Assembly (NCBI GenBank): GCA_938082375.1
Contig: CALKCJ010000048.1
Location: 1-64,000 of the forward strand
Length of the DNA stretch: 64,000 nucleotides
Direction: 5' to 3'
Source: an uncultured Thermomicrobiaceae bacterium
Lineage (GTDB): Bacteria; Chloroflexota; Chloroflexia; Thermomicrobiales; Thermomicrobiaceae
Shown here piece by piece: positions 1 to 64,000 of the stretch. Both the position numbers and the translations under genes were made by a program. Every line of letters starts with the position of its first letter. Positions within the stretch are counted from its first letter, which is position 1. The notes beneath the pieces are model-generated. The model was given only the letters and a program-made list of their open reading frames with translations, had not been told where the DNA came from and ran no database searches.

Positions 1-109
1 GCGGGGAGGCCACCGCGTAGGTGAAGATCCCGAGCAGCCCCAGCACCACGGCGCTCACCAGGAGGGGGAGGATTCGGCTGCGCCCGCCCGGCCTCGCCAG
101 CGTCTCCAC
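1..109 (-). CDS. Partial gene with N-terminal membrane anchor (runs off left edge)
   Basis: Only the first 36 codons are inside the window, read from a GTG at 109-107 that has a GGGAGGA ribosome binding site seven bases upstream; an in-frame ATG at 124 is a weaker alternative. The encoded start is a short Arg-rich leader followed by a hydrophobic run (LPLLVSAVVLGLLGIFTYAV), so this is a signal anchor or signal peptide. Such a start is common in TlpA/CcmG-type thioredoxins, but nothing diagnostic is visible, so function is unassigned. Confidence 0.5.
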   Translation of the reverse strand, partial: METLARPGGRSRILPLLVSAVVLGLLGIFTYAVASP

Positions 110-778
110 GCTCGCTCCTCCCATCGCCGGCCTAGCCACGCGGCCCGTCCGCAGTCCCACAAGTATTCACCACCTGACCACGCCCGCAAAGCAATCGGAT
201 GCCGGAGCGAACCACCGATCATCTCGGCACACCCTTTACTTGGGAGTGTCATAACCCTGAGCAGCGGCATGTGGTAGACTGCGCCAACAATGAGCGCGAT
301 ACGGTATCTGGCGAACCATCGGCAACATGTGGGGTTGACGGCGCTCCTCGCGTTGGCCGTCGCACTCCACCTCACACTCTACGACGCTGACCACTCCTTC
401 CAGTGGTCCTTCAGCGTGCGTATGCAGCCCGAGCTCCAGAACGCTCACAGCCGCATGCCAGGGCGGTGGTATGGTGACACGGCCCTCGTGCATCCTGGTG
501 ACGGCTCTTCTCGAGGGACTTGCTCCACGTCGGAGGCACGCGTAGAGCCACGCTCAGCCACCCTCGGCGTAGCGCTACCGAGACTCGCTGTCGCCCCTCT
601 CGATCGTCCTGGCGCAAGCCGATCACCCTCATCGCTATCAGCACGCCCGATTGGGCCAGAAAGGCAAGCCCTCCTGCAACGCTTCACGCTATGACGGCCG
701 GGCGGGCCATACCTGATGGCCCGCAGCCATCGCCGCCGTTCAATCGAAGCGCGAAGCGTGTCGGGGGGAGAACCCAGT
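110..778. other. Gap with a doubtful small ORF
   Basis: No convincing gene. The only suggestive item is a plus-strand ORF at 290-694: its first 50 residues contain one hydrophobic segment (VGLTALLALAVALHLTLYDA), after which the composition becomes Arg/Ser/Pro-rich and looks like out-of-frame translation. It has no clear ribosome binding site. It may be the decayed remains of a small membrane protein; since the next gene is a pseudogene, the whole 0.1-1.8 kb stretch may be under relaxed selection. Confidence 0.3.
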
Positions 779-1816
779 ATGCGTTCCGTACTCCTCGGGC
801 TGATCGTGCTCGCCCTGCTCCTACGCGGGGTCAGCGTCTGGTGGATTGCGCGTTCGAGCACGCCAACTCCAGGGAATGGCCAGGCATGACGGCTTCTCTC
901 GAGGAGGCGAGGGCGACACCGACCTCCAGCGTGCCACTTGCTGAGGCCGAGCGGGGTGGCCAGCCACTCGAGTACACGATGGACGGTGACGTCAAGGTGT
1001 TCAGGCTGACTGCCAGCGCGGTGCGCTGGCCGATCCTCCCCGACGTCTCGGTGGTCGCCCTCGCCTACAACGGGCAAGTGCCGGGGCCGGCGATCCGGGT
1101 CGTCCAGGGTGACAAGATCCGGGTCATCCTCCGCAACGAACTGGACGAGCCGACGAGCATCCACTGGCACGGGATCGAGGTACCCAACGCGATGGATGGT
1201 GTGCCCGATGTGATGCAGCGACCGGTCGGGCCTGGTGAGGAGTTCAGTTACGAGTTCACCGTCACTCAAGCGGGCGGCTTTATGTACCACTCGCATTATG
1301 AGGCCACTCAAGCCACGCGGGCCTCGGCGGCGCCTTTGTCATCGAGCCGAAGGACGGCGACCCAGTGCAGGCCGATCTCGATATCCCGCTGGTGCTGCAG
1401 GAGTGGGGCATAGACCCCGCGACCGGAGAACCGCTCGGGGACATGCCCGGCATGCCTGGGATGTCGATGACCAATTTCTTCACGATCAATGGGAAGGCCT
1501 TCCCCGCGACAGAGCCGATCCGGGCCAAGCAGGGACAGCGGGTTCGGCTGCGGCTGATCAACTTCACCTCCGAGGTGCCGCATCCGATCCACCTCCACGG
1601 CCAACCCTTCAAAGTGATCGCCAAAGACGGCTACCCCCTGGGAGGGGCCAATCGCGGTGACCCAGTACGTCGGGGCAGGCGAGACCTATGACCTGTTCTT
1701 CACCGCGGAGCACCCTGGTACCTGGCTGCTCCACTGCCACGTCCCACACCACCAACAACGGTGAGGAGATGGGTGGGATGATCCTGCCGATCGTGATCGA
1801 GCCAGCGAGCGGTTAG
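779..1816 (+). pseudogene. Multicopper oxidase, broken by several frameshifts
   Basis: The pieces together form a secreted multicopper oxidase, a periplasmic copper enzyme that couples one-electron oxidation of a substrate to O2 reduction. An ATG at 779 with a GGGGGGAG site begins a membrane anchor that stops at 887-889 (ATGA overlap), and the mature part resumes in another frame from 886. Copper-ligand motifs are preserved in order: HWHG, YHSH, then HPIHLHG, then LLHCHVPHH. The frame changes near 1315 (one G missing before the GLGG-type turn), near 1650 (extra G in a G run) and again near 1755 inside the HCHVPHH region, and the reading ends EMGGMILPIVIEPASG at a TAG (1814-1816). At least three indels inside conserved motifs make this a pseudogene unless the assembly is faulty. 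The Met-rich stretch MPGMPGMSM resembles copper-handling oxidases. Confidence 0.85.
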
Positions 1817-1885
1817 GCACCGGCCTTCGCGAGAATACCTGCGATGAACGCGAAGGCACTGGTGAGAACGGACGGGAGAGCACCA

Positions 1886-2311
1886 ATGGCGATGCTGCGA
1901 GTCCCAGAGTTCCGACTGTCAACTGGCATCCTGGCATTGCTGATGCTCGCCACACTAGCGGCGTGTGGCTCGAGAGGCATCTCCGACACTAACACAGCGT
2001 CTGGTGAGGGAAAGGCAACGGTCACCCTCGCAGTTAATCCAGATCCTCCCATCGCGAACCAAGAGGCGAGGCTCGCTATCCAGGTGAGGAGCGCGAGCGG
2101 GAAAGGAGTACCGGGAGCCGACGTCGAAGTCGTCGCCGGGCACACTGGCATGAACATGGGGAAGCTCACCGGTGTCGCAACGGGCTTTGGGGGGTGGAAC
2201 GTACACAACAACGATTACCCCACCATTGTTGCCCTGCTCGCTGCGCTCGTCACTTTCGCTTGGCTACGCTGGCTCCGCCAGGCCGCGCCAGCTTCGGCTG
2301 CTGGCGATTAG
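1886..2311 (+). CDS. YtkA/FixH-like lipoprotein, possibly chimeric
   Basis: Start ATG 1886 follows GGGAGAG. The protein (141 residues) opens with a lipoprotein signal peptide ending in the lipobox LAAC, so it should be lipidated and exported. The next 80 residues (VTLAVNPDPPIANQEARLAI, then GVPGADVEVVAGHTGMNMG) match the immunoglobulin-like YtkA/FixH fold often found beside copper oxidases. Normally that domain continues with a strand pair (GTWEVTVR type). Here it stops at GFGG and joins a C-terminal segment with a membrane helix (TIVALLAALVTFAWLRWLRQ). I read this as an internal deletion fusing two parts, or a decayed gene, consistent with the broken oxidase just upstream. Domain assignment is moderately sure. 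Confidence 0.55.
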   Translation: MAMLRVPEFRLSTGILALLMLATLAACGSRGISDTNTASGEGKATVTLAVNPDPPIANQEARLAIQVRSASGKGVPGADVEVVAGHTGMNMGKLTGVATGFGGWNVHNNDYPTIVALLAALVTFAWLRWLRQAAPASAAGD

Positions 2312-2435
2312 GCTCGCCTGGCACAACCCAACACCCGTGTGCGTGGGAGGGCGGTGATGCTCACCAGCGCCCTTGTGGCATCTGTGCGCTGCTCGGAGTG
2401 GTTCTGCCGTATGCTTCCCCATACCGGTAGCTGGG

Positions 2436-3647
2436 CTAGGCGCGCAGCGCGGCCCGGACATCGCGCGCGAAGCCGACCGCGTCCAGGAAGGCCTCGGTGA
2501 CGAGGCTGGGACGCAGGCCAGTCCGGTCAACCCCGTCCCAGTTCGCCTGCTCGTAGGCCAGTACGCTGGCCAGTACCTCGCCCAGCTCGCCCTCGCGCTC
2601 CAGCAGTGCGCGGGTCACGTCTTCGGACAACGGCAGCATTTCTACTACCTTCGACATCGGCAGGTCAAGGAGCGCGTCCAACACTGAGAGTAAGCCGACG
2701 AGGAAGTAGCTCTCCCGGTTGAGGCGGCCCATCGCCCCGGCCAGCAGCTCGCACATCCGCGCCCGGACGATCGCGGTGGTCATCAGCTCGTGCGGTTTGC
2801 CGGGGACACCGGCCATCACGATCAAGCTAAGCCAGGCGCTGACCAGCCGCGTGCCGAGCAGGAGCAACGCTTGCCGCACTGACTCGATACGTGTGCGGCG
2901 GCCATACCAGACGGAGTTGACCAGCCGCAGTAGCTTGTAGGTCAAACCGACGTCCTGGGAGATCAGCGCCTCGAGTTCGGTAAAGTCGGCTTCTGGATCC
3001 TGCAGCCGCGTCAGCAGCAACAGCGGCGTTCGGCTCGCCGGGCTACGCCGGCCACGGACGACGTCCGGCTGGTAGAGGAAGGAGCCCTCAAAGTAGTCGA
3101 AGCCCAGATCGCGGCAGCGGGCGAAGTCCTGATAGCTCTCGACCCCACCGGCCAGCAGCCGGACGCCGTGGCGCTGGAGCGGTGCCATGAGTTCCCGCAG
3201 TGCCGCCGCATCGTGCCCCCGCGCGTCCACTCTCACGACATCCGCTATCTCGACCAGCGGGAGCAGCGCCGGCTGGCCGGCGAATCCGTCCACCGCCACC
3301 ATGCAACCCTGGAGCGTCAGGTTCCTCGCCAGCTCGAGCACCGAGTGATCGGCCACGACTCGCTCGTCGAGCTGGATCACGAGCCGCTCCTGCGGCAGCG
3401 CCGGAGCCAGGTCCCCCAGCAGGAGGAGGACGAACTCGCTCGGCAGGTTGAGAAAGGCGAGCTTGTCGCCGACGATCGCGTCCAGGCCGATCTCGACCAG
3501 CGTGTCCAGCGCGAGCTGCGCGGCCGCGCGTTTGCTCTCGAAGCTGCCGTTCGCGCGCACGCCGGCCGGCTGGAGGAACAGCTCGTAGCCGCAGACCTCG
3601 AGTCCGCGGTCGTAGATCGGCTGCCTTCCAATATAGATATCACGCAC
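2436..3647 (-). CDS. EAL/HDOD two-domain signalling protein (YuxH type)
   Basis: A 403-residue cytoplasmic protein. It begins VRDIYIGRQPIYDRG, the hallmark start of YuxH-like proteins, with a degenerate EAL domain over roughly residues 1-200 and an HDOD domain over about 215-395 (LISQDVGLTYKLLRLVNS). The EAL signature residues for c-di-GMP hydrolysis are not conserved (the N-terminal motif reads YELFLQP), so it is more likely a sensor or scaffold than a phosphodiesterase. HDOD domains of this kind regulate signalling, motility or stress in other bacteria. The start is a GTG at 3647 with AGGAGGA eight bases upstream; a longer in-frame ORF to 3734 lacks such a site and homologous sequence. It stands alone, convergent to nothing and followed downstream by a short gap. 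Confidence 0.85.
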   Translation of the reverse strand: MRDIYIGRQPIYDRGLEVCGYELFLQPAGVRANGSFESKRAAAQLALDTLVEIGLDAIVGDKLAFLNLPSEFVLLLLGDLAPALPQERLVIQLDERVVADHSVLELARNLTLQGCMVAVDGFAGQPALLPLVEIADVVRVDARGHDAAALRELMAPLQRHGVRLLAGGVESYQDFARCRDLGFDYFEGSFLYQPDVVRGRRSPASRTPLLLLTRLQDPEADFTELEALISQDVGLTYKLLRLVNSVWYGRRTRIESVRQALLLLGTRLVSAWLSLIVMAGVPGKPHELMTTAIVRARMCELLAGAMGRLNRESYFLVGLLSVLDALLDLPMSKVVEMLPLSEDVTRALLEREGELGEVLASVLAYEQANWDGVDRTGLRPSLVTEAFLDAVGFARDVRAALRA

Positions 3648-3739
3648 GGTCGAACTCCTCCTACAGTCGGGGATCGACCGTGCCGGCCGTGAGCGGGATA
3701 GGAAGAGGTTCCTAGGTGGAGGGTGGACTGCCATCCCAC

Positions 3740-5062
3740 TCAGGCCACCTCACCGCCCGATACCAGCTCACGCCAGACAGGGCCATCGGGGTAGGCATAG
3801 AGCTCCAGCGACTCCGGCTTCATGGCGATGCTGTAGCCGGGCTGCGTCGGGGCCTGGTAGCGGGCCTCTCGGATCACTACCGGGTCGAGGAAGTGCTCGT
3901 GCAGGTGATCGACGTACTCGACCACCCGGTTCTCCATCGAGCCACTCACGGCAATGAAGTCGAACATCGCCAGGTGCTGCACGTACTCGCACAGCCCCAC
4001 CCCGCCAGCGTGCGGGCAGACCGGCACCCCGAACTTGGCTGCCAGCAGCAGCACCGCCAGCACCTCGTTCACCCCTCCGAGCCGGCAGGCATCGATCTGG
4101 CAGAAGCGGATGGCCTGCGCCTGCATCAATTGCTTGAAGAGCACCCGGTTGGCGCAGTGCTCGCCGGTCGCCACGCCGATCGGGGCGAGCTCGCGGGCGA
4201 TGGTCGCGTGACCCAGCACGTCGTCCGGATGCGTCGGCTCCTCGATCCACCAGGGGTCGAACTCGGCCAGCTCTCGCATCCAGGCGATCGCCTCCGGTAC
4301 GTCCCAGCGCTGGTTGGCGTCCATCATCAGCTTGCGCTCCGGCCCGATCGCCTCTCGGATCAGGCGAGCCCGGCGGCGGTCGGCTTCCAGATCCTCTCCC
4401 ACCTTCATCTTGATGGCGTCGAAGCCCTGGGTCACCGCCTCTCGGCTGAGCGCTACCACCTGCTCGTCCGGGTAGCCGAGCCAGCCGGCCGACGTCGTGT
4501 AGGCCGGATAGCCCTTCGCCAGCAGCTCCTGCTCACGCTCGGCGCGTGAGGGAGCCTGCCGCTGCAGGATCTCGAGCGCCTCGCCAGGCGTCAGCGCGTC
4601 GGTGATGTGGCGGAAGGGGATGCAGGAGACGAGCTGCTCCGGGGTGAGATCGGCCAGCAGCTTCCAGACCGGCTTGCCCTCGGCCCTCGCCCAGAGATCC
4701 CAGACCCCATTGACCACGGCCGCGGTGGCCAGGTGGAGCACGCCCTTCTCCGGCCCTACCCAGCGGAGCTGGCTGTCGGCAGTGAGCCGGTACCAGAACC
4801 GGACAAAGTCGGCGGTAATGTCTTCCAGCCGTTGCCCGACCACGAAGGGCGCCAGCGAGCGCACAGCAGCGACACACAGCTCGTTACCCCGTCCGATCGT
4901 GAAGGTGAGCCCGTGGCCCTCGAGGCCAGAGCTGTCGGTCTCGAGGACGACGTAGGCAGCGGAGTAGTCCGGATCCGGATGCATAGCATCGGAACCGGCC
5001 AGCGTCCGCGAGGTCGGAAACCGCACGTCGTGAACCTGAATCCCGGTGATCGTCGTCGGCAT
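3740..5062 (-). CDS. L-fuconate dehydratase (enolase superfamily)
   Basis: A 440-residue member of the mandelate-racemase branch of the enolase superfamily. It should dehydrate L-fuconate to 2-keto-3-deoxy-L-fuconate in non-phosphorylative fucose breakdown. Diagnostic pieces are KMKVG (general base lysine region), [15 protein letters not shown] and GEHCANRV (Mg2+ ligands on successive barrel strands) and [13 protein letters not shown] (catalytic histidine); the long N-terminal lid ([20 protein letters not shown]) is specific to the FucD/ENOSF1 group. Start ATG follows GGGGAGG. No other fucose gene is adjacent, so the pathway context is not shown here. Confidence 0.88.
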
Positions 5063-5155
5063 TCCCGGCCTCCCCTCTCTTCGAGATCCTTCACGATCTT
5101 TATGTCTTGCCTTGCACGATTGGCCGCCAGCAGCGCGGCGGGCGCAGCGCGCCGC

Positions 5156-5740
5156 TCACGCCGTCTCGCAAAGCTGGGTGGGCGGCGCCAGATGCACCGG
5201 CAGCCGGACTGCACGGAGCGACAGGCCGTCGTCCTCGAACTGCACCCAGCCGAGCGCCTCCAGCAGCCGGAGATAGGCTCCCAACTCACGCCGTCGAACG
5301 GCCGGGGCAGCCGTCCCCTCCCTCTCCACCTGGGCCAGGTCATGTTCGAGCAGCGCCTCGGCCAGGGTAAAGACGCTGGCCTTCCCCTCTCGCAGCGCGC
5401 TCGCGACCAGCCCGGCCAGCCGGTGCGCGGACACGAGGCGCTCGAGCAGCGCGGCGTCCGCCGCGACGGCTGCTCCCTCCGGCGCGCGGCGGAACTTGCG
5501 GTTGCCTTTGGGCTGGCGCGGGCTTGCTCCTGGCGCGAAGTCGGCCTCGTGCTCGCACTGTCCGAGCAAGGGACAACCGTGCGCATCGCACGGTGGGATC
5601 CGCGTGTCGATCGGAGTCAGCAATCCGAGCCCGGCCAGCAGGCCGAAGTGAATCCCGGTGCGCGGCTCGTGATAGTGCCGGCAGGCAATACCTTCACCGA
5701 TTTCGCTCAGGAGCTGCTGGATCAGCCGGGGATCGGCCAT
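5156..5740 (-). CDS. Cysteine-motif protein, third gene of the Dna2-like cassette
   Basis: A 194-residue protein I do not recognise. The N-terminal third carries C20, C51, C56 and C62 (the last three in CDAHGCPLLGQC) with nearby histidines, a layout that could bind zinc or an Fe-S cluster. The C-terminal 90 residues look like a winged-helix segment (RRRELGAYLRLLEALGWVQF). Start ATG at 5740 follows GAGGAGG; the ORF could extend upstream but overlaps the preceding gene. It begins only 11 bases after the stop of the nuclease-helicase gene at 5752, so the two are surely co-transcribed and probably work together. A DNA- or RNA-binding accessory subunit is a reasonable guess, nothing more. Confidence 0.7.
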   Translation of the reverse strand: MADPRLIQQLLSEIGEGIACRHYHEPRTGIHFGLLAGLGLLTPIDTRIPPCDAHGCPLLGQCEHEADFAPGASPRQPKGNRKFRRAPEGAAVAADAALLERLVSAHRLAGLVASALREGKASVFTLAEALLEHDLAQVEREGTAAPAVRRRELGAYLRLLEALGWVQFEDDGLSLRAVRLPVHLAPPTQLCETA

Positions 5741-5751
5741 CGGCGTCCTCC

Positions 5752-8700
5752 TCACGACAGGCTCTGGCTCTCGAGCACGCATGCCTGCCCTTGCCGCTCC
5801 AGTCGCTCGATCTCCGCGAAGAGCGCCCGGTAGTACCGCCGGGCCTCGTCCTCCCCCAACCGACCAGGGTCGCGAGTGAACGTCGAGCGGTCACCGACGA
5901 TAACCAGTGCTCGGCGCGCGCGGGAAATGGCGACGTTCATCCGGCGCCAGTCGGCATGCAGCCGGCCGATGGCGGCCTCGTCGTTGCTGTTGACTAGGCT
6001 CACCACGATCACCTCGCGCTCGCTGCCCTGAAAGCGATCGACCGTGTCAACCCGTGCCTCGGCCAGCACCGGATCACGCCGCAGCAGCTCTTGCCGGATG
6101 CGCGTGTTCTGCCGCCGGTAGGGGGAAATGATGCCGATGCCGCGCGCTACGTCCCGGCGCAGCTCGGGGGGCAGGGAGCAGACGAGCCCGCCGAGCAGCG
6201 TGGCGATGACCTCCGCCTCGCGCGGGTTGTCGCGCGCCTCGTCCAGCGAGCGGCCAGCAGTGAAGCGCGCTCCGCTGTCGCGCGCGCCCGGGTCACGCTC
6301 GGTCGTCACCAGGACGACCGGCGGCCCGCTCCAGACCGAGCCCAGTGGCGCGGAGATCCCCAGGCCAGCGAGCCAGCCAGCCAGTGTCTGCTCGGCGACT
6401 GCTTGTGTGCCGGGTACCAGGCGCCCCTCGTAGAAGGTCTGGCTGACCAGGGTACAGATCGGCGCGTTCATCCGGTACTGCTCGGTCAGGGTGATCAGCG
6501 CGTGCGGGTAGAGGCGCGCCAGCCGCTCGAAGGCCGAGGTGCGCAGGCTGTCGCCCGCGTTGAGGCCGAGCTGGCGGAAGGCCTCGGGTACCGGCGGGGG
6601 GCTCAGCTCGTCCGAGACGACCGGCGGGAGCTGGCGGTGGTCGCCGATCAAGACGAGGCGGCCAGTGTAGCCGGGCGGGAGGTGACGCAGCGCTTGCAGC
6701 ATAGCGGGCTCCGTCGCCTGTCCGGCCTCATCGACGATGACCAGCTCGAAGCTCAGCCCTCGCAGCTCGGCGGAGTCGGCCGAACCGAGCGTGCCGACGA
6801 AGATGCCAGCATGGTCGTGGCAGGTCTGTGCTCGCCGGATCAGCCGGAAGAGGGCTCCGGCTCCGTCTTGGGTCAGATCGGCCTGTTCCAGCGCCTCGCG
6901 CGCACCAGCCCGCTCGGCCAGTGTCTGGCGAGCGACCTGCTCGTCCATGTCGGCACGGCGTGCACCGATCCGGATGACGAACGGCGCCACCTCCGGAAAC
7001 CGGTCGAGCAGCTTAAGCACGACCTCGTCGGCGGCGCGGTGGGTGTTGGTCAGGATGAGGACTGGACGGTGGTCTCGCTCCGCCCGGCCGTCGTAGTCGA
7101 AGAGGTGCCGGGCCAGAAAGGTGCGCGCCAGGTGGGCGAGCAACGAGGTCTTGCCAGTGCCGGGCGGCCCCTGGATCAGCAGCAGGTCTCCGGGCTGCAG
7201 CGCCAGCGCCGCTGCGAGCGCGCGCCGCTGGGTCTCGTTCAGGTCGGGCGCTGGCGGCGTCGGAGCCTGGCCTGGCAGGGATGGCGGCTCGACGCCCAGG
7301 AGGATCCGCGCCAGGCGCGGTAACTCCTCAACTTGCACCTTGCGTCCCCGGACGCCGGTGCTGGCCACAGCGGACACCAGGAAGTCGGTCAGCCCTTCGA
7401 GTTGCCACTCGCGCAAGTCGTACCCGCCGACGAGGTCGACACGGTAGGTTTCCTCGGCAGCGACGCGGTCATTCAGGCGGACGACGAGTTCGTGCTCGCC
7501 CATGGCCTTCACGGTACCCTCGAGCGAGAAGATCTGGCCAGGCGCGCGCGTCTCCGGCGTCACCAGCACCCGGTCGTCCTCACGGATCCGCGTCTCGATC
7601 CGCTCATCGCGGGTGAAGACCGCGATGAGGCCGGTCTGCTCGACCAGCCGCAGCCGGCCGATCGTGATCCCCTCAGCCTGCTCCAGCATTTCGGCCGGCG
7701 TGTTGACCAGGTGGAAGAGCAGCTGGCGCGAGGCGCGCTCCTCGGCCTTGAGCTGGCGGTGGAACCAGGCCCAGTAGGCGAAGAGGCGGTTGGGAGCATA
7801 ACGGAAGAGCGAGTAGAGCGGCTGCCCCGCGTGCCTGGTGCCATAGAGACAGACACTCCGGTGTTGCGCGGGACAGATCCGACACGGCGGCCTGGCCCGC
7901 AGGAACTCGAAGCTGCCGCCTAACTCGCGCAGCCGCCAGTCGTCGCCGGCCCGGTCGAGCAGGTAGCGGTCGTAGCCGGTAAAGAGGCCGGTCGACACAC
8001 AGTAGCCGATATTGCGCGCCTGGGCGATGAGGTCGACGACGCGCTCGTCGCGGGTCGAGAGATCCAGCCTGAGGCGGCGGATCAGCGGGTGCTGTTCGAG
8101 CGGCAGTGGCTTGATGCGCGCGCCCCGGATCTCCTCGACTACCGCCTCGGCACTCTGCTCCCCGAGGCTGTACAGGATCTCCCGGTACGCTAAGGCTTGC
8201 AGTCCACCCGGGTGACGATCGCCGGTCTGCGGATCCTGCTCGGCGTCCATCCCGCTCGTCTTGATCTCGACGACCCGCAGCGGGCCACCGTCGAGCGGCT
8301 GCTCGATCCGATCCGCTCGCCCGGAGATGCCCCGCGACGGGGCATAGAAGAGGCGCTCCAGATACAGTCGGAGGGCCTTCCCCTCCCAGCGGTGCCGGCA
8401 GTAGTCCAGGATCTCGTCGACCACCTCCAGCGGCTGCCGATGGTCTCGAAGCGGCCCGGCGCTGAGCTTAAGGCACAGCGTGGTCAACCACTCAACCCAG
8501 ACGCGACGCACCCCTTCCAGGTACGCGGCGCGCGCCCGTTCCAGATCGCCCCTGCTGGCCACGAACTCGGCGGCCGCCCGGCGGTACCCCTCGTGGATAG
8601 CCCGCCCGCGGATATCGCCACCACCTTCACGCGAGCGCAGGACGTCGTAACTGATGCCGACGAAGCGCGTGTAGAAGACCTGGAGCGGGCAGCCGTAGAC

Positions 8701-9165
8701 CTGCTCGAGCTGCGCTCCGGTGAGCGTATGCTCTGGCGCAATGATGAACTTGAGCAGGACGGGCAACAGCCGCCCGCTGCGCGTCTGGGCGGCGACCGCC
8801 TTCAAGACCTGCAGGCGCAGCGGCTCGGTCTCCTCGCGGCGCTGGCGAGCGAGCAGCACTCGATAAAGCGTCGGCGCGTAGTGGGAATAGGGAATCGACC
8901 CCTGGCAGCCCGGATACCACTCGCCGTTGAAGACCGCGCAGGTACCGAGCAGGTGCCCATCCTCGGTCAGCGCCTCGAGCACGATGCGACCTGGGCGTAG
9001 CTCGCCCACCGGTCGCACCAGGATCGGCACGTCGAGCCACTGCGGCTCGCCGGTCGACTCTTGAAGCTGCTGCCAGGCGCGCTCGGCTGAGGGCACCCCA
9101 CGCGATCTCCTCATCGCGTGGGGAACCCCTTCCTGGCTGGCCCATTCCGTCGCCGCGCCGCTCAC
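5752..9165 (-). CDS. Dna2-like fusion: PD-(D/E)XK Fe-S nuclease plus superfamily 1 helicase
   Basis: A 1137-residue protein with two enzymatic halves. Residues ~150-445 form a Cas4/RecB-type nuclease: H191 in GRAIHEGY, D285 in GRADRI, E300 and K302 in VVEIK, and QALAY at 323-327. C159 together with C428, C431 and C439 (CRICPAQHRSVC) supplies the four cysteines of a [4Fe-4S] cluster as in Dna2 and AddB/Cas4. Residues ~645-1110 form an Upf1/Dna2-type SF1 helicase: Walker A GPPGTGKT (666-673), Walker B VDEAGQ (811-816), GDHRQLPPV, LTEQYRMN, VDRFQGSE and NVAISRARR. Between them lies a beta-rich region. It should unwind and cut DNA ends or flaps. It starts with GTG overlapping the stop of the preceding gene (GTGA), indicating translational coupling. 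Similar architecture is used in replication, repair and several defence systems, so the job is open. Confidence 0.88.
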   Translation of the reverse strand: MSGAATEWASQEGVPHAMRRSRGVPSAERAWQQLQESTGEPQWLDVPILVRPVGELRPGRIVLEALTEDGHLLGTCAVFNGEWYPGCQGSIPYSHYAPTLYRVLLARQRREETEPLRLQVLKAVAAQTRSGRLLPVLLKFIIAPEHTLTGAQLEQVYGCPLQVFYTRFVGISYDVLRSREGGGDIRGRAIHEGYRRAAAEFVASRGDLERARAAYLEGVRRVWVEWLTTLCLKLSAGPLRDHRQPLEVVDEILDYCRHRWEGKALRLYLERLFYAPSRGISGRADRIEQPLDGGPLRVVEIKTSGMDAEQDPQTGDRHPGGLQALAYREILYSLGEQSAEAVVEEIRGARIKPLPLEQHPLIRRLRLDLSTRDERVVDLIAQARNIGYCVSTGLFTGYDRYLLDRAGDDWRLRELGGSFEFLRARPPCRICPAQHRSVCLYGTRHAGQPLYSLFRYAPNRLFAYWAWFHRQLKAEERASRQLLFHLVNTPAEMLEQAEGITIGRLRLVEQTGLIAVFTRDERIETRIREDDRVLVTPETRAPGQIFSLEGTVKAMGEHELVVRLNDRVAAEETYRVDLVGGYDLREWQLEGLTDFLVSAVASTGVRGRKVQVEELPRLARILLGVEPPSLPGQAPTPPAPDLNETQRRALAAALALQPGDLLLIQGPPGTGKTSLLAHLARTFLARHLFDYDGRAERDHRPVLILTNTHRAADEVVLKLLDRFPEVAPFVIRIGARRADMDEQVARQTLAERAGAREALEQADLTQDGAGALFRLIRRAQTCHDHAGIFVGTLGSADSAELRGLSFELVIVDEAGQATEPAMLQALRHLPPGYTGRLVLIGDHRQLPPVVSDELSPPPVPEAFRQLGLNAGDSLRTSAFERLARLYPHALITLTEQYRMNAPICTLVSQTFYEGRLVPGTQAVAEQTLAGWLAGLGISAPLGSVWSGPPVVLVTTERDPGARDSGARFTAGRSLDEARDNPREAEVIATLLGGLVCSLPPELRRDVARGIGIISPYRRQNTRIRQELLRRDPVLAEARVDTVDRFQGSEREVIVVSLVNSNDEAAIGRLHADWRRMNVAISRARRALVIVGDRSTFTRDPGRLGEDEARRYYRALFAEIERLERQGQACVLESQSLS

Positions 9166-10076
9166 GTCGGACGCTCCCTGTCCGGTTCAGGCTGCTGGTA
9201 GAGCACCAGCGCGAAGCGGTCACTCACCTGGAGCAGGTCGGTTCCCCAGACCTGGCTCAAGGTCGCCACCGTCGCGACCAGCAAGTCATGCGGCGAGGCA
9301 TCCTCGGCCAACTTGCGCAGCTCGGCCTCGTCCTCGCCGTCAGCCAGCGGTAGCAGGAGACGAAAGGTCGCCTCGGCTGGTCGCACGAGGCGCTCGAGGG
9401 GATCATCAGCCGGCAGGCGCGCGCGATTGCGCCGGTAGATGCGGAGCAGCCAGGCCAGCGCGGCGTCGGGCTCCCCGTCGCGCAGACTCACCCGTGTGCG
9501 TGCCAGCGCCCAGCCGCTCCAGAGCAGATCGTCCCTACTGGCCTCGCGCCAGAGCTCAGCCAGGCGCTTCGCTTCTTCCGCGTAGAAGTCGAGCTCCTCC
9601 CGCGGTAGCCGATCCAGCGCTGGCAGCAGCATCAGCACCGGAGCTTCCGGCTTCACCCGCGGGCGACCAGGCGGCTCGTAGAGCAGATCACGCACCGTTT
9701 GGGCCAGCGCCCGCGCCAGGCTGACCCGTTGCTGCTGCTCGGCAAGGTGGGCGTACCCAGCAGCGATCGCCAGTCGCCAGCGGGCTAGCCGGACATCCCA
9801 GTTGGCCAGCGCGCGCAGCCCGGCGTCCAGCTCGGCAGCCGCCAGGTCTTCAGCCGGGCTGATCGCCTGGCTGTCGAGCCGGAGCAGGCCGCCTAGTCGC
9901 TCGGCGGCGATGGCTGCGGCGGCGACCTCGGCCGGCGCTTTCGATTCGGGGTACACCACCGGGTCCTCACCGGCAAAGCGCCGGTGTCCCACGCTCTCCC
10001 GGTAGCGGTTCACCCGCGCCACAAACGACCCCGTCGCCTCCGGATCGACGAGGTGCTCGCCGCCGTCCTGTCCCAC
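9162..10076 (-). CDS. Unrecognised helical protein, first gene of the Dna2-like cassette
   Basis: A 304-residue, Leu/Ala/Arg-rich, probably all-helical soluble protein without motif I can name. It has no signal peptide or membrane segment and no cysteines of note. The central part repeats short helical hairpins (LARALAQTVRDLLYEPP, ELDFYAEEAKRLAELWREAS, ALAWLLRIYRRNRARLP), reminiscent of TPR or HEAT-like scaffolds. The start is a GTG at 10076 with GGGAGGC eight bases upstream. Its stop overlaps the GTG of the nuclease-helicase gene, so stoichiometric co-expression is likely and it may be an adaptor or loading partner for that enzyme. Confidence 0.72.
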   Translation of the reverse strand: MGQDGGEHLVDPEATGSFVARVNRYRESVGHRRFAGEDPVVYPESKAPAEVAAAAIAAERLGGLLRLDSQAISPAEDLAAAELDAGLRALANWDVRLARWRLAIAAGYAHLAEQQQRVSLARALAQTVRDLLYEPPGRPRVKPEAPVLMLLPALDRLPREELDFYAEEAKRLAELWREASRDDLLWSGWALARTRVSLRDGEPDAALAWLLRIYRRNRARLPADDPLERLVRPAEATFRLLLPLADGEDEAELRKLAEDASPHDLLVATVATLSQVWGTDLLQVSDRFALVLYQQPEPDRERPT

Positions 10077-10365
10077 GTCTCGCCTCCCGATGGCGGCGCT
10101 CCTTCCCCTCGAGGATCACGTCGCTCAGCCACTGGTAGCTGAGCGGGTGAGGTCGCCCAGCTCGGCCAGCCAGGTGCGCAAAACAGATGCCGGGCCGATT
10201 GCATCCCCGTCCTCACTGCGTCATCGCTGACCAGTATTTCTGATGCTCGGGCCGCTGTCCAGAGCTGGCCAAGCTGGGGGCGAGTGCGGCTCCCCTCGCC
10301 AGCCGTTCCGGTTTGCCGACTCGCCGTCCTGCGGGTCTGAAGCCTCCCCATTAATCGCCCCCCCT

Positions 10366-10484
10366 CCCCCTCTCCCGCATGCGGGAGAGGGGGTGACCTC
10401 CCTCACCCCCTGCTCCCCTCCCACGGCTGCGGGAGAGGAGCGCCCCTCACCCCCTGCCCCTCTCCCACAGATGCGGGAGAGGGG
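10366..10484. repeat. Array of three REP-like hairpins
   Basis: Three related inverted repeats with GGGAGAGGGG arms lie in a row. The first (10366-10393) is a perfect 28-base palindrome; the second (about 10413-10440) is imperfect; the third (10457-10484) has a two-base loop and one mismatch. They are separated by CTCACCCCCTG-type spacers. This composition is typical of REP-like elements that are scattered in intergenic DNA. The array lies downstream of mgtE and upstream of the Dna2-like cassette, and may act as a transcription barrier or mRNA 3' stabiliser. The rest of 10077-10567 holds no gene. Confidence 0.8.
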
Positions 10485-10567
10485 GTGTCGAAAACGGGTG
10501 GGGGGCTCACCGCGGGAATTCGGCCGAGCCCGGTGCTACAGCCCGGGCGATACCCGCAGGCTCCACC

Positions 10568-11929
10568 CTACTGCAGCCAGTGCAGGAGTAGGGAGGCCAG
10601 CCAGAGGAAGACACCGAAGCCGATCACGTCTTGGAACGCGGTCTCGAATGGGCCAGCGGTGGTGGCCGGATCGAACCCGAGGCGCTTGGAGAGCATCGGG
10701 ATGACGCTACCCATGAAGCCGGCGGTGACCATCGAGCAGAGCAAGGCGCCGCCGATGACCAATCCGAACGGCAGATGCCTCGACCAGACCGCCCCGATGC
10801 TGCCGAGTACAATTCCGCAGGCCAGTGCCATCAGAAACGACGTGGCGAGCTCCTTCGAGACCTGCCGGACCCAGTACCGCAGGCTGACGTGCCCTGTATC
10901 GAGTCCCCGCACAACGATAGCCGCCGCCTGCAACCCGACGTTGCCGGAGACGGCCGAGATAATCGGCATGAACGAGGCGAGCAGGATCACCTGTCGGAGC
11001 ACGGCGTCGAAGCGCGCGATGACCAGGCCGGCGAGTAGCTCGATCCCCATGGTTCCCAGCAGCCAAGGCAACCGGAGGAGGGCGACTTCCACCGGCCGGC
11101 GCCGCTCCATGGCCTCGGCGTCGGTGCCAGCCAGCCGCAGGTAGTCTTCGTTGAACTCGCGCTCGAGGATGTTCGCCGCATCGTCAGCAGTGATGATGCC
11201 CAGCAGCCGGTTCTCGGCATCGACGACCGGGATGGCGAGCAGCCGGTGCTCGACCAGGAGGCGAGCTGCGACCTCCTGGTCGGCGTCGGCGCGAACCTTC
11301 ACCGGATCGTAGACGGTGATCTTGCTGACCGGCGTACCGGGCGGCGCAAGCACCAAGTTGCGCAGGCTCAGCACTCCGAGGAGATGGTTCTCCGCGTCGA
11401 CGACATAGACGTCGTTGATTGTCTCCACCTCGCCTGCCAGGCGCCGCAAGGCAACCAGCGCCTCATCGGCGGTGAGGTCAGGCAGGATCGCGACGAACTC
11501 CGGCGTCATGCGCCCACCGGCGGTGTCCGGCGGGTAGGCGAGGAGTTCGCGGATCTCTTCCGCCTCCGCTGGCTCCATCTCGATCAGGATGGCCTCGGCC
11601 TGAGCCGGCTCCAGCTCGGCGACGATGTCGGTAGCGTCGTCGGGCGCCATCTCCTCGAGCACATTGGCCGCCTGCGAGCGGCTGAGCTTGACGAGGAGCT
11701 GGACGGCAACGGACGTATCGACCTGTTCGAGCAGCCTGGCCAGCTCTTCCTCGCCGAGAAGCCCCACGGCGCTCGCGAGGTCACCGGGCAAGAGCTGGCG
11801 TAGCAGGTCGACAGCATCCGCCGGAGGAAGTTGCCGAAGGAGGTCGCGAACCTGGTCGCGGCGCCGCTTCCCGACAGCCTCCTTCAGGGCTGCCTGGAGC
11901 GCCTGTGCATCGAACTGCTCGGCTATCAC
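10568..11929 (-). CDS. mgtE: Magnesium transporter MgtE
   Basis: A 453-residue Mg2+ channel of the MgtE family in the cytoplasmic membrane. Order of parts: N-terminal helical superhelix (residues 1-~130, including the QAANVLEEMAPDDATDIVAE repeat), two CBS domains (~130-255) that sense cytosolic Mg2+, a connecting helix, then five membrane helices ending with LWLASLLLHWLQ. The pore signature around SGNVGLQAAAIVVRGL is intact. The start is GTG 11929 behind GGGAGGAG; the ORF extends to 12079 without a second site. Length is normal for the family. Confidence 0.93.
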   Translation of the reverse strand: MIAEQFDAQALQAALKEAVGKRRRDQVRDLLRQLPPADAVDLLRQLLPGDLASAVGLLGEEELARLLEQVDTSVAVQLLVKLSRSQAANVLEEMAPDDATDIVAELEPAQAEAILIEMEPAEAEEIRELLAYPPDTAGGRMTPEFVAILPDLTADEALVALRRLAGEVETINDVYVVDAENHLLGVLSLRNLVLAPPGTPVSKITVYDPVKVRADADQEVAARLLVEHRLLAIPVVDAENRLLGIITADDAANILEREFNEDYLRLAGTDAEAMERRRPVEVALLRLPWLLGTMGIELLAGLVIARFDAVLRQVILLASFMPIISAVSGNVGLQAAAIVVRGLDTGHVSLRYWVRQVSKELATSFLMALACGIVLGSIGAVWSRHLPFGLVIGGALLCSMVTAGFMGSVIPMLSKRLGFDPATTAGPFETAFQDVIGFGVFLWLASLLLHWLQ

Positions 11930-12088
11930 TGCCGTCTCCTCCCTCGACGTTGACCATCGGCCGCCGCATGCTGCCCTGGGCGTGGCTCGAGTTCCGCCGC
12001 GCAAGCATCGAGCATACACTCGACCGCGCGACCTCGAGGCTGCCGCGCACCTCCTCGGACGTCCAGCGATTACCTCCAACCTCAGTCC

Positions 12089-12118
12089 TGAACAACTTCG
12101 GCACCCCCGCGATATAAT
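12089..12118 (+). promoter_or_regulatory. Predicted promoter of upp
   Basis: TGAACA at 12089-12094 and a perfect TATAAT at 12113-12118 are separated by 18 bases, reading toward upp. The implied leader is about 115 bases, long enough to hold control elements, although I see no attenuator hairpin in it. Confidence 0.5.
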
Positions 12119-12239
12119 CCCGCCCCAGGATGTTCGCTCGTCTGTCCGATCTCTGCGCTGCCCCGCGCTGCGGTGTGGCTCGGCTCACCGGCACAGCGAG
12201 GCGATCGAATCGAGCGGCACGCGTTCGAGGAGATGCTCG

Positions 12240-12953
12240 ATGGCGACCTTGGAGATCCCCATCCCGATGCGCGGCAAGCCACAGCCGAGCCGCGAGGAGG
12301 TCATCGGCCACCCGCGGCTCACCGTGTTAGATCACCCGCTGGTCACATCGCTCCTGACGATCACACGCGACCAGCGCACCCCGCCGGCCGAGTTCGAGCG
12401 CTGCCTGCACGAGCTCACCCGCTTCCTCCTGTGGCACGCCCTGCAGGACGCCGAGCTCTCGAGCTTGACCGTCGCCAGCCCGACCGGCTCCCGGGCCGAC
12501 GGCGGCCGGCTGGCTGATGGTCTCGCCGCCCTAGCGATTCTGCGGGCCGGGCTGGGGATGATTGCGCCGCTGCGTCTGCTCGTCCCGGCCGCGCCGATCT
12601 ACCTGGTCGGAGCGCGGCGAGACGAGCAGACGCTGGTCTCGACCATCTACTACAAGAACCTGCCCGGGCCATTGCACCGGCTCAGGCACGTGTTGCTGCT
12701 CGACCCGATGCTGGCGACCGGGGGTTCGGCGGTCGCCACCGTTACGCTCCTGCGGCAGACCTATCCTGGCCCGATTTCCTTCCTCGGTATCATCGGCGCG
12801 CCGTACGGCGTACAGCAGCTACTCCAGGCTGATCCCGATCTCCACGTCTACCTGGCAGCGCTCGACGAGCGGCTGAACGATCAGGGCTTCATCGTGCCCG
12901 GACTCGGCGACGCCGGAGATCGCCTCTTCGGCACTGCACCAGCGGCGGAATGA
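12240..12953 (+). CDS. upp: Uracil phosphoribosyltransferase
   Basis: A 237-residue cytoplasmic enzyme of pyrimidine salvage that makes UMP from uracil and PRPP. The PRPP-binding loop reads LLDPMLATGGSA, the flexible catalytic loop YYKNLPG lies before it, and the uracil-binding tail contains DERLNDQGFIVPGLGDAGDR, all standard for Upp. It is about 25 residues longer than the usual 208-210, mostly at the N-terminus. Start ATG 12240 follows GAGGAG; a longer ORF from 11625 is antisense to mgtE and can be dismissed. Divergent from mgtE and convergent with the methyltransferase gene. Confidence 0.93.
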   Translation: MATLEIPIPMRGKPQPSREEVIGHPRLTVLDHPLVTSLLTITRDQRTPPAEFERCLHELTRFLLWHALQDAELSSLTVASPTGSRADGGRLADGLAALAILRAGLGMIAPLRLLVPAAPIYLVGARRDEQTLVSTIYYKNLPGPLHRLRHVLLLDPMLATGGSAVATVTLLRQTYPGPISFLGIIGAPYGVQQLLQADPDLHVYLAALDERLNDQGFIVPGLGDAGDRLFGTAPAAE

Positions 12954-12983
12954 GGCCAGACGCCGGCGGCGCACTGCGGCTGG

Positions 12984-13637
12984 CTATGTTGGAACGACCT
13001 TCCACTCGGAGAAGCCGGCATCGGCATAGTCTTCAGGCCAGACTCGCTCCGGTACCACCTCGACGCCAGGTGGCTGCCGCAGGGTGGAGGAGAACCGGAT
13101 CGGTACCAGCCCCACGGTGGTAAGCGCATCTCGCAGCTCGCCACGCGAGAGGAAGCGGGCCGCGCTGTAGAACGGATGGCCAGCTTCTCCGAGCGTACGG
13201 TAATGCTGTCCCCAGGGCGAGTCGGCGAATACCATCCCCACCACCACTGCCCCGTCACGCCGGAGGACGCGTCGACTCTCGGCAAGGACAGCCAGCGGGT
13301 CATCGACGAAGCACAGCGTGACCACCAGCAGCACGGCGCCAAAGGTCTGACCGCGGAATGGAAGCTGTTCGCCTCGCCCGCACACGACGCTCAGGCCGCG
13401 CTCGCGCGCCAGCAGCAGCGGTCGCATCGCAGGGTCGAGCCCAATCTCGACCCCGAGTGCGGCCGCGAAGCGGCCGGTGCCGACCCCGACCTCCAGCCAG
13501 GGACGGGGCAGCCCCTCGAGCAGCGGGCGCAGACAGGCGACCTCGAGCGGGAAGATCACCTTGCCGGGATACCGCTCGTACCAGGCGTCGTAGGCATCGC
13601 TCAGGCGCTCGAACAGCTCGCGGGAACCGCCAGACAC
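12984..13637 (-). CDS. Class I SAM-dependent methyltransferase
   Basis: A 217-residue UbiE/Methyltransf_11-type enzyme. The SAM-binding motif I is LEVGVGTGRFAAAL, followed by an acidic strand end (EIGLDPA), motif II-like QLPFRGQTFGAVLLV, and a post-motif III hairpin (RRVLRRDGAVVVGMVF). The substrate, probably a small molecule, cannot be told. The start is GTG 13637 just after GGAGGAGGT; ATG at 13685 is possible but lacks a site. Convergent with upp, 30 bases away. Confidence 0.8.
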   Translation of the reverse strand: MSGGSRELFERLSDAYDAWYERYPGKVIFPLEVACLRPLLEGLPRPWLEVGVGTGRFAAALGVEIGLDPAMRPLLLARERGLSVVCGRGEQLPFRGQTFGAVLLVVTLCFVDDPLAVLAESRRVLRRDGAVVVGMVFADSPWGQHYRTLGEAGHPFYSAARFLSRGELRDALTTVGLVPIRFSSTLRQPPGVEVVPERVWPEDYADAGFSEWKVVPT

Positions 13638-13849
13638 CCCGACCTCCTCCCACGGGCACGGAGCCTCCTGGCCAGAGTATGGCACGGCACATACGCTGAG
13701 CGTCTCTCGTACCCATCATCTGGGAGTGGTTCGCGACGAACGGCGGATCGGCCAGATTCTCGGGGAGCAGGGCCAGGGCTGCCGAGACGCCTGCGTACAA
13801 CGCGACAAGCGCTTTGTGATCGAGTGCCGATCGTGACCTCGGCGCCTCG
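13638..13849. other. Short intergenic stretch, nothing supported
   Basis: Between the methyltransferase start and the NmrA-like stub. Translations in all frames are Arg/Pro-rich and unconvincing, and no RNA gene or clear hairpin is seen. Confidence 0.4.
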
Positions 13850-13957
13850 CTACCGGAGCGTCGCGAGCGCCCGCCGGTGCTCGAGCACTCCGATGCTCAC
13901 GCCCTCACACAAGAGCACGTCGGCCACCAGGTTCCCAACGCGCCCGGCTGCGCCCAT
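13850..13957 (-). pseudogene. Truncated NmrA-like NAD(P)-binding protein stub
   Basis: A 35-residue reading frame starting ATG at 13957 encodes a recognisable dinucleotide-binding beta-alpha-beta start: GAAGRVGNLVADVLLCEGVS, matching the GATGxVGxxVxxxLLxxG pattern of NmrA/SDR-type proteins, then stops at 13852-13850. A real family member has about 250-300 residues, so this is a decayed stub or a deletion remnant. Its ATG overlaps the stop of the SRPBCC gene (TGATG), suggesting it was once the second gene of that operon. Confidence 0.55.
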
Positions 13958-14406
13958 CACTGCGATTCCTCATCTTCCACTGCCTTCTTGATACCTTCAA
14001 GCTCCGCCAGCGACTCCTTCCTGATCTCGCGCCCAGCTATCCATTCGAGAGCACGCCACAAGCCCTTCATTCTCATGGAGGCGGAAACACTCATGCGGGT
14101 CGCTTCACCTCCGGCTATGGGCTCGAAAACGAACTCTCCCTCATAGTGAACCAGTCTTCCATCTGCCGTCATGCTGAACTTACGCGGTGGATCAAAGGCG
14201 GTCACTTCACACCTGGCCTCGAACCGCATCCCCATCGTTCGCACGGTTTCGTGGAACTGCGTTCCCACACGCATGGGTCCTTCTGAAGTTCGCGTTGATT
14301 CGATGACTCCTCGCTGCCACTTGGGTGCATTGCCGAGATCTGAAACAAAATCGAAAACGACCTCGACTGGACGCTGAATTTCAACGTTTCCCCGGATTGA
14401 AATCAT
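13957..14406 (-). CDS. SRPBCC-fold (polyketide cyclase-like) protein
   Basis: A 149-residue soluble protein of the START/SRPBCC superfamily, which holds hydrophobic ligands in a deep pocket. The N-terminal strand and helix read IQRPVEVVFDFVSDLGNAPKW, typical of the Polyketide_cyc2 group, and the C-terminal long helix is LWRALEWIAGREIRKESLAE. Start ATG 14406 follows GGGAGGA. Base composition is lower in GC than its neighbours, hinting at acquisition. Ligand and role are unknown. Confidence 0.8.
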   Translation of the reverse strand: MISIRGNVEIQRPVEVVFDFVSDLGNAPKWQRGVIESTRTSEGPMRVGTQFHETVRTMGMRFEARCEVTAFDPPRKFSMTADGRLVHYEGEFVFEPIAGGEATRMSVSASMRMKGLWRALEWIAGREIRKESLAELEGIKKAVEDEESQ

Positions 14407-14492
14407 GTGATCCTCCCGTCCGGCCACACGCTACCTCAACTTTGCTGAGGTGATCCGCAACGTCCGCACTTGGGTCGTCTTTCCAGCGAACG

Positions 14493-14768
14493 TCATTCGA
14501 CCGCCGCGTCGCAGCCCTCATGAGAGCCTGCGCGCAGGCGGGCGAAGAAGCTGACGAACTCACGGAGCTCGGGCATTGCCTGCGACATTCCCCCTGGGAA
14601 TTCGCTAGAGGAGCCCGGTGGAGACAAGCTGGAGGCCTCATGACCCATGCAACTCGCTAACGGGGCCGCGTTAGCCGATACCACTCCCGCCGGGATGAGC
14701 CCCAGCGCTGTGGCAAGAACTGCGACCCTCAGCGTTCTTCGCACATTGGGGCACCATTGGGTGAGCAT
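14493..14768 (-). CDS. Small secreted protein of unknown function
   Basis: A 91-residue protein with a clear Sec signal peptide: basic start (RRTLR), hydrophobic core (VAVLATALGLIPAGVV) and a likely signal peptidase I site after SANA. The mature part is about 60 residues, Ser/Pro/Gly-rich with two cysteines (SCMGHE and EGCD). The start ATG has AAGGGAG upstream. I do not recognise the family. It lies upstream of the SRPBCC gene with an 86-base gap, so co-transcription is possible. Confidence 0.55.
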   Translation of the reverse strand: MLTQWCPNVRRTLRVAVLATALGLIPAGVVSANAAPLASCMGHEASSLSPPGSSSEFPGGMSQAMPELREFVSFFARLRAGSHEGCDAAVE

Positions 14769-14829
14769 CGCTGTCTCCCTTCTACATCATCCGGTCCCAC
14801 ACGAGTCCCAGCGCGAGTGCCCGCCCATA

Positions 14830-14849
14830 CACCAGGGCGTGCCCTGGTG
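14830..14849. promoter_or_regulatory. Perfect 9-bp inverted repeat in the divergent intergenic region
   Basis: CACCAGGGC, two bases, GCCCTGGTG. It sits 60 bases upstream of the small secreted protein and 435 bases before the ECF sigma gene, so it could be an operator. A second pair (AGGGTAGG at 15060-15067 and CCTACCCT at 15086-15093) lies nearer to the sigma gene. No gene is supported in 14769-15283. Confidence 0.45.
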
Positions 14850-15283
14850 CGAGGTTGGGAGTGCATGGTGTGTGGATCCATCCACGAGAGTCTTGCGGTA
14901 TAGTCTCGCCTCGGCTCGATTCGTTACACCGAGTATCGAGGGGGCTGGGAGAGCAACGCGGAGTGAGATGCTCGGGTTTATCACTCCGTCGCACCAGCTG
15001 ACAGCGCGACCTAAGCGCCCACTGGAGCCATCCTCTGTGCGACGATGGGGCTCTACCATAGGGTAGGAACAAAGGCTCATGCATCCCTACCCTCCTGCAG
15101 GTTACGCTACCTTCACTCGAAGCCAGGAAGCCGATCGACGCTCAGACCTGAAGGGGATCTCAGGGCGTTCAGGACATGCGACACGAGGTGGCATTTAGTA
15201 GCATCTAGGGACATGGCCACTCCCCATCGCTCAGCAACAACGTCGCCCGGCCCCATCGGGGCCGAGTGGAAGGAGACGGCACA

Positions 15284-15955
15284 ATGGCCGGTTCTGCCCC
15301 TCTCGATCCCTCGCCCCTGGCCGCCTCCGAGGACGACAGGCGCTTAGTTGAGGCGCTGCGCGCGGGCGATGAGGGCGCATTCACCCAACTGCTTGAGCGG
15401 TACCACACGACGCTGGTGCGACTGGCAATGATCTACGTGACCGACCGGGCGGTGGCTGAGGAAGTGGCTCAGGAGACCTGGCTGGGTGTGCTCCAGGGCA
15501 TCGATCGGTTCGAAGGCCGCGCCTCATTGAAGACCTGGATCTTCCATATTCTCCTCAACTGCGCCAGAACCCGGCGCCACCGGGAAGCCCGGAGTATCCC
15601 ATTCTCGGCGTTCTGGAACCCAGCAGCCGAGCCGGGCGAGCCAGCGGTCGAGCCAGAGCGCTTCCTGCCGGCCGATCACCCCACATGGCCACACCACTGG
15701 AACGCGTTTCCGGAGTGTTGGAGCGGGCTCGAGGATCGCCTTGTCGCTCGGGAGACCTACGCGTATATTCGACAGGTGATCGAGACACTTCCACTCCACC
15801 AACGAGAGGTCATCACGCTACGCGACATCGATGGGTGGACGGCCAGCGAGGTGTGCGCCGCGCTCGGAATCAGCGAGGCGAACCAGCGCGTGCTGCTGCA
15901 CCGCGCTCGCTCGCGAGTACGGCGCGCGCTCGAGCAGTATTTGCGTGAACAATAG
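15284..15955 (+). CDS. ECF-family RNA polymerase sigma factor
   Basis: A 223-residue extracytoplasmic-function sigma factor. Region 2 spans about residues 25-90 (AEEVAQETWLGVLQGIDRFE, then SLKTWIFHILLN) and binds the -10 element and core polymerase. Region 4 is the last ~55 residues (LPLHQREVITLRDIDGWTAS, with the helix-turn-helix SEVCAALGISEANQRVLLHR). The linker between them is long and Trp/Pro-rich. Start ATG 15284 follows AAGGAGA; an upstream ATG at 15266 is in frame but has no site. The anti-sigma gene begins 11 bases downstream. Confidence 0.92.
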   Translation: MAGSAPLDPSPLAASEDDRRLVEALRAGDEGAFTQLLERYHTTLVRLAMIYVTDRAVAEEVAQETWLGVLQGIDRFEGRASLKTWIFHILLNCARTRRHREARSIPFSAFWNPAAEPGEPAVEPERFLPADHPTWPHHWNAFPECWSGLEDRLVARETYAYIRQVIETLPLHQREVITLRDIDGWTASEVCAALGISEANQRVLLHRARSRVRRALEQYLREQ

Positions 15956-15966
15956 GGCAACGGACG

Positions 15967-16215
15967 ATGGACGACGAACAGGAACTGACCTGTCAGGAGC
16001 TCGTTGAGCTGGTGACCGAGTACCTCGAGGGGGCGCTGTCGCCGGAAGATCGGGGCCGCTTCGAGGTACACCTGGCCACCTGCCCTGGCTGCCAGACGTA
16101 TTTAGAGCAGATGCGCCAGACGATCGAGCTGCTGGGCCGGATCACGGAGGAGATGATCCCCGAGCGTGCCAAAGCCGATTTGCTCCACGCTTTCCGAACC
16201 TGGAAGCGCGGCTGA
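15967..16215 (+). CDS. Zinc-finger anti-sigma factor
   Basis: An 82-residue soluble protein of the ZAS (zf-HC2) type. C9, H35, C39 and C42 form the H-x3-C-x2-C zinc motif (VHLATCPGC). There is no membrane helix, so it is a cytosolic anti-sigma that likely sequesters the ECF factor encoded just upstream and may release it on redox or other stress. Placement 11 bases after the sigma stop supports the pairing. Confidence 0.88.
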   Translation: MDDEQELTCQELVELVTEYLEGALSPEDRGRFEVHLATCPGCQTYLEQMRQTIELLGRITEEMIPERAKADLLHAFRTWKRG

Positions 16216-16249
16216 GGCGCTCGTTCGCTAGCTCGCCCTTGTCACGACG

Positions 16250-18280
16250 CTAGCTGAGCCGTGGTAGCACCGCCATCGGGTCGTCGGGCGCTGGTTCGTG
16301 CGGCGGCTCGCCGTAGCGCCAGCGATAGTAGTGCTGGCCCACGTTGCCCATCTCGACCTGCCAGCCTGGCGGGTTCGCTGGCGTGTAGGTGAGACAGCGC
16401 CGCTCGAAGCACTGTACCAGCACGTCCCGCACCTCTCTGGCCACGGTCGCTCTGGTCCAATAGGCCTCAGTAATCGGGAAGCCGGTGGCGTAGAAGGCCG
16501 GGGCGAAGAGCGGGCCGGTCACATACTCCCCACCCTGGTAGAGCACACCTCGGCTGTTGAGGTACTCCCAGAAGACGCTGGCCACGCGATGGTGCGTCTC
16601 CAGGATCAGCGGCCCAGTGACGACGCCATAGCCGGCGAAGCGCTCGTCGACGCCGACCTGACCGCTCCGATCGATCGTCTGGACGATCACGGCCTCCGCC
16701 TCTGGTGGCGGCACCGCGAGCAGGCTGGCAAACGAGGCATAGGTGGGACCGAGCGTATCGTTCGGGTCGCCGGCAACCGGGATCTGGGCCGGCGCAGCCG
16801 ACACGAAGGTTGTATCGCCAACCTGGACCTGGCCGGTGATCAGCTCGCGCACGAGCAGCCCGTTGGTCACGTACCAGGGGGAATCCTGCGACGCCTCCGG
16901 TTTGGTCACCTCCATACGCGTCTTATCGTAGTAGGCGACCAGCCTGACTCCTTGGGGCGCCTCAGTGTACGGCTCTGTCCGAACCGAGAAGGCGTACGGC
17001 CCCCACAGCCAAGTGCGCTGGGCGACGCCTTCGCTGACCGGTCGATCAGCCACCTGCCACATCCGAGCCAGGCTGGGCAGGAGCGCCCGTCGAACCGCCG
17101 CCCCGGCATCGAGCAGCCCGGCGCCGGCCCCGGGCTGGCCCATTGGATCCAGCGGCCGGGCCGTCCTCGTGAGCAGGCTCCGGGTCTGCTCAACGGTGAG
17201 CAACGGCTGAACCGAACGCATCAGCGCGACGGTTCCGGAGACGATCGGGGCCGAGAACGAGGTACCCGAGACTGCTCTCCAGCCCGCGTCGGTGCCATCC
17301 CAGCTCGTCGTCAGGTTGTCCACCGCGGGTGCGACGAGATCGACCCGAGTGATACGCGAGGAGAAGTCGGCCAGGGCGGTGCCGTCGGCCGCCGTGCCGC
17401 CGACCGAGATTGTCTTGGCGTAGCTGGCCGGGAAGGTGACGGCGTCCCGCTTGTTCCCGGCGGCGGCGACCACGACGACCCGCTGCTCGTAGGCGTAGTC
17501 AATGGCCCGCTCCAGCGTGGCGCTCGGGGTGTCTGCCCCCAGGCTTAGGTTGATGACGTCGGCACCCTGCTCGACCGCGGCGTAGATCGCCTCGGCGATG
17601 GTGGCCGAGGAGGCACCGCTGGCGTCACCCACCTTGAGCGGCAAGAGCATCACCGAGGCAGCCGCGCCCGCGATCCCCTGGGCATTGTCCGCCTGCGCGG
17701 CGATGATCCCGGCCACCGCCGTGCCGTGGCCCACCTCGTCGTCGGGATCCGGGTCACGGCGCAAGTAGTCGTAGCCCGGCAACACTTTGCCAGCCAGGTC
17801 GGGGTGATCGGCGTAGATCCCCGAGTCGATCACAGCCACCACCAGGTCGTTACGGCCGGTCGTCAGATCCCAGGCCTCAGGGAGATGGGTGACGGTCGCC
17901 CAGCTCTGCTGGGCGAACAGCTCATCGTTCGGCTCGTACTGGAAGAAGTAGCGAACCTCCGGCTCCAGGTAGCGGATCTCCGGCTGCCCGAGCAGCCGGG
18001 CAACGCGGTCGGCCGCCTGCCGCGCGTCGGCGAACTCGATCGCGATCTGGTCACCGTCTGGAGCGATGGGGCGTGTCTCGAGTCCGGCCAGCGCCTGACG
18101 CAGCCCTGGATCTCCCAGCGCCCCCGGCTCGACCCAGACGATCCAGCCGGTCGCCGTCGCCCGCGCGCTGTTGCCCTGCTCGCCAGCACTCGCTCGAGGA
18201 GCCGGCAGGAGCGAGCCGAAGAGCAGGAGCACGAGGAGCAGCGTGATCGGAGAGCACCATCGCACTGTCGGCCTCGCCAC
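16250..18280 (-). CDS. Secreted subtilisin-family serine protease
   Basis: A 676-residue exported protein. A Sec signal peptide (ITLLLVLLLFGSLL, cut near ASA) is followed by a ~90-residue region with an I9-like inhibitor propeptide feel, then an S8 catalytic domain with D152 (VIDSGIYADHPDL), H185 (GHGTAVAGIIA), N276 (AAAGN) and S341 (SGTSFSAPIVSG). After about residue 400 there is a ~270-residue C-terminal region (ending in a Trp/Tyr-rich segment, QHYYRWRYGEPP) that I do not recognise; similar tails occur in Chloroflexota secreted proteins. The start is the second of two GTGs after GGAGG, giving better spacing. It is convergent with the anti-sigma gene. Confidence 0.9.
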   Translation of the reverse strand: MARPTVRWCSPITLLLVLLLFGSLLPAPRASAGEQGNSARATATGWIVWVEPGALGDPGLRQALAGLETRPIAPDGDQIAIEFADARQAADRVARLLGQPEIRYLEPEVRYFFQYEPNDELFAQQSWATVTHLPEAWDLTTGRNDLVVAVIDSGIYADHPDLAGKVLPGYDYLRRDPDPDDEVGHGTAVAGIIAAQADNAQGIAGAAASVMLLPLKVGDASGASSATIAEAIYAAVEQGADVINLSLGADTPSATLERAIDYAYEQRVVVVAAAGNKRDAVTFPASYAKTISVGGTAADGTALADFSSRITRVDLVAPAVDNLTTSWDGTDAGWRAVSGTSFSAPIVSGTVALMRSVQPLLTVEQTRSLLTRTARPLDPMGQPGAGAGLLDAGAAVRRALLPSLARMWQVADRPVSEGVAQRTWLWGPYAFSVRTEPYTEAPQGVRLVAYYDKTRMEVTKPEASQDSPWYVTNGLLVRELITGQVQVGDTTFVSAAPAQIPVAGDPNDTLGPTYASFASLLAVPPPEAEAVIVQTIDRSGQVGVDERFAGYGVVTGPLILETHHRVASVFWEYLNSRGVLYQGGEYVTGPLFAPAFYATGFPITEAYWTRATVAREVRDVLVQCFERRCLTYTPANPPGWQVEMGNVGQHYYRWRYGEPPHEPAPDDPMAVLPRLS

Positions 18281-18600
18281 AGTCACCCTCCGCGGGGGGC
18301 GGAACCCGCCTGTACCCGGTTCGCGGCCAGCAGGATACCATCCCCTCCGGGTGCCTGCTGGGCACACGGCCACGGTCGGGCCGCCTTCATCGCCATGTTC
18401 GCGCCGGGAGCGGGGACATCACCGGGCTGCATCACCCCGGCCGGTGGGATAGTATGCCCTCGCCGGCCCTGGCGAAGCACCTTGCGGGAGGCGGGGGGGA
18501 ACGAGCGACGGCTCACCAGGGAGCGGGTTGCCGCGCAGCACCAGCCAGTGCGACAGCCCAGAGATAGCCGGAGACCGGGCAACGCGAAGGGAGCGCAGAG

Positions 18601-19620
18601 ATGGCACGCATCACCGTCATCGGTGCCGGGGCGATCGGCGGGACGGTCGGCGCCTTCCTGGCCCAGGCCGGCTACGACGTCCTGCTGGTCGACGTCGTGC
18701 CTGAGCACGTGCGGATCATGAACGCCGAGGGGCTGCGGATCACCGGTATCCGCGGCGACCGGCGCTACCCGGTTCGGGCGGCGCTGCCGGAGGAGGTGCG
18801 CGGCCCGCTCGAGATCGTCCTGCTCTGCGTCAAGGGGCACTTCACCGAAGCGGCCATGGAGCAGTACGCCTCGCTGCTGGCGCCTGATGGGTACATCGTC
18901 TCGCTGCAGAACGGGCTCAACGAGGAGATCATCGCTCGCTACGTCGGCCCCGAGCGGACGGTGGGCGCGTTCGTCCACTTCGGGGCCGACTACCTGGAAC
19001 CGGGGCTGATCAGGCTGGCGACGGAGCGCCCGATCGTGCTGGGCGAGCTGGACGGTGCCATTACGCCGCGGCTGCACGAGCTGCGCTTGATCCTAAGCCA
19101 CGTAATGCCAACCGAGCTGACCACCAACATCTGGGGCTACCTCTGGGGCAAGCTGGTGTATGGATCAGTCGCCTTCGTGGTCTCGACCGTGGACGCGCCG
19201 GTGGCCGAGGTGCTGGCGGATCCCCGGGCCCGGCTGGCCGCCCGGACAGCCGGCGCCGAGGTCGTCCGGGTCGCGCGGGCGCGAGGGATCCGGCTGGAGC
19301 AGATCGGCATGTTCGACCCCACAGCCTTCGCGGAGGAACCCGGCTGGGAAGCACGGGCCGAGGCAATCCTCGACCGGCTGGCCGAGGAGATGCGCGACTC
19401 GCTCAAGCCGCACATGGGGATCTGGATGGATCTCCGCGTGAAACGGCGCAAGACCGAGGTCGATATGCAGTGCGGGGTAGTCGTCGCCCATGGCGAGCGG
19501 CTGGGTATCCCGACGCCGGTCAACGCGGCGACGGTACGGGTTATCCACGAGATCGAGGCAGGTGCGCGACCGATGGAGTGGTCGAACCTCAACGACCTAG
19601 CCGTGGCCGCATCGGCTTAG
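18601..19620 (+). CDS. Ketopantoate reductase-like (ApbA/PanE) oxidoreductase
   Basis: A 339-residue NADPH-type reductase of the 2-dehydropantoate 2-reductase fold. The N-terminal Rossmann motif is VIGAGAIGGTVGAFLAQAG; the SLQNGLNEE segment and the helix NIWGYLWGKLVYGS (with the family lysine) are typical. The C-terminal domain keeps the NAATVRVIHEIEAG helix. The family includes true PanE (coenzyme A synthesis) and many catabolic reductases; the sequence alone does not decide. Start ATG follows AAGGGAGCG. Not obviously in an operon. Confidence 0.82.
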   Translation: MARITVIGAGAIGGTVGAFLAQAGYDVLLVDVVPEHVRIMNAEGLRITGIRGDRRYPVRAALPEEVRGPLEIVLLCVKGHFTEAAMEQYASLLAPDGYIVSLQNGLNEEIIARYVGPERTVGAFVHFGADYLEPGLIRLATERPIVLGELDGAITPRLHELRLILSHVMPTELTTNIWGYLWGKLVYGSVAFVVSTVDAPVAEVLADPRARLAARTAGAEVVRVARARGIRLEQIGMFDPTAFAEEPGWEARAEAILDRLAEEMRDSLKPHMGIWMDLRVKRRKTEVDMQCGVVVAHGERLGIPTPVNAATVRVIHEIEAGARPMEWSNLNDLAVAASA

Positions 19621-19675
19621 CCTGCCCCGATCCAGCCGCTGCGATCTCCACGAGCTCGGCCGCCAGCCAGCAATG

Positions 19676-21190
19676 TCACGGCTCGCCGGGCAGCGGCGGC
19701 GCGCTGGCCGGCGGCCGGCGAGCGGCGCTGGCCTGCTCGTACCCATACGCCAGCCGCAGCAGGGTCGGCTCATCGTAGAGCTTCCCTCCCAGCTCGATCC
19801 CGACCGGTATCCCCTCCTCGGTAAAGCCCGCCGGCACGGAGATAGCCGGCAGGCCAGCCTGGGAGGCAATCAGCGTGTTGGTGGGGAAGGTCAGGGTCGT
19901 CCAGCGCCCGGCGTAGAGGTCGCTCCGCAGCGGCGGCAGCACCTGCACGTCCGGGTAGAGGAGAGCGTCGAGCCGGTGCGTGCCCATCACGTGCAGGATC
20001 GTGCGCTGGAACCGCTCCCGAGCGGTCAGGCGCTTGTAGTAGTCGGGCTCCTCTTCCGGGTTGGCCGGCCCGCGGGCGATGTCGGCGAAGAGGTCGAGGA
20101 GCGGGTGGAACTGGTTGGTGCTGTACAGCTCCTCGATCGTGCGCGCTGGGGCCCCCGGCCGGGCGGCCAGGAAGGCGTTGATGTCGTGGCGCGACTGCGC
20201 CAGGTAGAGCGAGGTCGTCACGATGAAGTCCAGCAGGTCGGGGATCTCCACCGGGTCGACCAGCTCGGCACCCGCCTCGGTCAGCGTCGTGAGCGCTCGG
20301 TGAACGACCTCGTTGACCTTACGCGAATCAGCATCGCTGTCCGAACTGAAGGCCTGCCGCACGACACCGATCCGCACGCCGCGCAGCCCATCTTCGACCA
20401 AGGAGCTCGTGTAGGTCTCGGGGATGCGCGCGCAGAGCGCGGCGACAGTGTAGGGATCGGCCGGGTCGTAGCCCACCAGCACGTCCAGCAGGATCGCGGT
20501 GTCGCGCACGGTGCGGGTCATCGGGCCAGCCGTGTCCTGGAAGACGACCAGCGGCGAGAGGCCAGCCCGGCTGATCAGGCCGGTCGAGACTCGCAGGCCG
20601 ACGAGGCTGTTGAACGAGGCAGGCACGCGGATCGAGCCGCCGGTGTCCTCACCGATGCCGACGGCGCCGAGGTTGGCGGCCACGCTGGCGCCGGTGCCGC
20701 TGCTCGAGCCGCCGGGGTCACGATCGAGCGCGTAGGGATTTTTGGTCTCGCCGCCGGCCGAGGAGAAGGCGAACCAGGAGGTGGCGAAGTCGGGCAGATT
20801 GGTCTTGGCGAGGATGACCGCGCCCGCCGCGCGCAACTTCTTGACGATGGTCGCGTCGTCGGCGGGCAGGTACTCCCTGAAGGCGATCGAGCCGAAGGTC
20901 GTCGGCATCCCTTTCGTCTCGACCTGATCCTTGAGCAGGACGGGGATGCCATGGAGCGGTCCAGAGAGTTCGCCGGTCTGTTGGAAGGAGCGGTCCAGCG
21001 CGTCGGCTTCGTCCAGCGCTCTCGGGTTCACCGTGATGATGGCGTTGATCTCCGGCCCTTTCTTGTCGTAGGCGTCAATGCGCGCGAGGTAGCGCTCGAC
21101 TAGCTCGCGGCAAGTGAGCTCGCGCGAGCGTAGGGCAGTATGGATACGGTCGATCGTCGTCTCCTGGAGGTGGAACGGCTGGGCGGACAT
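19676..21190 (-). CDS. Amidase-signature family hydrolase
   Basis: A 504-residue amidase-signature enzyme that hydrolyses C-N bonds. The Ser-cisSer-Lys triad is visible: Lys in HGIPVLLKDQ, the Gly/Ser-rich loop GGSSSGTGAS, and the nucleophilic serine in GEDTGGSIRVPAS. It is longer than GatA and lacks gatB/gatC neighbours, so it is likely a catabolic amidase rather than a tRNA amidotransferase subunit. Several related proteins from this phylum are annotated as secreted or cytosolic amidases of unknown substrate; no signal peptide is visible here. Confidence 0.9.
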   Translation of the reverse strand: MSAQPFHLQETTIDRIHTALRSRELTCRELVERYLARIDAYDKKGPEINAIITVNPRALDEADALDRSFQQTGELSGPLHGIPVLLKDQVETKGMPTTFGSIAFREYLPADDATIVKKLRAAGAVILAKTNLPDFATSWFAFSSAGGETKNPYALDRDPGGSSSGTGASVAANLGAVGIGEDTGGSIRVPASFNSLVGLRVSTGLISRAGLSPLVVFQDTAGPMTRTVRDTAILLDVLVGYDPADPYTVAALCARIPETYTSSLVEDGLRGVRIGVVRQAFSSDSDADSRKVNEVVHRALTTLTEAGAELVDPVEIPDLLDFIVTTSLYLAQSRHDINAFLAARPGAPARTIEELYSTNQFHPLLDLFADIARGPANPEEEPDYYKRLTARERFQRTILHVMGTHRLDALLYPDVQVLPPLRSDLYAGRWTTLTFPTNTLIASQAGLPAISVPAGFTEEGIPVGIELGGKLYDEPTLLRLAYGYEQASAARRPPASAPPLPGEP

Positions 21191-21507
21191 GGCAGCCTCC
21201 TTATCGTGGTTCGGTGCAGGCTGGGAAAGCCAACGGGGCTCGACCGGATGAGGGAGCCTCTCGTCCAGCTACAGGGCCTGCGCCAGCGCGCAAGCACTCG
21301 CCGGGATAGCTGCAGTCTGGCAGCCGCGACACGCGGTGTCAACAGCTGTGGGTACTGGCAGCCAGCCGGTCGGCCCGGCCGTCCACTGGTTGCGAGGCAG
21401 GCGCGCGCGACGTAGACTGGCCCGCAGGTCACCGATGGCAGGCGCCCGATCGAGCCGGAACGCGGAAGCGAGCGGTCGGGCTTCGGGCGGAGGAGACATG
21501 GCTGTTC

Positions 21508-22764
21508 GTGAGTGAGGTTCCGCGATCCTGGCGACGGACGCTCTACGCGCTGTGGGTCGCCCAGACGTTGACGATCATCGGGTTTAGCCTTCGAACCCCG
21601 TTTCTCCCTTTCTACGTCGCCGAACTCGGCGCCAAGACCTTCGAGCAGCAGGCACTTTGGGCTGGTGCCATCAATGCTGGTGGCGCCGCGATGATGGCGA
21701 TCGTAGCGCCGATCTGGGGCACGCTCGCCGATCGCTACGGCCGCAAGCTGATGGTGCTGCGCGCCATGTTCGCTGGGTCGCTGACGATCTCGCTGATGGC
21801 GCTCGCCACCAGCCCTTGGCAACTGCTGGCGCTCCGCTTCGCTGAGGGGGCCTTCACCGGCACCGTCGCAGCCTCGACAACCCTCGCCGCCAGCACCGTG
21901 CCGAAGGAGCGACTCGGCTATGGGCTGGGGCTGATGCAGATGGCCGTCTTCTCCGGCTCGGCCGTCGGCCCGTTGCTGGGCGGGGTGCTGGCCGACGCCT
22001 TCGGCTACCGGCTCACGTTCCTGCTGGCCGGCTCGATGCTCTTCACCGGAGGGTGGATCGTGCTCCTGCTCGTCCACGAGCAGTTCACGCGGCCGGCCCC
22101 GGAGACCAGCGGCCGGAGCGCGAGGCTTTCCACAATCAGCCTGCTCTGGCAACCGGCACTGCTAGCGGTGATCGGGGGCCTGCTGGCCCTGCGGAGCGCG
22201 AGCGGTGCGCTCCAGCCGATCGTTCCCTTACTGGTCGAGCAGCTCCTTCGAGGATCAGGCGCGGTCAACTCGATGGCCGGGCTCTCGCTCGGCATTGCCG
22301 GGCTGACCAGCGCGGTCGCCTCGATCGTGATCGGCCGGGCTGGCGACCAGTTCGGCATGCGCCGGCTGCTGATCGTCACGAGCCTGCTTGCTGGCTTGAC
22401 CTATCTCCCCCTGGCCGCCGCCCAGTCCGTTGCCCACTTGGTCCTACTGCAAGCCCTCTTCGGCATCGCCTCCGGCGGCATGCTGCCGACCGCCAACGCG
22501 CTGATCGCCCACCTGACGCCAGCCGAGCGGCGAGGCACGGTGTACGGGTTTACCACGACTGCGACCGCCGTCGGTGGCTTTGTCGGGCCACTCGGCGGCA
22601 CTGCGCTGGCAGCGGTCTTCAGCATCCGCGTGGCTTTTGTGGCAATGGGAGCCCTGCTCCTGGCGGCTGCGATCTGGCTCTGGCAAGCACTTCCTGCCGG
22701 CGAGCCGAGAGTTTGGGGCGAGCGCCGCCGGGCGACCGCCGGGCGATCCCGCTCGGCTGACTAG
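21508..22764 (+). CDS. MFS transporter (MdtG/TetA-type)
   Basis: A 418-residue major-facilitator protein with 12 predicted helices. The family loop 2-3 motif reads GTLADRYGRKLMVLR and motif C-like GSAVGPLLGGVLADAFGYR follows helix 5, which is typical of the drug/H+ antiporter group with 12 helices. Substrate is unknown. The start is GTG 21508, twelve bases past GGAGGAG; an ATG at 21498 nearer to that site is out of frame and stops after five codons. Divergent from the amidase. Confidence 0.85.
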   Translation: MSEVPRSWRRTLYALWVAQTLTIIGFSLRTPFLPFYVAELGAKTFEQQALWAGAINAGGAAMMAIVAPIWGTLADRYGRKLMVLRAMFAGSLTISLMALATSPWQLLALRFAEGAFTGTVAASTTLAASTVPKERLGYGLGLMQMAVFSGSAVGPLLGGVLADAFGYRLTFLLAGSMLFTGGWIVLLLVHEQFTRPAPETSGRSARLSTISLLWQPALLAVIGGLLALRSASGALQPIVPLLVEQLLRGSGAVNSMAGLSLGIAGLTSAVASIVIGRAGDQFGMRRLLIVTSLLAGLTYLPLAAAQSVAHLVLLQALFGIASGGMLPTANALIAHLTPAERRGTVYGFTTTATAVGGFVGPLGGTALAAVFSIRVAFVAMGALLLAAAIWLWQALPAGEPRVWGERRRATAGRSRSAD

Positions 22765-23073
22765 CGCGCGAGCGCGTCCGTCATCTCCTGCCCACCACGC
22801 TGCCGGAGGCCCGAGGTGTTGCGGTCAAGTGCGCGCACCATGTGCCAGCAATTCGAGGTCTCCCGTCGCCACGAGTCTCGCAGCCAGCTGGTGCGTCGCC
22901 ACCCCGACGCTGCTGGTGGTTACCAGGGGCACGGCTTCCCGCGCCGCTACCCAGAGGCCAGGAGATCAACCAGGCCGCTACACCCGGCCGAGGGGATTCG
23001 CCCCATCCGGAGGAACGAACCACGTCCATCAGGGCACAGCCTGGTGTCCATGCCAGGGGCTACACGCGCCAGA
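22765..23073. other. Gap without a supported gene
   Basis: Several overlapping ORFs cross it in both directions but all are compositionally poor (Arg/Pro/Thr-rich) and none has a family match I recognise. One frame (LLVVTRGTASRAA) faintly resembles a PfkB-kinase core segment, so this may be old gene debris. It separates the MFS gene from the convergent DnaA-domain protein gene. Confidence 0.35.
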
Positions 23074-25143
23074 CTAGCCGTGCGAAGCCGGCGGCGCATT
23101 CTGGCCGGGCGGAGAGAGATCGAGGCTCCGCTGGCTGAGCCACTCCTGGATGACGACTGTCTGGATCACCACCGGACGGCCGAGAAGTTCCGAAAGCGCC
23201 GCCTCGACCGCTGGCCGTAGCCGCCCCTCCAGCCGCCGGCAGGCAGCCTGGCTCGGCGCGCCGAGGATGAGGTCGCCGTCCTCTGACAGACCCAGCAGCA
23301 TGGCCGGCCGGATCCAGCTCTCAAAGCTCGCTGGCGGAAGCCGCGCCTGCAGCAGTTCTTGCGCCATGGCCCAGAGCTGGTAGTTGGTCAGCCCATCGGG
23401 CAAGCGAATCGCTGGCACGGCTGGAGCACCAGAGGGGGCTGTCGGCGATGGCGTCGGATTCGGCTGGAGAGCGGTCGCCTCCCCCGATGAAGGAGTAACC
23501 ACCTGGATCGGGATGCCGAGGACGGCAGTCAGCGCGGCAGCTAGTCGCCGGGCAACCTCCGGCGGGAGCGCGACCAAGGCCTCGTCGCTTCCCCGCGAGG
23601 GCGGGCCGATCGCATGGTGTGCCTCGGAGAGGAGGCGGCTCACCGGGCGAGGCCGCGTCTCTCCAGCATCGAGCCGGCCACGACGCTGCGATCCGCCAGG
23701 CGGCACTGTCGCCCGATCAGGTGCTGGAACCCGGGACAGCGCGCCTCTCCTGCTCAGCGCTCTCGCGTTCGGCGGCGAGCCCGGCCGAACCGAATCATCC
23801 CCCAGCTCGGGGGAGTTCCTGCTCGCTCTGGAAGCGCCTGGATTCCCCTCGACGACCCAGCGAGCCAAGATCTCGCGGATCCGCTTCGGTGCGACGAAGC
23901 TCGATCCGCTGCTAACTGCCTCGCGGATGGCTGCCACCAGCCACTGCGAAGGCTCAGCGTCTTGCAGCCGAGCCGCCTCGCTGAACTCCGATTCGAGTTC
24001 GCCCAGGAGCTGGCGCTCGAGCGGAGTCGCTGGTCGGCCGTTGGCGGCCTGGTAACAGGCGACCACTTCGGGCGAAGGCTCGGGCAGTGGGCTGGACGCG
24101 AGCTCAGGCGGAGGTATCGGCGAGATAACCGGCGCGGCAGCCAGCGGCGCAGGTGCATCAGCATCGTCCTCAGGATCGATGGGCTTTGTTGTCGTCGTAG
24201 TATCCCGCTGTTGGTCATACGTCCGGTTGGAGTGTGCAACGCTGCTCCTCCTCTCGTCGTTGCCCGCGCCAACAGTGCTTGGCTCGGAAGCGATCGAACC
24301 ACTGCTGCTCTCGCCAACACCGGACGGTGGACCGTTGTTACTCGGTGCAACATCGAGCTGCAACCCAGGGTTGCTCTCGTCAACAGAGGTCGAAGTACGC
24401 TCGGCGTGGCCTACCTGGGGGTGACTCGGCGTCACGAGGTCGGGTGACTGGAGCTGGCGGCGACGGGCGTGGCCAGCGCGGGTGCGGGCAGAGGCCCGTG
24501 CCTCCTCCTCGGCGACGCGCTGCGCGAGCTGCTGCCAGGTGGCGTGCTGGCGGACGACCGGCAGGATCTGGTGCCACACGTTGTCGCGGTCAATCGGGGC
24601 GAAGCGGTCGGAGAAGATATGACGGATGTAACGGTAGACTGCCTGGTCGCGAGCGGCGAGCTCCACGACGCGGAGGACAGCCTCGGGCGTGAGGGAGAAA
24701 CCCTCGGGCCGATCCTTCACTCGGTAGAAGTTATGAGGCACTCTCCAGCGGTGGCCAGCCTCGTCAACGCGGGTGACCATTTCCTTGCGGATCTCGATCA
24801 GGTCGAGGGCGATCAGGATCTTGTTGATGGTGATCAGCTCGAGGCGCTCCTCTCCGTAGAAAGCGGCTTCGGCTTGCTGGCTAGGGAAGGCGTAGCCCTG
24901 GTAGGGGGAGTCCTGACGGCGGTCAGTCCAGACGGTGTAAGAGTTGAGGAGCCCCACACCTTTGAGGCCGATCAAGGGCGCGAACTGAGTGACGAGGGTG
25001 TTCCAGTGCCAGAACCAGCCGCGGCGGCGAACGTCGTCTCCCGACCGCTCCGCGGGTGGCTCTCCCGCCCGCGAGTGGCCCGCGCTGGCGCGGGGCGGCT
25101 CGGCCGCCGGCTCGCCGGTCGATCGGCGCTCCGCTCTCCTCAT
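23074..25143 (-). CDS. Replication-initiator-like protein with C-terminal DnaA domain I
   Basis: A 689-residue protein in three parts. The first ~210 residues are a globular region rich in aromatic residues (RRRGWFWHWNTLVTQFAPLI, NILIALDLIEIRKEM), with winged-helix character like plasmid Rep or DnaD-type proteins. A ~350-residue Ser/Thr/Pro/Ala-rich low-complexity linker follows. The C-terminal ~85 residues match DnaA domain I: LWAMAQELLQARLPPASFES, WIRPAMLLGL, then a LILGAPSQAA strand and LSELLGRPVVIQTVVI. In DnaA that domain binds helicase loaders and DnaB. Start ATG 25143 follows GAGG; longer starts up to 25236 are possible. An imperfect palindrome covers the upstream region. It likely initiates or regulates replication of some replicon; family-level proof is lacking. 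Confidence 0.6.
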   Translation of the reverse strand: MRRAERRSTGEPAAEPPRASAGHSRAGEPPAERSGDDVRRRGWFWHWNTLVTQFAPLIGLKGVGLLNSYTVWTDRRQDSPYQGYAFPSQQAEAAFYGEERLELITINKILIALDLIEIRKEMVTRVDEAGHRWRVPHNFYRVKDRPEGFSLTPEAVLRVVELAARDQAVYRYIRHIFSDRFAPIDRDNVWHQILPVVRQHATWQQLAQRVAEEEARASARTRAGHARRRQLQSPDLVTPSHPQVGHAERTSTSVDESNPGLQLDVAPSNNGPPSGVGESSSGSIASEPSTVGAGNDERRSSVAHSNRTYDQQRDTTTTTKPIDPEDDADAPAPLAAAPVISPIPPPELASSPLPEPSPEVVACYQAANGRPATPLERQLLGELESEFSEAARLQDAEPSQWLVAAIREAVSSGSSFVAPKRIREILARWVVEGNPGASRASRNSPELGDDSVRPGSPPNARALSRRGALSRVPAPDRATVPPGGSQRRGRLDAGETRPRPVSRLLSEAHHAIGPPSRGSDEALVALPPEVARRLAAALTAVLGIPIQVVTPSSGEATALQPNPTPSPTAPSGAPAVPAIRLPDGLTNYQLWAMAQELLQARLPPASFESWIRPAMLLGLSEDGDLILGAPSQAACRRLEGRLRPAVEAALSELLGRPVVIQTVVIQEWLSQRSLDLSPPGQNAPPASHG

Positions 25144-25222
25144 GCTCGTCACCTCGCCACGGCACGATCGGCCATCGCCTGGCTCCCGGCCACAGTCTAC
25201 CATGTTTCCACGCGAGTACTCA

Positions 25223-25236
25223 ATGACTTTGGTCAT
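25223..25236. promoter_or_regulatory. Inverted repeat upstream of the DnaA-domain gene
   Basis: ATGAC, TTTG, GTCAT is a perfect 5-4-5 inverted repeat, extended outward by ACTC and GAGT with one unpaired base. It lies 80 bases upstream of the chosen start and next to a plausible minus-strand promoter (TTGAGT, 17 bases, GTAGAC). It may be an autoregulatory operator or an iteron-like site. Confidence 0.45.
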
Positions 25237-25724
25237 GAGTTTGATTCCAGTAAAACGTGCTGAATAGGATCATATGCGTGGTTCAACTCCAGAACGGCGA
25301 GGGGAACCGATTCGTCTGGGGTCGGGCGTGCTCGCCCATGAGCGGTTGCTCGCTGCCCACACTTCGGCGTGGCGGCCCGTGAGTCGCGGCGGTGTTTGGG
25401 CCCGCTGAGCCTGATGGACTGGCCGCTCCGGTCGTGACCTGGCGAGCGGCAGCCCTGGTTCTGGCGGTTGCTCGCCGGTGGGGAGGGTCAGGTGTGCCGA
25501 GTCGAGAGCAGCTCCCGGTCGCCGGGCGAGGCCAAAGCCGCCCAGGCGCGTGCTCCGGGCCAACGGCTATCGCAGTTCGCGTGCCGAATTAGGCTTGTTG
25601 ATTCGCGTGACTTGAATCGTTGACTACTGCTTGGCAATACTTGCCAGCGTTGAATCTGCGTGGCATACTGGAGACAAGGTACGTCACGTGCACAACAGCC
25701 TGCGTGAACAAACGGAGGCGCGCG
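25237..25724. other. Divergent intergenic region, possible origin or control region
   Basis: No gene is supported in these 488 bases between the two divergent genes. The left end (25237-25275) and the right end (25570-25700) are AT-richer than the window average, and short motifs recur (ATTCGCGTGAC at 25601, GCAGTTCGCGTGC at 25572). The placement next to a DnaA-domain protein makes it a candidate replication or partition region, but no DnaA boxes or iterons are obvious by eye. Confidence 0.35.
25632..25646. promoter_or_regulatory. Perfect 6-3-6 inverted repeat upstream of the winged-helix gene
   Basis: TGGCAA, TAC, TTGCCA, about 80 bases before the start of the 25725 gene. It could be an operator for that protein itself, since it looks like a DNA-binding regulator. 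Confidence 0.5.
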
Positions 25725-26456
25725 ATGGAGATTTTGCTCCCGTATCGTAGCGATCCCCGGCTGCTCTTCCAGGTGATTGAGTACGCCAAGGGAAAGGGGA
25801 TCGAACGCACGGCGCTGGAGGCACGTCTCGGTGGCGGTGAGCCTCTGCGGGAGACTCTGAACGCCCTCGAGCAGCTCGGTCTGATTGACCGGGAGGACGG
25901 GGCGGAGATTCGCCTTACCGAAGACGGCCGGAGGCTGGCCTACGCGACCGGCGACGACGAGCGGCGGGCAGAGCTCGCCCGCGCCATCGTTCGCTACCCA
26001 CCTTATGGGGTCGTCCTGGAGCGAGCACTGGCCGAAGGGCTCAGCGTGGTGGACGCGCCCTGGGTGGAGCGGGTCTGGCAGGTCGACATGCGGCTGGGCC
26101 AGCCGCGCAACCGGGTGGAAGAGGCCCGAACCTTCTTCTTCCGGCTGGCCGACGAGGCCGGGCTGGGAGTTTTCCGTCGCGGAGTTCGAGGTCAGGCGTC
26201 GCGACTCGTCCTGGCCCCCGATCTGTCGTCCCGTCTCCAGGCACTCCGGGCTGAAGCCAGCGCTCAGCCGGACGAACGACCAGCAACGAAGCTTGCGCCG
26301 ACGTTAGCAGTGCCTTCTCCGCCCCAGCGCTGGCCTGTCCCCGCTGAGGCCGGCGTCTCGCTCACGGTGACAGTCGACATGAGCCTCTGGGAACTGGAGA
26401 AGATCGAGGCCTTCCTCCGGCTGATCGGTCTGGTGCCGGCGGAACGCCGCGCCTGA
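25725..26456 (+). CDS. Winged-helix protein of unknown role
   Basis: A 243-residue soluble protein. The N-terminal ~65 residues read as a winged helix (ALEARLGGGEPLRETLNALE, then QLGLIDREDGAEIRLTEDGR), close to the DUF5343-like or archaeal-style regulators. Residues 70-175 are helical; the middle is Pro-rich; the end (VSLTVTVDMSLWELEKIEAF) forms a beta-helix unit like the tail of some wHTH/ATP-independent regulators. Start ATG 25725 follows GGAGG. Divergent from the DnaA-domain gene, so it may regulate it or take part in the same replication function. Confidence 0.65.
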   Translation: MEILLPYRSDPRLLFQVIEYAKGKGIERTALEARLGGGEPLRETLNALEQLGLIDREDGAEIRLTEDGRRLAYATGDDERRAELARAIVRYPPYGVVLERALAEGLSVVDAPWVERVWQVDMRLGQPRNRVEEARTFFFRLADEAGLGVFRRGVRGQASRLVLAPDLSSRLQALRAEASAQPDERPATKLAPTLAVPSPPQRWPVPAEAGVSLTVTVDMSLWELEKIEAFLRLIGLVPAERRA

Positions 26457-26606
26457 TCCAGCGGCCGATCGCGGGCGGTGTGGTCTATCCGAGATGGGCC
26501 GCTTTCGGGGCCGGTGCGTCGCTGCCGGCCTGCGCTATCCTTCGCAGCGACGGCGACGGTAGCGCGCTATGGTCGCTTGCGGTCGCGTGAGAGGAGGCGG
26601 GAACCG

Positions 26607-27590
26607 GTGGGCGAAGAGCACGGGAGGAACCTGGTACGGCGGCTGGCCGTGACGAATGCGGTCGGTATGTTTCTCGTGGTCATGCTGGGGGCGACGGTGA
26701 CGACGACCGGCTCCGGGGAGGGCTGCGGGCGTTCCTGGCCGCTCTGTCATGGCCGGTTCATCCCGGAGCTGACGCTGCCGACCGTGATCGAGTACAGCCA
26801 TCGCCTGATCACCGGCGTCGAGGGGGTGCTGATGGCCGGCCTCGCGGTCGGCCTCCTCCGCTACTGGCGCTCGCGGCGTGAGATCCAGATACTCCTGCCG
26901 CTCATGGTGCTGACCCTCGTCGTGCAGTCCGGCCTCGGTGCCTGGGCCGTCCTGGCGCCGCAGTCACCGCTGGTGATGGCGCTGCACTTCGGCATCTCCC
27001 TCACTGCCTTCGCCAGTGTGCTGCTGATGGCAGCCGTGCTCCGCGAGGAGGGTGGCAGCGAGCGGTACCGGTCATTGCCGCTGCCGCCTGGCTTTGCGGC
27101 GCTCGCATGGTGTTCGGTCGGCTTTACCTATCTGGTCGTCTACCTCGGGGCCTATGTTCGCCATACCAATGCCAGCCTGGCCTGCCTCGATTGGCCGCTG
27201 TGCCAGGGCCAGCTCGTCCCCGGGTTCTCTGGGCCGGTCGGGGCCGTCTTCCTGCACCGCCTCGCAGCACTTGCCGGCACGCTGCTGCTGGCGGCTCTGG
27301 CGCTCTACGCGGCTCGCTGGCGTGGGCAGCGGCCAGACCTCTGCTGGGGCAGCCTGGTCGCGCTCGGGCTGGGACTGGCGCAGTCGGCCAGCGGCGCCGT
27401 GCTCGTGCTGAGTCGGCTTGACCTGCTTGTGTCTCTCGCGCACTCGGGCATCGTGGCCCTGCTCTTCGGCACTCTCTGCTACCTCGCCCTCCACACGCTG
27501 CCCCTGCCGGTCTCACTGCCGGCCGCGTCAGAGCAGGCCGAGCGCGAGGTGACCGTGCCGGTGGTGGCCATCAGCGGGTCAGAGCGCTAG
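26607..27590 (+). CDS. ctaA: Heme A synthase
   Basis: A 327-residue, eight-helix membrane protein of the CtaA/COX15 family that oxidises the methyl of heme O to the formyl of heme A for aa3-type oxidases. Both paired-cysteine loops are present (GCGRSWPLC and ACLDWPLC), as are the four heme-ligand histidines (YSHRLITG, LHFGISL, FLHRLAAL, LAHSGIVAL). Start GTG 26607 after GAGGAGG; upstream codons in the same frame are not conserved-looking. The gene stands alone here, without ctaB or oxidase subunits beside it. Confidence 0.92.
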   Translation: MGEEHGRNLVRRLAVTNAVGMFLVVMLGATVTTTGSGEGCGRSWPLCHGRFIPELTLPTVIEYSHRLITGVEGVLMAGLAVGLLRYWRSRREIQILLPLMVLTLVVQSGLGAWAVLAPQSPLVMALHFGISLTAFASVLLMAAVLREEGGSERYRSLPLPPGFAALAWCSVGFTYLVVYLGAYVRHTNASLACLDWPLCQGQLVPGFSGPVGAVFLHRLAALAGTLLLAALALYAARWRGQRPDLCWGSLVALGLGLAQSASGAVLVLSRLDLLVSLAHSGIVALLFGTLCYLALHTLPLPVSLPAASEQAEREVTVPVVAISGSER

Positions 27591-27709
27591 CGGGTCTGGT
27601 GCCATCCCCGCTGCCGCAGCGCTCGCCGCTTGGTAGACTCGCAGCGACGTGAGCGAGCAAGAGGTGTGCACGGGCACCGCCGGGTTCTTGCCGCGGTGGA
27701 AGGTGCGAG

Positions 27710-28657
27710 GTGAGTTCGGATCGATTGCCGAACATCGTCATTCGCGCTTATGGCCAGTACTACGACGTTCTGACGCCCGCGGGCGTGCTCCGCTGTGTTG
27801 TGCGGGGCAGCCTGAAGCGGGCGCGGCGCAAGACCGACATCGTCGCGGTCGGCGATCGGGTCGAGGTGCGCCAGGTGGCTCCCGGAGAAGGCGTCATCGA
27901 GGCGGTAGCGCCGCGGACGCGGGCGCTTGCGCGACGTGCCCGCGGCACGGAGGACACCGAGCAGGTCATCGTCGCTAACCCGGATCAGCTCGTGGCGGTG
28001 TTCGCGGTCACCCAGCCAGAGCCGAGCCTGCCGATGCTCGACCGCTTCCTCGTGATCGCCGGGGCGCAGGAGATCCCGGCCATTGTCTGCGTCAACAAGA
28101 TCGACCTCGATGCCGACGGCAGCAAACGCCGTCTCTTCGACCCGTACCGGAGGGCTGGGTACCCTGTCGTGGAAACGAGCGCACTCACCAGTGCTGGACT
28201 GGAGGAGCTGTGGTCGTGTCTTGCCGGCAAGCTCTCGGCGCTCGCCGGCCCGTCCGGGGTAGGCAAGTCCAGCCTGGTGAAGGCCTTCCGGCCGGATCTG
28301 GACATCCGGATCGGCGAGCTCAGCGAGGCCACCGGGCGTGGTCGTCATACGACGACGGTGACCTCGTTGATCCAGCTCGACGAGCAGACCTTCATCGCCG
28401 ATACTCCTGGCATCGGCACGCTCGGCCTCTGGGGCGTCGAGGCCGACGAACTGGATCGCTGCTTCCCCGAGTTCCGTCCCTATCTCGGCGCATGCTACTA
28501 TGCCAACTGCCGGCACCTGGCGGAGCCCGGCTGCGCTGTGCGGGCGGCCGTCGAGGCGGGCGAGGTCGACACTGGCCGCTACGCAAGCTACCGGACACTC
28601 TTCGAGCAACTCCTCGAGGAAGAGCGTGCCGAAGGGTGGCGTCGCTTGCGCCGGTGA
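27710..28657 (+). CDS. rsgA: Ribosome small subunit-dependent GTPase RsgA
   Basis: A 315-residue circularly permuted GTPase that helps mature the 30S subunit. An N-terminal OB fold (YYDVLTPAGVLRCVVRG) is followed by G4 (VCVNKIDLD), G1 (GPSGVGKSSLVKA), switch elements (GRGRHTTTV) and G3 (DTPGI), and a C-terminal zinc knuckle (C-x4-C-x-H-x6-C: CYYANCRHLAEPGC). All match the family and order. Start GTG 27710 is used. The next gene follows at 24 bases. Confidence 0.93.
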   Translation: MSSDRLPNIVIRAYGQYYDVLTPAGVLRCVVRGSLKRARRKTDIVAVGDRVEVRQVAPGEGVIEAVAPRTRALARRARGTEDTEQVIVANPDQLVAVFAVTQPEPSLPMLDRFLVIAGAQEIPAIVCVNKIDLDADGSKRRLFDPYRRAGYPVVETSALTSAGLEELWSCLAGKLSALAGPSGVGKSSLVKAFRPDLDIRIGELSEATGRGRHTTTVTSLIQLDEQTFIADTPGIGTLGLWGVEADELDRCFPEFRPYLGACYYANCRHLAEPGCAVRAAVEAGEVDTGRYASYRTLFEQLLEEERAEGWRRLRR

Positions 28658-28681
28658 GAGCGGGACAAGAGGAGGACAGGG

Positions 28682-29161
28682 ATGGCTCAGGGGATCGAGG
28701 TGCTGCGCGACGGTCTCCGGCAGACGCTGCGCGAGCAGCACCAGGTGATGCGCGAGTTAATCCAGGGTGTGGACACCGAGGCACTGAACTGGTCGCCCGG
28801 GCCGGAGATGAACTCGCTTGCCGTGCTATACGCACACCTGCTCGATGCCGAGCGCTTCCTGCTAGCGGTGGCGCTCGGCGAGACGATCCAGCGCGACCGG
28901 GCAGCCGCCTTCCGCTATCAGGCCCCGGACACCGCGATGCTGCTCCAGTTGATCGACTCGGTGGAGGCCGAGTCGCTGGCCCGGGTCGATCGCCTGACTG
29001 AGGAGGATTTGGCGACGGTGCGCACGCCCGCCGGCGACCGGCTGAACCGGCGGTTCCCAGGCATTTGGTGGGTGCTGCACGCGATCGAGCACAACCGGGA
29101 GCACATCGGCCAGGCGATGCTCACGCGCCAGCTCTACGAGCAGCGCAGCGCTCGCGTCTGA
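28682..29161 (+). CDS. DinB-family protein
   Basis: A 159-residue four-helix-bundle protein of the DinB/YfiT group, many of which are thiol-dependent metalloenzymes. Three histidines positioned for metal binding are visible: YAHLLDAE, VLHAIEHNREHIGQ. The ATG follows AGGACAGGG. Close to rsgA but unlikely to share function. Confidence 0.82.
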   Translation: MAQGIEVLRDGLRQTLREQHQVMRELIQGVDTEALNWSPGPEMNSLAVLYAHLLDAERFLLAVALGETIQRDRAAAFRYQAPDTAMLLQLIDSVEAESLARVDRLTEEDLATVRTPAGDRLNRRFPGIWWVLHAIEHNREHIGQAMLTRQLYEQRSARV

Positions 29162-29283
29162 CGCTGGTACTGGTAGCGCGACGCTGCCAGCGCACGCTCA
29201 CTGGTGGTCGAGAGAGCAAGCCAGGCCGCGCTGGCAGCGTCGGCAAGCTACCCTGATCTGTTCCGTGGGAGGGAGGCCAGGTC

Positions 29284-29978
29284 ATGAGCACGCCTGGGCT
29301 CCGAACGGTTCGGACGCACGTGCTCGAGATCGCCTACAAGGAGGCCGGATCGCCCGGTGGTGAGCCTGTCCTGTTGCTCCACGGCTGGCCCGACAGCGTG
29401 CGGATCCGGGACGCAGTCGTCCACGCGCTCACCAGAGAGGGCTACCGCTGCTTGGCTCCATATCTCAGAGGGTTCGGACCGACGCGCTTCATCGCCTCCT
29501 CGACGCCTCGCAGTGGCCAGGCGACGGCCTTGGCACAGGATGCTAAGGACTTCGCCGATGCGCTGGGCCTCGATCGATTCATCCTGATGGGACACGATTG
29601 GGGTGGCTTCGCGGCCTACCTCGTTGCCGCGAGCTGGCCGGAGCGAGTGAAGCGCCTCGTCGTGCTCTCCGTGGGATACGGATCAACAACCGCGAACAGA
29701 CGATCGCGTTGCCGTAAGCGAGGGCATTCTGGTACCAGTGGTTCTTCCACACGTGCCAGGGGGAGCAGCGCCTCGAGCGAGATCGCCGTGAGCCTCCTCC
29801 GATTCGTGTGCCGACGCGTGCCCTCCACGGCGTCGATGATGCCTGCATCTTGTCAGCGACGACGGTGGGGAAGGAGAGCTACTTGACGGGTGGGTATGCT
29901 CGGCAGCTCCTGCCGGGCGTGGGACACTTCCCTCAGCGGGAGCAGCCGGAGGCGGTGATCGCGGCGATCGCGCAGTGA
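29284..29978 (+). pseudogene. Alpha/beta hydrolase (epoxide hydrolase-like), frameshifted and deleted
   Basis: The first 135 codons encode a normal epoxide-hydrolase-type start: oxyanion region LLLHGWPDS and nucleophile elbow MGHDWGGFAA. After VVLSVGYG (about 29685) the frame shifts; the conserved cap-domain segment continues in another frame as FWYQWFFHTCQGEQRLERDR, preceded by an in-frame stop. The last part (VGKESYLTGGYARQLLPGVG and HFPQREQPEAV, which carries the catalytic-histidine region GHFPQ) is again readable to the stop at 29976-29978, but about 80 residues of the cap are missing. So this is an inactive remnant. The GTP-independent ATG at 29284 has GGGAGG before it. Confidence 0.8.
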
Positions 29979-30014
29979 GATCACCGCTGGCGTGAGGCTG
30001 CGGAGGCTGAAGCC

Positions 30015-30185
30015 ATGGTCGAGCCTGGGCTTGACCGGCCGCGAGGTGGCGATCCGGCGGGGCCGCCGGAGGGGCCGAGTACCGGTGGCCCGCTCTGGCT
30101 GCCGGCGCTGCTCGGCGTGCTGATGACCGTGCTCATGGTCGCGCTCCTCTTCGGCCTGGCCTTCCTGAAGGCAGGTCTCTTCTAG
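30015..30185 (+). CDS. Small single-pass membrane protein (56 residues)
   Basis: ATG 30015 with GCGGAGG nine bases upstream. The first 26 residues are polar and Pro/Gly-rich; the remainder is one membrane helix (LPALLGVLMTVLMVALLFGL) ending KAGLF. The layout resembles small subunits associated with cytochrome oxidases, and ctaA lies 2.5 kb upstream, but that link is only suggestive. Confidence 0.55.
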   Translation: MVEPGLDRPRGGDPAGPPEGPSTGGPLWLPALLGVLMTVLMVALLFGLAFLKAGLF

Positions 30186-30543
30186 GCTCCTGCTCGAAGC
30201 TCTGCGAACTGCCTGTCCCTGCGGAGGCCGGCGCCCTGGAGCGATCAACGCTCTTACAGCCCTCACCCTGGGCCCTCTCACTCGTCGCTGCAGCGGGCTA
30301 CCGAGCGGGCGCTGCTCGTTGGGGGTAGCGTGCCTTGCTTCCTACTCCGGCGAGCCAAGTCCGAGCTGCGTGTCAGTGAGCAGCGGAGTCTGTCATATGA
30401 CTGTCGCAATTCGCGTCACTGTCATATTGATGTCGTGATCTCAAAGAGCGATTCTCGGCGACACGCTCGGCCGAGTGCGTCGCGGCTTGGAGCAGGTCGC
30501 GGCCGGGCCGTCGCGCTCGCTGCCCATGCGGCGTGCTGAGGGC
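30186..30543. other. Gap with repeated motif, no gene
   Basis: No reading frame is supported. A 9-base motif CTGTCATAT occurs twice as direct repeats (30390-30398 and 30419-30427, 29 bases apart), flanking TCGCAATTCGCG. It may be a binding-site pair for an unknown regulator, or chance. Confidence 0.4.
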
Positions 30544-30572
30544 TTGACAGCCATCGCCGCCACCGCGATAAT
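30544..30572 (+). promoter_or_regulatory. Near-consensus sigma-70 promoter of the glycerol-type operon
   Basis: TTGACA (30544-30549), exactly 17 bases, GATAAT (30567-30572). The -10 box touches the palindromic operator that follows, so bound repressor should block polymerase. Confidence 0.75.
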
Positions 30573-30591
30573 GGTCTAGACATCTAGACCA
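30572..30591. promoter_or_regulatory. GntR operator: 9-2-9 perfect palindrome
   Basis: TGGTCTAGA, CA, TCTAGACCA. The GTCTAGAC core is the motif known for HutC/NagR/DasR-subfamily GntR regulators, here as two overlapping copies. It overlaps the transcription start and lies 14 bases before the GntR gene, as expected for autoregulation of the whole operon. Confidence 0.75.
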
Positions 30592-30604
30592 AAGCAAGCA
30601 GCGA

Positions 30605-31333
30605 GTGGAGCAGGGAGTGACGGTTCCCCTCTATATCCAGATCCGGGAGGCGCTAGCCGAACGTATCCAGTCGGGCGAATGGCCGCCGGGCACGCGTATC
30701 CCGGCCGAGCGCGAGCTAGTCGCCGAGTTCGGTGCCAGCCGCGGCACCATCCGGCAGGCCATCAGCGACCTTGTCAGTAAGGGACTCCTCTGGCGGGTGC
30801 AGGGCAGTGGTACGTACGTGGCCGACCCCAAGGTCGATGTCCCGGCGCACCTGTTGCTCAGCTTCACCGAGACCATGCGCCGCCACGGGCTCGAACCCGG
30901 CGCTCAGGTGCTCTCCGTCGAGACCATCCCGGCCAGCCGCAAGCTGTGTCAGCTCCTCAACCTCTCGCTGGGTGATCAGGTGTACCGCATCGTCCGGCTG
31001 CGCACCGGCAACAACCAGCCGGTGGCACTCGAGTACTCGCACTTCCCGGTGAAGCTCTGCCCTGGCCTCGATCGCTTTGATCTTCAGCGCCGCTCGATCT
31101 ACCGGATCCTCGATGAGGAGTACGGCTTGGCGCTGGTCCGCGCCGAGCAGACATTGGAGCCGACGCTGGCCCGCCGCTTCGAGGCTGAGGTGCTCGGCGT
31201 GTCGGAAGGAACGCCGCTGATGCTGTGGGAGCGGTTGGCCTTCACCTCCACCGGGCTGCCGGTGGAGTACGCCAAGGATCTTTACCGCGGTGATCGTGTC
31301 CGCTTCCGGGTCATGCTTCACCTGCCGGGGTGA
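30605..31333 (+). CDS. GntR-family regulator (HutC/UTRA subfamily)
   Basis: A 242-residue transcription factor with an N-terminal winged helix (RIPAERELVAEFGASRGTIR) and a UTRA ligand-binding domain from about residue 85. First gene of the operon that extends to glycerol kinase. The start is GTG 30605. The effector is unknown; the operator closely resembles that of regulators that sense phosphorylated sugars or polyols, which fits a kinase-containing operon. Confidence 0.9.
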   Translation: MEQGVTVPLYIQIREALAERIQSGEWPPGTRIPAERELVAEFGASRGTIRQAISDLVSKGLLWRVQGSGTYVADPKVDVPAHLLLSFTETMRRHGLEPGAQVLSVETIPASRKLCQLLNLSLGDQVYRIVRLRTGNNQPVALEYSHFPVKLCPGLDRFDLQRRSIYRILDEEYGLALVRAEQTLEPTLARRFEAEVLGVSEGTPLMLWERLAFTSTGLPVEYAKDLYRGDRVRFRVMLHLPG

Positions 31334-31337
31334 TGCC

Positions 31338-32819
31338 GTGGGGGGGATGCCTGAAGCGTACGACTACGACTACCTGATCGTCGGTGCGGGTGTCATCGGC
31401 TGCGCCATTGCCCGCGAGCTAGTTCGCTCCCCGGTGCGCGTCGGGGTGGTGGAGCAAGGCTGGGATGTCGCCGAGGGGGCCAGCAAGGCCAACAGCAGCA
31501 TCCTGCACACTGGCTTCGATGCCAAGCCGGGGACGCGGGAAGCCAGGCTGGTCGCCGAGGGCTGGTGGCTCTGGCAGCGGGAAGCGCCACAACTCGGCGT
31601 CCCGATCCTTCGCACTGGCGCCGTGATGCTTGCGCTCGACGACGAGCAGGCCCAGGAACTCGAGCGCTGGCGGCGCAACGCCACCGAGAACGGCGTGACT
31701 GACGTCGAGCTGCTCACGCGCGACCGGGTGCTCGCTCTCGCCCCGGCCGCCAACCCCGCGGTCGTCAGCGGACTCCTCGTGCCGCGTGAGAGCGTGACCT
31801 GCACCTTTACTGCCACCGTTGCGCTGGCCGAGCAGGCGGCCGTCAATGGGGCGGCCTTCCACTTCGGCCGTCGGGTGACCGGCATCGAGCGCAGCCCAGA
31901 CGGCTTCTACCGGGTGCTGACGGATCGCGGCCCGTTCACGGCGCGCTGGCTGATCGACGCCGCTGGGCTGTGGGCGGACGAGATCGCCCGCTGGGCTGGC
32001 GCTGACGGCCTGGTCATCACCCCGCGCAAAGGTGAATTCCTGGTGCTGGACAAATCGGCCCGCGCGAAGGTGCCACGTATCCACCTGCCCGTTCCCACAC
32101 CGATCTCCAAAGGCATCCTGGTGGCGCCGACCGCGAACGGTAACGTGCTGCTCGGCCCGACCGCCGAGGATATCGACGACAAGCGAGACCTGTCCGTAAC
32201 GGCGAGTGGGCTCCAGCGCGCCCGCGAGGGAGCGCTGCGGCTGGCCCCGGCGCTCGCCGACGAGCCGGTGATCGCCACCTACGCTGGCCTGCGGCCGGCC
32301 AGCCCGGTTGGCGACTACGTGATCGAGATCCATGCCCACGACCGGCTCGTCCTGGCCGCCGGTATCCGCTCGACCGGCCTCTCATCGGCTCTGGCTGTGG
32401 CGCGGGAGGTAGTGCGTGGCCTACTGGAGGCCGGCGAGCCGCTGGCGAGCAGCGAGTCGCCGCTCCGGCCTCGCCCGCGTCGGAGCTGGGCGCCGGGCCA
32501 GCCGCGCCCGTGTACTCGGCCTGAGCTCGTGGCTGCCGATCCTTCGTATGGCCGCGTGCTGTGCCTGTGTGAACTGGTCAGTGAGGGGGAGATCCGGGAA
32601 GCCCTCCGCGCGCCGATCCCGGCGACCACGCTCGACGCGATTAAGAAGCGAACCTGGGCCACGGCCGGCCGCTGCCAGGGCTTCTACTGCACGGCCGCCG
32701 TCCTCCAGTTCGTGAGCCGGGAGCTGCGGGTGCCGCTCAGCGGGCTGACCAAGTCCGGGCCGGGGAGCCCGGTCGTCGGGCCACCGGTCGAGTCGCGGGG
32801 GAGGCGCAGCCATGGCTGA
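31338..32819 (+). CDS. GlpA-like FAD oxidoreductase with BFD-type [2Fe-2S] domain
   Basis: A 493-residue flavoprotein. The DAO-fold N-terminus binds FAD (LIVGAGVIGCAIARELV) and continues to about residue 370 (TYAGLRPASPVGDYVIE). A BFD-like [2Fe-2S] domain lies at the C-terminus with C-x-C then C-x4-C (VLCLCELVSEGE, GRCQGFYC). This architecture is that of anaerobic glycerol-3-phosphate dehydrogenase subunit A and related opine and hydroxy-acid oxidases. With glycerol kinase in the same operon, G3P oxidation to dihydroxyacetone phosphate is the best guess. The start may be GTG 31338 or ATG 31347. It overlaps the next gene by eight bases. Confidence 0.85.
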   Translation: MGGMPEAYDYDYLIVGAGVIGCAIARELVRSPVRVGVVEQGWDVAEGASKANSSILHTGFDAKPGTREARLVAEGWWLWQREAPQLGVPILRTGAVMLALDDEQAQELERWRRNATENGVTDVELLTRDRVLALAPAANPAVVSGLLVPRESVTCTFTATVALAEQAAVNGAAFHFGRRVTGIERSPDGFYRVLTDRGPFTARWLIDAAGLWADEIARWAGADGLVITPRKGEFLVLDKSARAKVPRIHLPVPTPISKGILVAPTANGNVLLGPTAEDIDDKRDLSVTASGLQRAREGALRLAPALADEPVIATYAGLRPASPVGDYVIEIHAHDRLVLAAGIRSTGLSSALAVAREVVRGLLEAGEPLASSESPLRPRPRRSWAPGQPRPCTRPELVAADPSYGRVLCLCELVSEGEIREALRAPIPATTLDAIKKRTWATAGRCQGFYCTAAVLQFVSRELRVPLSGLTKSGPGSPVVGPPVESRGRRSHG

Positions 32820-34092
32820 GCGGTCGTCGATCCCCGAGCGGCAGGTGGACGTGCTGGTTGTCGGCGCTGGGCCGGCCGGGCTCGGCGTAGCGGCGAGGCT
32901 GGCCAAGCTGGGTGTCGCGCCGCTGGTGCTCGACCGCGAGCCGGTGCCGGGCGGACTGCCGGCGCAGTGCGAGCACCCCGGCTTTGGCCTCTGGGTCTTC
33001 CGGCGGCTGATGCCTGGTCAGGAGTTCGCGGCCCGGCTCGTGGAGCGCGCCGTCCGAGCCGGGGTGCGCCTCGAGACGGACGTCACCGTCCTGGAGGTCA
33101 CACCAGATCGGACGGCGCTCGCTGTCAGCCCTTCCGGGATCGTGCGCTATCGAGCCCAGGCGCTGGTGCTGGCGACCGGCTGCCGGGAACGGCCGCGAAG
33201 TACCCGGCTGATACCTGGCGCCCGGCCGGCGGGCGTCTTCAATACCGGCGTAGTGCAGCGCTTGCACACCTTCCTCGGGCTACTACCTGGTCGGGAGGTC
33301 GTGGTCGTCGGCTCCGACGACATCAGCCTGGTAGCTGCCCGCACGCTGGCGCAGGCTGGCTGCCGCATCGCCGCGGTCGTCGAGGAACGGCCATACCGGC
33401 AGGGCTACCTGGTCAACGAATGGTGGTCGTTGCGCAGCCAGCGCATCCCGCTGCGGCTGGGGCATCGGGTGCTGCGCATTCTGGGCGACGGGCGGGTACG
33501 CGGAGTGGAGGTGGCGCTATGTGACGCGACGGGGACACCGGTAGCGAACCCATACGAGATCCCATGCGACACGGTCATCTTCTCGGGCGAGTTCGTCCCG
33601 GAGGCGACGCTGGTCGCTCAGGCTGGCATCCCGGCCGACCCGCGGACGGGGGGTGGGCCGCTGGTCGACCAGGAGTTCCAGACGGAGCTGGCCGGCATCT
33701 TCGCCTGTGGCAACCTGGTGCACGCAGCCGATCCCGCCGACTACGCGCTCATGGACGGCGAGCGCGCGGCGCTGGGCGTCTGGCGCTACCTAATGTCTCC
33801 GCCGTCCGGCGGGGAGCTGGTGCAGCCTGTTCTGCCTGGCCCGCAGGTGCAGGCCGTCGTGCCGCAGCGGCTGCGCTGGGCTGGCGAGCGGCTCGATCCG
33901 GTGAGGCTGGCGGTGCGGGTCGAGCCAGCGCTGCGCGCCGTTCGGCTGCGCGCCGTCGTCGCGGGCCAGCCCTGGGGCTGGTCGCTGGCGCCAGCGGCCA
34001 AGCCACACCGCAGCGTCTACCTGTGGCTGCGCCCGGCGCGCCCGAGAGACGCGCCGATCGTCGTCGAGGCTCGGGGATGGCCGATCGTGTAG
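32812..34092 (+). CDS. HcnB/GlpB-like pyridine-nucleotide oxidoreductase
   Basis: A 426-residue FAD protein partnered with the preceding gene (8-base overlap). The FAD site VVGAGPAGLGVAARLAKLG is intact. The second Rossmann motif is degenerate (VVVVGSDDISLVAARTLAQ instead of GxGxxG), so NAD(P)H binding may be lost or altered. The C-terminus past about residue 330 is an unusual beta-rich extension (VRLRAVVAGQPWGWSLAPAA) not found in plain family members; the usual separate DUF1667 cysteine protein is absent from the operon. It probably forms a complex with the GlpA-like subunit and passes electrons to the quinone pool. Confidence 0.78.
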   Translation: MAERSSIPERQVDVLVVGAGPAGLGVAARLAKLGVAPLVLDREPVPGGLPAQCEHPGFGLWVFRRLMPGQEFAARLVERAVRAGVRLETDVTVLEVTPDRTALAVSPSGIVRYRAQALVLATGCRERPRSTRLIPGARPAGVFNTGVVQRLHTFLGLLPGREVVVVGSDDISLVAARTLAQAGCRIAAVVEERPYRQGYLVNEWWSLRSQRIPLRLGHRVLRILGDGRVRGVEVALCDATGTPVANPYEIPCDTVIFSGEFVPEATLVAQAGIPADPRTGGGPLVDQEFQTELAGIFACGNLVHAADPADYALMDGERAALGVWRYLMSPPSGGELVQPVLPGPQVQAVVPQRLRWAGERLDPVRLAVRVEPALRAVRLRAVVAGQPWGWSLAPAAKPHRSVYLWLRPARPRDAPIVVEARGWPIV

Positions 34093-34146
34093 GAGGGGAT
34101 GACGTCTAACCGCGTAGCGACGGCGCGAGTGGGGGGAGGAAAGACG

Positions 34147-35739
34147 ATGAGCGCGACGCAACGACTGTTCGTCCGGCAGAGCTCGGGCCTGGTGCGGACT
34201 ATCAGCGCCTTCGGCGCTATGGTCTTCGGCGTTCACTGCATCAGCCTGTCCTCGTCCGGGCTGATCCCGTTCTCCTGGGTCGCCTCCGTCTGGCCGGGCG
34301 CCTCGATCATCGGCGTGCTGACGGTGGCGATGATCCTCGGCTTGTTTCACGCGTACACCTACGCGTCGATTGGGGCCGCGATGCCGCGCTCCGGCGCCGA
34401 CTACGTGCTCGCCAGCCGGATCCTCAACCCGACCCTGGCCTTCGGGGCGAGCTGGGTGCTGGCCCTCTTCAGCGGCGTGGTCGCCGGCGGCCTGATCGCC
34501 TGGATCCCTGGCACGGCGCTCCCGACGCTGCTCCGGACGATCGGCATCCTGTTCGACAGCCAGACAGCGACAGAGCTGGCGACCTGGTCGGCTTCCCCGA
34601 CAGGCATCCTCGTCATCGGCACTGCCTGCGTCCTGCTGACCTGGGCCACCATGCTCTTGCCTACCCAGACCATCGTGCGCATCCTCGAGGTCGGTTTCTT
34701 CCTCGGCCTGGCGGCCTGGGCGGTGATCTACTTCGCGCTGGCAACCGCCTCCGGGCCGGAGGCGTTCCAGAGCGCCTGGGATCGCTTCATGGGAGCTGGC
34801 TCCTTCGCCAGCCGCATCGACCTCGCGCTGCAGGCCGGGATGGACTACTCGCCCAACGTGGCCATCATGACGCTCGCCGGACTGATCATGGGCTTCTGGA
34901 TCTACTACGGCTACTATATCCCCACCTTCTTTGCAGGCGAGGTGAAGGAAGCCCATCGCAACCTGCTGATCGGCGCGTGGTCGGCGCTGGTCATCACCTG
35001 GCTGATCTTCTCGGCAGCCGACCTGCTGCTGGAGCGGCTGGTACCGCTAGAGTGGATCGCAGCCGAGGGATACCTCTACAACAATACCGACACATTCGCG
35101 ATGCCCTGGATCACCTTCTATGCCTCGATCCTGCGGCCGAACGTGTTGGTGGTGGGCTTGATCACCATCGGCTGGGTCTACACACTGATCAACCTGGCCC
35201 AGACCTACTTCTTCTACACCAGCCGGATCATCTTCTCCTGGGCGTTCGACCGGATCATCCCCAGCGGGATCGCCTACGTTCACCCGCGCGTGGGCAGCCC
35301 AGTGGTGGCGGTGACGCTGATCGCGATCCTGGCCGAGATCGGGGTACTCGACGCCGCGACCCGCGGCATCCTGGCGACCCAGCTCCACTTCGTCTTCTTC
35401 GCGGTGATCACCCAGATCGTCCCAGTGCTCGCCATCACGCTCTTGCCCTTCCTGAAGCCCGACCTGTTCGAGACGGCACCGCGCATCGTGCGGGCCAAGC
35501 TGGGCTCGCTGCCGGTGGTGACGCTGATCGGGGCGATCACGCTCGTCTACCTGGGCTGGATGATTCTCGCCTCCTTCCTCTTCCCGGCGGTAGGCGGCGG
35601 CATCGGCCGCGGCACGATCCTGACCTTCCTGCTGATCTTCCTGATCGGCATCGTCGTCCACGTGGCCAGCCGGCTCTACCGGCTGCGGCGTGAGGGCGTG
35701 GATCTCGCCTGGACGTTCCGTGAGATCCCGCCGGTGTAG
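34147..35739 (+). CDS. APC-superfamily permease
   Basis: A 530-residue polytopic membrane protein with about 12-14 helices. It shows amino-acid/polyamine/organocation features: a GAMVFGVHCIS-type first helix break and a YASIGAAMPRSGADYVLASR loop. Start ATG 34147 follows GGGGGAGGA. Within the glycerol-type operon it should import the substrate or a precursor. Glycerol itself usually enters through a facilitator, so an APC carrier implies a charged or amino compound, an argument that the true substrate is not simple glycerol. Confidence 0.85.
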   Translation: MSATQRLFVRQSSGLVRTISAFGAMVFGVHCISLSSSGLIPFSWVASVWPGASIIGVLTVAMILGLFHAYTYASIGAAMPRSGADYVLASRILNPTLAFGASWVLALFSGVVAGGLIAWIPGTALPTLLRTIGILFDSQTATELATWSASPTGILVIGTACVLLTWATMLLPTQTIVRILEVGFFLGLAAWAVIYFALATASGPEAFQSAWDRFMGAGSFASRIDLALQAGMDYSPNVAIMTLAGLIMGFWIYYGYYIPTFFAGEVKEAHRNLLIGAWSALVITWLIFSAADLLLERLVPLEWIAAEGYLYNNTDTFAMPWITFYASILRPNVLVVGLITIGWVYTLINLAQTYFFYTSRIIFSWAFDRIIPSGIAYVHPRVGSPVVAVTLIAILAEIGVLDAATRGILATQLHFVFFAVITQIVPVLAITLLPFLKPDLFETAPRIVRAKLGSLPVVTLIGAITLVYLGWMILASFLFPAVGGGIGRGTILTFLLIFLIGIVVHVASRLYRLRREGVDLAWTFREIPPV

Positions 35740-35795
35740 GAGGCGGACGCTGGTGGTGACGGCGCGAGAGCTCGGCAGTGCTGGAGGAGTGGCCG

Positions 35796-36752
35796 GTGAA
35801 GCTGTTCCGGATCGTGTACTCGTCGGACTTCCATGCCTCAGAGCTGGTCTTTCGCAAGTTCCTGAGCGCCGGGCTGATGTACCAGGCGCAGGCGCTGGTG
35901 GTCGGGGGCGACCTGACCGGGAAGGCACTGGTGCCCTTGATCCGGGTCGACGGGCGCTATGAGGCGGTCATCGCTGGTGTCCGTCGAGAGGCGGAGACCG
36001 AGGCCGAGCTGAAGCAGCTCCGACGGCTGATCGCCAACGTGGGGTACTATGCCCAGGAGATGACCCCGGACGAGGCCCGCTACTATGCCGAGCACCCGGC
36101 CGAGCAGCTTCAGCTCTTCCGGCGCGGGATCGAAGAGCAGCTCACGCGCTGGCTCGAACTAGCCGAACAGCACCTGCGGCCCCGCGGCATCCCGCTCTAC
36201 TTGATCCCGGGCAACGACGACCCACTCTTCGTCGACGAGATCCTGGGTCGCTGCTCCAGCAGCATCGTCAACGTGGATCGACGCCGGGTCGAGGTGGCCG
36301 GCGGGGAGTACACGCTGATCGGCCTTGGGGTGAGCAACGAGACCCCCTGGCGCTGCCCGCGCGACTGGCCGGAGGAGCGAATCGAGCTGGAACTGCGCCA
36401 GCTCCTCCAGCCAGTGCCGGCTCGCGAACGGGCTATCCTGCTGGTGCACGTGCCGCCGTACGACTCCGGGCTCGACACGGCACCGGCGCTCGACCAGGAG
36501 CTGCGCATCCGCTATGCCGGCGGGCAGGTGCTGATGGAGCCAGTCGGGTCGCGTGCCGTCCGGCGGGTCATCGAGGAGGTCCAGCCGCTGCTGGGGCTGC
36601 ACGGCCACATCCACGAGTCGCCCGGCTTCCGCAAGCTGGGCCGGACGCTGTGCGTCAATGTCGGGAGCGAGTACGCCGAGGGTATCCTGCGGGCAGCGAT
36701 CGTCAACCTGGAACGCGGCAGGGTGAAAGGGTACCTCCCGATCTCGGGCTAG
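35796..36752 (+). CDS. Calcineurin-like metallophosphoesterase
   Basis: A 318-residue enzyme with the five metallophosphoesterase motifs: D-x-H (YSSDFHAS), GGD (VVGGDLTG), GND (LIPGNDDPLF), a lone histidine (LLVHVPPYDS) and GHIH (LHGHIHES). These bind two metal ions and cut phosphomono- or diesters. In this operon it could release glycerol or another polyol from a phosphodiester before kinase action. The start is GTG 35796 behind GGAGGAG; the ORF starts at 35778 upstream. Confidence 0.88.
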   Translation: MKLFRIVYSSDFHASELVFRKFLSAGLMYQAQALVVGGDLTGKALVPLIRVDGRYEAVIAGVRREAETEAELKQLRRLIANVGYYAQEMTPDEARYYAEHPAEQLQLFRRGIEEQLTRWLELAEQHLRPRGIPLYLIPGNDDPLFVDEILGRCSSSIVNVDRRRVEVAGGEYTLIGLGVSNETPWRCPRDWPEERIELELRQLLQPVPARERAILLVHVPPYDSGLDTAPALDQELRIRYAGGQVLMEPVGSRAVRRVIEEVQPLLGLHGHIHESPGFRKLGRTLCVNVGSEYAEGILRAAIVNLERGRVKGYLPISG

Positions 36753-36779
36753 CGTCCGGCCCGGCGCCGGGCCGGACGC
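36752..36779. repeat. Perfect 28-base palindrome between two operon genes
   Basis: Two 14-base arms (GCGTCCGGCCCGGC and its exact complement) meet without a loop between the metallophosphoesterase stop and the kinase start; the arm includes the last base of the stop codon. In RNA it forms a very stable hairpin. No T-run follows, so it is not a standard terminator; it may be an mRNA stabiliser or attenuator that lowers kinase expression. Confidence 0.75.
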
Positions 36780-36803
36780 GCGCAGCGTCAGAAGGAGCCG
36801 GAC

Positions 36804-38285
36804 ATGGACGTCGTTCTCGGCATCGATCACGGCACCACGCGCACCAAGGTGCTGGCCCTCGACCGCCGCCTGCGGATTGTCGCGGAGGGGGCTGCCGAGC
36901 TGCCCCAGCACTTTCCCCGGCCTGGCTGGGTCGAGCAGAGCCCGCAGGACATCCTGGAGACGACGCGGGCCGCGATCGCGCGCTGCCTGGCGGCACTGCC
37001 GGCTGAGGCGAGCATCGCCGGGCTCGGCCTGGCGAACCAGGGCGAGACCGTCCTGGCCTGGGATCGTGAGACGGGGCAACCGGTCTACCCGGCCATCGTC
37101 TGGCAGGATCGGCGCACAGCCGACCGCTGCGCCGAGCTGGCTGCGGCCGGCCACGACCGGCTGGTGCATGAGCGCACTGGGCTCTACCTCGATCCCTATT
37201 TTTCGGCGACCAAGGTCTGGTGGATCCTCACCCACGTGCCGGACGCGCAGCGCTTGGCCCGCGTCGGCCGGCTGCTCGTGGGTACGACCGATGCCTGGAT
37301 TCTCTGGAACCTCTCTGGCCGCCGCTTGTTCCTGACCGACACGACCACCGCCTCCCGTACCGCGCTGCTCAACCTGCGCACCCTGACCTGGGATCGCGAC
37401 CTGCTCGACCTCTTCGAGATCCCACGAGCGGTGCTGCCGGATATCGCGGCGAGCACCGGGATCGTCGGCGCGGTAGAGTTGCCCGGCTGGCCGGAGCTGG
37501 TGCCGGTAGCCGGGCTGGCGGTAGACCAGCAGGCGGCACTCTTCAGCCACGCCTGCTTGGAGCCGGGGATGGTCAAGGCGACCTACGGTACCGGCACGTT
37601 TGTCCTGATGCAGATCGGGCCGGAGCCACGCCTCTCCCAGCGCGGCCTGGTGACGACCGTCGCCTGGACGCTCGACGGCCAGGCGAGCTACGCGCTCGAC
37701 GGTGGCATCTACACCACCGGCGCGGCAGTGCAGTGGCTCGTTGAAGGGTTGCGCATCCTGGAGCGTCCGGAGCAGAGCGCCGAGGTGGCGCGCTCGGTAC
37801 CCGACAGCGACGACGTCTATGTCGTCCCGGCCTTCTCCGGCCTGGCCGCGCCCTACTGGGATCCGCGAGCCCGCGGGCTGATCATCGGGCTGACCCGCGG
37901 CACGAGCTGGGCGCACGTGGTACGCGCCACGCTGGAGGGGATCGCCTACCGGGTGCGGGATGTGGTCGAGGCGATGGAAGCTGACGCCGGGGCACCGCTC
38001 CAGGTGCTGCGGGTGGACGGCGGGCCGACCCGCAACTCCTTCCTCATGCAGTTCCAGGCCGATGTGCTGGGGGTGCCGGTCGAAGTCGCCGAGACGACCG
38101 AGGCGACGGCGCGGGGTGCGGCGCTCCTGGCCGGACTCGGCCTGGGCTGGTGGACGACTGGCGACGTGGGAGCGAGCTGGCGGCCGGCGGCACGTTACGA
38201 GCCGGCAATGAGCGAGGACGAGCGCGAGCGCCGCTACGCGCGGTGGCGGCGCGCCGTCGAGCGCGCCCGCGACTGGGCTGAGTAG
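36804..38285 (+). CDS. Glycerol kinase-like FGGY carbohydrate kinase
   Basis: A 493-residue FGGY kinase with glycerol-kinase hallmarks: DHGTTRTKVL, HFPRPGWVEQSP, WQDRRTAD, YFSATK, AVDQQAALF, TYGTGTFVL and VVPAFSGLAAPYWDP. It phosphorylates a polyol using ATP. The canonical glycerol-binding pair Arg-Glu in NQRET (R83-E84 of E. coli GlpK) reads NQGET here (G80-E81), so one substrate-binding arginine is missing. W100, Y132 and the catalytic aspartate of VDQQAAL are kept. Hence a closely related substrate is plausible. Last gene of the operon that begins with the GntR gene. Confidence 0.85.
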   Translation: MDVVLGIDHGTTRTKVLALDRRLRIVAEGAAELPQHFPRPGWVEQSPQDILETTRAAIARCLAALPAEASIAGLGLANQGETVLAWDRETGQPVYPAIVWQDRRTADRCAELAAAGHDRLVHERTGLYLDPYFSATKVWWILTHVPDAQRLARVGRLLVGTTDAWILWNLSGRRLFLTDTTTASRTALLNLRTLTWDRDLLDLFEIPRAVLPDIAASTGIVGAVELPGWPELVPVAGLAVDQQAALFSHACLEPGMVKATYGTGTFVLMQIGPEPRLSQRGLVTTVAWTLDGQASYALDGGIYTTGAAVQWLVEGLRILERPEQSAEVARSVPDSDDVYVVPAFSGLAAPYWDPRARGLIIGLTRGTSWAHVVRATLEGIAYRVRDVVEAMEADAGAPLQVLRVDGGPTRNSFLMQFQADVLGVPVEVAETTEATARGAALLAGLGLGWWTTGDVGASWRPAARYEPAMSEDERERRYARWRRAVERARDWAE

Positions 38286-38308
38286 CCGCCGCTCGTCGTG
38301 GTAGCGCG

Positions 38309-39070
38309 CTAGCCGCTCGCACGCTCGCGGATGGCGACCTCCTGTGGGAGGAGATCTTCGCAGATATCCTTCTCGAATTGCTCCAAGTGGCAGCGCATCG
38401 CCTCGCGCGCCTGTGCGGGGTCACCCTGAGCGATAGCGACATAGATCGCCTCGTGCCCCTCCAGCGACCGCCGCACGCGCTCGGGCGTCCGGCCGGTCAG
38501 CCGCCAGCCGCTGAAGAGCACCTGCGAGAGCGGGCGGCGTGCCTCGCGCAGCAGCCGGTTGCGCGCCGCGGCCATAATTGCTTCGTGGAACGCAACGTCG
38601 TGCTGGGCGAAAGTCGAGGTGTCGTGCACGACCTCACGCATGGCCCGAAGTTCGGCTTCCATCGCCTCCAGATCGGCCGGCGTGCGCCGCAGCGCGGCCA
38701 GCTCGGCAGCGGCCAGCTCCAGCACCTTGCGGAGCTCGAGTACCTCGTCCAGCCAGTCTACCGCTTGACCCGAACGGACGCGCTCGAAGAGGATCAGCGG
38801 GTCGAGGTGATCCCAGAAATCAGGTGGTTGGATCCACATGCCGCTGCCATGCCGAACCGTGATCAGGCCTTTCGACGCCAGCACCCGTACCGCCTCGCGA
38901 ATGACGGTTCGGCTGACGCCGAACTGCCGCGCTAGCTCGGGCTCGGTCGGCAGTGCTGTCCCCGGCTGCAGGGCGCCGCTGACGATCTGCTGCGCGATCT
39001 GCTGCACGACGCCTTCGTGCAGGCGTGCCTGGTTCACCGGGCGGTAAGTCGTGGATCGGGAAGTGCTCAA
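38309..39070 (-). CDS. FadR-type GntR transcriptional regulator
   Basis: A GntR regulator of the FadR/VanR branch: winged helix (LPTEPELARQFGVSRTVIRE, ASKGLITVRHGSG) and an all-helical FCD effector domain with the metal-binding histidines (HDVAFHEAI and HEAIYVAIAQGD). The start is uncertain; the TTG at 39070 gives a family-like N-terminus of 13 residues before the first helix, whereas the open frame extends to 39283 with unconvincing sequence. It is divergent from the dehydratase gene and an inverted repeat lies between, so it probably controls that gene. Confidence 0.85.
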   Translation of the reverse strand: MSTSRSTTYRPVNQARLHEGVVQQIAQQIVSGALQPGTALPTEPELARQFGVSRTVIREAVRVLASKGLITVRHGSGMWIQPPDFWDHLDPLILFERVRSGQAVDWLDEVLELRKVLELAAAELAALRRTPADLEAMEAELRAMREVVHDTSTFAQHDVAFHEAIMAAARNRLLREARRPLSQVLFSGWRLTGRTPERVRRSLEGHEAIYVAIAQGDPAQAREAMRCHLEQFEKDICEDLLPQEVAIRERASG

Positions 39071-39241
39071 GGTTGGCCCCGCTTTCTGCGATCCTCTCCG
39101 GCCATGCCTGGCCGGGGTCGAGTCGATTTGTCCTGACCACGAGCCGGGCATCGATTGCCGGTGTTCTCTCCCCTGCCTGACAGTATCGCACATTCGCTGA
39201 GCTCTCGCCGGAGATGCCGCGATCGCTCGCGGCTTTCCCGC

Positions 39242-39270
39242 TTGACGCGCGCGACGCTGGCCACTATGCT
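39242..39270 (+). promoter_or_regulatory. Promoter of the enolase-superfamily dehydratase gene
   Basis: TTGACG (39242-39247), 17 bases, TATGCT (39265-39270), facing the dehydratase gene, followed at once by the inverted repeat listed next. Confidence 0.6.
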
Positions 39271-39278
39271 GATCTGTA

Positions 39279-39299
39279 CTCATCAGATGACTCGATGAG
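39279..39299. promoter_or_regulatory. Likely FadR-type operator
   Basis: CTCATC and GATGAG arms separated by nine bases overlap the predicted transcription start. Position between the divergent regulator and dehydratase makes it the expected operator of the FadR-type protein. Confidence 0.55.
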
Positions 39300-39366
39300 C
39301 TACCCTCCTTTGTGGGGACAAAAACCGGGCTTAGGCAGCCGCTGATCGGCTGGAGCGGGGTGCGAA

Positions 39367-40578
39367 GTGAAGGTCACGGCGATCGAAACGATTCGGCTGG
39401 GTGAGTTCCCCAACCTGCTCTGGACGCGTGTCCATACCGATGAGGGGCTCATCGGTCTAGGGGAGGCATTCTATGGGGCTCAGGCGGTCGAGGCGTACGT
39501 CCACGAGACCGTCGCGCCGTATCTGCTGGGCAAGGATCCGCTCCAGATCGATCGTCATGCCCGGGCCTTGATCGGCTATGTCGGCTTTCGCAGCAGCGGC
39601 GTCGAGACACGTGGGAACTCGGCGATCGAGCTGGCACTCTGGGACATCTTCGGCCAGGCCACCGGCCAGCCACTCTACCAGCTCCTCGGCGGGCTCAGCC
39701 GCGAGCGGATCCGGGTGTACAACACCTGTGCTGGCTACCGCTACGTGCGCGCTCGGCCCAGCGAGCGGCTGACTGCCGGCTGGGGGCTCCCCGAGGGGGA
39801 GCCGGAAGGCCCGTACGAAGACCTCGACGCCTTCCTCCGCCGTGCCGACGAGCTTGCCCGGAGCCTGCTCGAGCAGGGGATCACCGGGATGAAGATCTGG
39901 CCCTTCGATCCCTATGCCGAGGAGAGCGGTGGGCTCTTCATCTCTCCGGAAGGGCTCGAGCGAGCGCTTGAGCCCTTCCGCAAGATCCGTGCCGCGGTCG
40001 GCGACCGGATGGACATCATGGTCGAGCTGCACTCGCTCTGGAGCTTACCGGCTGCTATCCGCATCGCGCGGGCGCTCGAGCCCTTCGAGCCGTTTTGGTT
40101 CGAAGACCCGATCAAGATGGAGAGCCTGGCCGACCTCGCCCACTTCGCCCGCAGCACACGCGTGCCGGTCTGTGCCAGCGAGACGCTGGGGAGCCGCTTC
40201 GCCTTCCGTGAGCTGCTCGAGCAGCACTGCGTCGGCGTGGTGATGCTGGATATCGGCTGGGTCGGCGGCCTGGGCGAGGCCAAGAAGATCGCCGCGATGG
40301 CCGAGGCGTACCACCTGCCAATCGCACCACACGACTGCACCGGGCCGGTGCTGCTGACCGCCTCCGTTCACCTCTCAGCCAACGCACCGAACGCGCTGAT
40401 CCAGGAGATCGTACGCGCCCATTACTGGGGCTGGTACCGGGAGCTGGTGACCGAACTCCCACCGCTCGAGGGCGGCTCTATCGCGCCCCTGCACGGCCCC
40501 GGGCTCGGCACGCACTTACGGCCGGAGGTGCTCGAGCGGCCCGACGCGGCGATCCGGCGACAGGAGCTCGCGTACTGA
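39367..40578 (+). CDS. Enolase-superfamily sugar-acid dehydratase (mandelate racemase subgroup)
   Basis: A 403-residue member of the mandelate racemase/galactonate dehydratase group. Motifs include MKIW (base region), MVELHSLW, FWFEDP and CASETL (metal ligands), and APHDCTGP (catalytic histidine). It should dehydrate an aldonic acid to a 2-keto-3-deoxy acid. The first GTG at 39367 has GGAGCGGGG upstream. Regulation by the divergent FadR-type protein would fit sugar-acid induction. Exact substrate cannot be told. Confidence 0.83.
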   Translation: MKVTAIETIRLGEFPNLLWTRVHTDEGLIGLGEAFYGAQAVEAYVHETVAPYLLGKDPLQIDRHARALIGYVGFRSSGVETRGNSAIELALWDIFGQATGQPLYQLLGGLSRERIRVYNTCAGYRYVRARPSERLTAGWGLPEGEPEGPYEDLDAFLRRADELARSLLEQGITGMKIWPFDPYAEESGGLFISPEGLERALEPFRKIRAAVGDRMDIMVELHSLWSLPAAIRIARALEPFEPFWFEDPIKMESLADLAHFARSTRVPVCASETLGSRFAFRELLEQHCVGVVMLDIGWVGGLGEAKKIAAMAEAYHLPIAPHDCTGPVLLTASVHLSANAPNALIQEIVRAHYWGWYRELVTELPPLEGGSIAPLHGPGLGTHLRPEVLERPDAAIRRQELAY

Positions 40579-40598
40579 CGCGCTGAGCGCTGCGCGGC

Positions 40599-43094
40599 TT
40601 AGGCACAGCGCCGCCGGAGCACGCAATAGAGCGCGATGGCCAGGGCGGCCCAGGAGAGCACCAGCGGCGCATCCGGCAGCTCGGACGGTAGCAGGTAAGC
40701 CATGATCAGGATGGCTGCGGTGATCGCGAGCTGGCGAGCGCGTACACTGCCGGAGAGCCGGCCTGCCGCCAGCGCGGCGGCGATAAGTATCCCGGCAGCC
40801 AGCGCCGGTTCGCCGGTCGGCGGGTCGGCCGGAAACAGGGAGAGGCCGAGCCGCTCGGGAGAGAGCGCTGAGTTGAGCGCGTGGAGCAGGGCGAGGACGA
40901 CGCCGGCTACCATCGGCAGGTAGAGCGGGCTCGGCAATCCCCATCGCCGGTGCCACCCGAAACCGAGCCCCGTTTGCCGCTCCAGAGCGACCGCCAGTAC
41001 GAAGACGAGGGCCCAACCGGCGGTCAGTACCACCCCGGACGTCTCGAACGGCAGGACGTAGATCATGAGGAGCAGGCTCGCTGCCGCCAGGCAGGAGCGC
41101 ACCGGTAGCGACCGGACGAAGTATCCAGCTACCAGGAGAGCGCCGAGGAGGGCAGCGAAGGTGCCACTCTCCGGGCCGATGAACGGCCTCTCGTGCTCCA
41201 GGCCGGCCATGAGCTGCTTTGGAGGGTACTCGACGACCACCAGGTGGCCGAAGGCGAGCGCGCCGAGGGCCAGCGCGGCGACCCCGGCGTAGCCATGCCG
41301 CCGCTCGTCGTAGACCCAGGCAAGCGTAAGCGCCAGTGTCGCCCAGCCGATCGCGACTAGTGGCCCGTCGAGCCGGAGCGGAAAGGCGAGCGCTAGCGCC
41401 GCCACTCCTGCTCCGATTCCGGTCAGTGCGACCGGGTGGCGCTCGCCCCCTGCGCGCAGGGCGTAGCCACCAAGCAGCCCGGTCACCAGCGCGATCGCCA
41501 GGAGAAATAGCCCTCGGTAGCGGGCGGCCCCGCCCGCGAGGAGCGACAGACCACCCCCCATGAGGAAAGCCGTGCTCGCTAGCAGGAGCAGTGCCGGCCA
41601 GAGAGCCGGACGACGTGGGGGAACCCTGAACTCCTCAGCCACAGCCGCCAGTGCGTTCAAGGCCCAGAAGCCGGCGAGGAGGGGCAGGCCGAGTGAGGGC
41701 GAGATACCCTGCATCACCCAGCGGCCGAGCTGGGGGGCAAGCAGAACGAAGGCCACCAGCGGCAGCCAGGCCCAGCCCCGCCGCAACGTGACCACGGTTA
41801 CCACGATCAGGGAAGCTGCCAGAAACGCGACCGTGGCCGGGGTGAAGGCCAGACCGAGCAGCATGGGTGTTGCGAGCGCCAGGGCCAGCGCTAACCCGGC
41901 TGCTGGCGCTGAGCCGGCCCAAGCGGCGAGCGCGCTGGCAGCCACAGCCAGTGCCAGCATCGCAGCCAGGCCGGCTTCCACCGGCATCAGCTCGTAGAGC
42001 TGCACGCCTCCGAGCAGCGCCAGGCTGCCGGTCAGAAGCCCAGCGGCCAGGAGCGCGTGGCCGAGCCCTCTCCTCCGGCCCCCGAAGGCCCAGGCGCTAC
42101 TCGCCAGGAGCAGCGTGCTCGCGGTCATCCCGGCGAGAAGCACGTAGATACGGCCGGCCCACCCTTGGGCGAGCGCGAGCGTGACCAGCCCGAGTGCGCC
42201 GAGCGCGAGCACCACGCCGCCGAACCGGGTCAACCACGGTCCAGCCGCCGGCCTCGCCGCAGTCGCTGGCTCGGCCGCAGCCGCGTGCCACCGCGGGGAC
42301 TCTTCCCAGGTGACGATTTCTTGCCAGGGCTCAGGCTCATGCGCCGGTGGCGCTGCTACTTCAGCAGGCTCGAACGGCGCGTGAGGAGGCACCAGCGTTG
42401 GTGTGGCCTGTGCCTCGACCTGCGCGATCGGAGCAGGAGGCGTCAGCGCGCTGGCCAGGAGCTGCTGGAGCTGGGCCTCGAGGATGCGCAGCCGCTCCTC
42501 GAGTAGGGCCATCCGCTCCTGGTCGGTTAGCAGCGGCGCCTCCGGCTCGGGGACACGAGTCGCTTCTGGCTCTTCACGTTCCGGCGGGTGATGCGGCCCG
42601 GGTGGTGGCGGGGGCTCGGAGAGTAGCGGCGGGTGCAGCTCGCCCTCGAGGGGCGTCGCCAGGGTGGAGTCGGCCCTGACGCCGTTCTCAGCGGCCAGGC
42701 GGATCGCTTGGAACAGGTCCTCCGGTCGGATGCTCTTGACTAGGTAGCCTTTGGCACCGGCTCGGGCGGCGTGGTGCCGGTACTCGTCGTTCTGGTACAT
42801 CGTCAGCATGACCACGTGGGTGTCGGGGAAGTGGCGGACGATCTGCTCGGTGGCGCGGATCCCATCCAGCCCCGGCATGCTGATGTCCATCAGCACCACA
42901 TCGGGGTGGAGCTCCCGGACACGCTCGATTGCCTCTCTGCCGGTAGCCGCCTCGCCGACGACTTCGATGGCGTCGTCGGTCTGGATGAGCTGACGGAGGC
43001 CTTCGCGGAACAGATCATGGTCGTCCACGATCAGGACGCGGATACGCTGGTCGTTGTCCCTGGCGGCTTCTGCCCCATCTCCACCTGGCAGCAC
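40599..43094 (-). CDS. Response-regulator receiver domain fused to DUF2339-like membrane protein
   Basis: An 831-residue single reading frame with two unlike halves. Residues 18-140 are a canonical NarL-type receiver domain: D24/D25 (LIVDDHDLF), phosphoacceptor D70 (VVLMDISMPGLDG), T98 (VVMLTMYQN) and K120 (KGYLVKSIRPEDL), so it can be phosphorylated. Residues 141-290 are a Pro/Glu-rich linker with a short coiled coil (ERMALLEERLRILEAQLQQL). From about 290 to the end there are some 20 hydrophobic segments in the style of DUF2339 proteins, ending in CVLRRRCA. The expected LuxR-type DNA-binding domain is absent. The output should therefore act in the membrane. The GTG start has only a weak site. 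No histidine kinase is adjacent. Confidence 0.85.
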   Translation of the reverse strand: MLPGGDGAEAARDNDQRIRVLIVDDHDLFREGLRQLIQTDDAIEVVGEAATGREAIERVRELHPDVVLMDISMPGLDGIRATEQIVRHFPDTHVVMLTMYQNDEYRHHAARAGAKGYLVKSIRPEDLFQAIRLAAENGVRADSTLATPLEGELHPPLLSEPPPPPGPHHPPEREEPEATRVPEPEAPLLTDQERMALLEERLRILEAQLQQLLASALTPPAPIAQVEAQATPTLVPPHAPFEPAEVAAPPAHEPEPWQEIVTWEESPRWHAAAAEPATAARPAAGPWLTRFGGVVLALGALGLVTLALAQGWAGRIYVLLAGMTASTLLLASSAWAFGGRRRGLGHALLAAGLLTGSLALLGGVQLYELMPVEAGLAAMLALAVAASALAAWAGSAPAAGLALALALATPMLLGLAFTPATVAFLAASLIVVTVVTLRRGWAWLPLVAFVLLAPQLGRWVMQGISPSLGLPLLAGFWALNALAAVAEEFRVPPRRPALWPALLLLASTAFLMGGGLSLLAGGAARYRGLFLLAIALVTGLLGGYALRAGGERHPVALTGIGAGVAALALAFPLRLDGPLVAIGWATLALTLAWVYDERRHGYAGVAALALGALAFGHLVVVEYPPKQLMAGLEHERPFIGPESGTFAALLGALLVAGYFVRSLPVRSCLAAASLLLMIYVLPFETSGVVLTAGWALVFVLAVALERQTGLGFGWHRRWGLPSPLYLPMVAGVVLALLHALNSALSPERLGLSLFPADPPTGEPALAAGILIAAALAAGRLSGSVRARQLAITAAILIMAYLLPSELPDAPLVLSWAALAIALYCVLRRRCA

Positions 43095-43354
43095 CGTGTC
43101 ACAGCCCTTCCGGCATCGTGCCGCGGCTTCGGCCGCTCGTGGCTCGGACGCGTGCCATCATCCCAAGCACGGCGGTGCGCTCTAATTCTCTCACCCCCGC
43201 CGGTGCTCCTGGTAGGGGAAATGGACCAGTGATAGAAGCCACGAGGCTACGGGCTCGGACGTGGCGTCGAAATTTCAGCTCTTCGTTCGTCGTCTCGTTG
43301 AAGACGGTGAGCGGGCGCGCAGCGCGTACTACGAGAAGCGAAAGGGGGCAGGAG

Positions 43355-43525
43355 ATGCGCTCCGTGCTCTTGATGTACGGCATGTACGGCGATGAGCAGG
43401 CGGAGGCGGGGCTGTCGCCGGAGGAGTTCAACGAGCTGGTTCAGGCCTATTTCCGCTACGACGACGAGCTGCAGCAGGCCGGCAAGTACATCTTCACGGA
43501 GGCGCTCCAGCCGAGCTCGACCACT
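43355..43525 (+). pseudogene. YciI-like (DGPF domain) protein, truncated
   Basis: ATG 43355 behind GGGGGCAGGAG starts a typical YciI-like protein (MRSVLLMYGMYGDEQAEAG, then AGKYIFTEALQPSSTT), the first half of the ~110-residue domain. After the LQPSST motif the sequence departs at once from the family. The transposase pseudogene begins 24 bases further on the other strand, so the truncation probably marks the insertion point. Confidence 0.65.
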
Positions 43526-43548
43526 CCCTGCTCCGGCAGCGCGGGGGG

Positions 43549-44156
43549 TCAACCGCAATGGCCGCGGGGATTCTCCCTGTCGTAACTCCACCGCGCGGGG
43601 TTAGCGAGGATATACTGGCGAATGCGATTCAAAGAATTTTCGTTGCAAACGACGTGTTCGTAATAATTGCGTTGCCACAGACGCCCGCGGAAGGGTGGAC
43701 ATCCAACTGTTTTGACGCCACGGATGTTATTGAACGCTGACGCGCGATTTGAACGCGCCAACCACATCCGCCACCGTAGGGGCAACCCTTGTGGTTGCCC
43801 ATCCTCATCAGGTGCCCGATCGTCACCGGGGACACCATCGTGGGCAGGCACGAGGCCTGCCCCTCCGGGGGTGGCGTTGGTGATGACGGTGATGCCGTGG
43901 ACGTGATTGGGCATGACTACAAATGCATCCAATTCCACGTTGAGGAACCCTTCTGGCGGGATTTCCCATTCGGCAATCACCATACGCTCGGCATCATTAA
44001 ACCGCATTTAAACCGCATTTCCCCATCCACCACCTCGCTGAACAGCCAGGCCCTGTCCTGCGTGATGATGGTCACGAAATACGCGCCGGGCTGAGAATAA
44101 TCGGAGCTCTTCAGCCGAATGCTGCGGCGGTGGTGTTGCTCCGGATCGAATCGCAC
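43549..44156 (-). pseudogene. REP-type tyrosine transposase (Y1 family), frameshifted
   Basis: A TnpA_REP/RayT-like single-strand transposase. The N-terminal part has the family start (HHRRSIRLKSSDYSQPGAYF, VTIITQDRAWLF), the HUH-type histidine pair lies in VVMPNHVHGI, and the C-terminal WQRNYYEHVV is the usual ending with the catalytic tyrosine region. An exact 11-base tandem duplication (43997-44018) shifts the frame after GEMRF; removing one copy restores GEMRFNDAERMVIAEW and a continuous 198-residue protein. The GTG at 44156 is the likely start. The segment is AT-richer than its surroundings, in line with acquisition. Confidence 0.85.
43997..44018. repeat. 11-bp tandem duplication causing the transposase frameshift
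   Basis: TTAAACCGCAT occurs twice in a row (43997-44007 and 44008-44018), inside the transposase reading frame. Deleting one copy joins the two reading frames exactly. Confidence 0.9.
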
Positions 44157-44157
44157 A

Positions 44158-44391
44158 GTCCGCGCTCCTGTGCAAACTTCTCCGCGTCCTTCACCCGCAG
44201 CTCGCCGGGAATCAACTAGGGCAGCAGGGCGTCGCGCACATGGCGAGAGAGCGGGGTTCACGCTTTGCCTGTTTTATTCGCTCATCGATCGGACCGCAGA
44301 GGGCACCGAAGTGCTGCAATACTTTGCTCGGTGGCGCAGCGCACTTTATCGGACTGAATCCTTCTCTGTTGATAACACCAAAGACGGTGCT
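44158..44391 (-). pseudogene. Remnant of a type I restriction specificity subunit (HsdS) C-terminus
   Basis: The frame reads [17 protein letters not shown], then PIDERIKQAKREPRSLA, then (after a one-base shift) VRDALLP, a stop codon, LIPGELRVKDAEKFAQERGL. These are the conserved C-terminal elements of HsdS (the family consensus near the end is RDALLPKLISGELRV). The lysine codon is replaced by TAG at 44218-44216 and a single-base frameshift lies just before. Only this tail survives; no hsdM or hsdR is nearby. It directly precedes the transposase, so this was probably an insertion or deletion hot spot. Confidence 0.7.
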
Positions 44392-44843
44392 ATTCGCCTC
44401 AAGGCTCGATCGTGCCGACAGCATCGGAGCGCTTCATGACGGTCGAGTGATCGGGACGCACCTAGCAGGTGGAGGCACGTGTTCAGCAGTGGCGCCAATA
44501 GCGCCGATCCTCTCAGCTTTCGGAACAAATCCTGGATCGCAGTCTTCAAGGCAGGAAGCTCATATGCCACTGCACTCCACACGATCTCTGTATCGACCTC
44601 AAAGTAGCCGTGTACAAGGATGTTGCGCATCCCAATCATCTTGCCCCATTCGATCTCTGGGGCGAGAGCCTTGATCTCTTCGGGCAACGATCTTGCTGCT
44701 TCTCCGATAATCTGCAAATGGCGTACGAACCACCCTTGTAGGAGCTCATCCTGCTCAAAGGCCTCTTTGCCACGGACTACATACCGCTCAATGGCTGCTA
44801 TCGCCTCCAGGATGTCTTGCAGACGTTCCTCTGGAGTTCTCAC
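44346..44843 (-). CDS. hepT: HepT-like HEPN toxin with abnormal C-terminus
   Basis: A HEPN (DUF86) ribonuclease-type toxin, partner of MntA. R73, H78 and Y80 form the RX4HXY catalytic motif ([12 protein letters not shown]). Residues 1-108 match the family in full. The reading frame then continues for another ~57 residues ([20 protein letters not shown], then Arg/His-rich), overlapping the HsdS remnant in a different frame, so the natural C-terminus has probably been replaced by a readthrough junction. The usual family length is about 115. The GTG start overlaps the MntA stop (GTGA), showing translational coupling. Confidence 0.82.
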
Positions 44844-45130
44844 AGCGGCGCGGCCTCTCGGAGCACGCGTTGCCGGATGCGCGCTTTCAGACCACGCTCC
44901 GTGACCACATCGACGCGGCAGCCCAGCAGGCCTTCCAGCTCGAACTGGAGCCCTCCGAGATCGAAGAGGCTCCTCCCAGGCTCTAATTCGACCAGCAGAT
45001 CGATGTCGCTCTGCTCGTCCGCCTCACCCCGCGCCAAAGAGCCGAAGACCCGCACGTTCCGCGCGCCGTATCTCGCAGCAATCCGCAAAATTTCCTCGCG
45101 CTTCTCTTTTAGGATGCGCTCAAGCGACAT
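44840..45130 (-). CDS. mntA: MntA-type nucleotidyltransferase antitoxin
   Basis: A 96-residue minimal nucleotidyltransferase with the G-S-x10-D-x-D motif ([15 protein letters not shown], residues 30-44). In the HepT/MntA (type VII) system this enzyme adds AMP units to the toxin's tyrosine, silencing it. The partner toxin gene follows with a 4-base overlap. Start ATG 45130 after GGGA; the ORF opens at 45181. Region 45131-45313 has no gene. Base composition is close to that of the rest of this low-GC patch. Confidence 0.88.
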
Positions 45131-45313
45131 CGTCGGTTCCCTGCTCGTTTTCCGGGTCGCTTCCTCTGCCGTGCACGACATCCATAGACACCGTGCAGCT
45201 CTATCATAGCCGGGATGCTCGGCCTCGTGGTCTTGCCCGGGTCAACCGGCTCGGCTCTAGCGAGCGCGGCCGGCTGGCTCCCGCGGTGGTGGCTTGCTGC
45301 GCCGGTGGCCTGG

Positions 45314-46531
45314 CTACGGCCGCTCCTCGACCAGGCCGGCGAAATCGCTGACCGCTACCGGCTGGCCGCCGCGCAGGAAGATGCGCGGCACCCGCGCCGC
45401 CAGCGCCGTCACGACCTCGTAGGGGATCGTCCCGCACAGCTCGGCGATGTCGACCGCCGTCATCTCCCCGCTGCGCCCGTCGCCGAGCACGAGCGCTGGC
45501 TCACCTGCTTCAACCTCGCTCACCCGGCTGACCTCAATGACCGTCTGGTCCATGCACACCCGGCCCCGGATGGGGCAGCGCGCGCCCCGGACGACGAACC
45601 AGCCGCGGTTGGAGAGCAGCCGGGGAAGTCCATCACCGTAGCCGATCGGTACCAGGCCGCAGCGGATCGCTCGCTCGGCCACGAAGGTATGGCCGTAGGA
45701 GATCCCTTCGCCGGCCGCTACGGTGAAGACCCGCCCCAGCCGGGTTACCAGCCGCAGGGCCGGCCGGGCGTCCGGCGGCGCTGGCACCGCGACGGAGGGT
45801 GGCAGCCCGTAGAGGACGATCCCGGCGCGCACGAGCCGCTCGCCGGGCAGGTCGGTGTCTCCCACCACACCCCGGAGCGCGGCGGCGCTGTTCGCCTGGT
45901 GGACGACGCGCGGGGCGACACCGTGCCGGGCCAGGAGGTGCCATACCTGGCGGAAGCGGCGTGCCTGTTCCCGGAGAAAGCTGGGGTTGGGCTCGTCGGC
46001 AGTGGCGAAGTGGGTGAAGAGGCCCTCCAGCTCCAGCCGCGGGTCGGCGACGATCGCCTGCGCCAGCTCCAGGGCCTGATCTACTTCAGCGCCGAACCGG
46101 CGCATCCCGGTATCGACCTTGAGGTGCAGCCGCGCCGGGCCACGCTCCTCACCAGCGGCCCGGGCGACGGCCGCGACGTCGGCCGCCGAGCCGACGGCCA
46201 GCGCCAGGTCGGCGTCGAGCGCCGGCTGGAGCAGGGTATAGTTCGGCGGGCCGAGCACCAGCACCGGAGCGGTGATTCTGGCGCTGCGGAGGGCCAGTCC
46301 CTCCTCGATCCGTGCCACCCCTAGCCAGTGCGCTCCGGCGGCGAGCAGCGCCCGGGCGCAGGGGATCAGCCCGTGCCCGTAGGCGTTCGCCTTCACCACG
46401 CCCATCAGGCCCACGTCGTCGGGCAACCGCGCTCGCACAGCATGGAGGTTGTTAGCCAGCGCATCGAGGTCGACCAGCGCGTGGGTACCGGCCTGCGCTG
46501 CCGCCAGTCGGTCGGCAAATCTCAGTGCCAT
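45314..46531 (-). CDS. alr: Alanine racemase
   Basis: A 405-residue PLP enzyme making D-alanine for peptidoglycan. The PLP lysine lies in VVKANAYGHG, the second catalytic residue tyrosine in SYGHTF, and RVCMDQTVIEV and GYGDGLPR are standard. Length is slightly above the usual 360-390. Start ATG follows a GGGGCAGGGG stretch. Divergent from the phosphodiesterase gene. Confidence 0.93.
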   Translation of the reverse strand: MALRFADRLAAAQAGTHALVDLDALANNLHAVRARLPDDVGLMGVVKANAYGHGLIPCARALLAAGAHWLGVARIEEGLALRSARITAPVLVLGPPNYTLLQPALDADLALAVGSAADVAAVARAAGEERGPARLHLKVDTGMRRFGAEVDQALELAQAIVADPRLELEGLFTHFATADEPNPSFLREQARRFRQVWHLLARHGVAPRVVHQANSAAALRGVVGDTDLPGERLVRAGIVLYGLPPSVAVPAPPDARPALRLVTRLGRVFTVAAGEGISYGHTFVAERAIRCGLVPIGYGDGLPRLLSNRGWFVVRGARCPIRGRVCMDQTVIEVSRVSEVEAGEPALVLGDGRSGEMTAVDIAELCGTIPYEVVTALAARVPRIFLRGGQPVAVSDFAGLVEERP

Positions 46532-46728
46532 CCCCTGCCCCCGCTCCCGCTATCTCCGGTGTGCCCCCTGCCGATCGTATGCGCTGAGGGAGGGATCTGC
46601 CAAGCAGGCCCCGAACCGCGCCAGGGCAGCGGGCTATACTGGGCCTAGTGGCCGTTCTCGGGCTCCTGAGTCGGGACGGCGCCTGAGAGGTCGAGCGAGC
46701 CAAGCCCTTGCTTGGAGAGGAGCAGACC

Positions 46729-47988
46729 GTGCAGCCATACGAGAGCGCCGAGCAGCGCGTCCTGCGCCAGGTTCGCTTTGGCGACGAGCAGCCCACCTGG
46801 ATCCGTCCCAGCTACGACGGCTTCGGCATCGCCAACCTCCCCTGGTCGCTCCTCGCCGCGCTCGGCGGTGAACCCCAAGGGCCGCCGGTCTCTGCCGCAG
46901 TCTGGCCGCAGCAGCTCGCCGCTGGGGTCGAGGCCGCCCTGCTGCTCATCGTTGACGGGCTGGGCTACCGGCGGCTCCAGGAGACGATGGCCGAAGGGAT
47001 CACTCCGGCGCTGGCCCGGCTGCGCGAGCAGGCCGCCTGGTTCCCGCTCACCTCGATCTTTCCCTCCACCACCGCGGCGGCCTTGACCACGCTGGCGACC
47101 GGCCAGCCGCCCTCCCGGCACGGGCTGGTCGGCTTCACCTGCTACCTGCGCGAATTCGGAATGCTGAGCAACTTGCTCTTCTGGACTCCGCTCGGGAAGT
47201 TCCCCAGCTATGCCAGCCAGGGGCTCGACCCGCGGGCCTTCCTCCCGGTGCCCACCATCGCTGGACTGGCGACTCAGCAGGGGATCGACTGCGTCGTGGT
47301 GGCCCCGGAGGCCTTTCGGGAGACGCCGATGACGCGGATGCACTCAGCCGAGGCCCGCTACCACGGTTACCGGACGGCTGGCGAGTTCGTCGCGCATGTA
47401 CACCAGGCACTGGCCAGGCCAGGTCGGCTCCTGGTCACGGCCTACTGGGATACGATCGATAACCTGGGGCACTTCTCCGGCCCAGATCACCCAGCGACCT
47501 TGGCCGAGCTGCGGCTGCTTGACCGGCTCCTGGTCGACGAGCTGCTGGCGCGCTTGCCCCGGCGCGACGTGCTCGTCGTGCTCACCGCCGACCACGGCAT
47601 GGTGCCGCTCGACCCCGCGCGCGAGCACCGGTTGAACGGGTTGCCGCTCCTCGATCGGGCCGCGGTTCCTCCGGGAGGCGAGCGGCGGGCCGTCTACTGG
47701 TATGTCCGCTCCGAGGAGCGGGAGGCGCTCCAGCAGGAGCTGCTGGAGCTGGCCGGTGAGGACGGCTGGCTCGCCAGCGGCGAGACACTCCTGCGCGAGG
47801 GGCTGTTCGGCCCACCACCCCATCACCCGGAGGCAGCCTGGCGGGTAGGAGACTTCGTCCTGATCGCCCGTGGCGGTGCCAGCTTTCCCTACGATCCGCC
47901 CGGCGTCACCCCGCGCCCCTCGTTCGGCGCGCACGCCGGCCTGGAAGCCGAGGAGCAGCTCGCCCCCTGCCTGGTCTGGCGGCCCTAA
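46729..47988 (+). CDS. Nucleotide pyrophosphatase/phosphodiesterase-like protein
   Basis: A 419-residue protein of the alkaline-phosphatase superfamily (type I phosphodiesterase/nucleotide pyrophosphatase group). Metal ligands are seen in IVDGLGY, the nucleophile threonine in PSTTAAALTTLATG, then AYWDTIDNLGHFSG and TADHGMV. It hydrolyses phosphate esters or diesters, substrate unknown. The start is GTG 46729 behind GGAGAGGAG. It lacks a signal peptide, so a cytosolic role is likely. Confidence 0.85.
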   Translation: MQPYESAEQRVLRQVRFGDEQPTWIRPSYDGFGIANLPWSLLAALGGEPQGPPVSAAVWPQQLAAGVEAALLLIVDGLGYRRLQETMAEGITPALARLREQAAWFPLTSIFPSTTAAALTTLATGQPPSRHGLVGFTCYLREFGMLSNLLFWTPLGKFPSYASQGLDPRAFLPVPTIAGLATQQGIDCVVVAPEAFRETPMTRMHSAEARYHGYRTAGEFVAHVHQALARPGRLLVTAYWDTIDNLGHFSGPDHPATLAELRLLDRLLVDELLARLPRRDVLVVLTADHGMVPLDPAREHRLNGLPLLDRAAVPPGGERRAVYWYVRSEEREALQQELLELAGEDGWLASGETLLREGLFGPPPHHPEAAWRVGDFVLIARGGASFPYDPPGVTPRPSFGAHAGLEAEEQLAPCLVWRP

Positions 47989-48039
47989 GCCCTGCTGCCG
48001 TCCGGTCTTCGCGACGAACCGAGAGCCTCGCTGGCGATG

Positions 48040-49596
48040 CTACTCGCCCTCCGACTCGGGCGCGGTAACCTGTGGCGATCGAGCGGGGATCGGCTGGCGA
48101 GGAAAGCTGAGCACGACCAACGCGAACGCGAGCACGACCACGATCAGGATGCCAAGGTAGACCGCCCCGAGCGCATCGGCCAGGGCTGCGCGCAGCGCAG
48201 CGAGCTGGGCAGGGTCGAGCGCGGCTCGCAGCTCGGGGTTGAGCAGCGCGTTGCTCGATGTCTCCGAGGTTGCCATGCCCAGCCGCGAGCGCATGGCCGT
48301 GCTGAGCACCGTTCCCAGCGCGGCGACCCCGACCGCCCCGCCGATGGTGCGCGAGAACCCGACGAGCGCGGTGACGATGCCCCGCTCCTCCCAGCCGACC
48401 GCGTTCTGCACCGCGATAATGAACGCCGTCGAGCTGAAGCCCATGCCGACCCCGAAGAGCGCCGCCACCACCACTGGCCAGAGCAACTCCGCGCGGCTCG
48501 GCACGAGCTGGAGGAGCAGCCCGGCCAGGAGCATCGCGGTCATCCCGACCACCACCGGTGCCCGGAAACTGAAGCGCAAGATGATCCGGCCCGAAGCCGT
48601 CGAGGCGAACGACCAGCCGAGTGCGAACGGCATCACGACAGTGCCGGCAGTGATCGCGGTGCCGCCGAGCACGCCCTGGACGAAGAGCGGGAGGTACGAG
48701 GTGACACCAAACATCCCGGCACCAATCAGGACGCCACCAGTGAAGACAACGCCGATCAAGCGCCGCCGGAAGAGCCACAGCGGCAGCACCGGTTCCCTGG
48801 CCCGCGATTCGACGCGCAGGAAGACCCCGAGCAGGAACGTGCCGACTGCCAGGCTCCCCACAACATCGGGCGCCGTCCAGCCCCGGCCCTCGCCCGCTCG
48901 CAGCAGGCCGAGCAGGAGCAGCGCCAGCCCGACAGTCAGCGCGAGTGCACCAGCGTAGTCGATGCGGTGCGGCCGCCGTGCGATGCGCTCGCGCAGGGCT
49001 AGACCGATCAGGAGCAGGGAAACGAGCCCGAAGGGGATGTTGACGTAGAAGACCCAGCGCCAGCTCAACGTGTCGGTGATGAAGCCGCCGACGGTCGGCC
49101 CGGCCACGGCAGAGGCGCCCCAGACCGCGCTGGTCAGTCCCTGGAGGCGGGCCCGCTGCTCGATCGAGAAGAGATCGCCGAGGATGGTCAGCGTGACCGG
49201 GATGATCCCGCCCGCCCCCAGGCCCTGCAGCATGCGGAAGAGCACGAGCTGGGGCATCGATTGGGCGAGGCCGCACAGGATCGAGCCGAGCAGGAAGAGC
49301 AGCGTGGCGACAACGAGCAGCCGCTTCCGCCCGTACAGGTCGGCCAGGCGTCCGTAGAGTGGCACGGTTGTGGTTGACGTCAGCAGGTAGCCAGAGAAGA
49401 CCCAGGGATAGAGCGCCAGTCCACCGAGCTGGCCGACGATGGTCGGCATGGCTGTGCCCACGATGCTGGTATCCAGCGCCGCCAGGAAGGTGCCGAACAG
49501 CACGCCGGTGACCACGGCAATCTGCCCGCCGCGGCTGAGCTCACGCGGTGACTCCTCGTGGGTCGAGATCTCCGGCGTGCGCAGTGGACGTCCCAT
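48040..49596 (-). CDS. DHA2-family multidrug efflux MFS transporter
   Basis: A 518-residue, 14-helix major-facilitator protein of the drug:H+ antiporter-2 (EmrB/QacA) family. Helix 1 contains LDTSIVGTAMPTI (motif D1), the 2-3 loop GRLADLYGRKRLL (motif A), and motif C AVAGPTVGGFITD. It likely exports drugs or other amphipathic compounds. Convergent with the phosphodiesterase gene (51 bases apart). No regulator is adjacent. Confidence 0.88.
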   Translation of the reverse strand: MGRPLRTPEISTHEESPRELSRGGQIAVVTGVLFGTFLAALDTSIVGTAMPTIVGQLGGLALYPWVFSGYLLTSTTTVPLYGRLADLYGRKRLLVVATLLFLLGSILCGLAQSMPQLVLFRMLQGLGAGGIIPVTLTILGDLFSIEQRARLQGLTSAVWGASAVAGPTVGGFITDTLSWRWVFYVNIPFGLVSLLLIGLALRERIARRPHRIDYAGALALTVGLALLLLGLLRAGEGRGWTAPDVVGSLAVGTFLLGVFLRVESRAREPVLPLWLFRRRLIGVVFTGGVLIGAGMFGVTSYLPLFVQGVLGGTAITAGTVVMPFALGWSFASTASGRIILRFSFRAPVVVGMTAMLLAGLLLQLVPSRAELLWPVVVAALFGVGMGFSSTAFIIAVQNAVGWEERGIVTALVGFSRTIGGAVGVAALGTVLSTAMRSRLGMATSETSSNALLNPELRAALDPAQLAALRAALADALGAVYLGILIVVVLAFALVVLSFPRQPIPARSPQVTAPESEGE

Positions 49597-50322
49597 CGTG
49601 CCTGCCGCCCCCGTTCGCGCTCAACTCCCAGGCCGGCAGTGAGGCATCCTCCGGATCGAGGGCTCGGCTCAGTATAGGCCCCGCCCCCCTCGGCGGCTAT
49701 CCTCCGCGAGGCAGGCCGGGTGCCGGCACTGCTCGGCCGAGCGCAGCCAGCGCAAGGGGCGCCAGAGCAGCACACAGTGCGGCCAGCACTGGCAGAGGCA
49801 AAGCCGCTGTGGAGCGCCCGCTGGGCGACGAGAGGCCGAGCTCGGCCGCTGAAGAGCGGATTTTGGCGAGCTGGAGGGATCTTGTCGCGAGCGGATGCAC
49901 TGATTTTGGAGGCCGCGACGGGCGTGCGAGCGCTCACGCATGCTGAGCTGCAGGAGGTGCTGGCGCACGTGGCGCAGGCCTGCTTCGACCCGGACGCGAG
50001 AGAGCAAGCGGGTGGACGGCGCGACGCACCTGCTCACCTCGCGTTACCCCTCCCCGCTGGCAAGACTTTCGCCGTCGAGTGGCTCTCTCCACTCTTACCT
50101 CGATACCGCCGCTGATTCGGACGGCAGTGTCGCTCGACCATCGGTGTTTCGGCGCCAGCCGGTTCGCCTGTCTGGTGCAGTTGCTCTCTGGAGTGTAAGG
50201 ATCACCGGCAGGGAAGGCCTGTTCTGCCGGGCAATCACCCGGCCAAGAAGGGCCCTCCTTGCGGAAACTGTGTGAGCGGGGCAAGATGCGCCGGCAGGTA
50301 CGTCAGTGGAGGAGATGGCGTG
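49597..50322. other. Gap, one doubtful remnant
   Basis: No gene with support. A plus-strand stretch starting TTG 49882 behind GGAGGG (LSRADALILEAATGVRALTH, then ELQEVLAHVAQACFDPDARE) looks protein-like for about 50 residues and then loses character, ending at 50115. It may be a truncated remnant of an unknown protein. The remaining bases show no RNA gene or hairpin that I can defend. Confidence 0.3.
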
Positions 50323-50919
50323 ATGGTTCCAGAGCATCTGCTTGCCGACGAGCGGGCCCGGCCAGTGCTCGACCGACTCTACGCGCTCGATCAGGCACAG
50401 CGCCAGGCCGGGCTGCCGCCCGGGCAGCGGATCCGCAGCGTCACCCCACCGACCGGGGCGTTTCTCTACGCCACCGCCCTGGCGCTGCGGCCGGCCAGGG
50501 TCTTCGAGATGGGCTCGTCTGTCGGCTACTCGACGATCTGGCTGGCGCTGGCCGCCCGCGAGTACGGCGGCCAGGTGATTGGGAGCGAGCTGCGACCCGA
50601 GCGGGTCGAGGAGGCGAACCGCCACCTCCGCGAGGCTGGTCTCGATGCTGTGGCCGAGATCCGCGAGGGGGACGCGGCCGCGCTCGCCCAGGCGCTCGAT
50701 GGACTGGGCCTGGTCTTCATCGATGCAGAGAAGGTCGACTACACACGCCTGTTCCAGGCGGTGATCGAGCGTGTCCTGCCCGGGGGGTTGCTCCTCACCG
50801 ACAACGTGGTCTCGCACGACTGCTCCGACTACCTCGCGTTCCTGCGCCAGCGGCGCGATGTGACCACGGTCACGCTGCCTTTCGAGCGAGGGATCGAGTG
50901 GACGCTCAAGCGGTGGTGA
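50323..50919 (+). CDS. O-methyltransferase (COMT-like, SAM-dependent)
   Basis: A 198-residue enzyme of the methyltransferase-3 group (catechol/caffeoyl-CoA O-methyltransferase type). Motif I is VFEMGSSVGYSTIWLALA; the acidic metal-binding motif is VFIDAEKVDY, and LLLTDNVVSHD follows. Likely methylates a hydroxyl of a small phenolic or similar substrate with Mg2+. The ATG 50323 (or the adjacent GTG) follows GGAGGAG. Confidence 0.85.
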   Translation: MVPEHLLADERARPVLDRLYALDQAQRQAGLPPGQRIRSVTPPTGAFLYATALALRPARVFEMGSSVGYSTIWLALAAREYGGQVIGSELRPERVEEANRHLREAGLDAVAEIREGDAAALAQALDGLGLVFIDAEKVDYTRLFQAVIERVLPGGLLLTDNVVSHDCSDYLAFLRQRRDVTTVTLPFERGIEWTLKRW

Positions 50920-51034
50920 GCGCACCCTTCAGTTGCTGGCAAGATCCTGGCTGATTTGCCCCAGGGGACGCGACCCCCTACAGGGTGACATTCGTCTTGG
51001 CCATGCGCTTCTGGCGGAACGAGCGACAAGGGGG

Positions 51035-51634
51035 CTATGAGCGCAGACCGAGCCGCTGGAGTTCGTGCTCCAGCTCCTGCCGACTGAGCGGCCCCAACCA
51101 CGACTTGACGATCTTCCCCTCGCGGTCGATCAGGTAGCTCTGGGGGATACCGAGGACGCTCCAGCGCTGGCTCACGGCGCCGTCCTGGTCGAGGACGAAG
51201 AGCCAGGTGAGCTGGTACTTATCGACGAAGGCGCGCACCTCCGGCTCCGGCTCGAGCTGGTTCACGCCGATGGCGACGAAGCCGGCGTCGTGATAGGCCC
51301 GGTAGGCGTGCTCGATCTCCGGCATCTCGGCCCGGCAAGGGCCGCACCAGGTCGCCCAGAAGTTGACCAGCACGACCTGGCCGCGGTAGTCGGAGAGCCG
51401 GACGTCCCCGCCGCCGAGCCTTGGCAGCGTGAAGTCCGGGGCCGGAGCGCCCACCTGGATCGCCTGGCCGACCACGCGTGGCGGAGGGGTATTCGCCCGG
51501 TCGAGGTACCAGCGGAGCAGGTAGACGCCACTGACCAGCGAGGTGGCCAAGGCGATGTTGAGCAGCAGGATCAGCCAGATCGGGCGATGGCGCTTTCCCG
51601 ATGCTGACGTCGGTGGCTCATGCTGGGTGGGCAT
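51035..51634 (-). CDS. TlpA/ResA-like membrane-anchored thioredoxin
   Basis: A 199-residue periplasm-facing thiol reductase. An N-terminal anchor helix (IWLILLLNIALATSLVSGVY) is followed by an AhpC-TSA/redoxin domain with the active site WCGPC (C97, C100) and the cis-proline loop GIPQSYLID. Such proteins serve in cytochrome c maturation or copper insertion. ATG 51634 is chosen behind GGAG; a GTG three bases earlier is equally possible. Neighbour genes give no clue. Confidence 0.88.
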   Translation of the reverse strand: MPTQHEPPTSASGKRHRPIWLILLLNIALATSLVSGVYLLRWYLDRANTPPPRVVGQAIQVGAPAPDFTLPRLGGGDVRLSDYRGQVVLVNFWATWCGPCRAEMPEIEHAYRAYHDAGFVAIGVNQLEPEPEVRAFVDKYQLTWLFVLDQDGAVSQRWSVLGIPQSYLIDREGKIVKSWLGPLSRQELEHELQRLGLRS

Positions 51635-51755
51635 CACGACCAGCTCTCCTGCCGGGCAGCTCTCGGTGCTCCGCATCTATGCCCGCGTGCGCGGGGTGGA
51701 GCGCTCACCCGCCGTAATGATGCCCGAGCGCGCGGTTGCGGAGTAGGGGCGGTGC

Positions 51756-52241
51756 TTATCCCCACGCTAGCTCCTGGAACGTGCGGTCATAGTAGATAAG
51801 TGGATCGTCGCTGAGGCCGAGTTCGAGCGCGGCGACCTCACCGACGAAGATCGTGTGGTCGCCACCGTCGTAGGCGGCCCAGGGGCGACACTCGATCCAG
51901 GCCAGGCAGCCCTCGATCAGCGGCGGGCCGAGCGCGCCGATGCGGTGGGGCACTCTGCTGAAGGTCGGGTCGGCCAGCGGCGCCCGGCCGGAGAACTGCT
52001 CGGCCAGGAACTCCTGGTCGCGCGCCAGCACGTTGACTACCCACGCCGGTGCTTCGGCGATCAGCCGGTGGCTCTGGATCGCGCGGTCGATGCAGATCAA
52101 CACGAGCGGGGGTTCGAGCGAGACAGAGCAGAAGGCGGTGACGGTCACGCCGTGGTAGCCGTGTGCGCCGGCCGTCGTGACCACCGTCACGCCACTGGCG
52201 AAGCGCGCCATCACGTCGCGGAAGAGATCTGGATCGACCAC
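51756..52241 (-). CDS. Flavin reductase-domain protein
   Basis: A 161-residue FMN-binding reductase of the HpaC/flavin_reduct family. Signature elements: MARFASGVTVVTTAGAHGYH and GVTVTAFCSVSLEPPLVLIC, then NVLARDQEFLAEQFSG. It usually supplies FMNH2 to a partner monooxygenase, but none is adjacent. The GTG start at 52241 follows GAGAGGTG at a normal distance; the ORF to 52460 has no family match. Confidence 0.87.
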   Translation of the reverse strand: MVDPDLFRDVMARFASGVTVVTTAGAHGYHGVTVTAFCSVSLEPPLVLICIDRAIQSHRLIAEAPAWVVNVLARDQEFLAEQFSGRAPLADPTFSRVPHRIGALGPPLIEGCLAWIECRPWAAYDGGDHTIFVGEVAALELGLSDDPLIYYDRTFQELAWG

Positions 52242-52501
52242 AGCTCGAGCACCTCTCGACCCGGCGCGGTGCCTTTCGAGACAGAGTATGGATGAGGGCC
52301 TGGAGCGGAGCCAGGGCGAACGATGGACAAAGCTTCCCTGCAGCGCTGCGACTGCATTGGAGCGGACAGAGCCTGTGCTACGCCATGCGGCGGGTTTCGC
52401 CACCAGGTAGTTGACAGGCGGTGCACTGCTGCCGACAATAGGCTCGCGCGAACGTTTCACTGCGTGATCGGCGCCTCGCTGGTGCCTGTGGGGAGTATCC
52501 G

Positions 52502-53467
52502 GTGACCACCCTTATCCAGCCAATTCCGCCTGGACGTCCCTCCTTTCTCGCCATGCCGCGGCTCGAGCGGCTCGATCAGCTCGAGGCGGACGTCGCGATC
52601 CTGGCTGTACCCTACGGCGTTCCTTATGATATGGAAGGTTCCCGCTTCGCATCGGCCCCCGCGCCCTGGGCCATCCGCGAGCAGTCGCTGTGGTTCCGCC
52701 GGTACCTGGGCCATTACGAGGTCGACTTCGGCGGCGACCTCTTCGCTGGTCGCGAGGTGCGCATCGTCGACTGCGGTCAGGTTGCCATGGAGCCCGGGCA
52801 GTACCTGGAGAACATGCGGCGGGTGACCGAGTCGGTGCAGGCGATCCTCCGGCGCGGCGCGGTGCCGATCGTGCTGGGTGGCGACCATGCGGTGCCGATC
52901 CCGGTGCTGCGGGCCTATAAGGACTTCGGGCCCATCTTCGTCGTGCAGATCGATGCTCATCTCGACTGGCGTGACGAGGTGAACGGCGTGCGTGAAGGGC
53001 TGAGCAGCCCGATGCGGCGCGCCTCGGAAATGCCCTGGGTCTGCGGCATGGCCCAGCTCGGCCTGCGGGGAGTGGGCAGCGGCCGGCAACAGGAGTTCGA
53101 CGATGCCCGTGCGTACGGGAGCATCCTGATCTCCGCGCGCGAGGTGCACGAGCAGGGCGTCTCTGCCGCGCTGGGGCGGATCCCGGTGGCCGAGCGCTAC
53201 TACGTGACCTTCGATGCTGATGGGCTTGACCCGGCGATTGCCCCCGGCGTGAACGCGCCAGCGCCCGGCGGCCTGACGTACTACCAAGTGTTCGACCTGC
53301 TGCGCGGGCTAGCCGAGCGGGGCCGAGTAATGGGCCTCGACGTCGTGGAAGTCGTGCCGGCACGCGATCCGGCCGGGATCACCAGCCTGCACGCAACCCG
53401 GTTGATTCTCGACTTCATCGGCGTGCTGGCGCATACTGGCCAGATCGGCCGGCAGAAAGTCGGCTGA
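52502..53467 (+). CDS. Ureohydrolase (agmatinase/arginase family)
   Basis: A 321-residue enzyme with the metal-binding motifs of the family: GGDH (H129), DAHLD (D151, H153, D155) and DADGLD (D238, D240). It should cleave urea from a guanidino compound such as agmatine or guanidinobutyrate. The usual SHGTP motif is replaced by SSPMRRA, which is found in a subgroup of agmatinase-like proteins. The start is GTG 52502. It stands opposite a flavin reductase gene and before a membrane-protein gene. Confidence 0.87.
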   Translation: MTTLIQPIPPGRPSFLAMPRLERLDQLEADVAILAVPYGVPYDMEGSRFASAPAPWAIREQSLWFRRYLGHYEVDFGGDLFAGREVRIVDCGQVAMEPGQYLENMRRVTESVQAILRRGAVPIVLGGDHAVPIPVLRAYKDFGPIFVVQIDAHLDWRDEVNGVREGLSSPMRRASEMPWVCGMAQLGLRGVGSGRQQEFDDARAYGSILISAREVHEQGVSAALGRIPVAERYYVTFDADGLDPAIAPGVNAPAPGGLTYYQVFDLLRGLAERGRVMGLDVVEVVPARDPAGITSLHATRLILDFIGVLAHTGQIGRQKVG

Positions 53468-53501
53468 GTGTAACCGGCGAAGGGGAGAGGTGGAGGTCGT
53501 G

Positions 53502-53864
53502 ATGCGAGACCGCGAGCGGCTCGGGCCTCTCGAGCCAGCGACACCGGCCATGGCTGGCAAGGTGCTCGTAACGGGTACGGCCTTCCTGGTGACCGGTGCC
53601 GCGTGGGCGCTGATGAGTTATTACCAGTTCGTCGGGGGCGACCGGTCGATCGGGACGATCGATGCACTGCTGGCGGTGATCCACGTGTTCGCTGGCCTGT
53701 TGCTCTACCGCCGGGTGCCCTATAGCGTGCTGCTGGGCCTCGTGGTGGTGCTCCTCGGGCTGGCCGCGGCGTTCTTGAACGAGTACCTCTTCCTGCTCGT
53801 GCCGGATGGGCTGAGCGGCCTGCTCTTGATCCTCAGCTCCCGGGAGCCGAGGAGGACAGGATAG
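53502..53864 (+). CDS. Small four-helix membrane protein
   Basis: A 120-residue protein with four hydrophobic segments (VLVTGTAFLVTGAAWALMSY, LAVIHVFAGLLLYR, SVLLGLVVVLLGLAAAFL, LLVPDGLSGLLLIL). The start is taken as ATG 53502, five bases past GGAGG; GTGs upstream are in frame. Function unknown; close behind the ureohydrolase gene, so possibly co-transcribed. Confidence 0.65.
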   Translation: MRDRERLGPLEPATPAMAGKVLVTGTAFLVTGAAWALMSYYQFVGGDRSIGTIDALLAVIHVFAGLLLYRRVPYSVLLGLVVVLLGLAAAFLNEYLFLLVPDGLSGLLLILSSREPRRTG

Positions 53865-54072
53865 AGCTGGGTCTCTGCTAGGCCTGAGAGGGGAAAGGTG
53901 CTCGTTTGTCTTCGAGACCTGCTAGAATCGGGCAGTTCGCGTCGAGACTCGAACGCTATCCGGCAACGATCGGTGATAATGCATACCGAGCTCGGACGAT
54001 GCCGCGTCCGAGACCCGCGAGGCCGCGCGCCCAGTGGTCACGGGCGACCGTAGTGCGAGGAGCGATGGGGCT

Positions 54073-54672
54073 ATGAGCCGACCGATCGACGAACTGGATC
54101 TCGCGATCATACGCTTACTGCAACAGGACAGCCGCATGCCGAGCGCCGAGATCGCACGCCAGCTTGCAGTCGCTGAGCGGACAGTGCGGGCCCGAATCAA
54201 TCGCCTCGTGCAGGACGACGTGATCAGGCTCGTCGCCGTCCTGAACCCGGCGAAGCTTGGCTATGAGGTGGTCGCTGACATCTTCCTGGAAGTGGAGCAT
54301 ACTCGCCTGGAGGAGATCGCCGCTCGTCTCGCCCAGATGCAAGAGGTCAGCTACGTCGGCCTGACGACTGGGGAGCGAGACATCAGTGTCCAAGTCTTCG
54401 TCCCCTCGATCGATGCGCTCTACCGGTTCATCACCGAGCGGCTGAGCACCATTCCCGGAGTGCTCAATACGACGACCTACATCGTACCCCGGGTCCTCAA
54501 GTGGCTGCACCATTGGACACTGCCCGACCATCTCCTGACGCCGGAGGCCGCGCGGCCCACCAGGCGGCGTCGGGCTGCTCGCGAGCGAGCCGAGCGAGTA
54601 GGGGATGGCGGTCGCCAGGACGGAAAGCGACAGCGAAGCCGGAAGACGATGGAAATCGGAGCCGAATCATGA
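54073..54672 (+). CDS. Lrp/AsnC-family regulator with basic tail
   Basis: A 199-residue regulator. Residues 1-60 are an AsnC helix-turn-helix (LDLAIIRLLQQDSRMPSAEI, then RTVRARINRLVQDDVIRLVA); residues 65-145 form the RAM/AsnC_trans_reg ligand domain (VGLTTGERDISVQVFVPS). The last ~45 residues are an Arg/Lys-rich extension absent from normal 150-residue Lrp proteins. The stop overlaps the ATG of the aminotransferase gene (ATGA), so the two are coupled and the regulator likely responds to an amino acid handled by that enzyme. A -10-like TAGAAT lies at 53923-53928. Confidence 0.88.
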   Translation: MSRPIDELDLAIIRLLQQDSRMPSAEIARQLAVAERTVRARINRLVQDDVIRLVAVLNPAKLGYEVVADIFLEVEHTRLEEIAARLAQMQEVSYVGLTTGERDISVQVFVPSIDALYRFITERLSTIPGVLNTTTYIVPRVLKWLHHWTLPDHLLTPEAARPTRRRRAARERAERVGDGGRQDGKRQRSRKTMEIGAES

Positions 54673-55970
54673 CCACGACCGCACGGAGCAGCACGCATCA
54701 GGCATGGCTGGAGCGGGCGCGTTCGGCACTCGGGGGTGCAGTCACCAGCTTCAAGCCGCCGAACGAGCTGGCGATCGTGATCTCGCACGGGCTTGGCAGC
54801 CGGATCTACGATGTGGATGGCCGGGAGTATATCGACTACGTGATGGGCTCCGGCCCCTTGATCATCGGCCATGCGCACCCGGCCGTGGTCGAGGCGGTTT
54901 CCCGCCAGGCGGCCCTTGGCTCCACCTTTTACTGGCTGACTGTCCCGGCGATCGAGCTGGCGGAGAAGATCGTCGAGGCAGTGCCCTGTGCCGAGCAGGT
55001 GAAGTTCGTGTCCTCCGGTTCAGAGGCAACCTTCCATGCCCTGCGGATCGCTCGCGCCTACACCGGCAAGCAGAAGATCCTCAAATTCGAAGGTGGCTTT
55101 CACGGCGTCAACGACTATGCCATGATGAGCGCCTTGGCCTCGGAGCCCACGCCCTATCCACACCCGATCCCCGACTCCGACGGTATCCCGCCCCAGCTCG
55201 CCGAGACGGTGCTCGTCTCCCGCTGGAACGACCTAGAGCTGACCCAGCGGCTCATCGAGGAGCACGCGCACGAGCTAGCGGCGGTCATCTGCGAGCCGCT
55301 GCAACGCGCGCTGGTTCCAGCGCCGGGCTTCCTCCAGGAGTTGCGCCGGCTGACCGAGCAGCACAGCGTGCTTCTGATCTTCGACGAGATCGTCACCGGC
55401 TTCCGGCTGGCCTATGGCGGCGCCCAGGAGCGCTACGGCGTCGTGCCCGACTTGGCTACGTACGGCAAAGCGGTCAGCGGTGGGTTTCCCCTGGCGGCCA
55501 TCGCCGGCAAGGCGGAAATCATGGCAGTGACCGACCCCTCCCGCCGCGGTCGTGGCGAACCGGTCGCCCACCTGAGCGGCACGCTCAATGGTAACCCAGT
55601 AGCCGCGGCTGCCGGGCTCGCGACCCTGAGCGTGCTGCGCGAGCCGGGAGTGTACGAACAGCTCTACCGCACCACCGAGCTGCTGAAGGCTGGCCTGCGT
55701 GAACTGGCAGCCGAGCGTAGTATGGCGGTGCAAGTGCTGGGCGAAGGCCCGCTCTTCCAGGTCCTCTTCGGGGAGCAGGAGCCGAAAGACCATCCGGGCG
55801 TGCTGGCGACCGACCGGGCGCGGGCCCGTCGCTTCGGGCTTGCCTGTTTGGAGCGTGGGCTGTTCGTCAACCCTGGCGAGAAGTTCTACGTCTCGCTCGC
55901 CCACTCCACCGAGGACGTGGAGCGCACGCTCGATGTCTTCGAAGCCGCACTGGACGAAGTCCGCGACTGA
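54669..55970 (+). CDS. Class III aminotransferase (glutamate-1-semialdehyde aminomutase-like)
   Basis: A 433-residue PLP enzyme. The PLP lysine is K267 in ATYGKAVSGGFPLAA; other family motifs are VKFVSSGSEATFHALRIAR, GGFHGVNDY and IFDEIVTGFR. Sequence resembles GSA aminomutase but heme-biosynthesis partners are not nearby and the Lrp gene is coupled upstream, so an amino-acid transaminase or aminomutase in catabolism is likelier than hemL. Start ATG 54669 overlaps the Lrp stop. Confidence 0.87.
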   Translation: MTTTARSSTHQAWLERARSALGGAVTSFKPPNELAIVISHGLGSRIYDVDGREYIDYVMGSGPLIIGHAHPAVVEAVSRQAALGSTFYWLTVPAIELAEKIVEAVPCAEQVKFVSSGSEATFHALRIARAYTGKQKILKFEGGFHGVNDYAMMSALASEPTPYPHPIPDSDGIPPQLAETVLVSRWNDLELTQRLIEEHAHELAAVICEPLQRALVPAPGFLQELRRLTEQHSVLLIFDEIVTGFRLAYGGAQERYGVVPDLATYGKAVSGGFPLAAIAGKAEIMAVTDPSRRGRGEPVAHLSGTLNGNPVAAAAGLATLSVLREPGVYEQLYRTTELLKAGLRELAAERSMAVQVLGEGPLFQVLFGEQEPKDHPGVLATDRARARRFGLACLERGLFVNPGEKFYVSLAHSTEDVERTLDVFEAALDEVRD

Positions 55971-56138
55971 GGCGCTCGTGCTCCCGGTTCGGGCCTGGCC
56001 GAGCCTGCCCGCCTGATGCTGACCGGCCTGACGCGCGGTTCGGCCTCTCACTGTCCCCGCGCCTGCCGTGACACCCTCGGCACTTAGACTAGCCGCTGCC
56101 TGGCATGCGACCTTCCCTGCTCTCGGCGCTCGGACGCG

Positions 56139-56391
56139 GTGCGCGAAGACCTGCTCGTGGTCGCGAGGCAAGCGCAGGAGCTTGTCACTCAGGCGGAACA
56201 CGCGCTATCGGACGCCTCGGCGCGGCTCGTCAAGGCCAGTGAACGCTTCGTACGCGCGTCCAGAGAAGCGAGTGACGCCACAGGTCGTGTCAGTGCCCAG
56301 CTCCGCCGCCTTCAATTGATGCTTGATGCTCGCGGTGAACCTTGTCCTCGCGCTCGGGCTGCTCGCCGCGGTGCTGATCGCGCTGCGATGA
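56139..56391 (+). pseudogene. Coiled-coil plus membrane-anchor protein, broken by tandem duplication
   Basis: GTG 56139 begins a helical, Ala/Arg/Gln-rich coiled-coil (LLVVARQAQELVTQAEHALS, SEFVRASREASD-like segments) with no charge bias for a known family. At 56316-56329 an exact 7-base tandem repeat shifts the frame. Deleting one copy gives RLQLMLAVNLVLALGLLAAV followed by LIALR and a stop at 56389-56391, that is, a coiled coil ending in a membrane helix, 81 residues in all. As it stands the frame runs on out of phase into Arg-rich sequence. Function is unknown. Confidence 0.65.
56316..56329. repeat. 7-bp tandem duplication causing a frameshift
   Basis: TTGATGC occurs twice in a row (56316-56322 and 56323-56329). 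Removal of one copy restores a membrane helix in frame with the preceding coiled coil. Confidence 0.85.
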
Positions 56392-56515
56392 CGCCCGCTT
56401 GCCGCAGCTGGCGAGCGCATGGAAACGTCGCTTGCCTTGCCCGTCATTCGACTGTTCGCTACGCTTGCCCTGCGAGGGTATCTGGTTCATTTGCCGGACG
56501 GAACGGAGGGTGCTC

Positions 56516-57520
56516 ATGCGTGCAGCGCGGTTCTTTGGCCCGGGGGACTTCCGGCTGGTCGAGATCGAGCGCCCGTCGCCCAATCCGGGCGAGGTGCTGC
56601 TGCGGGTGCGGGCGGCTGGGCTGTGCCACTCGGACCTCCATATCATTTATGACGAGCTCGGAGGATATCCCTTCCCCACACCACTGACGCTCGGCCACGA
56701 GATCGCTGGCGAGGCGATCGAGGTCGGCCCGGGCGTCGATCCGTCGCTGCTCGGGCGGCGCTTCGCTGTCTTCGGCCCGGCTGGCTGTGGCCAGTGCGCG
56801 TTCTGCCGGGCCGGGCGCGACAACCTCTGCACCCAGAGCCTGCCGATCGGCCTGGCGCGGGACGGCGGGTACGCCGAGTTCGTGGCCGTGCCTGCCCATG
56901 CGCTGGTGCCGGTGCCGGACGGCGTCGGCGACTCCGAAGCTGCCGTGGCGACCGACGCTGTCCTGACATCCTTCCACGCGCTCGCCCACGTGGCGCGAGT
57001 GCAACCCGGCGAGACTGCCGTCATCATCGGGGCCGGTGGGCTGGGCTTGAACGCGATTCAGGTCGCCAAATCGCTCGGGGCGTACGTGGTCGCGCTCGAT
57101 CTCCAGCCGCGCAAGCTGGAGCTGGCGCGCCAGTTCGGGGCTGACCTGGCGCTCGACAGCCGCGACGTCGATCCGGAGAAGCCGCTGCTCGACCGGCGGA
57201 TCGACGTGGTCGGCGATTTCGTGGGCAACGATGCGACGAAGCTGCTGGCCCAGCGGCTGGTAGGCCGGGGTGGCCGCGTGGTGCTGGTCGGGTTGGGTAG
57301 CGTCGGCGGGCCGCTGCTTGGCCTGCGGGTCGTTGCGGACGAAGTCGCGATCCTGGGCAGCTTCTGGGGTACCCGCGCGGAGTTGGCAACCGTGCTCGAC
57401 TTGATCGCCCGAGGGATCCTGCGGCCGCCGGTCGAGACGCACCCGCTGGACGAGATCCTTACCTGGGTGCAGCGGTTGCGCGAGGGGGCGGTCGAGCACC
57501 GGGTGGCTCTAGTACCCTGA
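56516..57520 (+). CDS. Zinc-dependent alcohol dehydrogenase
   Basis: A 334-residue medium-chain dehydrogenase/reductase. Catalytic zinc ligands: C37 (GLCHSDLH) and H61/E62 (LGHEIAGEAIEVG). Structural zinc cysteines: C91, C94, C97, C105 (CGQCAFCRAGRDNLC). The cofactor site is VIIGAGGLGLNAIQVAKSLG. It oxidises an alcohol with NAD(P)+; substrate unknown. ATG 56516 follows GGAGGG. Confidence 0.9.
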   Translation: MRAARFFGPGDFRLVEIERPSPNPGEVLLRVRAAGLCHSDLHIIYDELGGYPFPTPLTLGHEIAGEAIEVGPGVDPSLLGRRFAVFGPAGCGQCAFCRAGRDNLCTQSLPIGLARDGGYAEFVAVPAHALVPVPDGVGDSEAAVATDAVLTSFHALAHVARVQPGETAVIIGAGGLGLNAIQVAKSLGAYVVALDLQPRKLELARQFGADLALDSRDVDPEKPLLDRRIDVVGDFVGNDATKLLAQRLVGRGGRVVLVGLGSVGGPLLGLRVVADEVAILGSFWGTRAELATVLDLIARGILRPPVETHPLDEILTWVQRLREGAVEHRVALVP

Positions 57521-57601
57521 GCTGGGCCACGGACGGCCGCGGGAGCGCACGGTGTGACAGCTCTCCGTGTGGATCGTTTTGCGGGAACCAAGGATGGGCT
57601 G

Positions 57602-58039
57602 ATGAGCGAAGGAACACGGGATCTTCGATCACGAGCATACTTGCGGCCAGGCTTTGTGATCCGACGGGTTGTTAACCCGCTGATCGCGCGCCTGGGGATG
57701 ACAACGATACTGGCAGTACGGGGGCGGAAGACCGGCCGCTGGCACACTGTGCCGGTTCACGTCCTCGAGTATGGAGGTCGGCGGTACCTGCTTGCGTCAC
57801 GGGGCGAGACTGAGTGGGTGCGTAACCTCCGGACAGTCGGCGGTGGTGAGCTTCGCCGGCGGGGCCAGATCGAGCGCTTTCGGACGGTCGAGGTGCCGGA
57901 GGCGGAGAAGCCGCCGCTGATCGAGGCCTACCTCCAGCGCTGGGGCTGGCAGGTACTGGCCCAGTTTGCCGTGCTGCCCGACCCTGCTCACCACCCGGTC
58001 TTCCGTATCGAGCCGGTCAAGGCCGCGTCGGTATCCTGA
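57602..58039 (+). CDS. Deazaflavin-dependent nitroreductase-like (DDN/F420) protein
   Basis: A 145-residue split-barrel protein of the deazaflavin-dependent nitroreductase group (ILAVRGRKTGRWHTVPVHVL, LASRGETEWVRNLRTVGGGE). These use F420 or FMN for two-electron reductions. Start ATG 57602 behind AAGGATGGG is chosen; a GTG at 57554 is in frame. Located between an alcohol dehydrogenase and a PhzF-type gene. Confidence 0.82.
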   Translation: MSEGTRDLRSRAYLRPGFVIRRVVNPLIARLGMTTILAVRGRKTGRWHTVPVHVLEYGGRRYLLASRGETEWVRNLRTVGGGELRRRGQIERFRTVEVPEAEKPPLIEAYLQRWGWQVLAQFAVLPDPAHHPVFRIEPVKAASVS

Positions 58040-58142
58040 CCATGACTCCGTGCCGCGCGTTCACGCCGCTACCCACCGTCTCTGGCGCCCGAAGCGGGTA
58101 GAGGGATATCTAGCACATCGGCATGGGAAGAAGGGATGCAGC

Positions 58143-58985
58143 ATGGGCCGCCGATTCCAGCTCGTGGATGTCTTCCACGGTGGGCCGTTTTCCGGTAACC
58201 CGCTCGCCGTGGTTCTCGATGCCGAGGGGCTCTCGACCGAGGAGATGCAGCGGATTGCTCGCTGGCTGAATCTCTCGGAGACGGCTTTCCTGCTGCCGCC
58301 GACGACGAGCGCTGCGGACTATCGCGTCCGGATCTTCACGCTGGAGCGGGAGCTGCCGTTCGCCGGCCACCCGACGCTGGGGAGCTGCCACGCTTGGCTC
58401 GTGGCCGGCGGCAGGCCGCGGAGCGAGGACGAGATCGTCCAGGAGTGCGGGGCGGGGCTCGTGCGCATCTGCCGCCGCGAGGGTCTCCTGGCGTTCGCCG
58501 CGCCGCCGCTCGTTCGCAGCGGGCCGGTCGATGGGTCCACCCTTCGGACGATCGAGACGGTTCTTCGCATCGACCGGTCGCGTCTCGTCGATGCCCAGTG
58601 GGCCGACAACGGGCCCGGTTGGGTTGCCGTTCTCCTCGAGTCGGCGGAAGAGGTGCTGGCCCTCGAGCCCCTCAAGCAGTTCCCGAGCCGTGTCGAGATC
58701 GGCGTGGTCGGTCCCTACCCGGCAGCTAGCCCCGTCGCCTTCGAGCTGCGCGCGTTCTTCAGCGATCACCAGGGCAACCTGGTGGAGGATCCGGTCACGG
58801 GCAGCCTCAACGCGTCGGTGGCGCAGTGGCTCCTGTCCTCCGGCCGTGCCAGGGCACCGTATGTCGCTTCCCAGGGGACGCGCCTCGGTCGCGCTGGCCG
58901 GGTCGTGATCGACCAGGATCGCGAGGGCACTGTCTGGGTCGGTGGCAGGACGACGACGTGCTTCGCTGGCGAATACCTGCTCTAG
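58143..58985 (+). CDS. PhzF-family isomerase
   Basis: A 280-residue, two-lobe isomerase of the PhzF/DAP-epimerase fold. E46 in NLSETAFLL is the catalytic glutamate and GNPLAVVLDA, ELPFAGHPTLGS and LVEDPVTGSLNA are family signatures. Reactions in the family are 1,3-proton shifts; the substrate is unknown and there is no phenazine gene nearby. ATG 58143 follows GAAGGG. Confidence 0.88.
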   Translation: MGRRFQLVDVFHGGPFSGNPLAVVLDAEGLSTEEMQRIARWLNLSETAFLLPPTTSAADYRVRIFTLERELPFAGHPTLGSCHAWLVAGGRPRSEDEIVQECGAGLVRICRREGLLAFAAPPLVRSGPVDGSTLRTIETVLRIDRSRLVDAQWADNGPGWVAVLLESAEEVLALEPLKQFPSRVEIGVVGPYPAASPVAFELRAFFSDHQGNLVEDPVTGSLNASVAQWLLSSGRARAPYVASQGTRLGRAGRVVIDQDREGTVWVGGRTTTCFAGEYLL

Positions 58986-59104
58986 GCACCGAGCCGTGCA
59001 CGATACGAGGGAAGACCTGGTGGATGGAAACGCTGGCCGTGTGAGCGTAGCGGGTCGACGGTGCCTGGGGGGTACCGGACGTGCAAAGGCGGGAAGCAGC
59101 TCGG

Positions 59105-59458
59105 ATGAGACGGGTGCAGGCGTGGGCGCTGTTACTGGCTGGCCTGATGGTCGCGGTGCCGATCGTGGTACCGCTCCTGGTACGTGGCACTCGGAATCCT
59201 GGGGTGTGGTCGGGTATTGGGTTAGTGCTCATGCTGGGCGCGCCAGGGGTGCTGGCCGGGTTGCTCCTGGCGCTGAGCGAGGCCCGTTGGGCTCGTTGGA
59301 CCGCGCTGGCCCTCTCCCTGTTCTTCGTGTTCGTCGCCTTGGCCATGGCAGGTTTCCTCGCTGGCTATCTTTACCTGCCGATGGCGCTCGGACTGGTGAT
59401 CCTCTCGGTCATTGCGCTTCGGCATGGCAGCACCCGTACGGCTGATGGGGGTATCTAA
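59105..59458 (+). CDS. Small four-helix membrane protein
   Basis: A 117-residue protein with four hydrophobic segments (AWALLLAGLMVAVPIVVPLL, IGLVLMLGAPGVLAGLLLAL, WTALALSLFFVFVALAMAGF, LPMALGLVILSVIAL). Start ATG 59105 after GGGAAG. I do not know the family. It lies between phzF-like and parA genes. Confidence 0.65.
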   Translation: MRRVQAWALLLAGLMVAVPIVVPLLVRGTRNPGVWSGIGLVLMLGAPGVLAGLLLALSEARWARWTALALSLFFVFVALAMAGFLAGYLYLPMALGLVILSVIALRHGSTRTADGGI

Positions 59459-59577
59459 CGGAGTTGATCGCTGCCCCGCCCGGCTGCGGGGCCGGCCGCG
59501 AGCGTGGCACGTTTCTCTCACACTCTACGAAAGGACATCGCTCGCCGGTGAGTGGTGCCAAGACGACTCGTGCCCGC

Positions 59578-59607
59578 TGGACACAACCGACCGGGTTCTG
59601 GTAGGCT
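59578..59607 (+). promoter_or_regulatory. Predicted parAB promoter
   Basis: TGGACA at 59578-59583 and TAGGCT at 59602-59607 with an 18-base spacer, pointing to parA. Confidence 0.45.
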
Positions 59608-59617
59608 AGAGAGGCGG

Positions 59618-59629
59618 CTGTACGTACAG
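59618..59629. promoter_or_regulatory. 12-base palindrome before parA
   Basis: CTGTACGTACAG is a perfect palindrome just downstream of the predicted promoter and 21 bases before parA. It could be an operator for ParA/ParB autoregulation. Confidence 0.5.
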
Positions 59630-59650
59630 ATTCGCAGGGGGACGATCTCG

Positions 59651-60433
59651 ATGACGCCGGCTGTCGCCTTCTTCAACCAGAAGGGTGGGACTGCCAAGAC
59701 CACGAGCACCCTCAACGTCGGGGCCGCCATGGCTGAGCAGGGGCTCCGGGTTCTGGCCTTCGATCTCGATCCCCAGGCCAGCCTGACGATGGCGCTCGGC
59801 ATCGATGTCCAATCGCTCCCGCTCTCCGTCTACGACCTGCTGGTCGACGAGACGGTAGCGCTGGCCGAGGTGGCGCAAGCCACGCGCATCCCCGGGTTCG
59901 ACGTCGTGCCGAGCCATCCGGATCTGGCGGCCGCCGAGCTGGAGCTACTGAGCGAGCTCGAGCGCGAGCGCAAGCTGAGTCTCAAGCTCCAGGCCGCCCA
60001 GCCGCTCCCGTACGACGTGGTTCTGATCGACAGCCCACCGGCCCTGAACATCCTGAGCATCAACATCCTGGTGGCTGCCAACACGCTGGTAATCCCGATC
60101 GAGCCGCACCCCCTCTCGCTGATGGTGCTGCGCCGGCTCTTCGAGACCGTCAACCGAGTACGCCGGCTTAACCCGCGGCTCGAGGTGCTGGGTTTCCTGC
60201 CCACCAAGGTCCACCACTCCTCGCGCCTGGCGGCCGACATGCTGGCGACGCTGCGCGAGCAGTTCCCCGAGTTGCCGCTTCTACCCTTGATCCCGCTCTC
60301 GGTCAAGGGCGCTGAGTCGGTCGCTGAGCATAGCTCGATCCTTCAGTACCAGCCGCGGTCGCCGCTGGCCGCGGCCTACCGGCAGGCGGCGGCCGAGATC
60401 GCTCGACGCGTAGGGAGTCCCAGCCATGTCTGA
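59651..60433 (+). CDS. parA: Chromosome/plasmid partition ATPase ParA
   Basis: A 260-residue Walker-type partition ATPase. The deviant Walker A loop is [15 protein letters not shown], the second lysine-type motif is [10 protein letters not shown], and the Walker B strand is [10 protein letters not shown]. It forms the moving ATPase that segregates replicons. The start is ATG 59651 behind GGGGGA. It overlaps parB by eight bases, the standard parAB layout, and so marks a replicon partition locus. Confidence 0.93.
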
Positions 60434-61493
60434 AGCTCGCCCGCTCCAGGAGCCGGTGCCGTCGCTGCGGAACCTCCCCGGTGACCAACCAGCCCCAGGC
60501 AGCCAGCCGCCGCGCCGACGTCGCCGCTTCACGGTGGACGCGCTCTTCGCCGATACCTCGCCGCGGGCGGTCGGCACACGCGAGCTGGCGACGGCCAGGG
60601 AGATCCGGCTGGATCGGATCGAGCCCGACCCTGACCAGCCGCGACGCTCCTACGACCAAGAGCGGCTGGAGGAGCTGGCAGCCTCGATCCGCCTCGAGGG
60701 TGTCTTGCAGCCGATCGCCGTGCGCTACGACCCCGAGCGTGACCGCTACGTGATCATCCACGGCGAGCGTCGCTGGCGGGCGGCCCAGCTCGCCAGGTTG
60801 GAGAGCATCCCGGCGATCGTCCGCGAGGTGGGCGAGGAGCAGCGGCTGATCCAGCAGCTTATGGAGAACATCCTGCGCGAGGACCTGAATGCGCTCGATC
60901 GGGCCGCCGCACTGCGCCGGCTGAAGCGGCAGATGGGCGATGCTCCCTGGGAGCAGGTGGCCGAGGCGGTGGGGATCAAGCGCAGTCGGCTCTTCCAGCT
61001 CCTGAGCACCGAGAAGCTGCCGGAGCCGGTGCAGGCCGAGATCCGGGCCGGCCGGCTCTCGGAGAAGCAGAGCCGGCCGCTGCATGGTCTGCCAGAGTGG
61101 GCACAGGCGGCGCTGGCCGAGCTGATCGTCGAGGAGGGGCTGGAGCAGCGGGAGATCGAGCGGCTGGCTCGGGCGCTGCGCGCGAATCCCGAGCTAGCGC
61201 AGCAAGACGTGGAGTCGCTGCGCGAGCAGCTCCGCCGCATGCGGAGTACACTCGTCGCCGCCCAGGTTCGCCGTGGCCGCCAGGCTGAGCCGGCTGTCCG
61301 GCCTAGCACGCCGCAGCCGGCAAGCGCCGACGGCCCGGCGATGGCCGTGCTGGAGCAAGTGAGGGAACTCGGGGAGACGTTGATCCGGCTCGACGCCGCC
61401 CGCCTGGCCGGAGACGAGCGCGCCCAGCTCGCCACCGAGTTACGCGGCTTGGCCCAGCAGATCCGTCGTACGCTGCGCGCGCTGGGGGACTGA
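60426..61493 (+). CDS. parB: Partition protein ParB
   Basis: A 355-residue CTP-dependent clamp protein. The N-terminal CTP-binding region has GERRWRAAQ and MENILREDLNALDRA, followed by the helix-turn-helix (AEAVGIKRSRLFQLLSTEKL). The C-terminal dimerisation part is helical and Arg-rich. It loads at parS sites; a canonical parS (TGTTTCACGTGAAACA) is not found in the window by eye. Overlap with parA ensures co-expression. Confidence 0.92.
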   Translation: MSEARPLQEPVPSLRNLPGDQPAPGSQPPRRRRRFTVDALFADTSPRAVGTRELATAREIRLDRIEPDPDQPRRSYDQERLEELAASIRLEGVLQPIAVRYDPERDRYVIIHGERRWRAAQLARLESIPAIVREVGEEQRLIQQLMENILREDLNALDRAAALRRLKRQMGDAPWEQVAEAVGIKRSRLFQLLSTEKLPEPVQAEIRAGRLSEKQSRPLHGLPEWAQAALAELIVEEGLEQREIERLARALRANPELAQQDVESLREQLRRMRSTLVAAQVRRGRQAEPAVRPSTPQPASADGPAMAVLEQVRELGETLIRLDAARLAGDERAQLATELRGLAQQIRRTLRALGD

Positions 61494-61513
61494 GCCATCC
61501 AGGCCCCGTTTCC

Positions 61514-62281
61514 CTACCGAGCCAGGACCTCGCGGAGCGGCCGGATCTCCACGCCAGCCTGGGTCAGCCGCTCGCGCACGCGCCGGGCGATCTCGGGCGC
61601 GTTGGGCGCGTCGCCGTGGATGCAGATCGTCTGCACCTCGGCGCGCAGGTCGGGCCCGTCGATCGTCCGGATGCGCCCCTCGAGCACCAGCTCCTCGGCG
61701 CGCCGGGCGACCTCGTCCGGCTCCCAGGCCTGCTTGCGCCGCTCCAGCACGAGCTGCCCCTGCGCGTTGTAGTTCAGGTCGACGTACCCTTCCGCCGCGT
61801 GGGGCACGCCGACGGCCGCCGCCGCGCGGGGGGCCACCTCGCCCATCATCACCAGCGCCACGTCGTCGCCGAGCGCCTTGATCGCCCGGCAGAGCGCCTG
61901 GCACAGCTCCTCGTTCTGGGAGCACATCACGTAGAAGGCGCCGTGCGGCTTCACGTGCTGCAGCCGCGAGCCAGTAGCCTGGGCAAAGGCCTGCAGCGCC
62001 CCGGCCTGGTAGAGCGTGTACTCGTACACCTCCTCGGGGCTCACGTCCATCCGCCGGCGACCGAAGCCGAGCAGGTCGGGGAAGGCCACGTGGGCGCCGA
62101 TGCCGACGCCGTGCTCGACCGCCAGCCGGACGGTCTCGCGCATCGTGGTTGGGTCGCCAGCGTGCCAGCCGCAGGCGATGTTGGCCGAGGTGATCAAGGG
62201 CATCAAGGCCGCGTCGTTGCCGAGCGTCCAGCGCCCGAAGCTCTCGCCCATGTCGCAGTTGATGTCGATAGCGCGGGCCAT
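61514..62281 (-). CDS. pxpA: 5-oxoprolinase subunit A (LamB/YcsF family)
   Basis: A 255-residue protein: IDINCDMGESFGRW at the start, then SANIACGWHAGDPTTM, GAHVAFPDLLGFGRRRM, VKPHGAFY and LRAEVQTICIHGDAPNAPE. PxpA works with PxpB/PxpC in ATP-dependent opening of 5-oxoproline. It is the last of three minus-strand genes here, 3 bases after pxpC. Confidence 0.92.
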   Translation of the reverse strand: MARAIDINCDMGESFGRWTLGNDAALMPLITSANIACGWHAGDPTTMRETVRLAVEHGVGIGAHVAFPDLLGFGRRRMDVSPEEVYEYTLYQAGALQAFAQATGSRLQHVKPHGAFYVMCSQNEELCQALCRAIKALGDDVALVMMGEVAPRAAAAVGVPHAAEGYVDLNYNAQGQLVLERRKQAWEPDEVARRAEELVLEGRIRTIDGPDLRAEVQTICIHGDAPNAPEIARRVRERLTQAGVEIRPLREVLAR

Positions 62282-62284
62282 AGC

Positions 62285-63277
62285 TCAGCTCCTCTCCAGG
62301 TTCTCCTCGCTGATGGTCGCGTCCTGCCTGGCCAGCAGGTCGATCGCCTCCTCGAGCGAGACCTCCTTGAAGTGGATGTAGCTCCAGCCGGGAACCATCT
62401 GCCCCAGCTTCCACATCGCCGCCTTGGCCACCACCGCGTTGCAGATGAAGCCGCCGAGCGTCGGCCCGTCGACGCAGAGGATGATCGGCTGGTCGCCGCA
62501 GACGTTGACCGCGCCGACCGGGTAGCCATTGTCGATGATGTTCGAGGGGTGCCCTCCGCCCGCACCGCCGCTGGTGCGGGCCCACTGCCAGTTGTAGATA
62601 TCGAGCCGGTAGCCGGTGCGGTTGGAGGCGGCGTCGAGCTTCCAGTGGTGACTGAAGAAGGCGTCCATGTCCTCTCTGGTCATGTAGTCGGGGTCGGCCT
62701 GCGGCCCGCGGGTGGCCTCGACCTCCCAGACCTCGTTGTAGCCAGGGTAGCCCGGCACCAGGTGGGCCTGCACCCGCCGGTCGATCACCCGGCCGAGGTC
62801 GATGCTCGGCTCGCCCAGCGGCAGGCGGTCGCCGGCCTGGAGCTTGCGGCCCTCGAGGCCACCGACGCTGCCGGGCAGGTAGGTCGCCCGGCTGCCGAGC
62901 ACCGGCGGCACCTCGATCCCCCCGCTGACCGCGAGGTAGGTGCGGAAGCCAGATCCCTGCAGGTAGTCGAACTCCAGCAGGTCGCCTGGCCGTGCCCGGT
63001 AGCTGCGCCAGAGCTCGATCCGCTGTCCGTTGAGCCGCGCGTCCATATCGGCGCCGCAGACGGCGAAGGCCCGCTCGTCGTGGAAGGCGACCACCAGCCC
63101 CCCAGCGGTGATCTCGAGCCCGGCCGCCCCGGGCGGGTTACCGACCAGCACGTTGGCGAAGCGGAACGCGTAGTCGTCTATCGGCCCGGCCGGAGCAAAG
63201 CCGAGTGAGAGCATCCCGATCCGGCCAGGGTAGTCCTGCACCGTCGTCTCGAACCCGCCGTTGCGCACTTCCAGCAT
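62285..63277 (-). CDS. pxpC: Biotin-dependent carboxyltransferase/5-oxoprolinase subunit C (AHS2 domain)
   Basis: A 330-residue AHS2-domain protein, the carboxyltransferase-like partner of PxpB. Typical segments are TTVQDYPGRIGMLSLGFAPA, GPIDDYAFRFANVLVGNPPG, VLGSRATYLPG and the Pro-rich start. It is transcribed with pxpA and the adjacent AHS1 gene. Urea amidolyase contains the same domain pair. Confidence 0.88.
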   Translation of the reverse strand: MLEVRNGGFETTVQDYPGRIGMLSLGFAPAGPIDDYAFRFANVLVGNPPGAAGLEITAGGLVVAFHDERAFAVCGADMDARLNGQRIELWRSYRARPGDLLEFDYLQGSGFRTYLAVSGGIEVPPVLGSRATYLPGSVGGLEGRKLQAGDRLPLGEPSIDLGRVIDRRVQAHLVPGYPGYNEVWEVEATRGPQADPDYMTREDMDAFFSHHWKLDAASNRTGYRLDIYNWQWARTSGGAGGGHPSNIIDNGYPVGAVNVCGDQPIILCVDGPTLGGFICNAVVAKAAMWKLGQMVPGWSYIHFKEVSLEEAIDLLARQDATISEENLERS

Positions 63278-63322
63278 TGCCCAGTTCTCCTCCCTGTCGT
63301 CGCGCCGCGCTCCCTCGAGCCA

Positions 63323-64000
63323 TCAGGGGATGGGGACGCGCGCCGCCGCCTCGGCCTGGTGGCGACGGAACGCTTCTGCCTCTTCGCGCACGCTGTCGAG
63401 GAACCGGAGGTACTCGCCGACGTCGAAGGTCGCTGTCTCGTCGATCACGTACTGGTAAGTGCCGTCGTAGACCGCCTGGATCATCGTTTCCAGCTCCTCG
63501 TCGGTGACGCGCGGGCGGAAGCGCAGCCGGTCACCGGGCCTGAGCAGCACCGGGCTCTCGCGGAAGGCGGGGTTGCGCTGCTGCGGGTCGTAGATCGGCA
63601 CGGTGTGCGCGAAGATCTGGTAGCCGCCGGCCGACTCGACCGGGTAGATGGCGAGGCATGGCCCGGCGATGCCGATGGTGCCTGCCGGGGTCCAGTGCCG
63701 GGTGGGGTTGTACTTGGGGATGACGACGGCCCGGCGCGGGTCGAGCGGGTAGGCGAAGGGGAGACCAGGGAAGAAGCCGAGCGCCGCGTTCCACCAGTCG
63801 GTGGCCATGATGTACTCGAAGAACTCCTCCTTGTCGCGCAGGCCGTTGTACCTGGCCGCGTACTCGGAGTTGGTGCCGTTAATGATGTTGGGGGCATCGG
63901 CGCGCTGGTACTGGACGTAGCGGGCGATTGCCTCGCGCGTCCACTTGTCGTCGAACGCAATCGGCAGCTCGACGATCCGGCTGGGGACGACCAGGTCGTG
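63323..64000 (-). CDS. pxpB: 5-oxoprolinase subunit B-like protein (AHS1 domain), partial
   Basis: The C-terminal ~225 codons of a protein cut by the window end. The segment PLDPRRAVVIPKYNPTRHWT and GTIGIAGPCLAIYPVESAGG is the AHS1 signature; the upstream part (DLVVPSRIVELPIAFDDKWT) matches the longer urea-carboxylase-type version, so the complete protein is larger than E. coli PxpB (218 residues). It precedes pxpC by 45 bases, giving gene order B-C-A. The remaining N-terminus lies outside the window. Confidence 0.85.
   Translation of the reverse strand, partial: HDLVVPSRIVELPIAFDDKWTREAIARYVQYQRADAPNIINGTNSEYAARYNGLRDKEEFFEYIMATDWWNAALGFFPGLPFAYPLDPRRAVVIPKYNPTRHWTPAGTIGIAGPCLAIYPVESAGGYQIFAHTVPIYDPQQRNPAFRESPVLLRPGDRLRFRPRVTDEELETMIQAVYDGTYQYVIDETATFDVGEYLRFLDSVREEAEAFRRHQAEAAARVPIP

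Follow-up and report, generated by a model that had tools for sequence, protein, structure and literature searches.

A probable replication initiator dedicated to the secondary chromosome of Thermomicrobiales, with a proposed origin inside its own gene

The window, by which we mean the whole stretch of DNA that was analysed, comprises 64 kb of the 71-kb contig C48 in a genome of 3.36 Mb. A gene on its reverse strand, here called rep, encodes a predicted winged helix, a linker whose coding DNA carries a repeat array, a DnaD-like domain and a DnaA domain I. The features of the locus, with positions in the window, are as follows.

23077–25236, minus strand: rep ORF, at most 720 codons; start codon uncertain, conserved from near 25044
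24445–25044, minus strand: predicted winged-helix domain of rep, its most conserved part
24211–24384, minus strand: iteron array in the linker coding sequence, proposed origin core
24363–24384, minus strand: iteron R1, GTTGACGAGAGCAACCCTGGGT
24330–24351, minus strand: iteron R2, GTTGCACCGAGTAACAACGGTC
24297–24318, minus strand: iteron R3, GTTGGCGAGAGCAGCAGTGGTT
24252–24273, minus strand: iteron R4, GTTGGCGCGGGCAACGACGAGA
24211–24240, minus strand: iteron R5 with a conserved tail, ACGTATnACCAA, then a run of ACN repeats at 24187–24201
23836–24075, minus strand: DnaD C-terminal-like five-helix domain, motif RIREILARW
23137–23397, minus strand: DnaA domain I of rep
25237–25725, no strand: divergent intergenic region with probable promoters, the origin proposed in the initial annotation; no iterons
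25726–26456, plus strand: hypothetical protein, divergent from rep, with a sub-threshold AAA_assoc_C match
26478–29161, plus strand: ctaA-rsgA-dinB block, syntenic beside rep in T. roseum and Sphaerobacter
59645–61493, plus strand: parA-parB, encoding the genome's second ParB (at 60.6 kb), ∼34 kb from rep

An alternative ATG of rep at 25143 is the start that was given in the initial annotation, which described a winged-helix protein with a globular, aromatic-rich N-terminus, and a winged helix is indeed predicted there by structure modelling. Among the sequences aligned, this domain is 67–96% identical to that of the window. When its model was compared with solved N-terminal domains of Rep proteins, Z scores were 8.1 for 4pql, 7.9 for 4pt7 and 7.3 for 5kbj, and other winged helices scored equally or higher; eukaryotic TFIIE outscores plasmid RepA as a match, so that the fold is generic, and a Foldseek search with the winged helix alone gave no significant match. 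The low-complexity linker noted earlier corresponds to parts of the model that are low-confidence or disordered (pLDDT <50 at residues 200–318 and 402–492 of the 656-aa conserved part). Between these lies the DnaD-like domain (residues 325–399), which is confidently modelled, stands directly ahead of DnaA domain I in domain order, and matches, from end to end, the fold of the C-terminal domain of DnaD (2i5u, Z 9.1; 2zc2, Z 8.8). Sequence matches to DnaD at this position are weak (TIGR01446, E 0.06–0.07; PF07261, in one orthologue; DnaD chain 8ojj, E 0.43) and fall below curated cut-offs.

The DnaA_N pattern that had been read in the C-terminal ∼85 residues was confirmed by the HMM comparison suggested with it, because the C-terminus matches Pfam DnaA_N at 31.8 bits (cut-off 24.6), and at 35.9 bits in another search. 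Moreover, a profile search of solved structures also matched it to DnaA domain I, and the model superposes on DnaA domain I of 4tps_B with Z 13.5 and an rmsd of 1.5 over 82 residues. A second, degenerate copy precedes the last one in many orthologues, including that of Sphaerobacter (local HMM). The match to the DnaA model TIGR00362 covers only the first 74 of 437 positions, and the AAA+ domain III and DNA-binding domain IV of DnaA are absent from rep. Thus winged helix, linker and DnaA domain I stand as first described, whereas the DnaD-like domain and the repeats inside the gene had been overlooked. A phage origin of rep was rejected: tblastn gave no phage match, and a PHROGs search returned stray matches to single members only.

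Within the linker DNA are five dyads of the form GTTG-N7-CAAC-N3-GGTT, spaced by 33, 33, 45 and 33 bp, and the array is conserved as DNA across Thermomicrobiales. The motif was set by eye on rep genes, so that the number of matches within the gene does not by itself count as independent evidence; that role falls to the codon tests and a replicon-wide scan. Synonymous-codon shuffles within each gene never reached the observed array score in 27 of the 31 orthologues, and 1–10 of 500 shuffles did so in the remaining four. The valine codon of the iterons is GTT in 91 of 92 cases, compared with 127 of 946 elsewhere in the gene (Fisher 2e-68, a p-value that overstates independence because the counts pool related species). 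Bases are kept at several iteron columns despite a change of amino acid, for example in GTT/GGT/ACT/TCT, and synonymous third bases are fixed, with GTT in 22/22, 21/21 and 21/21 species in three columns and GGT in 21/21. The shuffles, valine codons and kept bases together support selection on the array at the level of DNA. The repeats keep the reading frame and their peptides are alike, as would be expected if they were kept for the peptide motif V-x-x-S/T-N-x-G and not as DNA sites, but this explanation is hardly credible because the synonymous third bases are fixed and are kept when the amino acid changes, and because codon shuffles rarely or never reproduce the repeats. In rep, selection for the protein and selection for the iteron DNA overlap in one sequence. 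A scan of the complete T. roseum megaplasmid (918 kb) placed clusters of three iteron sites in rep only; in Sphaerobacter C2, also complete (1.25 Mb), it gave the cluster in rep and one apparent chance cluster at 1,142,450. The array is essentially unique on these two replicons.

The initial annotation had proposed the AT-richer gap at 25237–25724 as the origin. This region is in fact AT-richer, mildly so (0.59–0.68 GC in 250-bp windows), and holds one 12-nt repeat pair. A search of the gap for iterons gave a single iteron-like match with 3 mismatches, which is at chance level, and the conserved five-copy array lies in the coding sequence instead. The gap was consequently rejected as the site of the origin's binding array, and an origin within rep is more likely, although the gap may still carry a promoter or an unwinding element. 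The core of the earlier proposal, a replication initiator, stands, and its placement of the origin in the gap is not supported. Upstream of rep in T. roseum and Sphaerobacter there are no repeat arrays resembling the iterons, and footprinting of the upstream DNA in three same-genus species gave short matches only. A scan for DnaA boxes near rep found none; the control around the chromosomal dnaA likewise showed no cluster, which makes the scan uninformative.

Full-length dnaA is a single-copy gene on another contig of the window's own genome, and the contig with dnaA differs from the contig with rep in every genome that has both. In Sphaerobacter (G004), rep is on C2 (1,252,731 bp), the second replicon, and the other contig has 2,741,033 bp. 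In PLSDB the T. roseum megaplasmid is the sole record that matches rep; this megaplasmid has a sequencing depth equal to that of the chromosome and one rRNA operon (PMC2615216). Thus Sphaerobacter chromosome 2 and the T. roseum megaplasmid are large, stable secondary replicons that lack dnaA and carry rep, and the initial placing of rep on a non-primary replicon is supported by both of them; the contig of the window is likewise without dnaA.

Exactly two ParB proteins were found in 10 of the 11 genomes searched, and one was detected in G018. The second ParB shares a contig with rep in 7 of 12 genomes or records (G000, which is the window's own genome, G003, G004, G005, G008, G011 and the T. 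roseum megaplasmid) and is on a different contig in the other assemblies. The place of the divergent gene at 25726–26456 is taken by a hypothetical gene in T. roseum, and its orthologue adjoins rep in Sphaerobacter; the protein is possibly a regulator. In the window genome, as in T. roseum and Sphaerobacter, the gene for the ribosome maturation GTPase RsgA (window 27710–28657) is carried by the secondary replicon.

An origin-like signal was found at rep itself: on Sphaerobacter C2, taken as circular, the cumulative GC-skew minimum is at 757.0 kb (local minimum 756,817) and so lies inside rep (755,820–757,850). The first iteron, at 756,609, is ∼0.2 kb from this minimum, and the skew maximum is at 382 kb. 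In G005 the local skew changes sign at rep on a 5-kb scale, on a contig with little overall skew. The skew minimum is 3 kb from rep on the same-genus contig G003:C63, and a local minimum is ∼5 kb from rep on the contig of the window. The sign change is at least 100 kb from rep in G011 and G008, the skew does not match rep in G022 and G001, and on the T. roseum megaplasmid the minimum at 885 kb and rep at 134 kb are ∼167 kb apart. A step from weak to strong skew coincides with rep in G014 and in three Thermomicrobium-type replicons. On T. roseum NC_011961 a weak-skew segment of ∼180 kb runs from 870 kb to 135 kb and ends at rep, and similar weak-skew segments adjoin rep in two further Thermomicrobium-type replicons.

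The T. roseum minimum at 885 kb, together with the fact that base 1 of this megaplasmid was placed by GC skew (PMC2615216), would suit a secondary replicon that initiates elsewhere, for example at the T. roseum skew flip near base 1, with rep as a former plasmid rep or a regulator. We regard this as very unlikely, because protein and iterons are conserved order-wide under purifying selection, the Sphaerobacter minimum is inside rep, and the T. roseum weak-skew segment ends at rep. With the origin in rep, it is plausible, though unproven, that an old inversion accounts for the T. roseum mismatch: synteny with Sphaerobacter is retained on the upstream side (rep, hypothetical gene, ctaA, rsgA, dinB), which is the pattern that an inversion of the other arm with one breakpoint at the origin would leave. 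The published base 1 of the T. roseum megaplasmid may not be the origin, and the prediction from rep makes the origin of this megaplasmid testable.

A rep orthologue is present in most genomes of Thermomicrobiales and in nearly all near-complete ones; G023 and G029 showed dnaA only and no rep. Distances between winged helices track those between DnaA proteins across 25 genomes (Mantel r 0.86, compared with a best of 0.44 in 2000 permutations), and this co-inheritance points to vertical inheritance of rep from the ancestor of the order onwards. Across 400 genomes of the phylum, nearly every match beyond the order was to DnaA itself, and only G240, G141, G234 and G212 yielded recognisable relatives with the N-terminal or the DnaD-like parts. 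These distant relatives keep the C-terminal module and have other repeats in the same linker; in shuffle tests the repeats stand out in L224 and L225, are borderline in L227 (1 of 60 shuffles) and are not significant in L230, yet TGACAA/TTGTCA-like dyads are visible in the last. L227 and L230 (G212:C50 and G234:C451) have the same DnaD-like and DnaA-I C-terminus and TGACAA/TTGTCA-like dyads in the linker. Their N-terminus is a different helix-turn-helix, HTH_36 in G234, which we read as a modular domain swap and which resembles the chimeric pPR9 initiator (PMC5703833).

We propose that rep is very probably the dedicated replication initiator of the Thermomicrobiales secondary chromosome (a chromid or megaplasmid), with the origin inside its gene. 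In the proposed mechanism, the winged helix would bind the five dyad iterons in rep's own linker-coding DNA, which would make gene and origin one portable unit. The iteron-bound and probably oligomeric protein would then bend or open the DNA, and the DnaD-like domain and DnaA domain I would recruit the host DnaD, the DnaC/DnaI-like loader and the DnaB helicase, in the way that DnaA domain I works at oriC. That rep binds and unwinds DNA, recruits the helicase and acts without full-length DnaA is in each case inferred. The window's own genome has a cluster of dnaB, dnaD and a DnaC/DnaI-like loader (L238:117-2467, on G000:C10), in which dnaB and the loader were named by sequence patterns and not by HMM; the cluster amounts to a helicase-loading set of Firmicutes type within a genome of Chloroflexota. 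The DnaD-like and DnaA-I domains are primosomal parts and would also fit a protein with a general role in the primosome or in restart, or an accessory DnaA helper of DnaD-like type, tied to no one origin. Such a role is highly improbable, however, in a genome where a genuine DnaD is already encoded next to dnaB, and for a protein whose gene carries an essentially replicon-unique iteron array and is borne by a secondary replicon, where in Sphaerobacter it coincides with the skew minimum.

As a dedicated initiator, rep predicts both the initiator and the origin sequence of a second chromosome in Chloroflexota that is ancient and has been inherited vertically, and for which closed reference genomes are at hand, and it unites in one chain two partners of Firmicutes helicase loading, DnaA domain I and a DnaD-like domain. 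Initiation of second chromosomes is known mainly from proteobacterial iteron and repABC chromids (PMC6090056). The separate parts and the layout with an intragenic origin are already known from plasmids; we did not find the combination with DnaA-I, or an order-wide role as second-chromosome initiator in Chloroflexota, in the open-access literature, and an earlier description is possible. On balance we lean towards a separate class ancestral to the order, which would join winged helix, DnaD-like domain and DnaA-I, hold its origin in the gene, replace DnaA and feed into DnaD/DnaB.

Among known systems, DnaA has domain I in common with rep, but rep lacks the AAA+ domain III and the box-binding domain IV and has domain I at the opposite end. 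DnaA domain I of B. subtilis is a helicase-recruiting hub that binds DnaD (PMC10201431). DnaD and DnaB of the Bacillus primosome share with rep the winged helix and the fold of the DnaD-type C-terminal domain, whereas rep combines these in a single chain with DnaA-I, with which DnaD partners, and has iterons of its own, and the DnaD of the genome is separate. The protein BCY19596 of a Leptolinea sp. HRD-7 plasmid (AP024711), also from Chloroflexota, likewise couples DnaA-I with a helix-turn-helix-like module, but its DnaA-I is N-terminal, it has 295 aa, and no DnaD-like domain was seen. It is encoded at L240:3536-4423 (AP024711.1), annotated as hypothetical, and is likely a plasmid initiator. 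The chromid initiators RctB and RepC (repABC) are, like rep, dedicated to a secondary chromosome, and repC has its origin inside the gene (PMC6090056), as is proposed for rep; rep differs in occurring in another phylum and in having parAB ∼34 kb away and not in an operon, and no Pfam relation to RctB or RepC was found. The search of plasmid Rep families advised in the initial annotation gave no match to RepC or RepA_N; for RepA_N (PF06970), the Pfam scans covered the rep protein and 22 orthologues. The RepA_N initiator of staphylococcal pSK41 has a winged helix that binds four boxes located within its own gene, a linker encoded by the origin DNA, and a DnaD-like C-terminal domain that binds primase (PMC5703833). 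RepA_N initiators of this kind share with rep central in-gene boxes (here predicted), an origin-encoded linker and a DnaD-like domain, and they have at the N-terminus a winged helix, which in rep is predicted and of generic fold; rep adds one or two copies of DnaA-I, has a different iteron and is carried by megabase replicons in Chloroflexota. Because the sequence test for RepA_N failed, we file rep as working like RepA_N and not as a member, and its simplest reading, by analogy, is a RepA_N-like initiator that would bring a DnaD-like domain and a DnaD-recruiting DnaA domain I to its own iterons.
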